A DNA stretch of 64,000 nt. It comes from Melampsora larici-populina 98AG31 (Eukaryota > Basidiomycota > Pucciniomycetes > Pucciniales > Melampsoraceae). Below, in pieces: positions 1 to 64,000 of this stretch; the first letter of the stretch is position 1; the number at the start of each line of letters is the position of its first letter. Made by a program: the position numbers and the translations under genes. The stretch covers positions 2,863,601 to 2,927,600 of the forward strand of contig NW_006768765.1 of NCBI RefSeq assembly GCF_000204055.1, given 5' to 3'. The notes beneath the pieces were generated by a model, which saw only the letters and a list, made by a program, of their open reading frames with translations, had not been told where the DNA came from and did no database searches.

Positions 1-284
1 AATCAAAGGTGGTGGATGAGTGGATCATTGATGGTATTGAGCTGGGATATACCTGAAAACCACCCGTGTGCTGGATGGGGTATTGGATCAGTCCCCATCT
101 AGCTGACCCGGCTTTGGGTAGTGATTTGAATTGGGGCCATTTTTGCGCTTTTCAAAGGAAAATTAAATAAATTTTTACAAACTTTCATTCAAATGCAGTA
201 TGTATCAAAAGAATAATGAATTTTCTCTCTTGCCTTTTTCATATGATGTGATTAATTTCCTTTTAAAAAAATAAGCAGATTTTG
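1..284. other. intergenic, no gene seen
   Basis: No convincing coding exon or RNA gene is visible. The DNA is AT-rich spacer leading into the GC-rich inverted-repeat element that begins near 285. Confidence 0.5.
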
Positions 285-566
285 ATTCACGCTCACACCT
301 GGCGCCTTTTTCTTGGCCGTGGCCAGGGCCATGGCCTGGTGTGGTGTGGCCCAATGTGGCCTTCCCTTTTAACAACCTCAAATCCCCATTTCAAGCCCCT
401 ACTCCCTGCTTAAGGTGATCTTTAGGGGAGATTCAACTGGATTTGATGATCTGTGAAGGCCATGAAGGGCTCGGGGTGAGGGCCACAGTGTGGCCTAAGC
501 CCTGGCCCTTGCCACGGCCCCTCCAGGGCGCCTCGTGGCTTCGTGGCACCGGGTGTGAGCGTGAAT
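285..566. mobile_element. GC-rich inverted-repeat (MITE-like) element
   Basis: The outer ends match in inverted orientation: ATTCACGCTCACACC at 285-299 and its complement at 552-566. Both arms (about 285-365 and 482-566) continue into GGCC/TGGCC-rich sequence much richer in GC than the surroundings. There is no coding capacity; the 79-codon frame on the minus strand here is a composition artefact. The family is unknown and I could not identify a target duplication. Confidence 0.6.
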
Positions 567-1620
567 TTTGATTTTGTTCAAAGCTCAAGAATGCACTGAA
601 GCAAAAGAATGACAATGAAAACCTATCAGCAACAAATACAAATGAGAAAAAAAAGTGTAATGAGAAAAGCAAAAAAGGAAGGACAAATCCAAATCAAATA
701 GAATTGATCTATCATCTTAAATTTGATGGTGGTGGTGGTCAAGACATACAAGTTGAGATTGAAGTTTGATTTAAAGCTACAGGAACAATCAATCTAAGTT
801 GGGTAGGCTGAGGAGGTTTTTTAGTTTCATAAATAAACTAATTGGATTCTTTAAATTCAAAGTTGAAGTTGATGGTGTAACAGGGTTAGAATCTGGACTT
901 GGATTGGTAGTTGAGTTCCTTTTTCAAAACATTTTCAATCTTTTATCCTTGCAAATTGTAAGAGTTGCATGTATGATCTGTGTTGACTTGAAACTGTTTC
1001 TCAATTACATTTGACATCCAAGATACTTTCATGAAATGTTGCCAAACAGATACTGTGAAGATTTTAACATAACACAAAGTCAGAGAAAAGGATACAGGTA
1101 TTACTTTTGACCTTGGGCTTTGGTTTCTACAACTCTGTCCATCAGAATCGTTGAGGATCATGCATCCTTGATTCTGTGAAGCCACACTCCCATTACATGA
1201 ATCTTAATTGGATTGGGAATAGGAGTCTTTCATTTGAGGATGAAGACCATGAAAGAATACCACATGGGTTTAAACTTTCCTGCATAGAAAATTCTAGGTC
1301 TAAAGTTCATTCATTGTGGATAGATGTTCAAGGTATTGGTGGCCCCATCTCATAATTCAGCTCCAGATCTATATCAGAATACTTGTACAGTAGTAACAAT
1401 AATGCTGATAACAATTCCAAAGATTCCAATTATGAATAACTATACTCAGCCATTAAACAGAAGCCACAGCAAGATTATGGGAGATCAAGTTTCATCTTCA
1501 GTTGTACTACTGAGTAGATCTGCCAGTATATGCAGCCCATGCATATCCCATGTTGAACTCATATTGGCTTGATATTGGATTGAGGCACTGGCAGTCCAGT
1601 GACTAGTAAAATGACACTGT
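567..1620. other. intergenic, no gene seen
   Basis: Only short spurious frames are present, with no recognisable protein motif, splice-linked exons or RNA gene. It ends at the GACATA repeat that precedes the next element. Confidence 0.45.
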
Positions 1621-1639
1621 GACATATATGGAATCCCTG

Positions 1640-1835
1640 AGCGAGGGGGGTACACAACACACAACAACACACAATTCAACACACAACACACAACACACAA
1701 CACACAACACACAACACTCAACACTCAACACAGAAAAACACAACACAGCACAAAAAACACAAAAAAACACAGAAAACAAAACACCACATAAAACACATCA
1801 CAACACAACAGACATAAAAACAGAACAAAAACACA
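1640..1835. repeat. CACAA-rich simple repeat (left arm)
   Basis: Imperfect ACACAACACA tandem sequence just inside the left terminus of the 1627-4408 element. A reverse-complement counterpart lies at about 4215-4376. It appears to have replaced the 3' end of the acetyltransferase relic, whose frame reads into it as a hydrophobic Cys/Phe/Val nonsense tail. Confidence 0.8.
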
Positions 1836-1849
1836 ACCAAGAACCAAGT

Positions 1850-2734
1850 GTCTATATCTTTAACCATCATCTTTGAATTGGAATCATCATCTAACCCATC
1901 ACCAGAAGTGCAAGTCAAAGTAGAAGAAGTACAAGTAGAAGAAGAAGTAGTAGATCTAGAATGATTCAAAGGTTTTAAAGCTTGATTAGAATAATACGAT
2001 TCTTTAAAGATCATCTTCTTGAAGCCTAATCTCAAGTAAAACTTCAGTGCAGTCGAATTAGTAGCTTGGACATGCAAAGAGACTCGATTTGATTGACATG
2101 TTGATTGACATGTTTTGATGATCAATTCTTTGATTAACATTGAACCTAATCCATGTCTGCGGTATTGATGATCAACACATCAAGTGAAAATCCGAATCTC
2201 ATTTGTGTCTGATTTAAAAGTCAATGTAATAGATCCAATGATATCTAATGAAATCGGGTTTTTACCTGATAAAGGTGAAGTTACATGATGTAAAAGATGA
2301 TGATGATGATGGTTTGTATGAAGTAAATCAGGTTTGACGATCTGATTCGAATTTGATTCTTGTACTTTTAAATCAAAATAACCTGCTGGTAAACTTGATG
2401 GTAAAGTAGCTACTAATGCAATATCATTTTCTTGTTTCATTAATAAATTACAAAAAAATTAAGTAGGATAAGTGATGGGTAAAGTTGAATGCTATTGAAC
2501 AAGAAAATCAAAATTTCCATTTTAATCATTAGTTTTTTTTGCTCAATTTGACATTTCAAAGAAAACAATCAAATGACGACTTACATGTAATTCTTTCACT
2601 TTTTCTAAATCGGCTACTTTTAAATTCCTAATCCCAAATGGTTCATGATCATCTTGAACTGATCTTGTATTCAAAAGTAAATTAGAAGATTTAAATTTAA
2701 AAGAAGAATCAAAACTCTGATTGATTAGATTCAA
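1850..2734 (-). pseudogene. NAA50-type N-alpha-acetyltransferase (GNAT) pseudogene
   Basis: The pieces read, in order, like the N-terminal acetyltransferase NAA50/San: a start near 2734; GIRNLKVADLEKVKELH; a spliced HSTLPITYPT segment (the P-V-S-Y-like substrate loop); NDIALVATLPSS; the acetyl-CoA loop YRRHGLGSMLIKEL; and VSLHVQATNSTALKFYLRLGF. A GTAAGT donor near 2584 and an AG acceptor near 2492 define one ordinary intron, so it is not a retrocopy. Two in-frame stops break it: TAA just after TLPITYPT, where a Lys or Arg codon is expected, and TGA about six codons before the RRHGLG loop. The C-terminus dissolves into the CACAA repeat. In the family, NAA50 acetylates N-terminal Met residues and works with the NatA complex; this copy should make no enzyme. 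Sequencing error is possible but would have to occur twice. Confidence 0.75.
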
Positions 2735-3034
2735 ATTTGTATGATTTGATAAGATATGAGTATGAACAGATTTTAAAATTGTATCTGCTTAGTAAAGATA
2801 CAAAAGATGACATCGATTGGCTTTGTGAAATCACGTCTCATTTTTCTCTTGAGATGTGATGTGTTTGTTTATCAATTGATAGTTTTACTTTCATTGAGTG
2901 TTTTTGAGACAGTCTAAAGCACCTCCCTGACATGTACAACATTTGATGATTTTCAACAGGCCTATGTAGTAAGCTCATCTTTCCTTGTTCACCTGTTTCT
3001 ATAATCTAAACATTGATTGCTTTGATTGTTAGAT

Positions 3035-3508
3035 AAACACTGCCACAGTTACTTTACTGTTGACAGTAAAGTAACGATAAAGTAACTTTTTTGCAGTATA
3101 AGTATCTCAATACTTAGTATTGGTCTGACCAATACTTTACTTCCAGGTCCTTGGGATGGTATCGTTGATTTCAATACCGTATTGAGTAAAGTATTAGAAA
3201 ACCAATACTTTACCCAGCAGTTGCTGGAGAAGTATTGGTTTATAATTTCTCTCATTTAGGCCTAGATACTGAGTACAGTATTGGTATTGTGGCGCAAATA
3301 CCAATACAGTATCGAGTATAGTAACAGTATTGCTTCAAGATACTTTACTCAAGGTAGGTCTTGTTGGTATCGTGGTTTTTGATACGGTATCAAGTATAGT
3401 ATTGGTCAACCAATACTTTACTGCTGACTGAATTTTACAGTATTGTTTTTTTGATACTTTACCGGGTATTGCCGATACAATACCAGTAAAGTAACTGTGG
3501 CAGCGTTG
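3035..3508. mobile_element. 474-bp MITE-like inverted-repeat element
   Basis: The ends share CTGCCACAGTTACTTTACTG in inverted orientation (from about 3040 and ending near 3502). GTTAGAT flanks both sides (3028-3034 and 3509-3515), a likely 7-8-bp target duplication. The interior is a mosaic of internally repeated AGTATTGG/AAAGTATTG words in both orientations, suggesting strong secondary structure. It does not code. Confidence 0.7.
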
Positions 3509-3623
3509 GTTAGATGAAACTGAGCAATCAAGGATTGAGAAAAGTCGAGGTCACTTGCTGTTGCTTGACAATAAATTGAGGTGGTGTTTAGCTCAACAAA
3601 GCCCGTAGCTAGAATCGGGGCTC

Positions 3624-4195
3624 ACTTAACCAAGTCCCTCTCGGACAAACAAGTAGTTGAGAGAGGGACTTATACCTTATACCACATCTTTGGCGGATGA
3701 GCCAGAAAGGTTTTGGTGGGAACGGTTTCAATCCTCCATATCTCTGTAGCCTGTAAACAAATTTCCTCAGACCAAAGAAAAAAGCTGTGCGCCCACTTAA
3801 TCTACACACATGTGTGTAGCCTACTTCTTATTTTATTGAAAACTCACAGAGTAATGTGATTGTGAAGTTTGTAGAAAACACCAAAATCAGGCAGAAAACT
3901 GACCAACCTGGCACCAAAAGCGCTGAAATGTTACACAAAAACCAGTTCTTCAAGTCTGTTTTTAAGGGCTTTCCTGGCGGCAAGAGAGGGATTTGAAAAC
4001 ACACGTGTGTGTGTAGGATGATCAGGCACACAGCTTTTTTCTTTGGTCCAGAGGAAATTTGTTTACAGGCTACGGAGATATGGAGGATTGAAACTGTTCC
4101 CACCAAAGCTTTTCCGGCTCATCCGCCAAAGATGTGGTATAAGGCACAAGTCCCTCTCTCAACTACTTGTTTGTCCAAGAGGGACTTGGTTAAGT
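3624..4195. mobile_element. 572-bp foldback element with ~190-bp inverted arms
   Basis: The left arm (3624 to about 3815) and right arm (about 4005-4195) are near-identical inverted copies, starting ACTTAACCAAGTCCCTCT and carrying a shared AACAAGTAGTTGAGAGAGGG block. Only about 190 bp lie between the arms. There is no open frame with protein-like content. Related ends (CTAACCAAGTCCCTCTTG) occur alone near 15836, so the family has other remnants in the window. No clear target duplication was seen. Confidence 0.75.
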
Positions 4196-4414
4196 TAGGA
4201 ATTGGGGGGGAATCAGTGGGCTTGGGTTTGAAAAATGTGGTTTGTGTTGTGTTTTTGGTAATTTTTTGTTTTTGGTGTTTTTGGTGTTTTTTATGTGGTG
4301 TTGTGTTTTTCTGTTGTGTGTTGTGTGTTGTGTGTTGAATTTTGTGATGTGTGATGTGTGTGTTGTGTTGTGTGTCAAGGTGGCACCCCCCCGCTCAGGG
4401 CTTCCATAGACATA

Positions 4415-5614
4415 GCCCATTTGTTTCTTTGTAGTTTTCATGGTAATAGAGTTACACAGTATATATAAAAAGATGATGATGAAATCATCTTGTTGGTTAG
4501 AATTTTGATTTTCTGGTTTTTTCTATTCTTCTGTGGTATTTTTTCATTTCTCTTGGCTACTTTTTGGGTTTTTCCTATCCAAAAGACACACCTTTGATCA
4601 TTTGTAAAAAGTACAGTGGGTGGGCCCTAAATTCAAAATCCATGCCCACCATGAGGACTTTATTGCAGCCCAGTTTCCTGTTGGTGTAAAATATTTTCTG
4701 CCTGCGAATTGCCACCCCTGCACTGAGTCTGTGCTACATTGCACCTCTGTATATGCAGCGCAGTTGAATTCTCATTCTTGACCCACTGAGCTACTTCACA
4801 GTGCAGCACAGTCCTCAGAAGTCCGATTACCAACACAGCATATCTTTGTGGTGCCTATACTGCCTTGCACTGCAGCCGGGCATTGGGGGCAGTCCTGATT
4901 CAAAAATAAGGTGAGTACTATAGGCAGACCTTTTTAAAAAATGCTCCACCCCCAATGTGAGACAGTTGATATTGTATTTGTGGCTTTTCTTCCCTGATTT
5001 TCAAAAACTGCATTGCTCATTTCACTTTGCGTATGATACAACTTATGACCTTATGTGACGGCACCTCTTCCCAATCTGCCAAAATGCCACTCATTTTGAG
5101 CTCCTGTGTACAGATATGACACATTTACTGTGCCAGCCCTAACTAATGTGTCGTATCTTTTCCAAATAGACTACATCACTCTCATGATCTTGACCCTTTC
5201 TGCCTCTGATTGGTATGTATTTGAGAGCTGGGAAAGGTTTGTTTGCTCTGCTTTTGATTTCAAGGAACAACCCAACCTATCTTAGAGCTACATATGAGTG
5301 TAGCCAAGGTGAGTCTTAATAGTTTAACAGGGGCAGGTCTCCACAGGAGCTCACAAGTCACATTTTCAGACGACTACCCTTTATAGGAGATACCACGGTC
5401 CTCGCTGCCTTCAAATGCAATTAGGGTACGCACATCAAAGATTGGTATATTGTTATCCTTTTGAGAACTAGGCCACATAAGAAAGGACAAGTTGTCTTGC
5501 ATGAAGTTTACCTATGAGATTCATACATACAAAGGAAGAAAAATGCTTTGCTGACATACTTACATACACACTTATATATACAACACTGGCACATTGGATG
5601 TAGAGGAAAAGGAA
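4415..5614. other. intergenic, no gene seen
   Basis: About 1.2 kb without recognisable exons, RNA genes or clear element ends. The right part holds the 3' side of the minus-strand ArfGAP gene and must include its terminator region; no specific polyadenylation signal could be assigned. Confidence 0.4.
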
Positions 5615-7561
<1,947 letters not shown>

Positions 7562-8575
7562 GGCTTGAAGTTAAACCAGTGTGGTAAAGAATCGTGATCT
7601 TAATATTGCTAACTTTAAAGCTTGATAATTTAACCGGTGATGGTGGTACGTGGTGGTACTACCGTGTTGATGATCTTATCGTTAGTGTCTCGTTATCCTG
7701 AAACTAGATCCAGATCTGCAAGCTTCAAGCTTGATCTTATATAACTAATGGGGCTTTGACCCGACCCTGTGTAGGTGGGGATGACTGGGGATGACTCCGG
7801 TCGCGGTCCAGGGCTTGGTAAAGGCTGTTCGGACACAGACAGAAAACCCACCGGGTCGTTAGAGTCCGCCGCCAATCTCATTGGGGTCGAGCTCTTGATA
7901 TGCAGGTCGCAGGCTCAGCCGCAGAGCGCCATTCTATCCGTACATATGCTCTGGCTAATAGTCCCTCTTAGTTCCTCTCAGCAAGCGAGCATGACAACAC
8001 TTTACATCAATCCACAGCTCTTGCTTTCTTTATCTTGCTTGAAACCCCGCGCTTCTCAGACAAGCCTGGGTCATTTCCTGTTCTAGGTATGCAAACCAAT
8101 CATGTGGAATGAGATCAAACAAAAACATTCACATGAAAGAGAGAAGAGTGGAAAACAAATGAGAACTTGTGGTGATCAAATTTTCAAGGTGCGAAAAAAC
8201 AGTATGAAGTCACTGGGAAATTACAAAGCACTTCAGCTGATCAGGAGAAGGTGCAAAAAAAATGGTCGAAACTGTGAAGCCAAAGAACCACACAAGCTTT
8301 CTCGCTTAAAAAGTAGAATTCTTCACTTAATTCTGTCACACCAAGATCTCAGGCAGTTCAACTTTTCTTCAAAAGAATTCCACCATTTGGCACTTGACGG
8401 TTAATGCTGTATCAACTGAAAGGCTTGATTATTGATTCTCTTGCTCCTATATCTTTATTGGAATTGGGCATTGCTTGGATATAATATCCCAATAGACCTT
8501 CTTCTTGAATTCCTTTCAAATCGCTTATCAAAATATCAATTTCCAAAAAACTCGAAGGGTCAAAACTTATTTGTG
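7562..8575. other. divergent intergenic region
   Basis: Lies between the minus-strand ArfGAP start and the plus-strand secreted-protein start, so it should contain both promoters. Short frames at 7775-8086 and 8102-8404 have no recognisable motif and I do not call them genes. Confidence 0.4.
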
Positions 8576-9548
8576 ATGTGGAAATTGAATCTTACGACTA
8601 ATCAACGAACCACTTTACGAACTAATCAAAAACTCAAACCAGGTCGACTAAACCAACGACTTCTTCCTTCTGCAATTCTTTTGGTTTTCATCCTTTCTCT
8701 ATCTTGTCATTGTCAACTCGATCTGAATGAGTTACAACCTGATCGAATCAACAAACAAGGTGCTTTCAATGGATATGAGAAAATATCAGACCAATCAAAC
8801 TTCAAACATCAATCAGTCATCGCCTCATCTTCATCTGAACTTGAACAGGAAGACTCATACTCAAGTCAGCTTCAAACGAATCATCACCTTCTACTTGACA
8901 CTGAGTCAAATTCTCAAGTCGAATCACCTCCGATCATCTTTCACGATCTGCAAGACTCATCTCAAACCTCAGATACATCCTCATCCGACATTGAATCTGA
9001 AGAAACCGATCAGCGCCCCTTAGATTCTTCTCCTCTCCGATACTTTTTTTCAGACAGTAAGAAATCCAGTCAATCAACCAACCAGTTGGTCTTAGAAGGT
9101 TCGATCGGACACGCTGATCCAGAGCATAATCGAGCAAAACGATGGCTTCAACCGCGCGACAATGTGGTCCCCCCACCTTCGTACCCAGGCACAGACACTG
9201 GTAAGCTCATCAGACCTTCAATATCAAATCACAACTCTTAAGTTGATATCCGATGATCCTATCCTTTGCTTTGAAAAAGTTTATGCCACCAAAACTGTAT
9301 TCGTTACACCAGGTCAACCCCAATTCACTCCTAGCCCTGGTTCTCCTACCGTCGTAGTGGTCCTTCAAGGAAACCTTTCTGGCCCTCCTCAACCTAGTGC
9401 AGCCGTCAACACGATCACACTAGATAAAAATGGACATAATGGAGCTTTTACAACTACAATATACCCTCCAGGTGTCGCGGGTGAGTTGATGACTTGAATG
9501 AATCTGAGATCCTATCGAATCTGACATGTAGCTGGTTCATCCTTTTGA
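8576..9548 (+). CDS. secreted or membrane-anchored Ser/Gln-rich protein, unknown function
   Basis: The chosen start (MWKLNLTTNQR) is followed at residues 30-50 by a hydrophobic core LLPSAILLVFILSLSCHCQ that reads as a signal sequence or anchor behind an unusually long basic N-terminus. A Ser/Gln/His/Asp-rich stretch of ~150 residues follows, then a dibasic NRAKRW site typical of Kex2 processing. Intron 1 (9201-9279) joins codons in frame (GTDTG to VYATKTVFVTPG); exon 2 is Pro/Thr/Val-rich and ends GVAG. With the obvious acceptor at 9531 the protein ends five residues later. Another frame after that acceptor (to 9682) encodes SWFILLIIVATVTVL and a second hydrophobic stretch, so the true 3' end may differ and carry a membrane tail. 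No family recognised. Confidence 0.6.
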
Positions 9549-10037
9549 TCATAGTGGCCACTGTTACTGTCTTGAGTTCAGCTAATACCAACTTTGATCA
9601 ACACTCAACTTATCGATTGATCTTCTCAACTCTAATCTTCTCAAGCATTGGTTTCTTAATTGGATTTTTACATTTGTTATAGTCTTCAACATACCTATTT
9701 GCACTCTGAGCCAAGAATGAAGTTAAACCTGCTATTCTTTGGGGTTTTTGGAATCAAATCTTCTTGCTCTGATTAGAAAAACTAAAATTCCATCTGGTTA
9801 TAATTTTGGTATACCCTGTATACCTTGATTTCTGGGTATTGTACCTAGTCAACTATGATCATTCATCTGATCATACACCTTGGATTACAAGATTGACCAA
9901 AATGATCAAAAAAGCATGTCCAGAACATGGCACTTGGAATCCACTCTTCACCATATGAATGTACAGAGTGTGTTCTTGATAAAAAAAAAGGTCAACATTG
10001 TCATTCTCTATTGTTTTACATACACATTTTGTATTTC
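9549..10037. other. convergent intergenic region
   Basis: Lies between the 3' ends of the plus-strand secreted-protein gene and the minus-strand low-complexity gene. The first ~135 bp may be coding if the hydrophobic alternative 3' end is used. Nothing else is visible. Confidence 0.4.
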
Positions 10038-11836
10038 TTAATTTGATGATAAGAAATTTGTCAATGATTCAATATCAACACCTAAACTTTGCAAGTCAAC
10101 CAGATTTCCTTCTGTAGGATTTGGATTAGTAGCTGTAGCTGGACCAGGAGGAACTTGGCGATTTGCAGCAGGGGTAGGTGTAAAGAGTGATAAAGGATCT
10201 GCGGATGGTAATCCAGGGCTAGATGCAGGTTCACCACTGACACCCGGTTCATCTAATTCGGTTCCAATAGTTTCCTTGTTCTCAGGAATTCTAGTTTCTG
10301 ATGTATAGTTTGACAAAAAGTCAGATATATCAACAGGCAATCCGATAGGAGGTGGGTCAGAAGTCGATCCGGATGGAACAGAATTAGTAAGAAAACTAGA
10401 AAGATCCAGCATTGATCTAGGTTCGGGAGCAGGTGGAATAACCGGAGTAGGAGCCAATGGGTTCAGAGGTGATGGTAAAGCCGAGTTATTGTTCGATCCA
10501 AAGAGACTTCCATCTCCAAAAAGATCACCATCCGGAGATTCCGATGAGCCTGACTTCGACTTTGAATCAGCATTGACGGTTTCCATTGCTACAGCCTCAG
10601 GGAGTGTTGACAGAGAAGGATCGCGCGTGAGAGGAACTGTTGACACGGGAATGGTACCAGTGGTCTCTGAAGAAGTGCCTCCGATAGGAAGAGCAGGAGC
10701 CAATGCGGGCATCGCTTGATTGTCAACGATCTTGATGGGCGCACCAGGATTGTTGGTAGGAGGGACAGGTGATAGCGAAGGCGAGATGAGATCAATCATT
10801 AGTTTTTTCTTGGGGGGGCCTGATTCGTCATCGATAATGATTGGTGTCTGATTTCCTGGCACGAGTGAGCCAACCAGTGTTTCATTTATGCTAGAATTAT
10901 CATTAATTTGAGTGATCGGACGTTTGGATGGGTCTTGTACCATAGAACTTGTTTGATTCGGATCTAGACTTGGGTGAAGTTCAGTCACTTGAGATGCCGA
11001 ATTCACATTTGAAGCATTGGGATCCAGGACAGTATCAGAATGAGAGAGATCGGTATGGGTCCCCATGGTATTGACTGTGTCCTTGAATGTGATCGAGTTC
11101 TGATCGCCTTCAGGGTTCATTGGAGGAATTCCAGTCGGACGATTTTCTAAAACGGCGTCGACAGTCAAAGCTTCCGATGGTAAGTTTTGTTGCATCTCTA
11201 TGTCCATCTTAACCTGCTCATTTGTTCCAGTTGGTTCATCTGGTTGCGCTGTTGGGATTGCTGAGTTAGCGGCTAGGTCTGCTTGTTGGGATAATTGAGT
11301 TGACTCTCTCCTGGAAGCCTCTTGTCGCATCTGAGATAAAGATATCATATGCGCGCGTCTCATATCACGTCGGACAACTGCCATTGCTAGGGTCTACATT
11401 TGAGAGATAGGTTACGTGAGCAGCGTAAAGGGGAAATATGGATGGACATCACAAAAGTACTGACCACAAACTTTTCAATGACATCCAGATTCGAGTCAAA
11501 TAAGGCAATGTTCTCATTGAGTGGATTAACCAAAGCAGACATGATTGATGTAGTATCCACATAGCGATCAGCATTGACGTGTCGAAGTTGAAGTTGAAGC
11601 TTAGCTATAGAAGTAATAGACTGAAAGATATCATCCAAAGCTTTGGCTATCGAATTAGATTGTTCGACTAGAATCATAGGTGAGTTTGATGCATGTGTTG
11701 ATAGAAATTGAGCAGGTGATGGAGAAGGAGGTAGTCCATTGTTAGAAGTTATTGATGGTCCAGCTGAAGGAGTGAATGTGGCTAGAGACTGAATCTGAGG
11801 ATTGGTGATCGGAACTTGATCTTGATTGATTTCCAT
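10038..11836 (-). CDS. low-complexity protein with N-terminal helical domain, unknown
   Basis: Exon 1 (start MEINQDQVP at 11836) joins exon 2 through a 60-70-bp intron near 11400-11460, giving EKFVTLAMAVVRRDMRRAH in frame. The conserved-looking part is residues ~60-165: predicted helices (SIAKALDDIFQSITSIAKLQL, then NPLNENIALFDSNLDVIEKFV and a basic helix). After it come ~400 residues rich in Pro, Ser, Asn and Asp, with a PPKKK basic patch that could be a nuclear signal and a terminal hydrophobic/acidic motif (LGVDIESLTNFLSS) resembling an activation segment. A short helical N-terminus plus a long disordered tail is what fungal Mediator tail subunits (Med2/Med29-like) look like, but that is only a guess. 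It shares a 222-bp divergent spacer with the tandem-SUMO gene. Confidence 0.65.
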
Positions 11837-12058
11837 GTTGGATTCGAATGATTTCCTCTCAAACCACTACCACTCACCACAGACAACATTGTGATTCAAA
11901 TTACTAACTTTTACATAGCTTTCACTCACGTTACATCCCTTGCGATTCCTGTATACATACACTGTCACGACTCACACATTACACTCTCACAAACAAAATC
12001 ATTCACGTCGAGAGGTCGTTCACATTCACTTCTCATCCAATCAAAAATTTATCAAAAC
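11837..12058. promoter_or_regulatory. short divergent promoter region
   Basis: Only 222 bp separate the start of the minus-strand low-complexity gene from the preferred start of the plus-strand tandem-SUMO gene. Both promoters must lie here or overlap the transcribed ends. No specific factor site can be named. Confidence 0.4.
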
Positions 12059-14616
12059 ATGATCATCCACACAAACAATTATCAAAACACCACTACTCCA
12101 ACAGAAACACGACATATCACCGTCCAAGTTATCTGTGAGTTCAGAAACTATGAAGTTCACCTCCAATTCAAAAGACTCAAAATGATCTCCGTTCCCAATG
12201 CTGATACCAAAATTAACTGTTTTATCTTATTATATAGTTGTAAGTCATCATCGACCCTATCAAATTGATTTTTTTGTTCGAATATCAACCTTGAAAACGC
12301 TGAAAATGATCACATTCTATCACAATTGATTGATTAGCCTGATGGAACCCAACCATTGTTCTTTAAACTCTCAAAAACTACAAAACTGATCAAAATATGT
12401 GATACCATTGCAGAAAACTATGGTATAAGTCGAGATAGACAGGCTTTTAGACTTCAATTTTTGGGCGAGACTTTGATACTAGATGGTTCAACACCTGAAG
12501 ATGTATGTCTTCTCTTTTTAAATTTCTTTATTGATTGAAACTGAGACTAATCTGATCTTGTTCTTTCGTGGCAGATGGGCATGGAAGACGGAGCTTGTAT
12601 CTATTTGTTTTGGATCAAGAGACTGGGAACAGCTGTCGGACCAGAAGGCGGAATTATTACCATTGGAGTCAAGTGTAAGTTCAAAATGATCAGATCGAGT
12701 TCTGAGTCGACCCAAACTTGTGAACATCGTATGCTTTTTTTGTTTGCGATTGTAATACTAACTTCAAATGTCTCAAAATTTATCATTTTCTTCATTATTG
12801 TAGTGGTAAGTCATAATTCGACTCACATCAAATCGAAACAATCTTCAAATCTCAACATCGGCAAGACTGACAATCATCAAATTCTATTCCCATTGCATTA
12901 GCCTGATAAGATTCAACCTTTGACCTTCAAAATCAACAAAACTTCGAAACTCGGAAAAATATATGATTACTTGGAAGGAAGCTTTCGTGACCGTGGAATT
13001 CAAAAGAATTTCAAACTTGACTTTCTTGGTCAGACTTTAGTTCCACATCAAACATCGCCTCGAGATGTACGTCTTCTCTTTTACATTCTTCTTTGATCAA
13101 AAATCTGACTATACTCCTTTTGTTCTTTTTGTCATTAGATGGATATGGAAGAGGGCGATTTTATGCATTTAGTTTGGGCTGATGAGCCGGTCCCAGTTAT
13201 TGAACCTCCAAGACCAGGTCTTACCCTCAGGATCAAGCGTAAGTCCAAGTGGTTTAAATTCGAAATCTGGATAATCAAATTATTTGAGGCGGATTCAACC
13301 CTTGGACATCATCTTTACAAGATATGAATGATTTTTGGATTGGATTGTGATGCCAGAACTTCGTCAAGACCCATCATCTTCAAGGCTAATTGTAAGTCAT
13401 GATTGAATTCACATCACTTGGAAAAATCATATAAGTCTTGACCTTAGAAAGAGCAATGAATATCAAATTCTTTTACATCTTTTAGCCTGATGAGAATGAT
13501 GGATTGTCATTAAAAGTTCGACCAACTGCAACCTTTAAATACATATATCAGGGAGTTGCAAAATATTACGGTGTCAGTGAAGGTGGAAATCCTTTTAGAC
13601 TTGTGTTTGATGATCGTCTTATACATCCAAACGATTCAACACCCAAAGATGTATGTTCTTTCTTTTGTTATTCCTCTTTTAATACATTCCCTTTTTGTAG
13701 CTGACTTATATCTTATATTTAGATGGGGCTGGAAGATCAAGATTGTGTGCATTTGATGTGGATTGCGATGCCAGGCGCAGTTGTTGCAGCACGAAGGCAA
13801 AATATCACACTCATAGTCAAGTGTAAGTTGGAATTCAAATTTGAACTTTAAGTCAACACCTCCGAATGATAAATTATTTGAGTCAAATTCAATTATTGAA
13901 CATTAACCCAACAACTTGGGATTTTTTCTTCGATTGAAAATTGTTAACATCCAATGTCATATAACGCACCATTTACAATCATTACAGTGGTGAGTCATCA
14001 CTAAATTCTTATTATAGAAAAGAACGTTCAAATTTCAACCTTGAAAAATACTAATCATCATCAAATTCTGTTAGAATTTCATTAGCCTGACAATAGCGAA
14101 CCCTTGATCTTGAAAGTTAAAGGAACTACAAAGATGATCAAAATATATAATGCAGTTGCAAAACAATTTGGTGTAAGTGGATATAGAGAGTATTTTAGAC
14201 TAATTTTCAAAGGCCAGTATATACGACCAGACCATTTAACGATTCATGATGTATGTTCTCTCTCTTTGTTCTTGTCGATTGTCACTTTTTTGTCATTGAT
14301 CTGAATTGGTTGGTTATGTTTAGTTGAAAATAGAAGATGAGGATTGTCTTGATTTCATTTGGGTTGCAGTACCAGGTCAACAATGTTCACTGCAAGTAAC
14401 TTGTAAGTTCAATAGATCTCAATCTCACTCGGATACAACTTTTTGAATGATTAGCGTTTTGAATCACTCATATCAGTCTAACAGTAATGAATTGTTCTGT
14501 TCTGTTTTGGAATATAATACTAACACAAACTTGCTCATTACCTGATGTTTTTTATTCCAGCTATGTGTCATCGTGAAATCTATGTCACACCAAAAGAGGT
14601 CATATCACCATATTGA
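12059..14616 (+). CDS. tandem SUMO-like domain protein, four-domain copy
   Basis: Each repeat has the SUMO/Rad60-SLD fold signature: a first strand (HITVQV or ITIGVK), PDxxxPLxFK, a helix (KLIKICDTIAENYGIS), FRLxFLGETLxxxxSTPED, then (M)GMEDGxCxYLFW. Domain exons are strikingly regular: 165-bp exons at 12338-12502, 12902-13066, 13486-13650 and 14086-14250, and 100-bp exons at 12575-12674, 13139-13238 and 13723-13822; the last is 79 bp (14324-14402). All joins keep frame only if 2-nt exons (12238-12239, 12804-12805, 13988-13989) are used; the second join seems to use a 23- or 35-nt exon ending at 13391. A final short exon (14561-14616) ends in VISPY. The product is about 400 residues. No Gly-Gly processing site is seen, so conjugation like true SUMO is unlikely; a SUMO-mimicking scaffold is possible. 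The start was chosen by comparison with the second copy. Confidence 0.75.
12238..12239 (+). other. putative 2-nt microexon (TT)
   Basis: The sequence reads TATAG, TT, GTAAGT. The exon before ends in phase 1 (ATC T) and the next begins CCT GAT GGA; the TT completes TTT (Phe) and restores frame. Confidence 0.6.
12804..12805 (+). other. putative 2-nt microexon (TG)
   Basis: The sequence reads TTGTAG, TG, GTAAGT. It joins GTC AAG T to CCT GAT AAG, giving VKLPDK. Skipping it puts TCC then a TGA stop in frame. Confidence 0.65.
13988..13989 (+). other. putative 2-nt microexon (TG)
   Basis: The sequence reads TTACAG, TG, GTGAGT. It joins GTC AAG T to CCT GAC AAT, giving VKLPDN; skipping it gives an immediate stop. 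Confidence 0.65.
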
Positions 14617-15214
14617 ATGATAGATGATTCATTCAATTGTATTATAATTTGATCAGCCTGTTCCAGCACATATGTCATGGATTTTGAAAGTTGGAGCGAG
14701 TAAAACATTTGTTAGGATGTAGGATTTAGTTGTGCAGAGCAATTTGATGGTAATCAAACCCATTTTGGACTTAACTGTGTTCATGAGATTTTAATAGCAA
14801 ATCAAGACCTCAAAATATCTGCCAGCATATTTACCTCGGACTTTTCCAATCAAGGTATTCTTTGATCTCAAACCTTGGATAGAATCTTTTAGAGGTTTGA
14901 GGAGGTGGAGGATGTAGTGTTTGAGGTCACTTTGTCAGAGGTGAGAGGAGTTTAGGTTCATTGATGTTAGTTGATTTCAGAGTCTTGGGGTTGAGTTGGT
15001 TTGTGAGGTGTTTGTTAAGTTAGGGATTTGTTGCAGTTTCTTGGGGTATGTTCATTGTGCATGGATGTCTTGAGGTGTTCTGAGTGGGCTTACTGCAAGT
15101 GATTTGTTTTAAAACTTGTGATGGTGCTTGTAGTGATTTGAATTTGACTTCTGCTGAAGTGGATGAAAAATTCAATAAGTTCTTTGATTTTTTTATATAC
15201 ATATTGTCTCATCA

Positions 15215-15510
15215 CATTTAAAGGGATTGTGAATCAATTGCCTCCATCCATTTTGAAAGCTTTTTGACTTTGATAGTATTCCTTGCATGTAGAACTTTGA
15301 TATTCATTCACAAGATCTTATTAATCAAGTTGCTGTCATTTTAAGATAATACAAACATAGTCATTCTCCAATCAATGTGGCCCCCAAAATTACATTCAAA
15401 GGTATTTTGAATTGATTGACTCCATCCACTTTCAAAGCTTGATCTTGACTTCAAGTGTAGTCCTTGCATGTAGAACTTTGAAAGTAAGCCACAAGATTTT
15501 GATTTGTTTG
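15215..15510. repeat. ~180-bp direct tandem duplication
   Basis: Two diverged direct copies, about 15215-15330 and 15395-15510, share TCCTTGCATGTAGAACTTTG and flanking words (CTCCATCCA, CACAAGAT). Non-coding. Confidence 0.7.
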
Positions 15511-16747
15511 TTGTTTATCAATATACCAATCTTTCCTTCATAAAGACATGTTTTGGAAATAAGATATTTTTGAAATCATTATATTGCTTCAGCCAAGGTT
15601 CTGACCAATATGATTGTTGTTTATAAATATGTTCTTTATAAAGCCGTGTTTTGGAAATGAGAGATTTGTATTGCTTCAGGTTCTGACAGAATTGAAAATT
15701 GTGACATACATCTGTTGGTCATATCAGATTTTGCTGGCATCCATCTCAGATATGTAAATGCATATATAATCTCTTGTTGTAGTCTTGTAGTCTCATGGTG
15801 GTCTCACATCTCACACAGCAACTGATACAAACCTAACCAAGTCCCTCTTGAGCTGAAGCTATTTGAAAGCATACAGTCAATTCAAAAAAACGTGTTACAA
15901 ATTCCCTGCCAATTTTCTGGAGTTTTGCAGGCAACCTGAGAGCATGGCAAGATCAGTGGAACTGGCGAGCACAATCGAGCGCGGGCCAGAGCGAGCGCTG
16001 TCAATCCTGCGTCGCAGCTGTACAGTCCCCAAATAAAACCATAACACCTTTTCCGGATAATCCAATTACATGAACTATCACGTAACATACACCCACTTCC
16101 CCAAACTGGTCATGATCATGAATCATGATACACCCCAACGTAGCCCATGGCCAAAGGTGATCCTAGATCAAATCCACTAAAACCATGATCACAATATTTG
16201 AATCCAATCACGACCTAACCTCACGGCAATCATTGATATCGTATACGTTGAGTGACAATCTATAAACAATACATATTTGGATCAGTCGCGTATCCTTACT
16301 GCACTATTAGATACAATGGAAGTATGCAGAGAAGTTCTGAACACTTTTGATCCCGCCATTGGCCAACATCAAATAAGTAGCCATAGAGATGTGGCCGCAT
16401 TTCTAGTGGTAAAGGGTTGCGTGTGTCACTTGTGCAAGTTAATGCGATGTGTGTGGATCGAAGATTCTTTTGGGTATGGTTAAAGCAATTTTCCGGCTTT
16501 CTGAAGGGATACCATCTATCAGAAACATAGAAGGATCGTAAGCGCATGAGGGGATGGTAATAGTATCATGCGTGAAAAAGGGAAGCCCAAGCAGTTGCTG
16601 GCTGAGCTGTGGAGATTGACCCTGGAAGAGGACAATTACTCTCATAAAATTATCCTCAATCAAGTTGTTTTGGTTTAAATCTATGGGCCATCATCCATTG
16701 TTTTGAGATCGTCAAAACCGAATCGTCGTATATTGGCGAAGTCTGAG

Positions 16748-16792
16748 GGAATCATGGGTTGGATGCATGGGGTTAGGCAAACCCATGATTCC
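16748..16792. repeat. 13-bp inverted repeat hairpin
   Basis: GGAATCATGGGTT (16748-16760) and AACCCATGATTCC (16780-16792) are perfect inverted copies with a 19-nt loop, about 170 bp outside the KDZ transposon. Function unknown. Confidence 0.7.
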
Positions 16793-16962
16793 TTGCTTGT
16801 CTCACGACAAGCATAATCCGGACGTGTGAAACTAGTAAATATCACACGTCTGGGAAAGTCACGCTCGCGTTTGCTCCGCTTCACATTGCTCGCCTGTTCC
16901 TTTGGGCTTGGAATTCTCTGGGCAACCTAGGTCAAGCTTTTGTAAATTGACACCAGGGGATC

Positions 16963-16970
16963 ACTTGACA
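16963..16970. repeat. 8-bp target-site duplication, left copy
   Basis: ACTTGACA directly abuts the left inverted repeat of the KDZ element; an identical direct copy abuts the right end at 26794-26801. Eight-bp duplications are typical of the Zisupton/KDZ group as I recall it. Confidence 0.85.
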
Positions 16971-17196
16971 CACCTCTGTACACCCGTCTGTCCCATGTAT
17001 AACAGTTAAGAAAAGGGCGAATACAGCCTTTGTTGATGGGAGACGTGTGTCTCCCTTTGTCTCTCCTTGTCTCGGAAGTTTTCCCACCTAAGATACGGGG
17101 ACTGGGCCAAATATCTTTAAGATCCATGCCCGATGCACTCGGGGCACTCGGACATTACCCTTGCCAAACGGGTCCAGGGCATAAACACCCACATGC
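16971..17196 (+). repeat. KDZ left terminal inverted repeat
   Basis: The outer ~125 bp match the reverse complement of the right end with about one difference. Further in there are small indels: the right copy has four extra bases near the CCCACCTA motif, and the left copy carries a duplicated GCACTCGGG. Confidence 0.9.
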
Positions 17197-17884
17197 GGTA
17201 TCTTCAATTTACAGGCACCACTAATTCTTGTACTTGACTAGATGACCTACTTCTCTGGTGTACTAGTCTCCTTTGTGTACTGTTCAGAAAGTGTAATATG
17301 CAATGAAGCAACTTCGCACTGAAAAAAAAAAAAAAAAAAAAAAAAAAACATGCCGAACGATACTCTATTCTCAAAGAAGAGATCTCAAAGCTTTGGATGC
17401 ACCAAGTTTAACAAACAATACCGTTTGTCAAATTTGCCAACACCACGAGAGGTCACTTATTTTTTTCACTGCCTCTTTATTTTCATTTAAGTTTTGATTT
17501 GTTATTGCAAAACAGGTGATTTTTTTCGCCAGTTTGTCGCACATGTATTTCCTCACAACTCTCAGATCATGACAGTGTAATTCATGTATAGTAGACCAAT
17601 TGATGATTGACATTGCTCGCGAGTCAGAACAAAAGAATGGTCAAAAAATCCTTTGAGCCGATGAAAAAAAAAGTGCGAGCCAAAAGATAAGCGTGATCTA
17701 GAAAAACAGCGCTTTGGCACCTTGAAAGTAAAAGAGATAACATGAGAAGAGAAAAGAAATGAATGAAAAGAAGAAATATTTTGATCGAAATAAAAGATAT
17801 AACATGATAAAAGATATAACATGAGAGATAAAAGAAAAGAACAAAAGGAATCAGTTGAATGAAATCTTTCTCTTTGGGTTATTA
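17197..17884. other. KDZ element spacer, left end to HMG-like gene
   Basis: Non-coding 3' side of the HMG-like gene inside the transposon. It includes a run of 27 adenines at 17322-17348, a likely length-polymorphic site, and A/G-rich sequence at 17740-17850. Confidence 0.6.
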
Positions 17885-20237
17885 TTACTCTTCTTCTGAA
17901 ACTTCTACATCAGAAGAAGGACGGAGTCGCTTTCTGGGGGTTGAGTCTGTTGATACGGATGAGTTAGTGAGTCGACCGAGCTGGATCAAATCCATACGCA
18001 AGTCCTTCAGGATCATTCGCGCTTGTGAGTTGGTCAGTGCATTGCTTCCCTTTTGGGAAGTTATCCATTCGATTTGCGAACAAGCACTTGGCAGAGCGGT
18101 GACTTCATAGCCCCAACCCTTGAGGGTTTCTACACAATTTTTCCATGGCCATTTTGTATATTTTTCATTTGAAAACTCAACTGTACCAAACAACATGTAT
18201 GTCAGTTAATGTGATTTCACGGTCATAAATATCAGAAAAAAACTTACAAAGCCTAGTTGCTAGTAGTTGTCTTGCCTCTGTTTTGTCGGATTTATCTAAG
18301 GTGAAAGTTTACCTTATAAGCTATGGGATATCAGTGTAGATGAGAGTAGAAAAACAATTATATACATACCTTTTTTTAATGAAACATCAGGTACAAGTCC
18401 CACTTTCCGTCCGAGGATATACGATTGAAGGTTGGTAACACAGTTATCTTCAGGATTAACACGTTTCGTCGCATCATGCCATTTCAGAGCCCCCGGGGTT
18501 GCTCGGATCAGTTGGAGGGATCCATGAGCGATGTGTGTTGACACTAGCATGACAAATCCTTCGAGATGATAGGTTTTAGCAAGCCGATGCATCTACAGCA
18601 GGGAACAAGTTATTTATCTACATTTTGGTATGTAGGCTATCTAAGTTTCAATCCTATGAAAATCACTTACAGTTGAATTCACTTTTTTTAACCAGTTGAT
18701 GACCACACCTTGATCCTCGACAAAGGATCGAGACTTTTTACGCATTTGGATGGCTGACTGATCATTACCTTGATCAGAACCACCACCTGGTTGGGAGGAA
18801 ACCCCACCGTCACCGTTGTTGTCGATGGCTTGCTCTTCCTCGCCTCGTTCAATGATGATTTCCAGCTTCGATTTGGGCTTGTATCGATCCTTTTCTTCCT
18901 CTGTCAGTTTATCGTATTCAGACTTAAGAACCTTAACAGCTTGGCCATTTTTAACACCCCCATCTAGAAAGCAAAAAAGGATAGGGGAGTTTGTCAATCA
19001 AATTGCTTATGCTTATCAATCAATATAATACACTACTTACGCTCTCGGTAAACCGCTCGGCTTTCAGGTGTTTGAGTAAAGCCATGCCAACGAGTGGGTT
19101 CTCGGAAGGCCTGCTTGTGGCCTCTACAGGAACAAGTGGTTTGAAAATATATATCGGTGAAAGGTCTGAATAATGAAAACTCATGTGATGAAAAACTTAC
19201 AAGTATGTTTCGACAGCTGAAAGTCTGACTCCTCTACCAAGGCAGTTGATTGCTAACGCCTTGGTCATTTCCTCATAGAGATTCCGAAAATGTATTTCGT
19301 CGTCCTCTGATAATAGACTTTTGCCAACTTGTTCGGCGGAAAGTCGAAGTTCATCAAGAGACTTCTTTTCCATTAATTCTTCGGCACTCAGACCTTGTGC
19401 TTCGAGGTCAAGTCCATGGTTGTATGATGTATTTGGTAAAAACCCGTTGAGAACGTTCCGAGTTGATACAGTCGAGTCTTTTGCGGCAACAGCACTTTTC
19501 TTTTTGGATTTTGATTTATTTTGTTGTGAGTCTGGACCAGCAGGAACGGTAGCCTGAGAAGGCGTATGTTGAGAGAGTGTTCGATGGGAGGGTGTTTGAA
19601 TGGTGTTCATGGATGTGGAATTGTGTACATTTTGAGGTAAATCAGATAGAGATAGACGGGGGGGGACTTGTTGAGAGTGTGGCTCGATTTGATTGAGATT
19701 AAAAGCTCGAATAGGTTGATTCAGAGTCGAACAATGTTGATTTAAAGCTGGATGATTGGTAGGTTGGGAGAAACCTTCGTAATCACGTTCAAAACTCTGC
19801 AAAGAGAGATCTGGATGCATTGGATCGAGAGGTTGATTACTTTGATGAAATCGGGCCTGATGCGGTTGACAAGTTTGGGGTAGATGCCCTTGATGAGTTT
19901 CAGATTGAGATTGATGATGAGCTTGAGATTGATAATGTTGATGAGGTTGAGCTTGATAATGTTGATGAGGTTGAGCTTGATAATCTTGATGAGCTTGAGC
20001 TTGATAGCCTTGATGAGGTTGATGACGAGTTTGATAAGTTTGATGCGAAAGATCTTGATGAGCTGGATCGATTGGCTGGAAAGGACGATGATCGAAAGGC
20101 TGATTAGTTTGCTGATTAGGCTGATGCATTGGTTGGAACGGTTGTGGAGGAAATCCTTGCAGATGTGGGTTATGTGAGTCCATATCAGGCGCGATGAAAA
20201 GAATGAGGGAAGATTTGAAATGTTTTTTGTAAAACAC
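17885..20237 (-). CDS. HMG-box-like accessory protein of the KDZ transposon
   Basis: Six exons join in frame. The N-terminal ~200 residues (start at 20237, or MDSHNPHLQGFPP at 20183) are a Gln/His/Pro-rich tract with repeated YQAQPHQH units. Across exons 2 and 3 comes the best domain evidence: GHKQAFREPTRWHGFTQTPESRAVYRE, then VLKSEYDKLTEEEKDRYKPK, which matches the helices of an HMG box. Later exons give a conserved-looking block (LQLIRATPGALKWHDA) and a C-terminal module (WPWKNCVETLKGWGYEVTALP) before an acidic tail DVEVSEEE. HMG-like proteins as passengers of fungal KDZ elements are known to me only in general. It lies on the same strand as the transposase and inside the inverted repeats, so it probably moves with the element. 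A DNA-bending or end-binding helper role is inference. Confidence 0.7.
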
Positions 20238-20394
20238 AAAGGTCAGTTTTCAAAATAAACTTTACAAAACCAACTTAACCAAAGAAAAAACACTTAACTG
20301 GCTCATACATCATACAAAACTCGCCTAAAACCACCGAATTTGAAATAAAAAAAATTAAAATAAAAAGCTTGATAAATAATCGAAATGACAAAGT

Positions 20395-21760
20395 CGAGGT
20401 TTGAGATGGCACAAACCGCTGAAAAATGGTATAAAGCATTCAAAATTGCTCTAAGTTTCATGATGCAATAACACAAGATGCTCAGAGGCTGATTTCACAA
20501 AGAGGTTATTATGAAATACTTTTCATAATATTGGTTCTTGAAGGCTATATGGACTTGAATGTGGGGCTTTGAAATGGTATGCACCACAATAAAAGTGATG
20601 TAATTCAGTCAGCATGGCTCCAAAGCTTATGATGTAAAGATAATAAATGTTCAGAAAGAAAATCTAGAATGAGTTACATAAGACATGTTTCTCATAATGT
20701 CAGTTCTTGATGGTCATATGTGCAAAAATGCCAAGTTTTGAAATGGTGCACATCACCTAAATGTGATGTATATAAGTCATTATTTCTCTGAAGGGGATTA
20801 TATAATATTAATAAATATTAAGAAAACAAAATCATCATGAGTTCAAAAGAATAGATTTCTGATATTGTCACTCCTTCAAGGCCATATGTGCAATTATGTG
20901 CAGTTTTTAGATAGTACAAACCACACAAAATTGGTTTAACTCAGTCAATATTGCTCCAAAGTTGAACATGCTTCAATGATGAATATCAAGAAACCAATTT
21001 TAGACAGAGTTTAATAATGTGTTTTTCTTATATTGTCATTTCTTGATGGACATATGTGTGATTTTGTAATACTTCAATATGGTACAAAGGCAATAAAGTT
21101 GGTTTACCTCAGTCAATATACCTCTAAATGTACTGATGTATTGATCAAAATTTTTGGAAAACAAAATTAAATATCAGTTTGAAAGAATGGAATTCTTATA
21201 ATGTGAGTTTCTGAAGGCATTATGTGCTGTGACGTAGGCTTTTATAATAGTACGTACCATATTAATGTGGTATATGGTATACCTCTGTCAATATCAGTCC
21301 AAATGTATTTATGCTTCAATGAAAGATGTTTGAAATAAAATTTCAAAATGAGTTTGAAATGAAGGTTTTCTCATAATGTCAGTTCTTGAAGGCCTTATTG
21401 GGTATGTTGCAAGGTTTTGAGATGGTACAAACTACACAAAAGTAGTATAGCCCGGGCAATATTGCTCTAAACCTATTGATGTGTAGATGAAAAATGTTGC
21501 AAATTCAAATATAAAATGAGTTTGAAATCAAGAATTTCTCATATTCCCAGTTCTTGAAGGCCTTATGTGCAATTATGTCAATTTTTGTAATGGTATAAAC
21601 CACATAAAAGAGGTATAAATCATTCAATATTGCTCCAAACTTAAATATGTATTAATGAAATATATTCAGAGAATAATTTTATAGTAAGTTTAATATAATA
21701 CTTCTTTATTTTCTGCTGGTCTTGATGGACCTTAGGGGCAAAATAGCTTTTTGCGCACTT
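20395..21760. repeat. ~170-bp tandem repeat array inside the KDZ element
   Basis: Variants of TTCTTGAAGGCCATATGTGC recur near 20529, 20703, 20870, 21043, 21208, 21381, 21549 and 21717, i.e. every 165-173 bp. Each is followed by a GGTACAAACCACA-like word and a CAATATTGCTCCAAA-like word at constant offsets. About eight diverged copies have no coding capacity. The period is close to a nucleosome repeat length. Confidence 0.85.
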
Positions 21761-22599
21761 TTCTCCATGCCCATATCTCAGACAATTTTGGTCTTATGGT
21801 AGTTTTGAATGTGGAATTGAATTCTTGAGGGTTTTTTAGGGGGGGTTTATTATTGGCAAATAGCCTCAAAATCACTTTGAAATCTGACTAAATTTTCATC
21901 GACAAAAAGTGATATACATCGTGTTCCACGCTGAATATGCCAACATAAGATTATCCAGGCATGTGAGTGAGGGTGAGTTGGGTGAAAGTTTTGTTCATAA
22001 GTGTTTTAGATACATTTTTCAAACATATCTGAACAACATTGAAGCTTCCTCCATCAACAACAACTGAGTTATCAAATTTTTTGTCTTCTCAACCCCAAAC
22101 CCCTAAGTAGCATTTTTGCGATGTTATACAAACATAACATCTTTTAGCCATATGAATATTGCTTGAGTATGGTTCAAAACTGTTTACCATATACTTGTTC
22201 AATTGTATCAACCATCTTTAACTATTATACATCAACAACCGCTGAGCAATTGTAGTTTTTGTAGGTTGAAATGCAATATTGGTATTTGGTCACGGTCAGA
22301 AGAAGTGCAAAATTAATATCAAGGTTTTGTTGTTAGTAAAAACACCAATAATAAACTTCACATAGAATTCTCTTATGAAAATCTTTCAAACAGAGAAAAA
22401 CTTGTTCAGATCAATGTTGGCCAAGTTGTACTATATTGGTACCATTTGTGGCAAACCAAATAATCAAGCAATTGAAGCTTATCATTGTGTATCAATGTTT
22501 ACAGTATCATATCAATCATCATGTATAATTGCCAACTCTTAAACAAATGTAATCCGCGCACAGTTTTGGAGAACAAGATGATAGAAAAAGATCAAACAA
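21761..22599. other. KDZ element non-coding spacer
   Basis: Between the tandem array and the 3' end of the transposase gene. AT-rich, with no open frame or clear repeat. Confidence 0.5.
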
Positions 22600-22681
22600 A
22601 ATCAAACATAAAAATAACCAGTCAAACAAAAAAATAACCAGTCAAACAAAAAAATAACCAGTCAAACAAAAGAATAACCAG
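22600..22681. repeat. 21-bp tandem repeat, about four copies
   Basis: Near-identical copies of AATAACCAGTCAAACAAAAA lie immediately downstream of the transposase stop codon on its coding strand. It may lie in the 3' UTR. Confidence 0.85.
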
Positions 22682-22687
22682 GAATAT

Positions 22688-25600
22688 TCAGTTTACAAAA
22701 AGCAGAGGCACATCTGATGCATCAGGATTGTTCAAATCAGTCAAATGGAGTGCACTAGATAGAGCACTGAGTGCATCCTCTTCATTCAACACCTCCAGAA
22801 TCCGCATCTCTTCATCGTCACTAGATCCAGCATCTGAAGATTTCTCGTCAGCTGTTGTGTTATCGGTGTCGGTGGGATCTGGGTCGGTGTCAGATTCAAA
22901 AGACTCCACTGTGATAGTTGAGAAATTGCCGAGGACTGGAGTTAAACTGCCATTTGCACGCAGTCTGGCGATCAAAGAAACTTGAGACTCCCACTCTTCA
23001 AGGAGTTGTCCATCCCCGTCTTGAAGATCGGTCTTGAGAAAAATATTCATAAGGTCTAAATTCCACACCTCTTGTAGATGTAAGACATTGACAAGGCGAT
23101 TCCAGACAATCGCAGTCGCTGCATCCGATATGTTGGTTGTGTCAGGTGAAGAGAGGAACGGTGAAGATAAAAATGCTTGAGCAGCATCAGAAGTCGGTTC
23201 GGGTTTCCTAAGGTCTTGAAATAAGTCCATCAAAGATATATGCCGTTGAATTGCCCATCGCATTGAACGCCGTATCTCCCATCCAATGCGACGTATCTCT
23301 TCTTTTGATCTTTCGTAATATGCTAATTGCCTCATACCGTGCTGTGTGTTGGGATCGATGGCCCAAGGCTCGTTGGCGTGGGTGATGAAGCCATCATTCC
23401 AAAACGGTGCATCCGGCTCTAGCACAAGCAACCGATTGTGGTCCATCAAGGCCGGGTCTGGTATTATGTCGGTTGGAAAGACCTTGCGATAATTTGCCAG
23501 CTGAGTTAGGTAAGTTTCGAGAGTTCCTTTGAGCGCCAATGCATGCTTTCTCACAGCATTGATCACAATCGATTTTCGACTGGCACCTGTATATACATAT
23601 CAGTCAGTAAGCATTAAGTTCTTCTATTTGAGAGGAAAAAACTTACCTAGGTTTGAGGACCTACCATCAGTTCGACTAAGTTGTAAGGGGCGTTTTTCTT
23701 CGCATACACTTATGAATTTCATTCGCAACTCGTGCTTACTACTCCACAGCTTTAACATGACCTCCTTATGATCTTCTGAGAACGAAATCAATGTTAACAT
23801 GACAAAGATAAGAAAATAATGAGATAAGATCACGTACTATCAGTAAAGACTGTATCACCTGCACTGCCTACTTTATTGCTTGCTTCTTGTATTTGCTGAT
23901 TGAGTGTAATCAACGTTTGTACACGTGTGGCTTCTTGTTCAGCAGTGAAATTGATAGCCCTCCTATTATCAACATCTTGTCAGTAGAAATCCTCCTACTG
24001 ACCGAAATTCTGATGGAAACTTACCACTGTTTTTGAAAATTATCTCGTAAGCAAAGGAGGTTTCCTAATTTCAAGCGCATCTTATCCAGGTGATGGTTTT
24101 TACTACCTTGTGCTGCACGTTCAGATTCCCACTGCTCACGGAAAAATCTACTCGAATATCTTCGACCAGTGGCTGGGTTTTCAAGTTTGTAGAGATTAAG
24201 TAAGGCGTTCTGGGACAAGCCAAAGACTTCCACGGCATTGTGATATTTTTTCACTAGCCACTTTGCTGAAATTTTGAGTCAATCAGTTAGGTTTGCAGAT
24301 CTAGAGTTACAAATTGTTCACGTACCAGATGTAACTGTAAGCTCTTCGCCATACAATTCAGCACGTATATTGATTGACTGAAGCCGATGAAGTCGTGTGC
24401 AGACCCGATTGAGTGAAACTAAATCGGATAGAAATGACCACAACCTTTCGAGTCCCTCTCCGTCGGATAATCCAAAGTATTTGATGAAACGTGGATGGTA
24501 CATGATTTGACATGGCCACTGATGTGCATACGCATGGAAAACTGACGTAGCAAAGGCAAGTTGTTCTCGGTATTGTGGTAGAAGTTTTCGCTGAATCAAA
24601 AACAATTTTATTAGATTGAGTTAATTGATTTTAAATCATCAAGAAAGAGAAAATAAACTCACTTTTTCCATATGAACATCAAGATGACATCCAATATCGT
24701 ATAAACAACCGACTCGTGCTTCAGGAAAGGCCTCAAGTATATTGTCAAGAATGGTTATCGCATAATGTAGCCTAAGTTGGATCAAATAGTCAGTAAATTT
24801 TATCTCTCAATTTAGAACTCTTTTGACTCACTTCTCTCCACTTTTGTAGATGTTTACAAGCCGTAAAGGAACATCATGGCGACAGGTACTCCCAAAAACA
24901 CCTGTGTCATCACATTGTTCCCAAGATGAGCTGTTGCGAACATCATCTGCCGCGGTGTGAGATTCAGAGCACGCCGTCTGGGAGAAAAGGTATGGTGTCA
25001 GCTAATCTCAAGATACAATAAAATAAAGATAAAGATAAACCCAAAAATTGCTCACCTTGAGACCTTTAGCTTGAGAAGCTGTGTCTTCAACTTTACGCTC
25101 GTGAATTGATATTTTCGAAGGAGGTATGAATAAAGATGGATAGTCTTCTTCTGTAGGTTGATCGGTAGAAGCTTTGAGGTGATGACGATGTTGAAAATTA
25201 CCATCCATGGCCAATATGAAATCAAGTTCATCGGGTGAAGTCTTTAGTTCGCCGCGTGCGGAACCAAAGCACCTAGGACATTGATCTGCAAGCAGTTGTG
25301 ATGGTGACAAGTTAAGCGCATGTTGGTAAACCGTCTTCTGTTGCTTGAGGATACTTCGGTACACATCAACAGCCTGAGTAAATTGACGTCTTAGATTTCG
25401 ATTTATGTAATTGGAGTTACGGGTATGCAGGTAAGTATTGGATCGCGAGTCAAGAAACGCCATATAACCTTCAAAAAATCCACTAAGAGATAAAGTCGTC
25501 TTCTTCCAGATCTCGTGGAAGAGCTGAACCAGGGGTATAGAAAATGCAACAGTGGGGAAGTCGTGGGATCCTGCAAGGTAGCCGTAGTGCATCAACTGAA

Positions 25601-26230
25601 TCGGAAGAGGCTTGCACGAGCAGACTTGTACAACTTGTTTGCGCATGCGGCCTGAGAATTGGCAGAATGTGAGTATGAGTAACGAAAGGAGTCATAAGAC
25701 TAGATGAACTCACCTGTTGAACCAATCAAATCAAATTCTCGAGTAGTAAAGATTGTACATGAACACTTTGGATGGTCATTTAGATAGGAGGTGTGTGTTG
25801 ACCAATTCAAGGTGTGATGTTGACGTTCAAGGTAGATAACGGTAAGCTGGGGTAAAAGAGCTTTCCATGCGTCGGACACTTTACTTCGCTGATGAATCGC
25901 AAGAAGTCCTCTATGCCTCCGATAAAAGTTATTACAGTCAGGATCGACAACAGGTGAGTGTGGAGGAGAGTTTGGAATGAATTCTCGCAAGTACTGTGGG
26001 ATATCGTTGATATCTTCCCAACCATCATCATCCTGATCTGAAGGGTTGAGTGCAGGTTCGGGTGCAGCTTGAGGCGCAGACGCAGGCGGGATCATTCCGA
26101 GGGTTTGAGCAACATTAAAGACTTGAGCGTCCGTGTCGACGTTGAGTTCTACGGTCTGGCGTTGGCGTTTTTTTCTTTTTTGAAAGAGCTTGACGTCGCC
26201 ATAGATCCGGGATTCATTTTTTCGTGGCAT
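22688..26230 (-). CDS. KDZ transposase with CxC cysteine cluster
   Basis: Start MPRKNESRIYGDVK at 26230 with a basic KKRQRQ patch. Exon 1 ends in a cysteine pair (PKCSC) that continues across the first intron to VQVCSC and QCPRCFG: the CxC1-type cluster found N-terminal to KDZ transposases. The RNase-H-like core then follows: ILAMDGNFQHRHH (first Asp, about residue 325), CDDTGVFGSTCRHDVPLRLVN, GCLYDIGCHLDVHMEK (second Asp), and YHPRFIKYFGLSDGEGLERLW carrying the final Glu. Later exons hold helical sequence and the large last exon an acidic tail. All exons read open, with canonical splice sites and no frameshift seen, so the enzyme looks functional. It should cut and join at the 16971/26793 inverted repeats. 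The 3' exons beyond the core are less certain than the core. Confidence 0.92.
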
Positions 26231-26572
26231 TGATATAAATTGAAATAAATATTACGAAAAAAAAACTGAAGTGACTAATGGTCCTGATAATGATAAGTTG
26301 ATCAGAGATAGAGTACAAAGAGTTCGAGCTCAAGAAAATCGGGTTAAAGGATGATCGAATAGAGGGAGGGTTGGTTTGAAGGAATTAGGATCGAAGACAA
26401 TCGACAGTCTTTGTATTGTGATACCATGGGTGACGTGTACGTTGGGTTCCTTTGTTGTCGTGCCTTGTCTTTAAGCGGTGTTCTTGTTGATTTATCTTCT
26501 TAGGGAACAGAGCGGTGGGTGGCGGTGTGAAGTAAAATGGTGATGTGATCGTGTGGGACTTGCCCAATCAAT
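26231..26572. other. KDZ transposase 5' region
   Basis: Upstream of the transposase start and inside the element; it should hold the transposase promoter together with the right inverted repeat. No specific element can be assigned. Confidence 0.5.
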
Positions 26573-26793
26573 GCATGTGGGTGCTTATGCCCTGGACCCG
26601 TTTGGCAAACGTGATGTCCGAGTACATCGGGCATAAATCTTAAAGATATTTGGCCCAGTCCCCGTATCTTAAGTAGGTGGGAAAACTTCCGAGACAAGGA
26701 GAGACAAAGGGAGACACACGTCTCCCATCAATAAAGGCTGTATTCGCCCTTTTCTTAACTGTTATACATGGGACAGACGGGTGTACAGAGGTG
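26573..26793 (-). repeat. KDZ right terminal inverted repeat
   Basis: Reverse complement of the left repeat (16971-17196), 221 bp, ending CAGAGGTG directly before the ACTTGACA duplication. Confidence 0.9.
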
Positions 26794-26801
26794 ACTTGAC
26801 A
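26794..26801. repeat. 8-bp target-site duplication, right copy
   Basis: ACTTGACA, identical and in the same orientation as 16963-16970. Confidence 0.85.
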
Positions 26802-26977
26802 CTAGGTGCCAAACTTGATTGAAGAAAGTTGTGGTGACTGGGTTTGCAACTACCTTCAACAACAAGCCTTGTTTACAATGTGTTCACCTTAGATTTGATC
26901 AACACTCTTCACGACTGATCAACACTCTTCACGACTCACAAATGGAAATGAATTTCAGCCCCAACCATCAAATTGGA

Positions 26978-27266
26978 TGTTCTTGCTCAAAAGTCAACAT
27001 TTCAATCTCCTAAGACCATCTGAAGAATGCTCAACCTGGTTGCTTTCCATCTATATTTCTAGAGGATCTGATTACAAGTTTGTCTTTCTTTATTTTCCTT
27101 TGTTTTTTTATTATCAAATCCAAATTTCCACTCAAAAACAACACCTGGACAATCCATGGACAACTGCAGGTCAATATTTGAGAAAAGCTACATGTGCACA
27201 GACATAAGACTGAGGATCTCAAATCTGCTCTCAAATGTTCAAAATGCTGAGTTTTGAGTGAGAACA
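26978..27266. mobile_element. 289-bp MITE-like element
   Basis: The ends are inverted copies starting TGTTCTTGCTCAAAAGTCA (right: complement of TGTTCTCACTCAAAACTCA). TTGGA directly flanks both sides (26973-26977 and 27267-27271). The short frames in it are not coding. Confidence 0.65.
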
Positions 27267-27271
27267 TTGGA

Positions 27272-28042
27272 TTTGGGGATTTGAAGTATCCGTCTGAAAT
27301 TCATAAGCCTTTGACAGTAGCACCCATAGGAACTCAAAGGACTTGCATATACACATAGTCAAGATTCCTGATTCCTATCATATCCCAATTATTAAATTCA
27401 ACCCTTGATATTATTGCATTGTCTCAACTGCTTCACATTTCTTGAAGATAGACATCATAATTCTGTTTCAGCTATTTCATAAGTCTTTTGGTTTAGACTT
27501 GGAGAAACATTTTGACATTGCAAAGGTGTCCTTCATGATGAGGTAGTGGGGAAGGGGTCATGCATACACGACAGAGAGGGATAAAGTGGTTCAAGTACCA
27601 CCTGATAGGGAAGATAAAGCAGTGAATCCAAAAAAGGGTGCTCAGCAAACCTAATGTGAGGAAAGCATTGCAAACAAAACTTGAGACCCGGTCACCGCAA
27701 CTTTTGTTAAAGTTACAAGACTTTCAACACATTTTCATTACCCTTCCTCCTTCCCTTCAACGTGATCCAATGTATGCCGTATCAAAATATGTATAAAGAG
27801 ATGAAGAACAACATACCCAAAACTTGGGACTTTCTATGGTGATCAGGTGAAGCGAAGAAGTTAAAAACGTACTTAAGGGACTTAATTTCTAGAGCTCTCC
27901 CGCCAAAAAAATGCGAGTCCCTTTTAAAGCCCCTATGCGGGGTCGCTCTCCACTCGCACAGTGTCACAGCCTCATCTCCTTCCTCAACTTCTGTAAAACA
28001 CAACTTCATTTTGCAATATCCAATCGAAAAACTTATCAAAGC
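27272..28042. other. intergenic upstream of second tandem-SUMO gene
   Basis: No gene seen. Around 27890-27960 the sequence GCTCTCCCGCCAAAAAA resembles 57270-57290 and is probably a repeat remnant. The last ~100 bp should include the promoter of the following gene. Confidence 0.4.
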
Positions 28043-29529
28043 ATGGTGATTATATCTACTGTTTCTCATGATGTCGTGCCAGAAACACAACATATTTCAA
28101 TCAAGGTCGCATGTGAGTTCCTAAACTTCGATTTTGTTTCTTGCCAAAAATATCCTTCGAGTCAAATTGATGTTCGTTTTCGATTATGAGGCTAATTAGC
28201 GTTCCAAAATTGACTGTTTCTCTCTTATCATAGTTGTAAGTCTCCATTGAATTGATGTCGACTTGAAGGATGATTCGAATCAAACCTTGACTCAAGAAAG
28301 ACTGATCAGACATCACATTCGATCACAATTCTTTGATTAGCCTGATGAGATTCCACCCTTATACTTTAAAATCAAAAAAACTACAAAACTTACCAAAATA
28401 TACAATCACATCGCAAGAAAATATGGTGTAAGTCGACATGGAGGAGCTTTTAGACTAGAATTTTTGGGTGAAACTTTACGAGTAGATGACTCAACCCCTG
28501 AGGATGTATGTCTTCTCTTCAACTTTCTTTGTTGATTGAACATTTCTTTTTCACATGGCTGATCTGAGTTTGTTCTGTGGTAGATGAATATGGAAGATGG
28601 AGATTGTTTGTATTTGTTTTGGATTACGAGACCGGGAACGGCTGTTGGAGCAGAAGCAGAAAGTATCACCCTTAGAGTCAAGAGTAAGCGCAAGATGATC
28701 AGATTTGACTCTGTTCTAAATTGAACTCTTGAACATCGACAAGAGAAGCTATTTTTGTCGCAATCGTGATACTAACTTCACCTGTTTCAAATTTATCATT
28801 TGCTCTGTTATCTCAGTGGTAAGCCGTACTCAAATTCATAGCGAATGGAAACAGAAATCGAGTCTCAAGCCTAGCAAGACTGACAATTATCAAATTCTGT
28901 CCCAAATGACTTAGCCCGATGAGATTGAACCAATCTACCTCAGAATGAAAACAACTGCAAAGCTTTTCAAATTGAATAATATTATTGCAGACCAGTTGGG
29001 TGTAAGTCAAGATAGAAACATTTTCAGACTTGAATTTTTGGGCGAGACTTTAATACTAGATGATTCAACACCTCAAGAGGTATGTCTTTTGCTTGTGTTT
29101 TTGTCTCTGATCAAAACTTACCTTCTTTGATGACTCTTCTGAATTTGACTTTTTGTGTCTAGATGCATATGGAAGATTGGGATTGTCTTTATTTATTTTG
29201 GACTAACAGATCAGGGACTGATGTTGAAACACAAGGAGAAAATGGTACCATTGATGTCAGCGGTAAGTTCAAGACAATCTGATTTAGTTCTGAGCCAAAT
29301 TAAACTCTTGATCAATTACTCAACAAGCTATTTTTTGATCAACATTTACTGTCTTCTCTTGTCTTGCAGTGGTAAGTTGTAAATAAATTTATATCAAATT
29401 GAAAAGAATTATTGAAGTCCCAACCCAACAAAGACTGACAAGCATGAAATTGTCGTACAATTGAATTAGCCTGATGAGATTCAACCAATCTGGTTCAAAA
29501 TCAAACAATTGAAAAATTTATCAGTTTAA
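28043..29529 (+). CDS. tandem SUMO-like domain protein, shortened copy
   Basis: A paralogue of the 12059-14616 gene with the same architecture: 70-nt first exon (MVIISTVSHDV, first strand HISIKVA), 165-bp exons (28341-28505, 28915-29079), 100-bp exons (28584-28683, 29163-29262) and 2-nt exons at 28234-28235, 28817-28818 and 29370-29371. The domains read PDEIPPLYFKIKKTTKLTKIY, FRLEFLGETLRVDDSTPED, MNMEDGDCLYLFW and so on, about as close to each other as to the other gene. The third domain begins normally (PDEIQPIWFKIKQ), then a small indel shifts frame and gives a TAA at 29527-29529. It may make a two-domain protein of about 200 residues with a stub, or be a decaying copy. No Gly-Gly end is present. 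Confidence 0.65.
28234..28235 (+). other. putative 2-nt microexon (TT)
   Basis: The sequence reads ATCATAG, TT, GTAAGT. It joins GTC GCA T to CCT GAT GAG (VAFPDE). Same dinucleotide as the first join of the other copy. Confidence 0.6.
28817..28818 (+). other. putative 2-nt microexon (TG)
   Basis: The sequence reads TCTCAG, TG, GTAAGC. It joins GTC AAG A to CCC GAT GAG, completing ATG (KMPDE). Confidence 0.65.
29370..29371 (+). other. putative 2-nt microexon (TG)
   Basis: The sequence reads CTTGCAG, TG, GTAAGT. It joins GTC AGC G to CCT GAT GAG, completing GTG (SVPDE). Confidence 0.65.
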
Positions 29530-30260
29530 AAATGTGCTTGCAGAAAAGCTTAGTGTAAGTGGACATCAGGAAGCTGGGCAAGACTATACTAGAACACCTC
29601 AAGATGTAGCTGTTCTCTTTGTTTTTCATCTTTGATCAGAACACTTTTTTGTGACTGATCTGAATTTGCTTATTTGTAGTTAGATCAATTTGAGAGAAGG
29701 CTGATGGATTACCATTGGTGTCAAGGGTAAGTTCAAAGTTATCAAACTCAATTTTGAGTGAGATTGAACTCATGATCATCAGCTAAACAAGTGATTGATC
29801 TTTTTTGTTCAAAATTTAACATTTTCTCTCTTATTGCAGCTGTGAGTCATGATTAGATCCAGATCCAATTGAATTGTCTTGAAGTCTCAACCGTAGAAAG
29901 ACTGATGATCATCATCTTCAACTAATTCACTTCAAAAACAAAACAACTACCATGATTATCAAAATATATGATTTCCTTTCAAAAAAAATGACTAATGCAC
30001 TTTGAAATTAAAAAAAGTACCAAGATTATCATAATATATGATTTCCTTTCAAAAAAAATTGTACAAATGGAAATGAAAAGGCTTTTGAACTGTGGTTTTC
30101 TGGTGAGACTGTGATGCCAAATGAAAGAGCCCCTTAGGATTTATGTCTTCTCTTGGCTATTCTTCTTTGATCAAAAAGTGACTGATTTTGATTGGTTTTT
30201 TTCTTGTTAGGTGATTATGGAAGATGGGCAGTGCATTCATTCTGACGGACTGATCCCGGC
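29530..30260 (+). pseudogene. decayed SUMO-like repeats at the 3' end of the second copy
   Basis: Continuing the array in other frames, VLAEKLSVSGHQE and DYTRTPQD are remnants of domain three, with most of the FLGETL strand deleted. A later exon start (ATCAATTTGAGAG near 29684) and a join AAG G, AG-CT-GTGAGT near 29840 still show the pattern. Further relics (AFELWFSGETV near 30084, IMEDGQC near 30213) mark a fourth domain. Its upstream acceptor is lost and stops are frequent. Confidence 0.7.
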
Positions 30261-30970
30261 TATTTATTCACAAATAACCTATCCTAACCTAGTATGAGGA
30301 TTGCATACATATGCCTAGACTGTAGCTCACTTATTAGTGGTGTACAAACCTACAACCCAACATGAAAACCCATGAAAAAAAACATGAAAACCCAACTTCT
30401 TTATGGCTTTTTTGACATTTTTTTTTCATGGGTTGCCCTGAAAAGGTTTGAACGCCCCAACTCCCATCACAACCTAAAACATGCTTAGAGTCAGAGGCCA
30501 CATGCATCTCTAGTCATCACTTGTGGCTATAACTCTACTTTGCATCTCTCTTTTTGCATCCACCTCAACCATGACTCCATCCACTAGCCCCAGTTTCCTT
30601 CCAAATTCAATCTTGTGTTTGATGATGGAAGCGGTAGATAGAATTGTGACCAAGCTCAAAGTTTGGCTTATTTTGAGTCTTTGGGCAATTCACACCGTGA
30701 TCATTTATTCCGTGCTTTTTGTATTGATAAAGGTTATCCTTAATTTGAATCTCACACTTAACTGGAAGATAATTTTAGTTTTAAAAGTCTCATCTCATCT
30801 CTTTTTGTTTGAAATAAAACAATATCTTGGGCTTTTTTTTAGAAATAGAACAATCTTTTTTGAATTAAAAACAATATTTTAGATCTAGAAGTATCGACTC
30901 AAAGTCTTAGAAGTCAACTTAGACAGCTTCTTTTTGAAATGAAACAATACGTTTTTTAATTGAAAACAAT

Positions 30971-31186
30971 TACAGCCATTCCAATATTTCTTGTTGCTCT
31001 GTTCTGAAAAATAAAAAGTGAAACTTGGTGAAACCTAAGTTTTTACTTGATAAAACTTGGAAATTGGCTGTAATTCAAGGAAATACAGCCAATTTTCAGG
31101 TTTCAACTAGTTAAAACTTAGGTTTCGAGCTCATAAACTTTTTCTTTTCAAAAATGTGAGCGACAAGAAATATCGGGATGGCTGTA
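30971..31186. mobile_element. foldback element, ~216 bp
   Basis: Near-palindromic: the ends are TACAGCCATTCC...ATATTTCTTG and its inverted counterpart, and the interior carries AATTGGCTGTA in both orientations with AAACCTAAGTTTT arms. Confidence 0.7.
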
Positions 31187-31338
31187 TGGGATACAAAGTA
31201 AAAACCCAGAATGAATTCTCAGTTTTTTCCCCAGTTTTTTGGCTGTAGAATTATTTCGGGAAAACTGGGAAAACTGATTCTACAGCCAAAAAAACCGGGA
31301 AAAAACCGATTTGATTCTGGGTTTCTACTTGTATCCCA
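31187..31338. mobile_element. foldback element, ~152 bp
   Basis: TGGGATACAAAGTAAAAACC at the left matches the complement at the right end. Both arms contain CCCAGAAT and TTGGCTGTAGAAT. It directly abuts the preceding foldback and shares the GGCTGTA word, suggesting related families. Confidence 0.7.
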
Positions 31339-31770
31339 CAAATGTCTTAGTTTCAAAAGTGTCATCTCAAAGTTTTGAAAGGCAACTGAGATCAGTTTTT
31401 GTTTGAAATAGAATAATCAATTGTGCTTTTTTTGTATAATACAACAGCTTTTGAATTCTTCATATTGCAAGGTCAAAACAAACCAAAGAGAGAGAAACTT
31501 TGAAATGGGCATACATCAGGTAGACAAGCAGCATATCTCTGTTTTGTGGAAGGATTTGGGTTATTTGGGTGTGTTGTGTTGGCAATGAAGGGGAGGGGTT
31601 GGTTGAGTCTATATTGAACTCAACTATTTTTTTCAACAAACGGGTGATCAGATCTACCCAATTTCAACCGATGTGAAAAAACCCATGAAAAAACCCATAA
31701 AGAAGTTGGTTTTTCATATGTTTTTTTCATGGGTTTTCATGTTGGGTTGTAGGTGTGTACACCACTATTA

Positions 31771-34348
31771 TACTTGTTGTGAGGAGTCTAGTATAATCTA
31801 TCTAACATCTGAGACCACCTCTGACTGTTCACCTTGCATCTCTCCAATCACACATCTGGGTCCTCTCATGTTGCTACATCTATCTTGAGGTGCAAGGAAG
31901 AACAAAAACAAGAAGAAATCAAATCCAAAAAGAATAGAAACAACAGAAAAGGGAATAATTAAAAGCATAAATAAAAGTTGTAGGAAGTCAAGAAAAGAAG
32001 TTATCAACACATCATTAAGTGAAGAAGAACAAAAAAAAGGCTGGTGCTATTTAATGCCCACAGAATACCCATGAAGGTGCTGTCCAAAAAGTGCCTAAAT
32101 TCCCACAAAATTGGATGTAGGCGCTCAAAGATGATGCCTAGCAAGTCTGGCTTGCAGCGCCACACAGTGCTGCTGAGCTTGAATTTTGTAAAAAAAATTG
32201 ATTGAGCCAGCTTGGTAGCTTTTGCAGTGACTCTGGCAAGAATTAGTAGTGGTAAACATAGTTTTTCAATACAGTCTTTCACAGCGTTGCAAGCAAAATA
32301 AAAACATTTTTTTTTATTTTCACAAGTTGAAAAAACAAAACAAATGAAAACAAGAAGTGTTCAGTGTAAATACTGTAAAGAAGGGTTAAGAAGGTTTCAA
32401 ACAAGTGTAAAGAAGATTGAAGACCCCTCACAACTCATAAATAAAGTTTGAATCACCAACATTGAAGACCTCACAACTGAAAGAATTAATGAATGAAAAC
32501 TGTAACAATATTCTGAAATAAAACCCATATCATTTGGACAACTAATCAAATCTGAAAACCTTCCAGTGGATGCTTTTATAGATGAACTGGTTGTTGATGG
32601 TAGTGGTTTTTGAAAGCAGGCAAATTGAATGAAGAGAATGGAGAGAATGATGAACACCATGTAAATATCCGTGTGGCACGTTGACGTGCACACACGGAGA
32701 GTTTTGAAATAAAACTCCAAGTCTTTTGGTCGAATTTAGACTGAGATTGTTGTTGAGCACCCTTTGTGCTTTGTGATTTGTTCAAAGGATTTGCAGAATC
32801 CTTTGTTGTCAGCAGGGGTCAACTGACTTTCAACCTCCCAGGTGATAAGGGGAAGATGTGCTTGTTGTGGCACCTCTTTGATGGGTTGTTACAGGGTCTA
32901 AGGAAAGTCTTTTGTGTGTGCACGTCGACGTGCTACAAGGATATTTACATGGTGGAAATACTAGATGATAAACAATGGATATTACATCAAGGCTAGACAA
33001 ACTCGCAGTGAGTGGCCAAGGATTTCGAGCCCCAAAGGCCTTTTCTGGTTATCTCATCATCCACTTGATTGATTAAGAAATGTGAAGTTGGAGGTTTTAG
33101 AGGGAGTGATAGCGCATGGTTTCCTCTTGGGGGGCGCGGACAGGGCTACGCGAGGGACTTCTTCAAGCTCAATCATCTCTTTATGAATGGTCGCATCCTA
33201 TCAGATCCTATCTCCCTCATGCTGAGCTGCTCAAGTATGACAATAACCAGCACTAACCCTATTACGCCCCAAACCTTACCAACGAAACAAGGGAGGTTCC
33301 AAATTCCAATGCCATCCTGATCCCTTTCCCCGCGAAATTCTATGTACACACTGTCGTTTCATATACGCCCACGACTCCACCCACCATGTCCATAGCCCTC
33401 ACAGAAATCACGATTGTTCTGTGTGAAGGTTTGTAAAAATGTCGCAATCACTTCAATGGTGCTGTGTAGACGAAAGACTTTCCTCATAAACTGTAAGAGA
33501 TCACATCATTTGTAACGTCCTGATCTCTCCTGAGCCTTCTATGGACATCTGGGATTTCAACCAGGTAATCCTTTCGTACAGCATTGGGGTTGGCGTTGTC
33601 CTATATCATTTTCTACGCCTAGCTCCATCGTGGCCTTGATAGATGTGTGTTATTGCACAAGCCGTTCATTTTAACTCGGTGCGCACGTATCGCCTCCGGC
33701 TGTAGTTCCTGGTAGACGGGACCTGGTGCCTTCCCCGTTCCAAAGAGGATCTACCTATTCTAAGGCATAGATCCTTAAGAACACTATCAAATGACCTGAT
33801 TGAGCCTACGCCCCATGTTCAAGCGTGGTATAAATTCTCTTAGTTCTTTGAAACTCCCGCACTCGGCTTCAGTTTCAACGCTTCTTCCAACTACACTCTT
33901 TCTCCTACAGCTCTTAACTTCTTGTTTCCAAGTACCAGTTTTCATCAGTTTTCAATAGGTTTCGGTCAGGGGTGATTCATCGTGATTATCGAAAGATTTA
34001 TCTTCCACTCTTGAAGCTCTTTAGCATTCTCACAAGTTGATCATTTATTCCTTCACAATCTCGATTCTCCGTAAACCGAGCCACGTAGCTTCTCGAACGC
34101 TCTTGGAACACATTATCTTTTCTCTACTATAATATCTAGTCATATCAGTAACCACTCTCGTTATTGGCTTCATCGAAAGTCTTTATTCTTTTTTTGTGCG
34201 ACTCTCATTTTATTCTTGATTATTCATTCATATCACACAGACAATCATCTTCTCTTCTCACAAATTCAATCTAAGAAGAACTTACAAGTCACAAGCGAAG
34301 AGACCTTTTCCGCTTGGTTGGCATCATCATTTTTTTTCGATATTCACA
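31771..34348. other. long intergenic region
   Basis: No gene recognised. It contains a small inverted-repeat element (32657-32952). The last ~450 bp before 34349 are CT-rich (CTTCTC/TCTTTT tracts) and likely form the promoter and leader of the glyoxal oxidase gene. Frames in 33069-33320 and 34216-34530 look spurious. Confidence 0.45.
32657..32952. mobile_element. 296-bp MITE-like element
   Basis: Terminal inverted repeats of ~38 bp (32657-32694 and 32915-32952) start CCATGTAAATATCC and contain the near-palindrome GCACGTCGACGTGC. Interior is non-coding. Confidence 0.7.
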
Positions 34349-37074
34349 ATGTCTTCAATACCTTCTCGCTTCGTCGTTTGTCTTCTGATCTCCATCCTCA
34401 CCGTGTCAAACTTTGTTCGTCCTTCAATCTTGGCTGTGAGGTCTCCTCTGAATGGTTTACCGAAATCCCTAACGCGCTCAAACGACCTACGAAGGAGAGA
34501 AAGAGCATGGGGTGGATACGTTCCACATAATGCGGCTTCAACCGGCGTCTTTGGAGGAAAGCCATTTTTACCCTTTTACGTTCCAACCGGCTCGAAGGTA
34601 GTCTACGCGAATCAGCATTCCAACAAATTAAACTTCAATGGTCACGGGTGGAAAAAATCATCATCCAAACACGGTAGTGGGCAAGAAACTACTCATCCGG
34701 GAGATTCAGTTGAAATAAGTTGGACAGGTGAAGAAATCGAATACTTTGGCTTCAAGGCTGGAAAAGAAGGCAAGGGAGTCAGCAAGATCGACATTTACCT
34801 TGATGGAACTCTTCAACCTAGAAAACATATTCTGGACTGCGGAAGTGGAAAGACCTTTCAGGAGCAATTGATCTTTCGAGCGGCTTACCTGAAGCCAACT
34901 AAACACACTTTGAAGATTGTTCACGAGGGTAAAAAGGGAGAATTGCTTTCGGTCTTTGCATTTGTAACGACTGATACCACATCACACCAGAGCAAGGATT
35001 CCGGTGACCTCACAAACCTTTTATCCGAGCCCAAGCTACGGAAAGCCAGACGAGCTACATCCGATCAATGGACTTTGGCCCAAAAGGGTACTACCGGAGT
35101 CGCGGCGATGCAATTAAGTATCATAAGTGACACGGAGGCTATCATTATTGATAAGGTATAGGTCTTACTACTTCTTTTACACCTCTGGTCGTAGCTCATG
35201 CCTTATGCCCTTTGTTTTGCAACTTCACAGGTCGAACACAACCCATTGATCACTGATGGTCACCCAGCATGGGCCGCAATTTACAATCTCGAGACCAACG
35301 AGGTCAGAGCATTGAACCCAACATCGAATTCATTCTGCGCCGCCGGGAGCTTTTTAGGAAATGGAACAATGATCAAGTTAGTCTCACATTGAAACTTCAA
35401 GTTTGATCTAAGCAAAACAAAATTGATAGATTGTCTTCACCTTTTTATCATCAGTGTTGGAGGAAATCCAGTGGTGACGGACATAACAGGCGCAGCTGAC
35501 TTTGGAGATGTAAATGGAATCCAATCCATTCGATTCTTCACTCCTTGTGATGGTGGAAACTGTGATATTGAGGAATACCCGGAATCAATCGCCATGACCA
35601 GTGCAAGATGGTACCCAACTGTGATTCGGATATCCGACGGTAGTGTCATGATCGTTGGAGGTAGTAAGAAGGGAGGATGGAAGTCAGTAGAATACATCCT
35701 CTTTTTGATCTTGTTATCGTGATTTCCTTGTAGGTGAAAGAAGACACTGATTTGATCCAAAAACAGGAACACGGCTGAAGTTAACAACCCAACGATCGAA
35801 TACTTCCCGCCTAAGAAGCTCGACTTCGCTCCTCAGTCTCCCCAAGTCCCCATCCATTCACCTTTCTTAGTGCGAACTCTATCCTCAAACCTTTACCCTA
35901 TCGTAATCGCCCTTCCAATAGTCGATACGGTCTTCATGGCCGCCAACAATGATGCGATGCTTTACAACTGGCGTACTGGTGTTGAGACGCCTTTACCAGC
36001 TTTTCCTAATGGGGTTCGTGTCAGCTATCCGTTCACTGGGACTGGAATCCTCCTCCCACTCACCTATCGAAATGATTACGAACCCGAAGTCTTGATCTGT
36101 GGTGGAAGTTCTGTGCTTGATAGTGCAACTGATCAAGAAGTCAAGGTCTCAACTCCGGCATCAGATCAGTGTGTACGCATGATACTTAATGACCGAGGAA
36201 TCTCAAAAGGTTGGGAAGTTGAACATATGCCTGATCCTAGAGTGATGCCCGATGCTGTTATCATGCCGGATGGTAAGATCCTCATTGTCAATGGAGCAAT
36301 GACTGTAAGCTCCTTCTCCAACATATGAAGCATTGTTCAAACCTCACACAAAATTGATTTTTACCTCTTCACGATATGTAAGGGAACTGCCGGTTACGGA
36401 AATCTACGGGGTGGCGTCGGTGCATCCAATGCCGATAAACCAGCCTATACACCAGTCATCTATGACCCTGCAGCACCGGCTGGTTCTCGCTTCAGTTCTA
36501 AAGGCCTACCTACATCAACTATCCCTAGGCTCTACCATTCTGTGGCGACACTTACATCAAGTGGAAAAGTCATGATTGCGGGAAGTAACCCTAATCTGGA
36601 TCGAAGTACATTCAAGTACCCAACAGAGTATCGTGTTGAATGGCTTAGCCCTCCATATATCGGTAGTGCAGACCGACCAGTGATTGATGCTGTGCCCTTG
36701 ATAGCAAACTTTGCGCAAATTGTCCGAATCAAGATGGCTGCCGGAACTGATTTGGTAAAGAAAGATGTCAAAGTGGTCGTGATGGACTTTGGATTTGGTA
36801 AGTCAGAAATTTCAAAGATGCGCAAATGATTCAGTGTCGTATGCAAAAGGTGCTGAGAGTTTGATTTCCTAACCGTACAGTTACTCATGGAGTCCACATG
36901 AACTTACGATCGGTCGAGCTCAAGTCCTACCCAGCCAGTGCTCCCAATGAGCAGATTGTGCAGATGCCAATCACAGCAGAAGTATACCCACCAGGATACG
37001 GCTGGATCTTTGTACTCGTTGATGGAATTGCCAGCGAAGGTCGACGGATCATGATTGGTAGTGGACAACTTTAA
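34349..37074 (+). CDS. glyoxal oxidase / copper radical oxidase (AA5_1 type), secreted
   Basis: Six exons join in frame (34349-35155, 35231-35376, 35455-35682, 35767-36304, 36383-36797, 36881-37074). The N-terminus MSSIPSRFVVCLLISILTVS is a signal peptide. Residues ~60-200 form an extra beta-rich domain (VEISWTGEEIEYFGFKAG, KIDIYLDGTLQPRKH), unlike classic glyoxal oxidases; a carbohydrate-binding role is a guess. Then the seven-bladed propeller: LITDGHPAWAAIYN; SFCAAGSF with the Cys of the Cys-Tyr cofactor (about residue 305); ARWYPTVIRISDGSVMIVGG; RLYHSVATLTSSGKVMIAGS with the axial Tyr and a copper His; and a DUF1929-type C-terminal domain with VTHGVHMN carrying the second copper His. All catalytic residues are present. 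The family oxidises small aldehydes to acids and makes hydrogen peroxide outside the cell. Confidence 0.93.
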
Positions 37075-38436
37075 TGGCATCACTCGAAGTTATATGCTAG
37101 TCAGAAAGTCAAAAGTCTCATCAAATAAGATGTGGAGGATTTTCTTGACTTTCTTGAATCTTTTTTTTATCATTTATGTTTTGAGTGAAAGTCTTGGTTT
37201 ATGTGGCAGTTTTTCCTTCGTACCTTCGGTTTCTAGTCATCTCTTTTTAGTTTTTCTATCTTTAGTTTTTTTGTTTCTGTACTATGATCAAGGGAAATGA
37301 TCCGATTTTAAGGCTTTTTTTCAAACAAGGACAATTCAACATCATGAGTCTGAGACCCCAGTATGGTTCTCTTTTTGTTTTCTAATGCTTCACTTGATGT
37401 TTTCTAGAAAGAAAAATATGGACATCAGTCTTCTTGATTTCTACTACTGTTGTAATTGTGACGAGAATACAAACTGTAGCCTGCCAGATTATCATGATGT
37501 CCCCAATGAGCCTTGATAGAAGATACAATATAGCATTAAAACGGCCTCAATAAAAAAGGACGAAGTATACTTCTTGATAAAATCCATTGTCCACTTTCTC
37601 AGTGCACTCAAATTTTGTTCATGATATCCATATATAAGAAAATTCAATATACACCCATATATTTCAGAGGACAATTCAGCACATTGAAAAACTGATTATT
37701 GAGCCACAAAATGAGCCAGCAGTCCTGAAAAAAGTTCTACACCTAAGACTAAGAATTGAGAAATGTTCTAGATGACCATATCTTTATATATTTTTGTAAA
37801 GAGGACATTACATTCTAGAAAATCTCATGAGTGGGCTCCTTTTGACAGGTGTTGAAGAACCCCAAGAGAGCTCCAATGAAAATACTCAGCTGAAAACATT
37901 TTGTTAGGGATCAAGGGTATAAGATCATCACTTCTAGAGCTTCACAATGAAAATCAAGCGCGTTCTTTAAAACACGCCTGCTCAATTTTGTAACTTTGAT
38001 TCCCTGATTCCCATCCGACTTCAAAGTTGCATTCCCAACATTTTCACCCACGCATTGCACTGGTAGGCTAAGTATGATATCTCATTTTAGACGCGATACT
38101 TAATCCTAACACTACATCCCTTTGACGTAATGAATAAAGAGGCCTGAACGATTTTGATGATCAATTAAGATTGGACAACAGATAATGAACTAAACAATTT
38201 TGATCAGCAAAGAAGACGCACTACATTGTTCATCGACATATTTGACTTTAGGAAAAAGAATACAAAGTGTATATTGAAAAGACGTTAGACAATCACTTGA
38301 AAACCTTCAAAAAGGATCATCGTACAATCATATATCGTATTTGTGGTGTACGAGTAAGATGAAGAATACTAATCACATAATAACATTGAATGATGTCACA
38401 AGGACTTTGAAATGATGATCAATGATTCATATCAAC
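37075..38436. other. intergenic, no gene seen
   Basis: Between the 3' ends of two convergent genes. It starts with the T-rich 3' UTR of the oxidase gene (to about 37320). No exons, RNA genes or clear repeats after that. Confidence 0.45.
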
Positions 38437-39012
38437 CTAATTCTTCCTAAGGAAAAACTTTGAAAAAGGTTGAGATTGAATCTCATGAGAATTAGAGATC
38501 TTAAACAATCCTGAAAAGTTATAAGGAACATTAGAAGAAAGCCCAGTAGCAGATTTCACCGGTCTTGATCTGCATTACAAAAGAAAGATCATCAAACCTA
38601 AAATCATTATCTTCTTCATATATAAATCAAAGGAAAAAGGAAGATTAAATCACTTACGGAGAAGTGGGAGGTCTATTAGGACCATAAGATTCAACACCTC
38701 CACCTTCCTTAGGAGCTTTTTGTGTAACGAAATACCCAGCAACTAAAATCACACTACCAATAATAAAAGCTAAAGGAAAGACAGCAGGATCTCTAAAGAC
38801 GCCAAAAAAAGTTAATCACAAAAGAAAAAGTTAATTTGGTGATCAAGACAACATAACATCTAAGATCCGATTATAAACAAAAAGACTTACTTTCGAACCG
38901 CTTTAGATAAGTGAGAAGGATTAGGTTGAGTATTGCCTGTTGATTTACTAGCTCCTGTAGCAGGATGAGAAGCTGAATCGGTTTGATTGAAATGAGTTAA
39001 ACTTCCTAACAT
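38437..39012 (-). CDS. small single-pass membrane protein, MLRQ/B12D-like candidate
   Basis: Three exons join cleanly: MLGSLTHFNQTDSASHP...SKAVRK, then DPAVFPLAFIIGSVILVAGYF, which is one membrane helix followed by VTQKAPKEGG, then a Ser/Asn-rich tail ending SKFFLRKN. Length about 130 residues. The pattern Lys-Asp-Pro, PLAFIIG, helix, GYF resembles the MLRQ/B12D family of small mitochondrial complex I-associated proteins, but the match is short. The gene model itself is well supported by splice sites and frame. Confidence 0.6.
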
Positions 39013-39871
39013 GATGTACTCTGATGAATTGTGTTATGTTGAAGTGAAGTGAAGTGAGATTGTCTAGTGAGGATGAGTTGACCGAGTTTACTATTTTTGG
39101 TCAACTAGCTTGATCGATTTATGCAATTACCAATGACGTCATTCATAAAACGTCACCATTTTCTTATAGCACATAAGCCATCTTAAATCGAATCTTCATC
39201 CAAACATCCAGATCATCCCAAGACTATGAATTGAGCTAAAATGAGTTTAACCCTACTTTACCTTCTTGATGACCATCAAGAGAAGCTTCATGGTAATCAG
39301 ATTCTAACAGATCACAGAACCCAAGCCAAAGGGGTTGCCTCATAAGTTGTAACATAGATTCTAATTTCAATTTCCCACCAAGCTTGAGCTCCATATCTTT
39401 TTGCTCAATGAAATCCAATCCATCATCATAAACCAAGAACCAATCATCACCCCTCCAAACCCTCACCACACTCTCGAGTCTCCCCACACAAGACTCTCAA
39501 AGTTTCCTTCCTTCCTTCTTCAAACACACACACACATATATAGAAAATCATATATATATATATATATAAAATAATACACGTAAAAGAATTATATATAAAT
39601 GAACAACGCTCTATAAAAACACAATTTCTTCTTCAAAAAAAAAAAGGTTGAAAAAAGAAGAATCTATGAAATCGAATTGACAAAAAAAAACAATGATAAA
39701 AGAAAAATCAAAAAACAAAGACAAAGACACAACAAAAAAACAGGATGATGATCAAACAATTTATCATAACAACAATCAATTAATCAATTAATCAATCAAT
39801 CAATTAGAAAAAAAGAAAAGCAAAAAAGAAAAAGACATCAATTTAAAAAAAATCAATTTCAAACTTCAACT
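39013..39871. other. intergenic with simple repeats
   Basis: No gene seen beyond flanking UTRs. It contains a TA-rich microsatellite near 39550-39570 and an AATCAATT tract near 39775-39805. The 83-codon frame at 39236-39487 has no recognisable motif. Confidence 0.45.
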
Positions 39872-42800
39872 TCAATTTTTAATTCCTACAAATCCAAACC
39901 ATTTCGAATCAGTTCCAATTCCAATTCCAATTCCAATTTGTTTCTTTCCTTGATATAGTTTTGAACAAAAAATCTTGAACTCAACTTTTAATAAATAAGT
40001 CAATAAGACTTCATAAACAAACACATATTGACGATAATTTGCAACCATAGACATCCTTTGTTCCCTACAATTTTGGTCAAAAAAATTATGGATTTCCAAA
40101 TTAATCAACTCATCATTCAAACTTTTTCTTCAAAAAAAAAAAATGGTCATCAAAAAGAGATAAAAAAAGAAATTCTTACCTCATTTCATTCACTAGAGGT
40201 AAAATCGGATTCTCTTGTAAAACCGAAGGAATCTCAGATAAACAATCACAATACTGAGTTTCCAAAAACGAAGGTAACCCGATCCTTTTATTCCCATTCC
40301 CATTCCCATTATCCCCATTCCCACTATTCCCATTGCCACTATTCCCATTCTCACTCATCCCAATCATAGTTTGAATTCCAACACCCATCCCAATCCCAGT
40401 AGTAGTAGTGGTTTCACTCTTAGGACTTTCAATATCCATCCATTTCCTTCCTTTCCTAACCACCAACGTTTCCGAAACCCCTCCATCTTCTTCAATATAC
40501 ATAGCTTTCAAAACTTCCGTCATCACATCAACAGCAATAAAACTACCTGTTCTACCTACTCCAGCTGAACAATGTACAATCACCGGTCCTGATCCATTTC
40601 CCATAAGGTTTTCAACAGACTTGAGGGCTTCCCCAGATTGGTTTCTATAATCTGATTGGATTTCTTCATTTAATTTAATCACTTCCTTTCCCATCAATTT
40701 ACATTTCTCTACTAATTCAAGTAACTCATCAGCTGCAGGTGGAACATCAAAATCTGGCCAGTTTCGATACTGAACATGTTTAATCCTTCTAGCAGGTAAC
40801 TCAGGTCTGGTCACTCTACTCAATCGAATCGTCGTGATCACTACTGATCTTCCAATCGGTAGATTAGGTGTAGCTTCTCCTTCTCTTCTAGCCATATAGG
40901 TTTCTTCATTCACACTAGCTGCAAATCCAAAGAAATCATCCTTTTCATCTTCTTCACTCTTTCGGATCCCTTCTTCTGGTTCGATACTGATCACAATCTC
41001 TCCATACCTTCCACTCCGTAAATAATCTCCACATTTCTCTCGTCCCGCTTCATGTCGTTTCGTCAACATCACAATCAATCCGACATCTTGTTGACAGACT
41101 ACAGACCAAAAATCATCAAAGGTGGATGCCAAGGGTCCCTGGGTGGCTATATAACTCCTTGGTGATACTCGTTTCTCATCTCCCACTTCGAATTTGATCA
41201 AGGAAGCATTCACATAGTCTGTTCCCGCACAACTGCCGTCTTGTCCGTTGAGTCGAATTCGTGCATGCTCCCAGGGCCAAATGTTCTTATAGCTGCGAGC
41301 ATGAAGTGAGTGAAGATAGAAAAAGGTTACGTAGCTTTGAACATTAGTGGGAGATCATGTGTAAAAAGGTTTTGTTCAGGTTACGTACCGATTCTTGTAG
41401 CCAAGTTCAACACCAGCACTAATACTGAAAGGATGTTCAGATGAACCATCTAATACGCCACCTTCACAAGGTCCGGCAACAGGCACCAAACAAGCATCAC
41501 CACCCGAACTCCTGATCTCCGCTCTCTGACTACTATGCCATCTCATCACATCTTGTAATCGACGTTGCTCTGCCATCTCAATATCATGAAACTCATGAGC
41601 CAATCTTCGAGCCCGAGCTTCTTCATCCTCTTGTAAGAGTCGTTGATAAAATCTTGGTAAGCGTGGCATATCACGCTCTGGAAACTTCAGCTTCGGTAAG
41701 CGGATTGGGGTGAGATTTTTCAGTGAGACATCCAGTGAGAGATGCTCATTGAGTTGACGAATGTTATCAAAGAATGGGTTCACGGCTGCTCTGGCGCGCG
41801 GAGCAGGTCGAGCACAGGTTGCATAATGAGAGGTAGATTGGTGTTGAGGTACTCTCGGTGTTGAGTCAGAAGAAGTAAAAGATTCATTAGGTCGTTGATC
41901 AAACGCCGCTGGCGTTCTCGTAAACATATCGATGGTCATAGATGGGCGATGTTTGGTAGGACGAGTACCATTGAGAAGAGGACGTGAGGCAGTCGAGGTG
42001 GTAGGTGAAGTAGTCAAAGAAGGTGGCAAAGAGAGTGACATCCGTAAGTTATTTTGAGAAGATAATGAGATATTTGCAGAATCTCCAGCAGTGCCGGAGG
42101 AGGCAACCGAAGCATCAGTTTCACGATCCGATACAACATTCTCGATCAATTCAATAGCATCTGAAGATCGAGTAAATCCATTAAAGCCACCCGAGAGCCA
42201 ATTCAATTCGCCATTAAAACCAGCGGCCTCGAATTTTTTAAGTATCAAAGCAAGTGGATGTTGTGAAGGAAGCGTCGAGACCGAAGACTCGGCATCCAAA
42301 ATAACAATCCGTTTGAGACGTTGAGGAGAAGAATCTTGTGGTCGTGGTAGAGGTTGCGAGCTTTGAGGAAGAGCAACAGCGGTACGAAATCGAGAGAAGC
42401 GCGCCTTGTCGGATGGAGAATCGAGAGTGGCTTCAATCCTGATAGATCAACGTGGAAAACAACATCAAGGAGGTAATTTTGAAGAAAGGTATTATATGTC
42501 CAGAGAATGGAAAGGGAATGTAAACAGATGAGGAATAATATACGTCAGTGATAGAGCAAAGAACCAATGATATCAAGCCACTTATGAACCAGAGAAAACT
42601 CAATGAACAAAGCTTTTAAACTGACCGATCAACACCATACATGGGACGTTTGAGAAGTGTAGTAGGTAAATTGAACCCTACACTGTCTTTGATTTTAGAT
42701 CGAGAATAGGCGCTAACGTTTCGAACGTCCAGGACAAGTAGATCATCCGGGGTGTTTTTAAGCCAATCAATGAGCTGAGGAGCCGAGATAGACTTGAAGT

Positions 42801-43962
42801 GAGATGGGATGGTAGAAGGATAACGATTCTGAGCTGTTGTACCTGTACTACTGGCGGAACCAGGCGGTGTAAAGTTCGAGAGTGTGATGGAGGAAGTTGT
42901 TTGAGCAAGAGCTATGCCCGACATGGTCGATGGTGATACGAGTTTAGAGGGAAGCGAAGGGATGAACGGAGATGGTGGATTGAGTTGGAAAGGTGTAGAT
43001 GAAATCAGATCAGAAGACTGGTAAGCTTGAGGTAGGTTGAGAAGATGCGTATGTCCAGTTTTATCGTCAGGTGTGGTAAGAGTGTGAGTTGAGGAGATAG
43101 CTGAAGAGCTTGCGAGAAGGGAGAAAGGGTTAGGTGTGCCGATGGGAGCGATAGGAGGCGTAGTTGATGAAGTCATTGATGAGCCTTCTGAATGAGTTGA
43201 ATAGGCTGAACGAGGACCGATGCCCTTGGAAGCATTCCGCTTAGAAGGAGAAGATCCTGATCGAGCTGATGGTGAAGTTGGACTTGGAGCTGAATGTTTA
43301 GCAGGACTACAGCTCAAGATTGCGATGGATAATGGATCAGGTTCTGAAGCTGAACTAGATTCACTAACCGTCCTACTTGGAGATTGAGATTGAGATTGAG
43401 ATTGAGATTGAGATTGAGATTGAGATTGAGATTGAGATCCGATGGCAGGATAGACGGTTCTAGCGAGTGGAGTTGTTCGACGAGAATTAGAAGGAGTTCT
43501 GACTGGCCTAGGAATAGGAATAGGAATAGGATTAGGAACAGGGATGGGATTAGGTGTTGTTGATGTTGTTGTTGCTGTTGAATAAGATTCAGGATGAGAT
43601 GTCAAGACTGAAGAGAAATGATTAGCAGAAGAAGGAGAAGAAGGAGCCGTTGAATTTGAAGTTCCAGAGAGTGATTGAGCTGAATTGAGAGTAGTAGTAG
43701 CAGCAGCAGATGAAGCACCACTGTTAGCCGATTGAAGTTGAGTTGATTTGATATTATTAATCATTAAGCCATGTGGTGCTGGTGGTGGTGATGACGTTTG
43801 ATTTGATTGAGATTGAGATTGAGAAGTTGAAGTATTAAGGTGAAGTAAGTTATTTTGATGATTGTTTTGATGATTGTTTGAGTTTGAATTAGGATTTGGA
43901 TTAGGATTGAGATTGAGATGATGATTGATGATCGATGACATAGGATTGATAGCATCTGACAT
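39872..43962 (-). CDS. tyrosine phosphatase with rhodanese domain (Pyp/MAPK phosphatase type)
   Basis: Four exons. The N-terminal ~370 residues are low complexity, with an (SQ)n run encoded by GAGATT hexamers at 43380-43436. A rhodanese/CDC25-like domain follows (ISAPQLIDWLKNTPDDLLVLDVRN, then across the intron LKKFEAAGFNGELNWLSGGF). Next is a linker and a classical PTP domain: YKNIWPWEHARIRL, YVNASLIKF, YIATQGPL, FWSVVCQ, HVQYRNWPDFDVP (WPD loop), VIVHCSAGVGRTGS (Cys nucleophile and Arg), and the Q-loop region EQRMSMVANYRQYVFVYE in the last exon (39872-40064). A Gly-Asn repeat insertion sits between the P-loop and Q-loop. Catalytic residues are complete. The layout is that of fission-yeast Pyp1/Pyp2-like phosphatases, which dephosphorylate stress MAP kinases. 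Confidence 0.9.
43380..43436. repeat. coding hexanucleotide microsatellite (Ser-Gln)n
   Basis: Repeated GAGATT on the plus strand, about nine units, reads as alternating Ser-Gln in the phosphatase N-terminus. Unit length keeps frame, so copy-number change would only alter tract length. Confidence 0.9.
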
Positions 43963-44166
43963 TACTTTTTGAATAAGAAATCCTTTGATGATGATGATGA
44001 TGATGATTAGTGAGTGTTGACTCTTGAGTGTTGAAGTTGAAGTGGATTTTGAGTATTTTTCTAAAATCTGATATTTGATAATGTAGTAAAATGGTGTTTT
44101 AATAAAATGACTTGTATGATCTTGGATTTATAATCAATCAACCCTTGATGATGTAATCAAAACCAT

Positions 44167-44197
<31 letters not shown>

Positions 44198-45529
44198 CAG
44201 CACTAAGTTGAGCATCTATCTCTTCTCACTTTTCTCCTCAAATTCGATCATACACTTTTACTTTTACTCACTTTCCCCAACCGAACTATCTAATCTGGAT
44301 CTACTCATCAGTCAAGTCCTTTCTCTTCTTCTCTGCTCTGTTCCTTTCTGTTCTGTACCATCTTCTGTATTTAGATTTAGATTTTCTAGATTACATACCA
44401 ATTCTCAAATGATGACGACGATTTTGTTGGTTAAGTAAGATCTTTTAAAAAAATTCTGACGTCATTCTTTCAAAAAAAAAATCAACCTTACTGCACTTTA
44501 GCACACATCTGGCCAGTCATCCTTCATTACACTGTCACTTCAAATCAGCCTAACACTCCCAGCAAAAGGTAATTTTCCCAAGGAAAAAATGATTACATTT
44601 AATGCATCTTTAATTAAAAATGCTGGTTTAATGCTGAATAATGCTGATTTAATGCTGATTTAATGCTGATCAAATGCATTTTCAATCATTTTTTGCTCTA
44701 AATGTATTCATTTTTTACTTGGGAAAATTACTTTATGCTGGTAGTGTAACGTACTCTAACTGCTCCTCCTTACTTTGTACAACAGCCGTCTGTCAAAACC
44801 ACATGATCAGTAAGAGTCAGTAAGTTATAGGCAAGTATGTAGGATGATATGTACTTTACTTTTAACAAGATTTAGATCTTTCTGTATCTATGCAAAACCT
44901 TTCCAAAAGAAGATCAAACACTTCAGTGAGTTCTGATCAAATTGATACAGTCATTCAACAAAAGCTTACCCCAAACTGCCGGCAAAACTCGAGCAAATTG
45001 GCGGGGAATTTGGGACAAGCTTTTCTTAAATGACTGGAAATAGATATCAAAACCATGATCTCAATCCAAGTCCCACACTGCTTCTTGCAATAAGTTTAGA
45101 TCTCAAGCTACATACCATGATCTTCATTCTTAAATTCATCTCATCATTCACTTTTGTACATCAAATCAAATCAACAAATCTCAATTTTTCATATTCTCAT
45201 TCTCATTCTCATACAACACAAATCCATCATCTTTCTACAAACCTTGATAAACTCTTCATACACTACAACAACCTCTCAAATCAATCAAAGTGTTTTGTTA
45301 AGTGATTTATTATTTTGGACCATGCAGTGATTCCATACACACTTGACTTAATCAATCAAGCCTTGAACCCCGATCATCGGAGATCTAAACCATAAACATA
45401 CATAGAAGATCCAAAGGTCCGGTTGTCAAAACGAAAGTCAAACAGGTACCTTCAATCTGATCGGAATCCATGTCAACTTTACCACATTAATCTTGACCGC
45501 ATCTCAAATCGACATCATGAAAATTCAAA
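43963..45529. other. intergenic with microsatellites and a MITE
   Basis: Contains ATC/GAT trinucleotide tracts (43988-44010, 44168-44198) on either side of the phosphatase promoter region and a Harbinger-like element at 44554-44746. The frames at 44208-44438 and 45030-45305 look spurious. Confidence 0.45.
44554..44746. mobile_element. 193-bp Harbinger-like MITE
   Basis: Inverted ends of ~45 bp (CACTCCCAGCA...GTAATTTTCCCAAG and complement), flanked by TAA on both sides (44551-44553 and 44747-44749). Three-base TAA/TTA duplications are the PIF/Harbinger signature. The interior has AATGCTGATTT units in tandem. Confidence 0.7.
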
Positions 45530-48379
45530 CTAAGTCATCTCTCCAGAAACCCTTTGTTCTTCTTCTATGACTTGATCTTCTTCATCTTCATCTTCTTTTC
45601 TACCTCTACCCATTCAAAAAAAGACAAATCAAAAAAGTTGATCATCCTATTCTTGTGATCTAAAGATGAATAGCAAAAAAAAATAACTTTGGTTTTGATG
45701 AACTTACAAGATTTCAAGTGTTAACATCAAGTTTTTCAAATTCGCTAATGTATCCCTAATATCGATCACGGTCAATTGACGATGATACATCATCTAATGA
45801 TCACAACCCACAGAAAGAAATCGATCAGGTCGTCCATCTAATGCATTCATATCTAGGAGTAAAGAAAGATGTACCTGTTCAATATCCTTATTTAAAAGAA
45901 ACACTCCATATTCAAATCTATACCGATCAACACCTTTATAGTACAAAGGAAACCTAAAGAAAACCCAGACCAAATCAACTAAAGAAAGTCAGTGAATCGT
46001 GAGTTATGATCAGCACAAGAACTCATGATCCAAAACCACTCACGATCTTGTCCCTCTAATCAATGAAATCCTATCAGTGATCAAACACCTAGATCCCATC
46101 CAAGTAAGTGGATAAAGTAATGGAATACTCAAATAAAACGACAACAACTTCACCAATCCTACCACCAATCCTAACCCAGATGAAACCTTTCGTTCTTCTT
46201 CTTCTTCTCTTTCTGAATTAAAGAATTTCAAAAGATTCGATTGATTGATTAAATTCATGTTAGGTTCTAATCTGATATTCAATATTGAAAACGTTAATCG
46301 TTCAGGAGTTAATTCAATGGGATAGATTAATGTCAAGTTTTGAATTAGTTTAGATCGGATTCGTGTTAATGATTTCGTGATGAGTTGATGGTTTGGAATT
46401 AATTCGGTTTCTAGTTTCGATTTCATCGAGGTTAAATTCGTTGAGATTAAATCAGATAATTTGTTTCGTGCAAGTCGGTTTGTTTCTCTTCTTTGTCGGA
46501 TCATCTCTCTACGATCTAATATTGAAGTCTTTACTGGTAAATTCATTCATGAGCTTCTGTTTGGATTCTGGATCTCGGTGGTTTGATACATCTCATTGAC
46601 TCACAGAGTTGTAATCGGCTTTGGTTTTGCATTTCTTCTCGATCAAGCTCATCAAGTCGATGTTGCATTTGATCCAGTTTTCGACTCTGAAATCATTCAT
46701 CTTAAGCTAAATCAGTGAGATGTAGTAATTGCAAAGTATACTCAAAAGGAAAGGAAATTGACCAAATTGAATGAGCATCGCTCTCGTAAGTCAGTTGAGA
46801 ACCATCGATCGATCTTACATTCCAGTTCAAGTGTTTCAAGTTTGACTTCATCCAATTCAAGGTGTTTGTCTACCAATCTTGTTTTTTTGGATTCGATTTG
46901 ATAAAAGTCCCCCAGAAAAAGTAACATAGCCAAAAAAGAGTTTAGGAAGATGAAGACATCAATTAAAACATGCTAGGTGTAGCTGAAGATCATACTCAAC
47001 TTGATCAGATCTTCGACCGCAAAAGTTTTTGTAAGGTTACGATCATAATCTGAACAAGATGGTTTTTTGCCATCAGATGATTGATCGAGTTGATTGGGAG
47101 TGGGCTGGACTGATGAATGTACTGTAATTTGAGTTGGTTGATTGGCATCCTCAGAAGTTGAAGGATGGATGAAAAGTTCAGCACTGCACTGATCGGTTGA
47201 AGATTCTTTTGGATTTGCTTCATCATCAGACGCGTATCCATCCAGTTCATCACCTGTGGTATGATGAGTTGAATCTGACTGATCCGAGATTCTGTAAACA
47301 TAGACTTTATCGTGAGTTTTGAGGTATAGTTGATTCCGCTTTTGATTCGAGATCCTATCCTGATCCTATATGAAAAGATGAGCAAAAATCGTTTGAAATC
47401 ATGATATAACATATCTTGAATCTTTAACATGATTTTTTTTGACTCACATTGACTTTTCTTAAAGTATTAGGATAATCAAAATCAATTTCCCAAGTGAGTG
47501 TAGGCGTAAATTGATGATTTGATGAGATCGGACGATGATCAGATTCAGATAAACTAGAATCCGGATGATTGATATGTTTTTGTTGAATGATCTTTTTGGA
47601 TGATCTAGGATAAGTAGGACGAGTAAAGAGAGTGAGAATCAAGATTCGATTTCGATCAATGAATGAATAATGATTAATCAAAGGTTGAATGGAAGGTTGA
47701 AGATGTTGAAGATGACTTAGATCGATTGAGAATCTTGGATTGTTGGTACTGAATTGAATCTCAGTGATCAGAAATGGTTTAGATTCATAAGTTGGAATTG
47801 AGATGGTTAAATACGAATCCAGTAAATGTGATTTGATGAATTTATTTCTAGTTTTTTGAATGAGTGATTGGTTTCGATCAGTTAACGCATAAGTGGATGG
47901 TTTGATTGAATTTGATGTTGATGATGATGATGGTTGAGGTGAAGGTGAAGTTAGAATCTTTGAGTTTGGTCTTAGAAAGTCTAATTTTGAATGATTCGAA
48001 TATGGTTCTGAGTTGAAATCTGATGAATGAGATGAATGAGATGAATGAGATGAATGAGATGAAGATGAAGTTGTTCTTGTTGATGTTGAAGTAGTTGAAG
48101 TTGGTTTGATTTCTGATTTAGTTGAGATTGATAAGTTTGATAAGTTTTGAATGTGAATAGTTTGGATTTTAGTTAATTTAATGAAATCTTCATCAATCCA
48201 CTTTGGCATCTTGTTCTCGTTGATTTGGTCTGAAATTGTCGTCTTTGTGAGTTAGTATTGATCCTATGTGTTCTGTTGCTGCTGTTGTTGTTGAGTTTGA
48301 TAAACAGTGAAGTTGAAGTGAACCAGTTCTTGATCGATTGATTGAATTTGATCGAGACTCTTCTTGTTGACATCTTCAC
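45530..48379 (-). CDS. UVRAG/Vps38-like PI3-kinase complex II subunit
   Basis: A multi-exon gene. The N-terminal half carries a C2-like beta-rich region broken by Ser-rich inserts (IQTIHIQNLSNL, then LLDSYLTISIPTYESKPFLITEIQF and NHYSFIDRNRILILTLF). Charged helices follow (LVDKHLELDEVKLETLELECKI; RREMIRQRRETNRLARNKLSDL), typical of the family's coiled coil. The C-terminal exons are diagnostic: YPLTWMGSRCLITDRISLIRG, then FPLYYKGVDRYRFEYGVFLLN and IEQ, as in UVRAG/Vps38 BARA-like domains. The last exon is acidic and ends SGEMT. The family partners Vps34, Vps15 and Atg6/Beclin in endosomal PI3P production. The start is uncertain: MPKWIDEDF at 48209 is in frame with the C2 region, while the upstream MSTRR exon (from 48379) would need an unresolved intron. 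Confidence 0.78.
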
Positions 48380-49471
48380 TGGATGTCACAGAATAGATGC
48401 TTTTTACTCAAAAACCGTCACTCTGATTGTATGGATCATCCACAACTTTAGAAATTCTCATCTGACTGTCTCCTGAGTGGACGTCCACCTACCCATTCTC
48501 AAAAGAGCAGTCAGGACAGTTGAAGCTATGAAGATTAATAAAGAATCCTTCCTTCTTTACTTACCATGGACAAGTTCCATGATCACTTTGCCAAGATCTT
48601 CTCAGACTTCGGACTTTCGAATGCGATTCTAGCTGGCGACTCACCTCTGGACTTGAGATCAGATTCTGGACATCGTATGCTCGGATGACAAATTCAAAGT
48701 GCAATTTTAATGAAAACACCAAGTCCATATCATGTCTCATGCGAGCTCGACTGGCGACATGACGTCATGGTTATACGGCCCTTCGGACTTCATTGACTTA
48801 GAGGTGTGCTCAGGTCTTCATCGCGACCATGCGGTTCAAAAGAGCCTGTTCTGATTGATCGAGAAAAGTTGGAATCTAAAGCCTGGTCCTCACAGATGGC
48901 AGTTGTTTACGTATACATCCACAAGAGCGCGAAAACCCGAAGATTTCTTGCGAAGAGTTTCAAAAGGCCTTATGATACCTCAGCTCTGCGTTCCCGTTAT
49001 CTGATCGCATCCCGATGTGCCCTGGAAAACACTAACATTTGCTGAGCAGTAGAGGTAACTCAAAGCATCGAAAGCAAAACAAGGTTGCTCACTTAGCCAC
49101 AAGAGGTTACTATCATACACTGCCATCGCAAGGTGTACCTCGCCGTTTCGACACAGAATACAACAAAGATATCAAAATCGAACTCATTGGCGTCACGGTC
49201 ACGCTCTCAACGTTGAGATACTCTTTCATATTTACTCAAGTCAGACTTTCTTTTCATCGCAGTATAATATCCAGCTTTGGTTCCGTTAAACTTATACAAA
49301 ACATCACCTACCTCGCATCAAACAGAAAACATATCAATGTCCAAGATGCCCTTGGAATTGGCCGTCACGGTACATCCGTCCTTTGATCTGAGTTGACTCC
49401 AATCGTTTCCCACTGTCATAAGCTTACAAAGTCATGAAAACTTTTTTATAAAGACGGGCGTATCGGTGCAG
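48380..49471. other. intergenic, no clear gene
   Basis: Two frames (48806-49045, 49039-49386) are open but show no motif, signal or splice-linked continuation, so I leave them out. It should contain the divergent promoters of its neighbours. Confidence 0.4.
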
Positions 49472-51676
49472 ATGATGGAATTTATCCAGTCACTTCCATC
49501 CGATACTAATGTATACTCGGCTCTGATTCCATTCATTAACGCAAATGCTGCCCCGGTGAGAAGTCAAACCTTTCTAATACCTTGGCTTTGAGTATTGCCA
49601 CTGACGATATCATTTGATTCTCTTTTTCAATCTCACCTCACAATTACACTTGACCTCTCAATCGTGTTGATATTTTGATTCCTCAATGATGACAAAACAA
49701 ATCACGCAGCGCAATCCGAGATGGATGTCAATAGTGTTGATATTTTTTATTATCTCTCATTTTGTGTAAGATTCGCATCATACTGAAACCGTCTCAAAAG
49801 AAAGTATATACACTGATTTTGCTACAAAACGGATGGCTTAAGATCTTGCATCTTTTCTACAATGCTTATCATCTATCAATTGAAGAGAGGAAAGTTTTGG
49901 CTTCTCCAAGTTCCAAAATGTAATCACTTTCACTCTAGAAAATTTTTTAAAGATTGATTTTGATGATAACAATTTGATATTCAGTTGGTTTTATAAAGCC
50001 TAATCGAATTCTCACCGACGGTATCGCCATTTGGATTTATAGCGTAGGCAAGTCATTTCATTTTGACTTCAGACGTAAAGATACGTTAAGCTCATCAAGG
50101 GCTTCTCGATTATTAGTCACCATCATCGGTTTATCATGCCAATTATATATCGATTTTCGACACGTCCCGGTTCGTGGGAAGTTGATACTTTCTGGGATTG
50201 GATTGCCTATAGGTCATTACTCATACTCGTTCGTCAAAAACGATAAGGAAAATCAAATTATCAAGAATCATTGAGCATAGTCTGGTCGATAATTATAGGT
50301 GTATGGTCTGGATCTACTACACGAGAAGCATTCGGAGGTATTATGGAGACAATCTATCCTCTGGCAATCCGATGATGCCAAAGTGGATACCGATTTTTGG
50401 AAATCTGATCTTTGTGATTTATGCGATTGGAACTGTCATTAGTGAGAAGCAATCATTTTATTTTCATACCTACAGTCACCTCTTCTTCGATCTATGCGAA
50501 AACACCCCAGTCATCGGTTCTGACAATGGGTATGATTTCGTAAATATACAGTCCTTCTAAGCATGTTGGTTCATCCAACCATCATTCACACCCAGATAGT
50601 GAACACCACGGGAGATGTCGTCAAAGGGCTCCGCTCAGCTTCTCAAGCTCCTGATGCAATTCCATATTCTGAGATCAATTTGCGCGACATCTTATCTCCC
50701 CTGCGCGCAATTCCACCACAAATGGTCAGTTTTTTACTAGTCAGACTCTTTCGCCTAGTTCATCACCCATCTCTACGCGTATTCTTTTGCTGACCTTTTC
50801 AACGTAACGAATTCAAGGATCGCTTGGGAGCCCTGCTCAAGACGAATATTATTGTTGCGAACTGCATATTTCTTACCTTGATCATTGTGAGATGACTTTA
50901 TTCATGCCTAATGATCGATGAAAGATATCCTCTTCTGACATTATGATCACATTGATAGGCTTACATCGGCTATATTGTCTTGGTACATCGAGAGTATAAA
51001 ACATATGTACAAATTCAAAGATCTTTATCAAATCAAAAAAATCAAGATCAACATGCGAGAATTGATTATCAAGCTGAGTTAGGGATTTTATATCTTGAAT
51101 CTGTTCTTGCATTCGTCATGATCTGTTCACATTTACCTGTATTTATTTGGGTGGTAAGCAAATGTCCATTTGAATAAGACAGAAATCAGCCTTAACTTAT
51201 CTAGAGAATGTATTTGACTCTGGTAGATGATCAAGCCGTCAAATCGAAATGTTATGTTGTCAAAAGCAACGACCATGGTGCTTGAATTGGTATGTGAATT
51301 TCTTCTTGCTGCCAGACAAACAATCATACTGATGGTATGCATGACCGGTTTCCCAAACCTTTCCAAGACTTTGACATTGATAACAACCCTTCTTCTACCC
51401 ATGTAAGAGTGAACTCACTTTTCTCAAAGACCATTTACTTAGAGACTGATGAATATATTCCCTAGTTTCACCTATCAAAGGGTGATTTCATCTAAACGCC
51501 TTCTCGCATGTAAGGTAGCCGAGAATGAAACGAATATGATAGAATCGGAATTTCAAGAAAAGAAATCATTTGGAAAAGATCAAATTTTTAAAATCGGTAC
51601 ATTCAATCGAATCTCATTTTCAAAGATAAGTAAAACTTCAAAGGATGAAATCGAAATTACTGGTCATGCACTTTAA
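49472..51676 (+). CDS. multi-pass membrane protein, unresolved exon model
   Basis: A chain of short exons on the plus strand encodes hydrophobic helices separated by polar loops. They include MMEFIQSLPSDTNVYSALIP (start), NPRWMSIVLIFFIISHFV, SRLLVTIIGLSCQLYI, MPKWIPIFGNLIFVIYAIGTVIS, NIIVANCIFLTLIIV, LGILYLESVLAFVMICSHLPV and TTMVLELVCEFLLAARQTIIL. A charged cytoplasmic tail (VAENETNMIESEFQEKKSF...EIEITGHAL) ends at 51676. Several donors and acceptors are clear (donor after 49555, acceptor before 49710), but some joins around 49760-50050 do not read through in my hands, so either exons are misplaced or the gene is damaged. Seven or so helices suggest a receptor-like topology; no family is recognised, and a rust-specific membrane family is possible. 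Confidence 0.5.
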
Positions 51677-52305
51677 TGAAATCAAAAAAAAAATGTTTTC
51701 AAGTTTTTGTATATTCTTTTACCAACGACAATTTGTTATTATTTTCATTTTCGACTTCATTGTTCATTCTTTAAATACTAGTATGTACTTTATCATTCAC
51801 TATTCCGGACTTTCCAGACATTGTTTAAATTACTTCACTTTTTCATCATTGTCATCCAGCGGCCAAAGTTGTAAAGCAATATGATTGACAGTTTCACTAG
51901 AGTTCACAGTAATGATTCAATTGTGTTATCGTTTTACCTGGGGTGCAAGGCTGCGCAATTCTCTGCCACGGAAAGCCAAAGGACCTCAGAATAACATAGT
52001 CAGGTATGTAGGTTTAGCATTCTGATTATGGCGATGAGCAATATAATTTTTAGACGTTTGACTTGCATGTAACTGCTTTTGAGAGCGCATAGTTTTGTTA
52101 CATTTTTGGTTACTTTCTACTACAAGTATCAAACAACACAGCACAAAAATCAATTTCATCTGTATCTCAAAAGAACGCCAAGTTTGTCGGTTTGTCAATT
52201 CAAAAGATTAAGAAAACCAGAAAAATCAATGATTACTAAAGGTTTGCCCTTGCATGATACTATCATGCTTCATTTGAGAACAAATCACAAAGATATTTGA
52301 CATGC
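51677..52305. other. convergent intergenic region
   Basis: Lies between the 3' end of the membrane protein gene and the 3' end of the decarboxylase gene. No gene or repeat recognised. Confidence 0.45.
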
Positions 52306-54065
52306 TTAGTCTTCACCAATCGTCCCAATCCCTTGTCCCACTTTTACCAAATCTCCCTTCTTAATCTCAAATCGAAACGTTTCAGGTGCCTCAAACACCA
52401 ACACAATCGTACTTCCAAGACTAAATCCTCCCATTTCATCACCTTTTCCTAAAGCTTGACCACCCATCACACCTTTATTATACAAGGCTTCTTGAAAGCC
52501 TCCTAATCGATGAGGTGTGTTGGTTCTTAGTTCACGATCAAAATTGATCATAATTGAACCCACATTGGTAGCTCCCACTGGTGTCATGGAAAAGAAACCG
52601 TGTCGCCATTTACCCAAGAGGGCTACACGCTCATTCAATACGAATAGGTCTGCTAATTTGCCGAGCATCCATGGGGAGACGGAGAACAACTCGCCTATAA
52701 AGTTCGTAGTTGAAAGTCAGTCAAGATGACCGCTATGACGATGTAATGGAAAACTTGACAGTAAGGCGATAGTACGTACCAGCAAAGTGGCGACGACGTT
52801 CCACCATCCAATCGGCAGGTGAATGAAATCGATGGTAATCACCTGGCGCCAAGTAAACCACTAAAAAGAACATTCGATGTCCTTCCCGAGGATTCATATC
52901 AAGTTGACCCTTTGCGACGTCCATCATCACCTTGGCAGTTGACTTGAGCGGTACCTCAGTCTTCACTGACACATCCTTAGGCTCCTCTTGATCTGATGCT
53001 GAGCCAGAACCCATGAGCTGATCTACCGAGTATGATATATCATTGATATTGGCAAACTCCGAATCGGCTACTGAGCTTTCTTCAGAAGAACGCTTTCGAT
53101 CGGAGATTTGCCTCGGATTTGAAGATTTGGGTCCGACTAAGAGTGCGTCAACTGAATACTATCCTTGGTGAGTTATACGCAGATGAGGGGTAAACCGGAA
53201 AGAGAGCTGCAAGTCAGTAAAACACGAGAGAAAGAGATCAAGAAATTAAGATAAAAGACTTGCCGACATTCCCTTGACTGATGCCACCCGACGACCATCG
53301 ATGGTTCCAAAATTCACAATCCGACCATCAGCAGGAGAGACAAGTAGAGAGGTTTGAGAGATCGGACGACATTCAGGACGAAGTTTTCGTAAGAAGAATT
53401 CGTTTAATGATTTAAACTCTCGAAGATCTTGAACTTCAGCTTCTTCAAGATTAACACCGAAGATCCTAAGTAACAGATATGCAAGGTCAATGACTGAGAA
53501 AACTGATACTGAGGGTGAAGTTCAATGCTAACCAAGAGTAAATTTGGTAACCAGGGACTCGGAACCAAACGGGTAATGTGTAGCTATTGAGCATCCCATA
53601 AAGTCGACTGATACTTCTAAGGGGAAGTGCACCAAGCACATGGACCTGCCATGGCCCCTCAATCTTGACTCCGGCTCCATCCTTTTCTTCATCCGATCTC
53701 TCAGATCGCTTGAGATAGGCCAATATCACTAGTGAGGATCCTCCTACCCATATTGGGATCGGATTCCAATTTGTTTTGGTAGACTTTAAGCGATGAGTCA
53801 ATCGTGCTGAGAATTTTTCAAAACCAATTCATCAGCACAGCTATTCAGAAACCATAAAAATATAGGACCATGCAGAGTTCTTACAAAAATATGGTCTTCC
53901 ATCATTTCCTTGAGAAGAGGCTCTAGAGGAGGAAAAAGCTCTTGATGAAATCTGAGTTGAAGTCCGAAAGCATGATCTCATATTGCAAGGTTGACTTTTT
54001 GTAATAAGTTTTGGATCAGATGACATTGAGCGTAGTTGATGTTGATTCAATCCCCATCGTGGCAT
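52306..54065 (-). CDS. PSD1: mitochondrial phosphatidylserine decarboxylase
   Basis: The start [13 protein letters not shown] begins an Arg/Ser-rich N-terminus suited to mitochondrial import, followed by a hydrophobic anchor ([19 protein letters not shown]). Then come the family blocks: [52 protein letters not shown] (the PADG motif with the catalytic Asp), a Ser/Lys-rich insert, [18 protein letters not shown] (catalytic His), [22 protein letters not shown], and [15 protein letters not shown], where LGST is the self-cleavage site that makes the pyruvoyl cofactor. It ends [12 protein letters not shown]. Exons join in frame and all key residues are present. The enzyme converts phosphatidylserine to phosphatidylethanolamine at the inner mitochondrial membrane. 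Confidence 0.94.
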
Positions 54066-56062
54066 CTTGATTTAAGCCTCGTTAGACTGAGTAGGTTTGA
54101 AGACGAGACGATTAAATTGTTGAGGAAGTTGAGCAAGATGTTCGAGCTCACATCCTAACCTGCAACTGGCAACAAACACTGTTTAATTTAATGTATCGTG
54201 TTACGTCAAATGTACTTTGTCGAGCAACAGTTCAATTCGTCAAAAATTCATTCCTGCAATGATCATTTCCCTCTGTTTCCCTAGTTTCTCCTTGTTAATG
54301 TCTGACTGGCATTGATAGATTAGGAGCTCTCTCTTGCAACCAAGTAAATTGGCATTGGCATAGTTGCAAAAAAATAACCCTTCTTCTCATGCTTCTTCCT
54401 ACAACACATATATACATGATGAGTCTCCGATTGGATTCAATTTTGATGGATGGATGAGAGTAGACTTGTGCTGACTCTTTCTCTATGAACAATCAGACTC
54501 ATACCTTTTCTTTTAGAGAGCTACTCATCATGTTGTTGGTGTCACTTGGGAACTACAGCTCAAGAGTGTCTCTGTCACTTTTCATCACCCGAATTTTAAG
54601 AAGTGATTTCCAAGCACCTTGAGTTCCTGATCTGATATGATGTCAAAGGCTTCAGGGATGATCATCTTTGATGTATGTATGCTATGGCCTGACAGAACTC
54701 ACCATTTGGATACTTGTTCTGTCATCTAGTATGTTTACAATACATTCATGATTGGATTGATTTTCAGCATACATAGGGACCATGAAGGAATATTCCGAGT
54801 GTTGTTTACTCGTAGTCTGCTTTCAGTCTGCCAAAGAACATTTCATCAACATTGAGCCTGTGTGGAAAAGTTGACGTATATTATTTATGTTGGCGCAGGT
54901 CATAAGTCTCCTAATCTTGCATCTTCACCCTAAGATCTCATCAAAATCCAATGTTGTCCTTTCATATTAACTTGCAATCCTACCTTTTTGGTATAAAGCT
55001 GCTGGATTGATCGCCAAGTCCAATCCTGTCCAAGGCTGTCCAATCAATTTTGGTCTAAGCTTGACTAAGCCCCTCTTCCTTCGAAGTTTGAGAGCGGACG
55101 TGGCCGCGTTGGAACAGGGGGTTAGTTAAGCTTATGTAAACTTCCATTCAAAATTCAATTCACGAAATGCATGACATATGCTCTTTGTTTGGGTTGCACA
55201 GGGTTGGACCAAACTTGAGGACACATCTGATCGATTAGGAGGAAATGTATGGGTATATTTATGGGTCTACAGGATGAGGCACTATGACGACCATGCACAG
55301 TGACTGCGTGGTGGGTTGACGACGACGATTTACAGCGTTTCTTGAACTATCACAATCCTTGAAACTTGATTTTAGATCGATAAAGAGTCTGTTCTGCTGT
55401 TTACCGTTCGAGTTCCAGTCATACCACCCACATCAATCTCATCCTCAACGTCTTTCTTAAACCAATCTTCCTAAATTCCTATCAAACAGGTGAGTTTCTA
55501 CCTTTTGATGTGACTTTGATTTCTACTTCTTTCTTTCCAATTCCTATCCCCTCAACAGTTTACTCGTTCCAACAAGATGATAGTAGTAAGGACCTCAATC
55601 ATCCTCAGTTGGCTCAAAGTCCAACCAGGATGGCCTCACCGATCGAATGCACCTCTGCAATTCTTTGAAACCATTCTTCCATATACTCACTTCAATAGAA
55701 CTCCTGTAGACTGTTTATCATCAGTCAGCCCCCAAAGTGGAATCTTACCGCTGTTTTAGCACACTTCAATGATGCTGACGTAGCAGCTGTGAAGATGTCT
55801 TGTCCCCAACCCAATCTATCTTTTCCCCAACCTACCGTTCCTTGCAACTACAATTGAATGATTTGTTTTAGGGGATCGATCATTATTTCTCTTATCCCCC
55901 TCCAATCCAATCCGAAGTTTGCATATCCCACTCAAAGCCTCCATCTTCCTGTCCCCCTTTTTCTCAAAGTCACTCATCTTTTTGCATCTGATCGGATCAT
56001 TTAAGCTTATCCACTTTGTTTTCGATCACCCCTTAGCATATTCCTCCACCACCATCATCAAT
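54066..56062. other. intergenic with small repeat
   Basis: About 2 kb with no convincing exon. It holds a mini-foldback at 55056-55134. The last ~150 bp before 56063 are the probable CT-rich leader of the Yop1 gene; a leader intron upstream (donor near 55491) is possible. The frame at 55577-55759 is not convincing. Confidence 0.45.
55056..55134. mobile_element. 79-bp mini-foldback repeat
   Basis: TAAGCTTGACTAAGCCCC at the left and GGGGTTAGTTAAGCTTA at the right are imperfect inverted copies. The same right end occurs at 57459-57475. Confidence 0.55.
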
Positions 56063-56759
56063 ATGTCGGCCCAAGACAAGTTCAACTACTACATCGCCCA
56101 GATCGACAAAGAAGTAAGTATCTCTCTGAAATATCTTTTCCTCCTCACAAAAGCCTGATCAAGCTTGTTTCTTTGCTAGCTCTCCAAATATCCAGCATTG
56201 ATCAAGCTAGAGAAACAAGTTCAAGTCCCTAAAGCTTATGCTATTCTCGGTCTCGCCGGTGTACTCTCAATATTCATCTTTTTCAACATTGCCGCTGGTT
56301 TCTTGACCACCCTCTTGGGATGGGCTTTACCGGCTTATTTATCTTTACAAGCCTTGGAAACCCCTAGCTCGGGTGACGATGTACAGTGGCTCACTTACTG
56401 GACTGTCGTACGTGATTTAACTGTGTATGATTTGCAACGAGTGCATCTGGCTGATCTTGATGACATACCCATATTCAGTTTGGAGTTTTCAACATCATCG
56501 AAACTTTTGCCGATATTATTCTATATTGGTTCCCCTTCTGTAAGCTTTTGGTTTCAAGAGAATAGATAGCCCCGCAATACATGCAAACTAATTATCAACC
56601 ATTGCGATCGCAGACTACACCTTCAAATGTGTTTTCATTGTCTGGCTCATGTTGCCACAAACCCGTGGAGCACAAACCGTTTACTTCAAAGCCCTCAAGC
56701 CTCTCGTAGCCAGCACCCAAATCAAGACCAGTGCTCCTCCAGAGACCGCTCCTCAATAG
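56063..56759 (+). CDS. YOP1: Yop1/HVA22/REEP (TB2-DP1) ER-shaping protein
   Basis: Four exons: MSAQDKFNYYIAQIDKE, then LSKYPALIKLEKQVQVPKAYAILG with a hydrophobic hairpin (VLSIFIFFNIAAGFLTTLLGWALPAYLSLQAL), WLTYWTV, then FGVFNIIETFADIILYWFPF, and YYTFKCVFIVWLMLPQTRGAQTVYF. The motifs YPA, PAY-S, W-TYW-V, E and WL-LP-T-GA are those of the TB2/DP1/HVA22 family. The C-terminus is a short Thr/Pro tail ending PETAPQ. The family inserts paired hairpins in the ER membrane and, with reticulons, curves tubules. Length (about 170 residues) is normal. Confidence 0.94.
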
Positions 56760-58073
56760 ATGCAATTAAATTCTGATAAGTTGTTGAATCACTCAATCGT
56801 TCATTCATCATGTTTCCCCATTTTGATCGAATATGTTTAGTGTCTCTAATAGCTATCTCGAGCATCTTCAAATCTAAGAAAAAAATTATTCAACTTGTTA
56901 CATGATGTTGTGTTGTCAGTCTGCGTATGCTTGTACGTGTGGCGTGTGCGTGTGTGATTAACTATTAACTGAATGTTTGACCTAGAATTGCTCTGGTGTC
57001 CTCTTCTTTTTCGCTTGGTGTCATTTGTCTATGAAATACTCTGCTGCCCTGCAGTTTGTCCTTTACGCTGTCTTACAAGCTTCTCCTTCAAATTCGAAGC
57101 GGCAGATTCCTGTAGAGGAGGAGGTAGCACCTGACAGCACATCAATTTAAGAATGACAACAATGTGGCTTGGTATGCAGTGCACAATGTTAATCTTGGGC
57201 CCTTCTTGCGCCTTTTCTACGGTGAAATTGAGAAGTGCAGAAAATTACCTAAGGGGACATTAATCTTGGAGCTCTCCCGCCAAAAAACACGAGTCCGTCT
57301 TGGGCCTAACTTAAAAGTCCCTCCTCAAACTGCGAGCGTCCTCAAATCTCCGATAAATCACAAGCCCCTCATCCGCAGGCTCGGAGGCTCTGCGCTGGTG
57401 GGGCCCATGTTAAGCTAGGTTTCAAGCCCTTCTGCAAGGGTGTAGCGAACGCGCAAGAGGGGTTAGTTAAGCTTAGCGCAATGTCCCTGGATTGTGGTAC
57501 AGCTTGTGTTAAGTAACTTTTGAACTCTGTTTGAAAAGGGAGGCAAAGACTCAAAAAGTATTTTTGTATTCAAGTGTCAAATTTTATAAAAAGGATTTTT
57601 AACAAAAACAAATCACATAGAACGAAAAATAACACACCCATACACAAATGATGAACGAGTACAACTTTAAAAATAATTTTTTTTAAAAAAAAACACAAGA
57701 GATACAGACAGAACTCTTGATTGATTCTAATAAATGAAAGAAAATTAAATTAAATTAAACCAAAACTAAAAACAAAAACAAAAAACTGCAAAAAAAAATA
57801 TACCTGCTACTTTTGTTTTTTTTTCTAAATAAAAACCTTGATCGCAATAAAAGAGTTTATTCCTTTTACTTCTCTTCCTCCTTTAACCCAATGAAACAAA
57901 AAAAAATTGACCCAATAGGACTACAAAATAAACTAAAATTGATCATTTTAAACTTTCTAATTACTTTTTAGCCAGTAAAAACCTATGAAAGAAATTGAAT
58001 TAAAAGAAAACTTTCAAAATCCATTAAATTGCTTCTTTTTTAAAATTCTTTCCATCGATTTTTTTTTACTATT
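56760..58073. other. intergenic with repeat remnants
   Basis: First the 3' UTR of the Yop1 gene (T/GTGT-rich). Around 57260-57475 is repeat-like, GC-richer sequence: GCTCTCCCGCCAAAAAA shared with about 27893, and a TTAAGCTAGG...GTTAGTTAAGCTTA inverted end pair at 57410-57475. 57600-58070 is very A/T-rich and is probably the 3' UTR of the gelsolin gene. No gene called; the frame at 57164-57418 looks like repeat sequence. Confidence 0.5.
57410..57475. mobile_element. mini-foldback repeat remnant
   Basis: Ends TTAAGCTAGG and GGGGTTAGTTAAGCTTA are imperfect inverted copies. The right end matches that of the element at 55056-55134. Confidence 0.5.
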
Positions 58074-61000
58074 TCAAATCGTTTCAATGATCACTTCATT
58101 AGGTCCAATTCCAATAGGTAAATATTTAAATTCATCATCATCATCATTAGCTTCTTGATTTTCGGATCCTTCTAAATAATTCACAGTGTTAACTTTCTCT
58201 AAACCTTCAAATGCTTCATCTAAACTTAATAGATTCATTTTCTCAGGTACGAATCCTTCATTCTATTTTGCATCGAAAAAAAATGTCAATCAGTATGTCC
58301 TTGGATGAAAAGTTCTTGATAAGTATGAAAAATCAACTTACCAATCGTTCAAGATCATAAGAGAACCTAATTGAAGCTCTTAAATCCACTGGAATCAATG
58401 TAGGGAAAACTAAACAATTCACTGCAAGTTTCTTCTGAGAGATTTGTTCATTGATCTTACTTCCAACTTCCATTGCTCTTCCAATCATTGATCGTTCTGA
58501 TCTTTGACTAGCAGGAACAATAACAAAGACTTCAAGACCGGTATGAATGACAGAGATGAGATGAGTTGAAAAGTTATCAGTAGCTTTGAGGGTGATATTT
58601 TGATTATTTGGTGAAGTCAGTTGAAGGATTAAAGGTGTTGGTCCGACTTGTGATTTATACTTCCAATGCTACAATCATTCCACAATGATCAACCAAATGA
58701 AAACAATGATTCAGTTTGAAGATTTATTTATAATCGTTTTAGTTTGCCACTTACATATGATATTGCGTATTCGTCTTCTCCAAACAAATCTCTAAACTCA
58801 TCAGATTCACCGCCTTGCTCCAACTCTACAAGTTTTGGCTACATGATTGTGAGGGATTCCCGAATAAACAAGTTCAAAAAGTCAGTAAGTATTGAAATTC
58901 TTCATATCTGATCTTCTGATCATAAAGTTAGTGAAACATGCATGACTGACTTGAAATTCACTGGATTCTTTCAGAACTTGTTGTGCAACAAGTGAACATT
59001 GAAGTCTTTCATACCTATCAGATTGACTTCCATTCCATTGAAACAACTTCATCTTTCCATTAATCTGATCATGAACCTTGATAAGTGCCGAATATCCTGC
59101 ACAAAGAGCTTCATTCACTGATTCAGAGTCAAGTATCGATTCTTCAATGACCAATAATTTCCCAGATTGATAAGATCGACAACTGAAGACAGTTGAACAA
59201 TTTTCAAAGAGTTCAAATCGGTCTCCAAGTCTGATCATTAAACTTCCTCCTAATGCTTCGATCAATTCTACAGGTTCATATCCTTGTTGAATTTTTAACA
59301 ATCTTGACTTTTGATCAATTCCGTATTTCTTTAATAACCTTCCGATCATCTCTTCTTCCGCTTCATTCCTCGTTACCCTCTTTCCTTTCCAAACAAACAA
59401 AATGTGTTTTCCATCACTCAAATTACAGAAGATTAGTAAACTCTCATCTGAATAAAATGTATTGTATTCTTCAGGTTCGACTAATGTGGTACTGAATTCC
59501 TCAGTATCATCTGCTTTGTGTAATTGGAAAATTTCGAGTTTTGTAATGGTACTCAATCTGAATTCATCATTCGATCGATTCTGACAGGCCAATGAAATAG
59601 CTTTGGAGTTCAAGGGGGTCAGTTTTGAAGTTGCTGTAGTCAAGCCGAGATATAATGAAGGAATTAGCGTCTGCACTCGGAGGTTTTTTCAGGCAAGGAA
59701 AGACATCAAAGTCTCATCGAGTGCACTTACGTTTCACCACGATCCGTTTTCTCTTCTGTCTCTTCAATGTAGTAGGAGGCAAGACAGTTTGGAAATCTTG
59801 ATTCTTTGCAATGGGCGAGACAGCCGATGCAGTCGTGGCCGCGGCATTCGGTGGGACCGGTAAAGGTCGAGTATTACCAAGAGCCGGTGGAGAATCGGTT
59901 TCTGTTAGACCAGGAAGTGCAAACCGGCTTCCCATGTTGGAGCCAGTTGTACTTTTCATGGAAGTCGGAGGAGCGGGTAAAGGTCTTGTACTAGTTTGGA
60001 TCAAGCTAGCTGGCCGGACATCTTGTGCTTTCTTCTGAAGTTGATTCTCCCATGCAGCCGCTAATTCACTTGTTCCTTTCTTGACTACAGGTGCGAATGA
60101 TGGAATTGAGGGAAGAGTGGACTTGTGCGAACCCGGAACTTCTGGTAAAGCCTTTGTCAGAGCAGCACGACGGTTTGGGACCGGGCTCTTCGGTTGGCTG
60201 ATAGTTCGACTACCAGATCTTTGCGGCCCTCGTGCTCGATTCTTGGTCAAATGCTTCAATGGAGAAGACGTCATTGAAGGGAGAGGTGAGCCTGATGAAA
60301 CACCTAATCCATATTTATTTAGTGTCGTGGGTGTCTTGGAATCAGTGGCAATTGATTTGACAGGCGACGCCGGTGTGTGGGGCATCTCAAATTCTTGCTT
60401 ATTGCGTTTGAGGTCATGGGGGTTTTCACCTTGGAGCTCGTCATCTTCGCCAGAAGAGTCCCGGTTTGACTTGTTGTATTGATTTACATTCTTCGCAGTT
60501 GGGGTCGTTGGTGTTGGAGGTAGATCAGATTGAACAGATTTTGTTTCGGAATGCCGAAAGCGAGACTCTGTAAGGGGTTTAAGTGGACTGACATGTCTCT
60601 CAGGATCTTCCTTGACTTGATTTGCCCTTTCGAATAGAATAGTATGTCTCTTAGGCGCAGCGACATGATTGCTTGTATCGGACAAAGGAGTGATGTTCAT
60701 TGACGATTGATTGTTCGTGAAAAGCTGACTCGAAGGGAGACGGGGTGAAGAGGTCTTGCCAGAAGACCCGAACTCGTCAACAAGACCACCAGTCTGCTCT
60801 TTCCTCTTGGACCACTGCAATCTTTGAGCAACAATGTTAGAGCCGGCTAATCTTGAAAGAGAGGCGGTGAGTACTTTGTTTGGCGCGCTTAAACCAGAAT
60901 TGTTATTTGTCTGTTCATCGGATACGTGCGGAGGGACATGGTATGATTGCGACTTGCTGTTCTTGTGATTTGCTATGGTCGGCACAGCTTGAGTGGTGTT

Positions 61001-62775
61001 AGAGCGAATTGAAGTAGGTCTTGTAGTCTCGATCTTGACAGTTATCGGCTCTGGTTGGACGGTGATGTTATCGGAAAACGTAGGGGCGCCAGGCTTGGTA
61101 GCAGGGAATAAGGAACTAGCTGGTCTGGGACTTTTTTTGGTATCGATATCATCTGACGGAGCGGTCGATCTAAGATTGTAAGTGCTTTTTGATTTGATGA
61201 CATGGTGTGGTCCGGCCTTGGGCAATTTATCCGTATAAGCATCCTTCTCGTTGTCAATTGACGGTGAGGGCTTGTGACGATCCATAAATTTTTCAGCCAT
61301 GGGTGATGTGCTCAGAGACGTAGAGCCTTGATTTGGATTAGGAGATGCGAGATGAGGTTTAGCGTGCTGAACGTCGTTCACTACACCGAGCTGTGCCAAA
61401 CGATCGGCTAAAGATTTGGGCTTGAGGAAGGTGGACTGATTGGCAGAGGTGACAGGCATGGAAGAGGCAGTCGAGTGATTAGGTGGCATGGGTAAACTGC
61501 GCTGCTTGAATTTTTCTGTGTTGCTATTTCCCATCGACACCGGTTGTTGATTATCTCGACCGGGACCTTCATCTTCAACTTTATGCTGACTGACCATACC
61601 AGGTAGCGCGCGTTTAGAAGGATTGAGAACATGACTCGCACTTGAGCCACCGCCTAAAAAATTTGCCAAGCTATTTACCCCGCCTGAGCTCGATTTAGAC
61701 CAGATTTCGTGTCTTTTCTCAGCCAGTTCCCAACCTTCAGGTCTGACCTCTTTCTCGTCTACCCGCTGTTTGGTCAATACAGGCCCATTTAAATCTTTCC
61801 TTGCACCCATGAAATGAGCCAATGCGATCGGTTTCTTGTCATCATTGTGGGAAAACTTGGAAGAGTACTGGATTGCATGATTTTTGTTCGGAAGGTTAGA
61901 TTGTGAAAGGTCGGAAGGATGGCGGGAATAGGAATTGACCGCAGATTTTGGGTTGGATTGAAAGTTGTCGGACATCTGGTTTAAGCCCTGAAGAATATGA
62001 AGACCACGCTGATTAGGACGCTCGGGAGACTGGCCAAGAGTTGGATGAGTTTTGATATGATGGATACGATTGGTGAGATCGATCCTAAAGAGAGATGAGT
62101 TTTGTTTCGATGTTGGCTCCTTGAAAGAGGTAAAGGGAGTGTTTGATCGAGAACCGATCGTTGTTTCTTGAGACGAATCGAATATCTCAGCCTCGGGCTG
62201 AGTTGACGCGATTGAAAGTTGGCGTGATCGGCGAGCCTGACGGGCTGTGAGGATCTCCTGCAAGCGATATCCAAGACCGTAAAATTTTGTTTGAAAAGTG
62301 AATCAGTTGGTTTGTTCTTGGAGGAAAAAGTCACGAGTCACTGAATTGCAATCACCTTTCTTAGTTTCTGTTGTTCTTCTTGATCAGCTTGATCGATAGA
62401 CTCTCGAGTGGCTTTGACACGCTGGGCCCACTCCTGTTATCAAAAAATTGATCAAAGTAAATGATTAGAAGTTGAATGATAAAGTAGATTGATGAGAGAT
62501 GCACTTACTTTATAAGATACTTCGAATCCTTCCTCTGGGGTTGATTTAGTTCGATGATGTCGTCGTTGTCGTTGTTGTTGATGATGTTGATGTTGTTGTT
62601 GATAAGTTGAATGATGAGAGTGAGTTGAACGTCGAGAGAGGTCAACAGGATTGATAGTATCGGTCAAGTTCCTATTCTTGGTTTTGTTAATTTGATTTTG
62701 AAATTTATAAATTTGATTTTTAATTTTAATTGATTTCTTCTTCTCATTCTCATTCTCATCAACATTAACATCCAT
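58074..62775 (-). CDS. DUF4045-type protein with gelsolin-like repeats
   Basis: The start MDVNVDENENEKKKSIK opens a His/Gln/Arg-rich segment, then EEGFEVSYK and EWAQRVKATRES, an N-terminal helix typical of fungal DUF4045 proteins. One 2.5-kb exon encodes ~840 residues of Ser/Pro/Lys-rich disordered sequence with SAAWENQLQKK-like and repeated P-PLPAPP (possible SH3-binding) motifs. The C-terminal exons carry actin-binding gelsolin/ADF-like modules: KLEIFQLHKADDTEEFSTTL, FYSDESLLIFCNLSDGKHILFVWKG, a second unit with LLVIEESILDSESVNEALCAGYSALIKV and KLFQWNG, and a third ending in DDDDEFKYLPIGIGPNEVIIETI. The family's gelsolin repeats bind or sever actin; a cortical actin role is inferred. The total is about 1,350 residues. 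Internal intron boundaries near 58260-58870 are less certain. Confidence 0.82.
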
Positions 62776-63719
62776 CTCAATAACAAAAAACAGCCACTCT
62801 TCAATCGTGAAAAATAATAATCTCGTAGTTGAAAAAGAGTGCTAAACCTTCTCAGCTGCTCTTTCCATTTTGATACGCTGGTCAATCCCATCACACTCAG
62901 ACCAATTCATTTGGTAAGAGTGCCTGATATCTTCATCACCTGTCAAGGCCTTTTCTAAACTTGCCCTGCCATGAGATAAGGAATGGGTTGAGCGAACCAG
63001 TTCTTTACGCTCCGTCTCGATTGACAAAGTGAAGGAGTGATTGATTGATCTACTTCCCACTAAGGGCAGGATATGGGTGAGAAAGATGAAGAAAGACACC
63101 ACACATTTCGATCACTATATTCAATCGACTGACGAGTCTTTCCCCTCACTTTTAGACAATATTTACCATCACAAAGGCGATTTAGCGTTTCCGGTTTCCA
63201 AGGCCTGAGTTCTTGCTTAGCGCCCCTTGAGCTGAAGTTCCTTTCAGTAGCAATTCTTCCATCGACATTAATCCTTTGATGATCAGTGCTTTTGACATCC
63301 CCTCGGCAGTTGACTTGACAAATAATGAGTACAATCTTCCTATGACTCATTCAATAATCCCAAGCTATCGATCAAGAAAATTGAAGCGTCATTCCTTTGT
63401 CGAGTTCAAAAGCAATGGGACTAATGAATTTTCCTCAGCTTACTTTTCAAATCCTCAAGTCTATAAGCCGGAGATTGAATCATCTCATCATGAGCTGAGG
63501 AAGGTCCTCTAAGCAAATATACCCCAAATGCACGCTGAGCTTCAGTCGAAGAAACTATAAAAAGTGAACTCGTAAACCATCCTTGATCATATTCTTCATC
63601 CACTTCATACTCTATCACAAGCTATTCACACTATCAAATAAACTCACTCAATCATCACGATAAACTCCACCAACGTTTATATTAAAATTGACACCACCTT
63701 CAACTCAAAATCAAACATC
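62776..63719. other. divergent intergenic region
   Basis: Contains the upstream region of the gelsolin gene and of the secreted-protein gene at 63720. Overlapping short minus-strand frames (62842-63350) have no motifs and no clear splice links. CT-rich, TATA-like sequence (TTTATATTAAAA near 63678) lies 40 bp before the next start. Confidence 0.45.
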
Positions 63720-64000
63720 ATGCACACTTTGAACTCCTTTATCATCATCGCTGCTTTCATCGCCAACCGGGTCATAACACACCCTGGTAGCCTCGACTCC
63801 GTCCTTGTCCCAGCTCGTGCTCAAGAACTTCAACGTAGAGCTATTTCTCCTGATGTTCTACTCAACAATGGAAAACTAGCTCAAGGTCTCAACGCGAAAT
63901 ATGCGACTATGACGATGGGAACCTCGTGTAAAGAAGGCGATCATGCTTGTCTTCAAGGTGGTTTTGCTCAATGTGTTTCCGGAAAATATGTTAGCCTTGG
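63720..64000 (+). CDS. secreted Cys-rich protein, 5' part only
   Basis: Begins MHTLNSFIIIAAFIANRVIT, a signal peptide, then a short propeptide-like stretch with a dibasic QRRAI. Next is the motif LLNNGKLAQGLNAKYATM, then TSCKEGDHACLQGGFAQCVSGKYVS. This block (LNNG-xx-AQ-LN, then C-x4-5-ACxxGxFAQCxxGKxV) recurs at the N-terminus of many secreted basidiomycete proteins and is thought to be a small carbohydrate-binding-like module; what follows it varies. The frame is open to the window edge with no intron needed, so the gene is truncated by the window, not broken. Confidence 0.75.
   Translation, partial: MHTLNSFIIIAAFIANRVITHPGSLDSVLVPARAQELQRRAISPDVLLNNGKLAQGLNAKYATMTMGTSCKEGDHACLQGGFAQCVSGKYVSL

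Follow-up and report, generated by a model that had tools for sequence, protein, structure and literature searches.

Two genes made of tandemly repeated SUMO-like domains in Melampsora larici-populina 98AG31 and one further SUMO-like paralogue are predicted from the genome sequence to contain true exons of two nucleotides, a reading to which we assign a probability of about 0.87. The window analysed here is the whole 64,000 nt stretch of contig NW_006768765.1 from position 2,863,601 to 2,927,600 (GCF_000204055.1), and coordinates without a contig name refer to it. In both tandem genes a full domain is composed of a 165-nt exon, which starts with CCTGAT or a similar sequence in phase 0, and an exon of 79-100 nt, which ends in phase 1 and already contains the first strand of the next domain. 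When the dinucleotides are included, the frame of gene 1 runs for 403 codons to its stop and that of gene 2 for 221 codons; without them both frames are broken. The predicted proteins score 126.8 bits in four stretches (gene 1) and 60 bits (gene 2) against PF11976 (cut-off 23.8), and the C-terminal end of both is without di-glycine. A 396-nt DNA probe from gene 2 has at least three matches in the genome, those found all lying inside the window. The features of the two genes are as follows (+, forward strand).

12059-14616 (+): gene 1, a string of SUMO-like domains
12059-12134 (+): first exon, with start codon and beta1 of domain 1, ending in phase 1
12135-12237 (+): intron GTGAGT...TATAG, 103 nt
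12238-12239 (+): predicted 2-nt exon TT, codon T+TT = Phe
12240-12337 (+): intron GTAAGT...TTAG, 98 nt
12338-12502 (+): domain 1, 165-nt exon, CCTGAT start in phase 0
12575-12674 (+): end of domain 1 and beta1 of domain 2, 100-nt exon
12804-12805 (+): predicted 2-nt exon TG, codon T+TG = Leu
12902-13066 (+): domain 2, 165-nt exon
13139-13238 (+): end of domain 2 and beta1 of domain 3, 100-nt exon
13357-13391 (+): predicted 35-nt exon instead of a 2-nt exon, the middle AG being AA (..CTAATT, then GTAAGT)
13486-13650 (+): domain 3, 165-nt exon
13723-13822 (+): end of domain 3 and beta1 of domain 4, 100-nt exon
13988-13989 (+): predicted 2-nt exon TG, codon T+TG = Leu, donor GTGAGT
14086-14250 (+): domain 4, 165-nt exon
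14324-14402 (+): end of domain 4, 79-nt exon
14561-14616 (+): last exon, with CT at the place of the 2-nt exon and the donor lost (CT-ATGTGT), continuing to TGA

28043-29529 (+): gene 2, a string of SUMO-like domains
28043-28112 (+): first exon
28234-28235 (+): predicted 2-nt exon TT, codon T+TT = Phe
28341-28505 (+): domain 1, 165-nt exon
28584-28683 (+): end of domain 1 and beta1 of domain 2, 100-nt exon
28817-28818 (+): predicted 2-nt exon TG, codon A+TG = Met, donor GTAAGC
28915-29079 (+): domain 2, 165-nt exon
29163-29262 (+): end of domain 2 and beta1 of domain 3, 100-nt exon
29370-29371 (+): predicted 2-nt exon TG, codon G+TG = Val
29470-29529 (+): domain 3, shortened by TAA
29840-29841 (+): further middle site AG-CT-GTGAGT, ahead of a decayed domain

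The sequence-only reading had proposed a dinucleotide between two introns at six joins, and these are present at exactly the positions it gave (12238, 12804, 13988, 28234, 28817 and 29370). At these joins the phase-1 end and the phase-0 start are separated by 203-263 nt, and every half is a complete GT-AG intron. Some particulars of that description have to be modified. The dinucleotide was said to lie exactly midway, which is wrong, since the six joins have first halves of 103-165 nt and second halves of 96-105 nt. The middle donor GTAAGT is found in four of the six, with GTGAGT at 13988 and GTAAGC at 28817. Direct splicing had been expected to give TCC followed by TGA in nearly every case; it does lead immediately to TGA in six of the seven window joins, but as TCC-TGA in only four of them (CCC-TGA and GCC-TGA account for one each), and at the 28817 join the stop comes one codon later.

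Eight joins were examined, seven in the window and one in the unlinked paralogue, which is found on contig C6; the seventh window join (gene 1, 13239-13485) lies beyond the six originally listed. The first halves of the seven window joins are 103-165 nt long and the second halves 94-105 nt, the corresponding values in the C6 gene being 211 and 124 nt. Skipping of the dinucleotide breaks the frame in all eight joins and its inclusion gives an open SUMO-like frame in all eight. Retention of the first intron keeps the frame open only at the 12804 join, where the 129-nt intron (12675-12803) is without an in-frame stop and its retention would add 43 residues; retention of the second intron or of both leaves the frame open in none of the eight. 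The middle exon is followed by a canonical 5' site in all joins, and AG directly precedes the dinucleotide in seven of eight, the remaining join having AA and using the 35-nt exon. When the presence of a CTRAY branch word 8-75 nt ahead of the AG is taken as a crude measure, the halves resemble ordinary introns, since the rates in first halves (5/8) and second halves (6/8) are near that of undisputed introns (6/8); the word is absent from three of eight first and two of eight second halves. The spliced strings predicted with the dinucleotide are GTTATCTTTCCTGATGG, GTCAAGTTGCCTGATAAG (12804 join), GTCAAGTTGCCTGACAAT, GTCGCATTTCCTGATGAG, GTCAAGATGCCCGATGAG and GTCAGCGTGCCTGATGAG for window joins and GTTAAATTTCCAGATGCA for C6, with TT kept.

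It is most improbable that each join is instead one long intron with alternative splice sites, in which the middle site would be a relic or due to chance. In a search of donors from -30 to +60 sharing at least four of six letters with GTAAGT, combined with YAG acceptors from -60 to +30, five of the eight joins gave no in-frame single intron; two gene 2 joins gave one weak solution each and the C6 gene gave three, and within this search no solution was common to the joins. The best of those in C6 leaves the donor unchanged and moves the acceptor by +4 nt (spliced string GTTAAATATGCATCAGAA); it reads KVKYASEEP, and so loses the residues PD which are kept in the related protein P0002, described below. 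Also, conservation is higher at the middle site than elsewhere in the introns. The reading as 2-nt exons is supported as the only one, within the searched range, which keeps the frame with signals common to the joins; it further foretells the residue of P0002, an independent relative, and recurs in the unlinked C6 gene. A stwintron was rejected, since in eight of eight joins the frame is lost when the whole stretch separating the large exons is removed, and so was a recursive splice site of zero length, as two letters are present between AG and GT in seven of seven middle sites. Two-step splicing through the same sites, raised as an alternative in the sequence-only reading, gives the same mRNA as 2-nt exons and differs only in the order of events, which sequence cannot tell.

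Of 20,000 introns simulated so as to keep the neighbour frequencies, 57 (0.285%) contained AG-NN-GTRAGY with 45 nt or more between the motif and each end, a figure which is not raised to a power here because the joins are homologous, descended from each other and thus not independent trials. The whole window contains this motif 15 times on both strands, namely at the six joins, at 29840 and at eight other places. All 15 pairwise comparisons of the six window joins place the middle site in register; 8-10 of its 10 letters are identical, compared to 52-67% in the remainder of the introns.

The whole genome (98.3 Mb, 243 contigs) was searched for further genes, and this identified on contig C6 the third, unlinked SUMO-like gene. 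Its predicted exons are of 67, 2, 162 and 30 nt plus a last one, and its protein reads MTANSPAPDIKPKTQKITLKVKFPDASEEPLILKVK...EQVGGSHSRL, in which the C-terminal EQVGGSHSRL includes the di-glycine; the PF11976 score is 51 bits (cut-off 23.8). The 2-nt exon is TT, located between TCTAG and GTAAGT, and the codon it completes corresponds to that of the window genes. BLASTN comparison of the C6 introns with the window introns gave no significant match (best E 0.052). The words at chance level include the 11-letter middle site (E 0.18), and in only one of six pairwise intron alignments is the C6 middle site in register with that of the window. As the introns show no significant similarity, it is the shared codon position that relates the C6 site to those of the window.

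The SUMO genes on contigs C11 and C87, as read by eye, have no intron at the dinucleotide codon, the nearest one in the C11 gene being about four codons upstream and in phase 0; the 2-nt exon is therefore a mark of one paralogue and the two tandem genes. The canonical SUMO gene (C11:1765000-1768500, reverse strand) has, again by eye, an apparent 13-nt exon at 2091-2103 (AGTGAAGCCAGAA) and an apparent 15-nt exon at 2170-2184 (AACACGCCGTTGGAC). Contig C87 carries three further SUMO-like genes at 221.7, 245.7 and 250.1 kb, of which the one at 250 kb seems by eye to have exons of 13 and 15 nt too. Small exons seem to be a habit of the SUMO family in this genome. On contig C22 (700500-704500) six ubiquitin-like repeats are found with starts 287-293 nt apart, which are perhaps a polyubiquitin with an intron per repeat.

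The nearest named relative of the SUMO-like protein belongs to Melampsora americana (87% identity). At the protein level P0002 reads KVKFPDATEEP where KVKFPDASEEP is predicted for C6, a string derived from the genome before the P0002 match was seen, and the Phe of the join codon agrees. The source of P0002 consists of 14 contigs, each of at most 1201 bases and intron-free, with the source tag lgn, which we take to stand for assemblies of public read archives. As such short contigs encode a complete intron-free protein, P0002 is probably derived from the spliced mRNA of another rust. The M. americana gene model P0001 reads KVKCADSSEEP, with CA in place of FP at the two join residues, a difference which may be a work-around of the gene caller, a substitution or a loss. 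In the Puccinia coronata model P0003 no beta1 strand can be recognised ahead of SDGSEPL; this fits a missed junction and proves nothing. In more distant proteins (P0004-P0007, at most 40% identity) the residues at the join position are N, N, A and F. Pattern scans for relatives of the SUMO-like protein gave 45 stretches in genome contigs and 37 in viral contigs, none of which was confirmed.

The suggestion that the codon formed at the join matches a buried strand position is not supported. In a sequence alignment the position adjoins the turn between beta1 and beta2, and the other SUMOs compared (the C11 and C87 genes, the human SUMOs and P0004-P0006) have D, G, A or N there, P0007 with F being the exception. 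A codon with T in second place can only encode F, L, I, M or V, so that the hydrophobic character of the residue is a consequence of the dinucleotide and adds no independent evidence.

Two joins deviate from the common pattern. In gene 1, where the middle AG of the 13239-13485 join is AA, an upstream AG gives the frame-keeping 35-nt exon. At the last join of both genes AG-CT is present, with a donor present in gene 2 (29840) and destroyed in gene 1 (14561); since the donor is lost at 14561 the exon runs on to a stop, and there the gene 1 protein ends. These variants (AA-TT with its 35-nt exon and CT with its lost donor) fit a working site in decay at either end. Behind both tandem genes broken remains of additional SUMO-like domains are found (14655-14720 and 29913-30240). 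Inheritance of the dinucleotide by repeat duplication had been proposed from the use of TT in first joins and TG in later ones; such inheritance fits the distribution, TT being found in the C6 gene also, but the arrangement goes beyond the repeat genes. The 2-nt exons have apparently spread by duplication.

Such signs of decay bear on the possibility that the tandem genes are degenerating or unexpressed, with middle sites that are inherited and unused, and that splicing of a 2-nt exon is confined to the C6 gene. The third domain of gene 2 is interrupted by a stop and broken domains follow, gene 1 has the odd 35-nt exon and a shortened end, a protein search with gene 1 found no relative (1877 candidates, 0 at E <= 1e-3), and dN/dS is near 1 between many repeats. 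We regard this as unlikely all the same, as the dinucleotides keep the 403 and 221 codons of the two genes open and their omission breaks the frames, and as dN/dS values between corresponding exons of the two genes are 0.36 (first domains of gene 1 and gene 2) and about 0.45. Among non-corresponding repeats the values range from 0.41 to 1.29 and are often near 1; the count did not include the C6 gene, which differs in length, or the incomplete third domain of gene 2. Corresponding exons of the two genes are clearly under purifying selection, which is not general among different repeats.

If the dinucleotides are exons, each join would consist of two ordinary small introns placed back to back. 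Recognition would follow intron definition, each intron being recognised across itself by its own 5' site, branch point and 3' AG. A distance of 2 nt separates the 3' AG of the first intron from the GT of the second, and since two spliceosomes could hardly be accommodated together there, the two introns would be removed successively and not simultaneously. The dinucleotide would provide bases 2 and 3 of a single codon between beta1 and beta2 of the SUMO fold, and the simplest source for the intron pair of the two tandem genes would be a parent resembling the C6 gene. What the sequences show is the anatomy of the joins, the frame, the recurrence of the arrangement in three genes and the agreement with P0002; splicing in this species, constitutive inclusion of the dinucleotide, the order of removal and the direction of descent are what we infer from these data.

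The dinucleotide could also be an alternative exon acting as a switch, inclusion giving protein and skipping giving an immediate stop and mRNA decay, which we consider very unlikely. It is true that skipping leads to TGA at once, or one codon later, in every window join. In the C6 gene, however, a skipped transcript is read for 19 codons from the junction before the first stop, and in the window the stop follows from the frame without any selection, as CCTGAT is the start of the conserved exon encoding PD. Rather doubtful, if somewhat less so, is a broader proposal built on the 2-nt exons: that they are a standing heritable device of the rust SUMO family, fixed in one gene and multiplied with the domain to three per transcript, each with two ordered splicings, so that full-length protein would be made only when every dinucleotide is included, perhaps as a regulated check of splicing fidelity.

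It had been held that exons of this size are barely known, which is so only in part, since 1-nt exons have been published (PMC4674806, PMC8831610, PMC12940212). In the matched passages of these papers, the 1-nt exon of APC11 in Arabidopsis is shown by RNA, with arguments for intron definition and sequential removal and the view that simultaneous splicing of introns so close is very unlikely (PMC4674806), and the 1-nt exon of APC11/VPS55 is followed across plants and is conserved in land plants (PMC8831610). As described there, the plant exons share with those of the rust that they are too small for exon definition, essential for the frame and missed by annotation; they differ in being of 1 nt and proven by RNA, whereas the rust exons are of 2 nt, up to three per gene in three genes, and predicted from sequence. 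A fungal case is the 1-nt exon of Fusarium CYP621A, confirmed by 18 RNA reads (PMC12940212), which according to the matched text was found by means of the frame and an intronless length marker. Unlike the rust exons it is of 1 nt (AG-G-GT) and belongs to one P450 family of an ascomycete, repetition within a gene not being described in the passages matched. The same text cites exons of 2-5 nt in Arabidopsis, Drosophila and human, a size class which takes in 2 nt. Fungal stwintrons, as far as the matched text goes, likewise undergo two consecutive splicing reactions within one apparent long intron; in them a splice element of one intron is interrupted by the second and presumably no exonic letter is left, whereas the rust joins must keep two. 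The microexon of Trichoderma Xlr2 is comparable as a microexon of a filamentous fungus, and differs in that its inclusion is described as regulated by glucose (PMC11121469). The wording '2 nt exon' occurs once in the matched text on HLA-F (PMC7725694). Among the literature matches listed, from a search outside which most subscription papers lie, none describes a 2-nt exon in a fungus or in a SUMO gene.

Given the proven 1-nt exons and the 2-5-nt exons cited in PMC12940212, the size of 2 nt is not new in kind. As far as the literature matches listed show, such an exon is new for a rust and for a SUMO gene, as are its predicted recurrence in up to three copies per gene and its spread with a protein domain. 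According to the matched passages, exons of this size escape annotation and aligners (PMC4674806, PMC8831610, PMC12940212), so that the gene models of a SUMO-like protein may be wrong in rusts; those of M. americana and P. coronata deviate from the prediction at or just ahead of the join. Three such exons in one gene, together with the variants which have lost the AG or the GT, would constitute a natural series on how the spliceosome handles sites 2 nt apart, and the same series would bear on the order of splicing and on the origin and duplication-borne spread of 2-nt exons.
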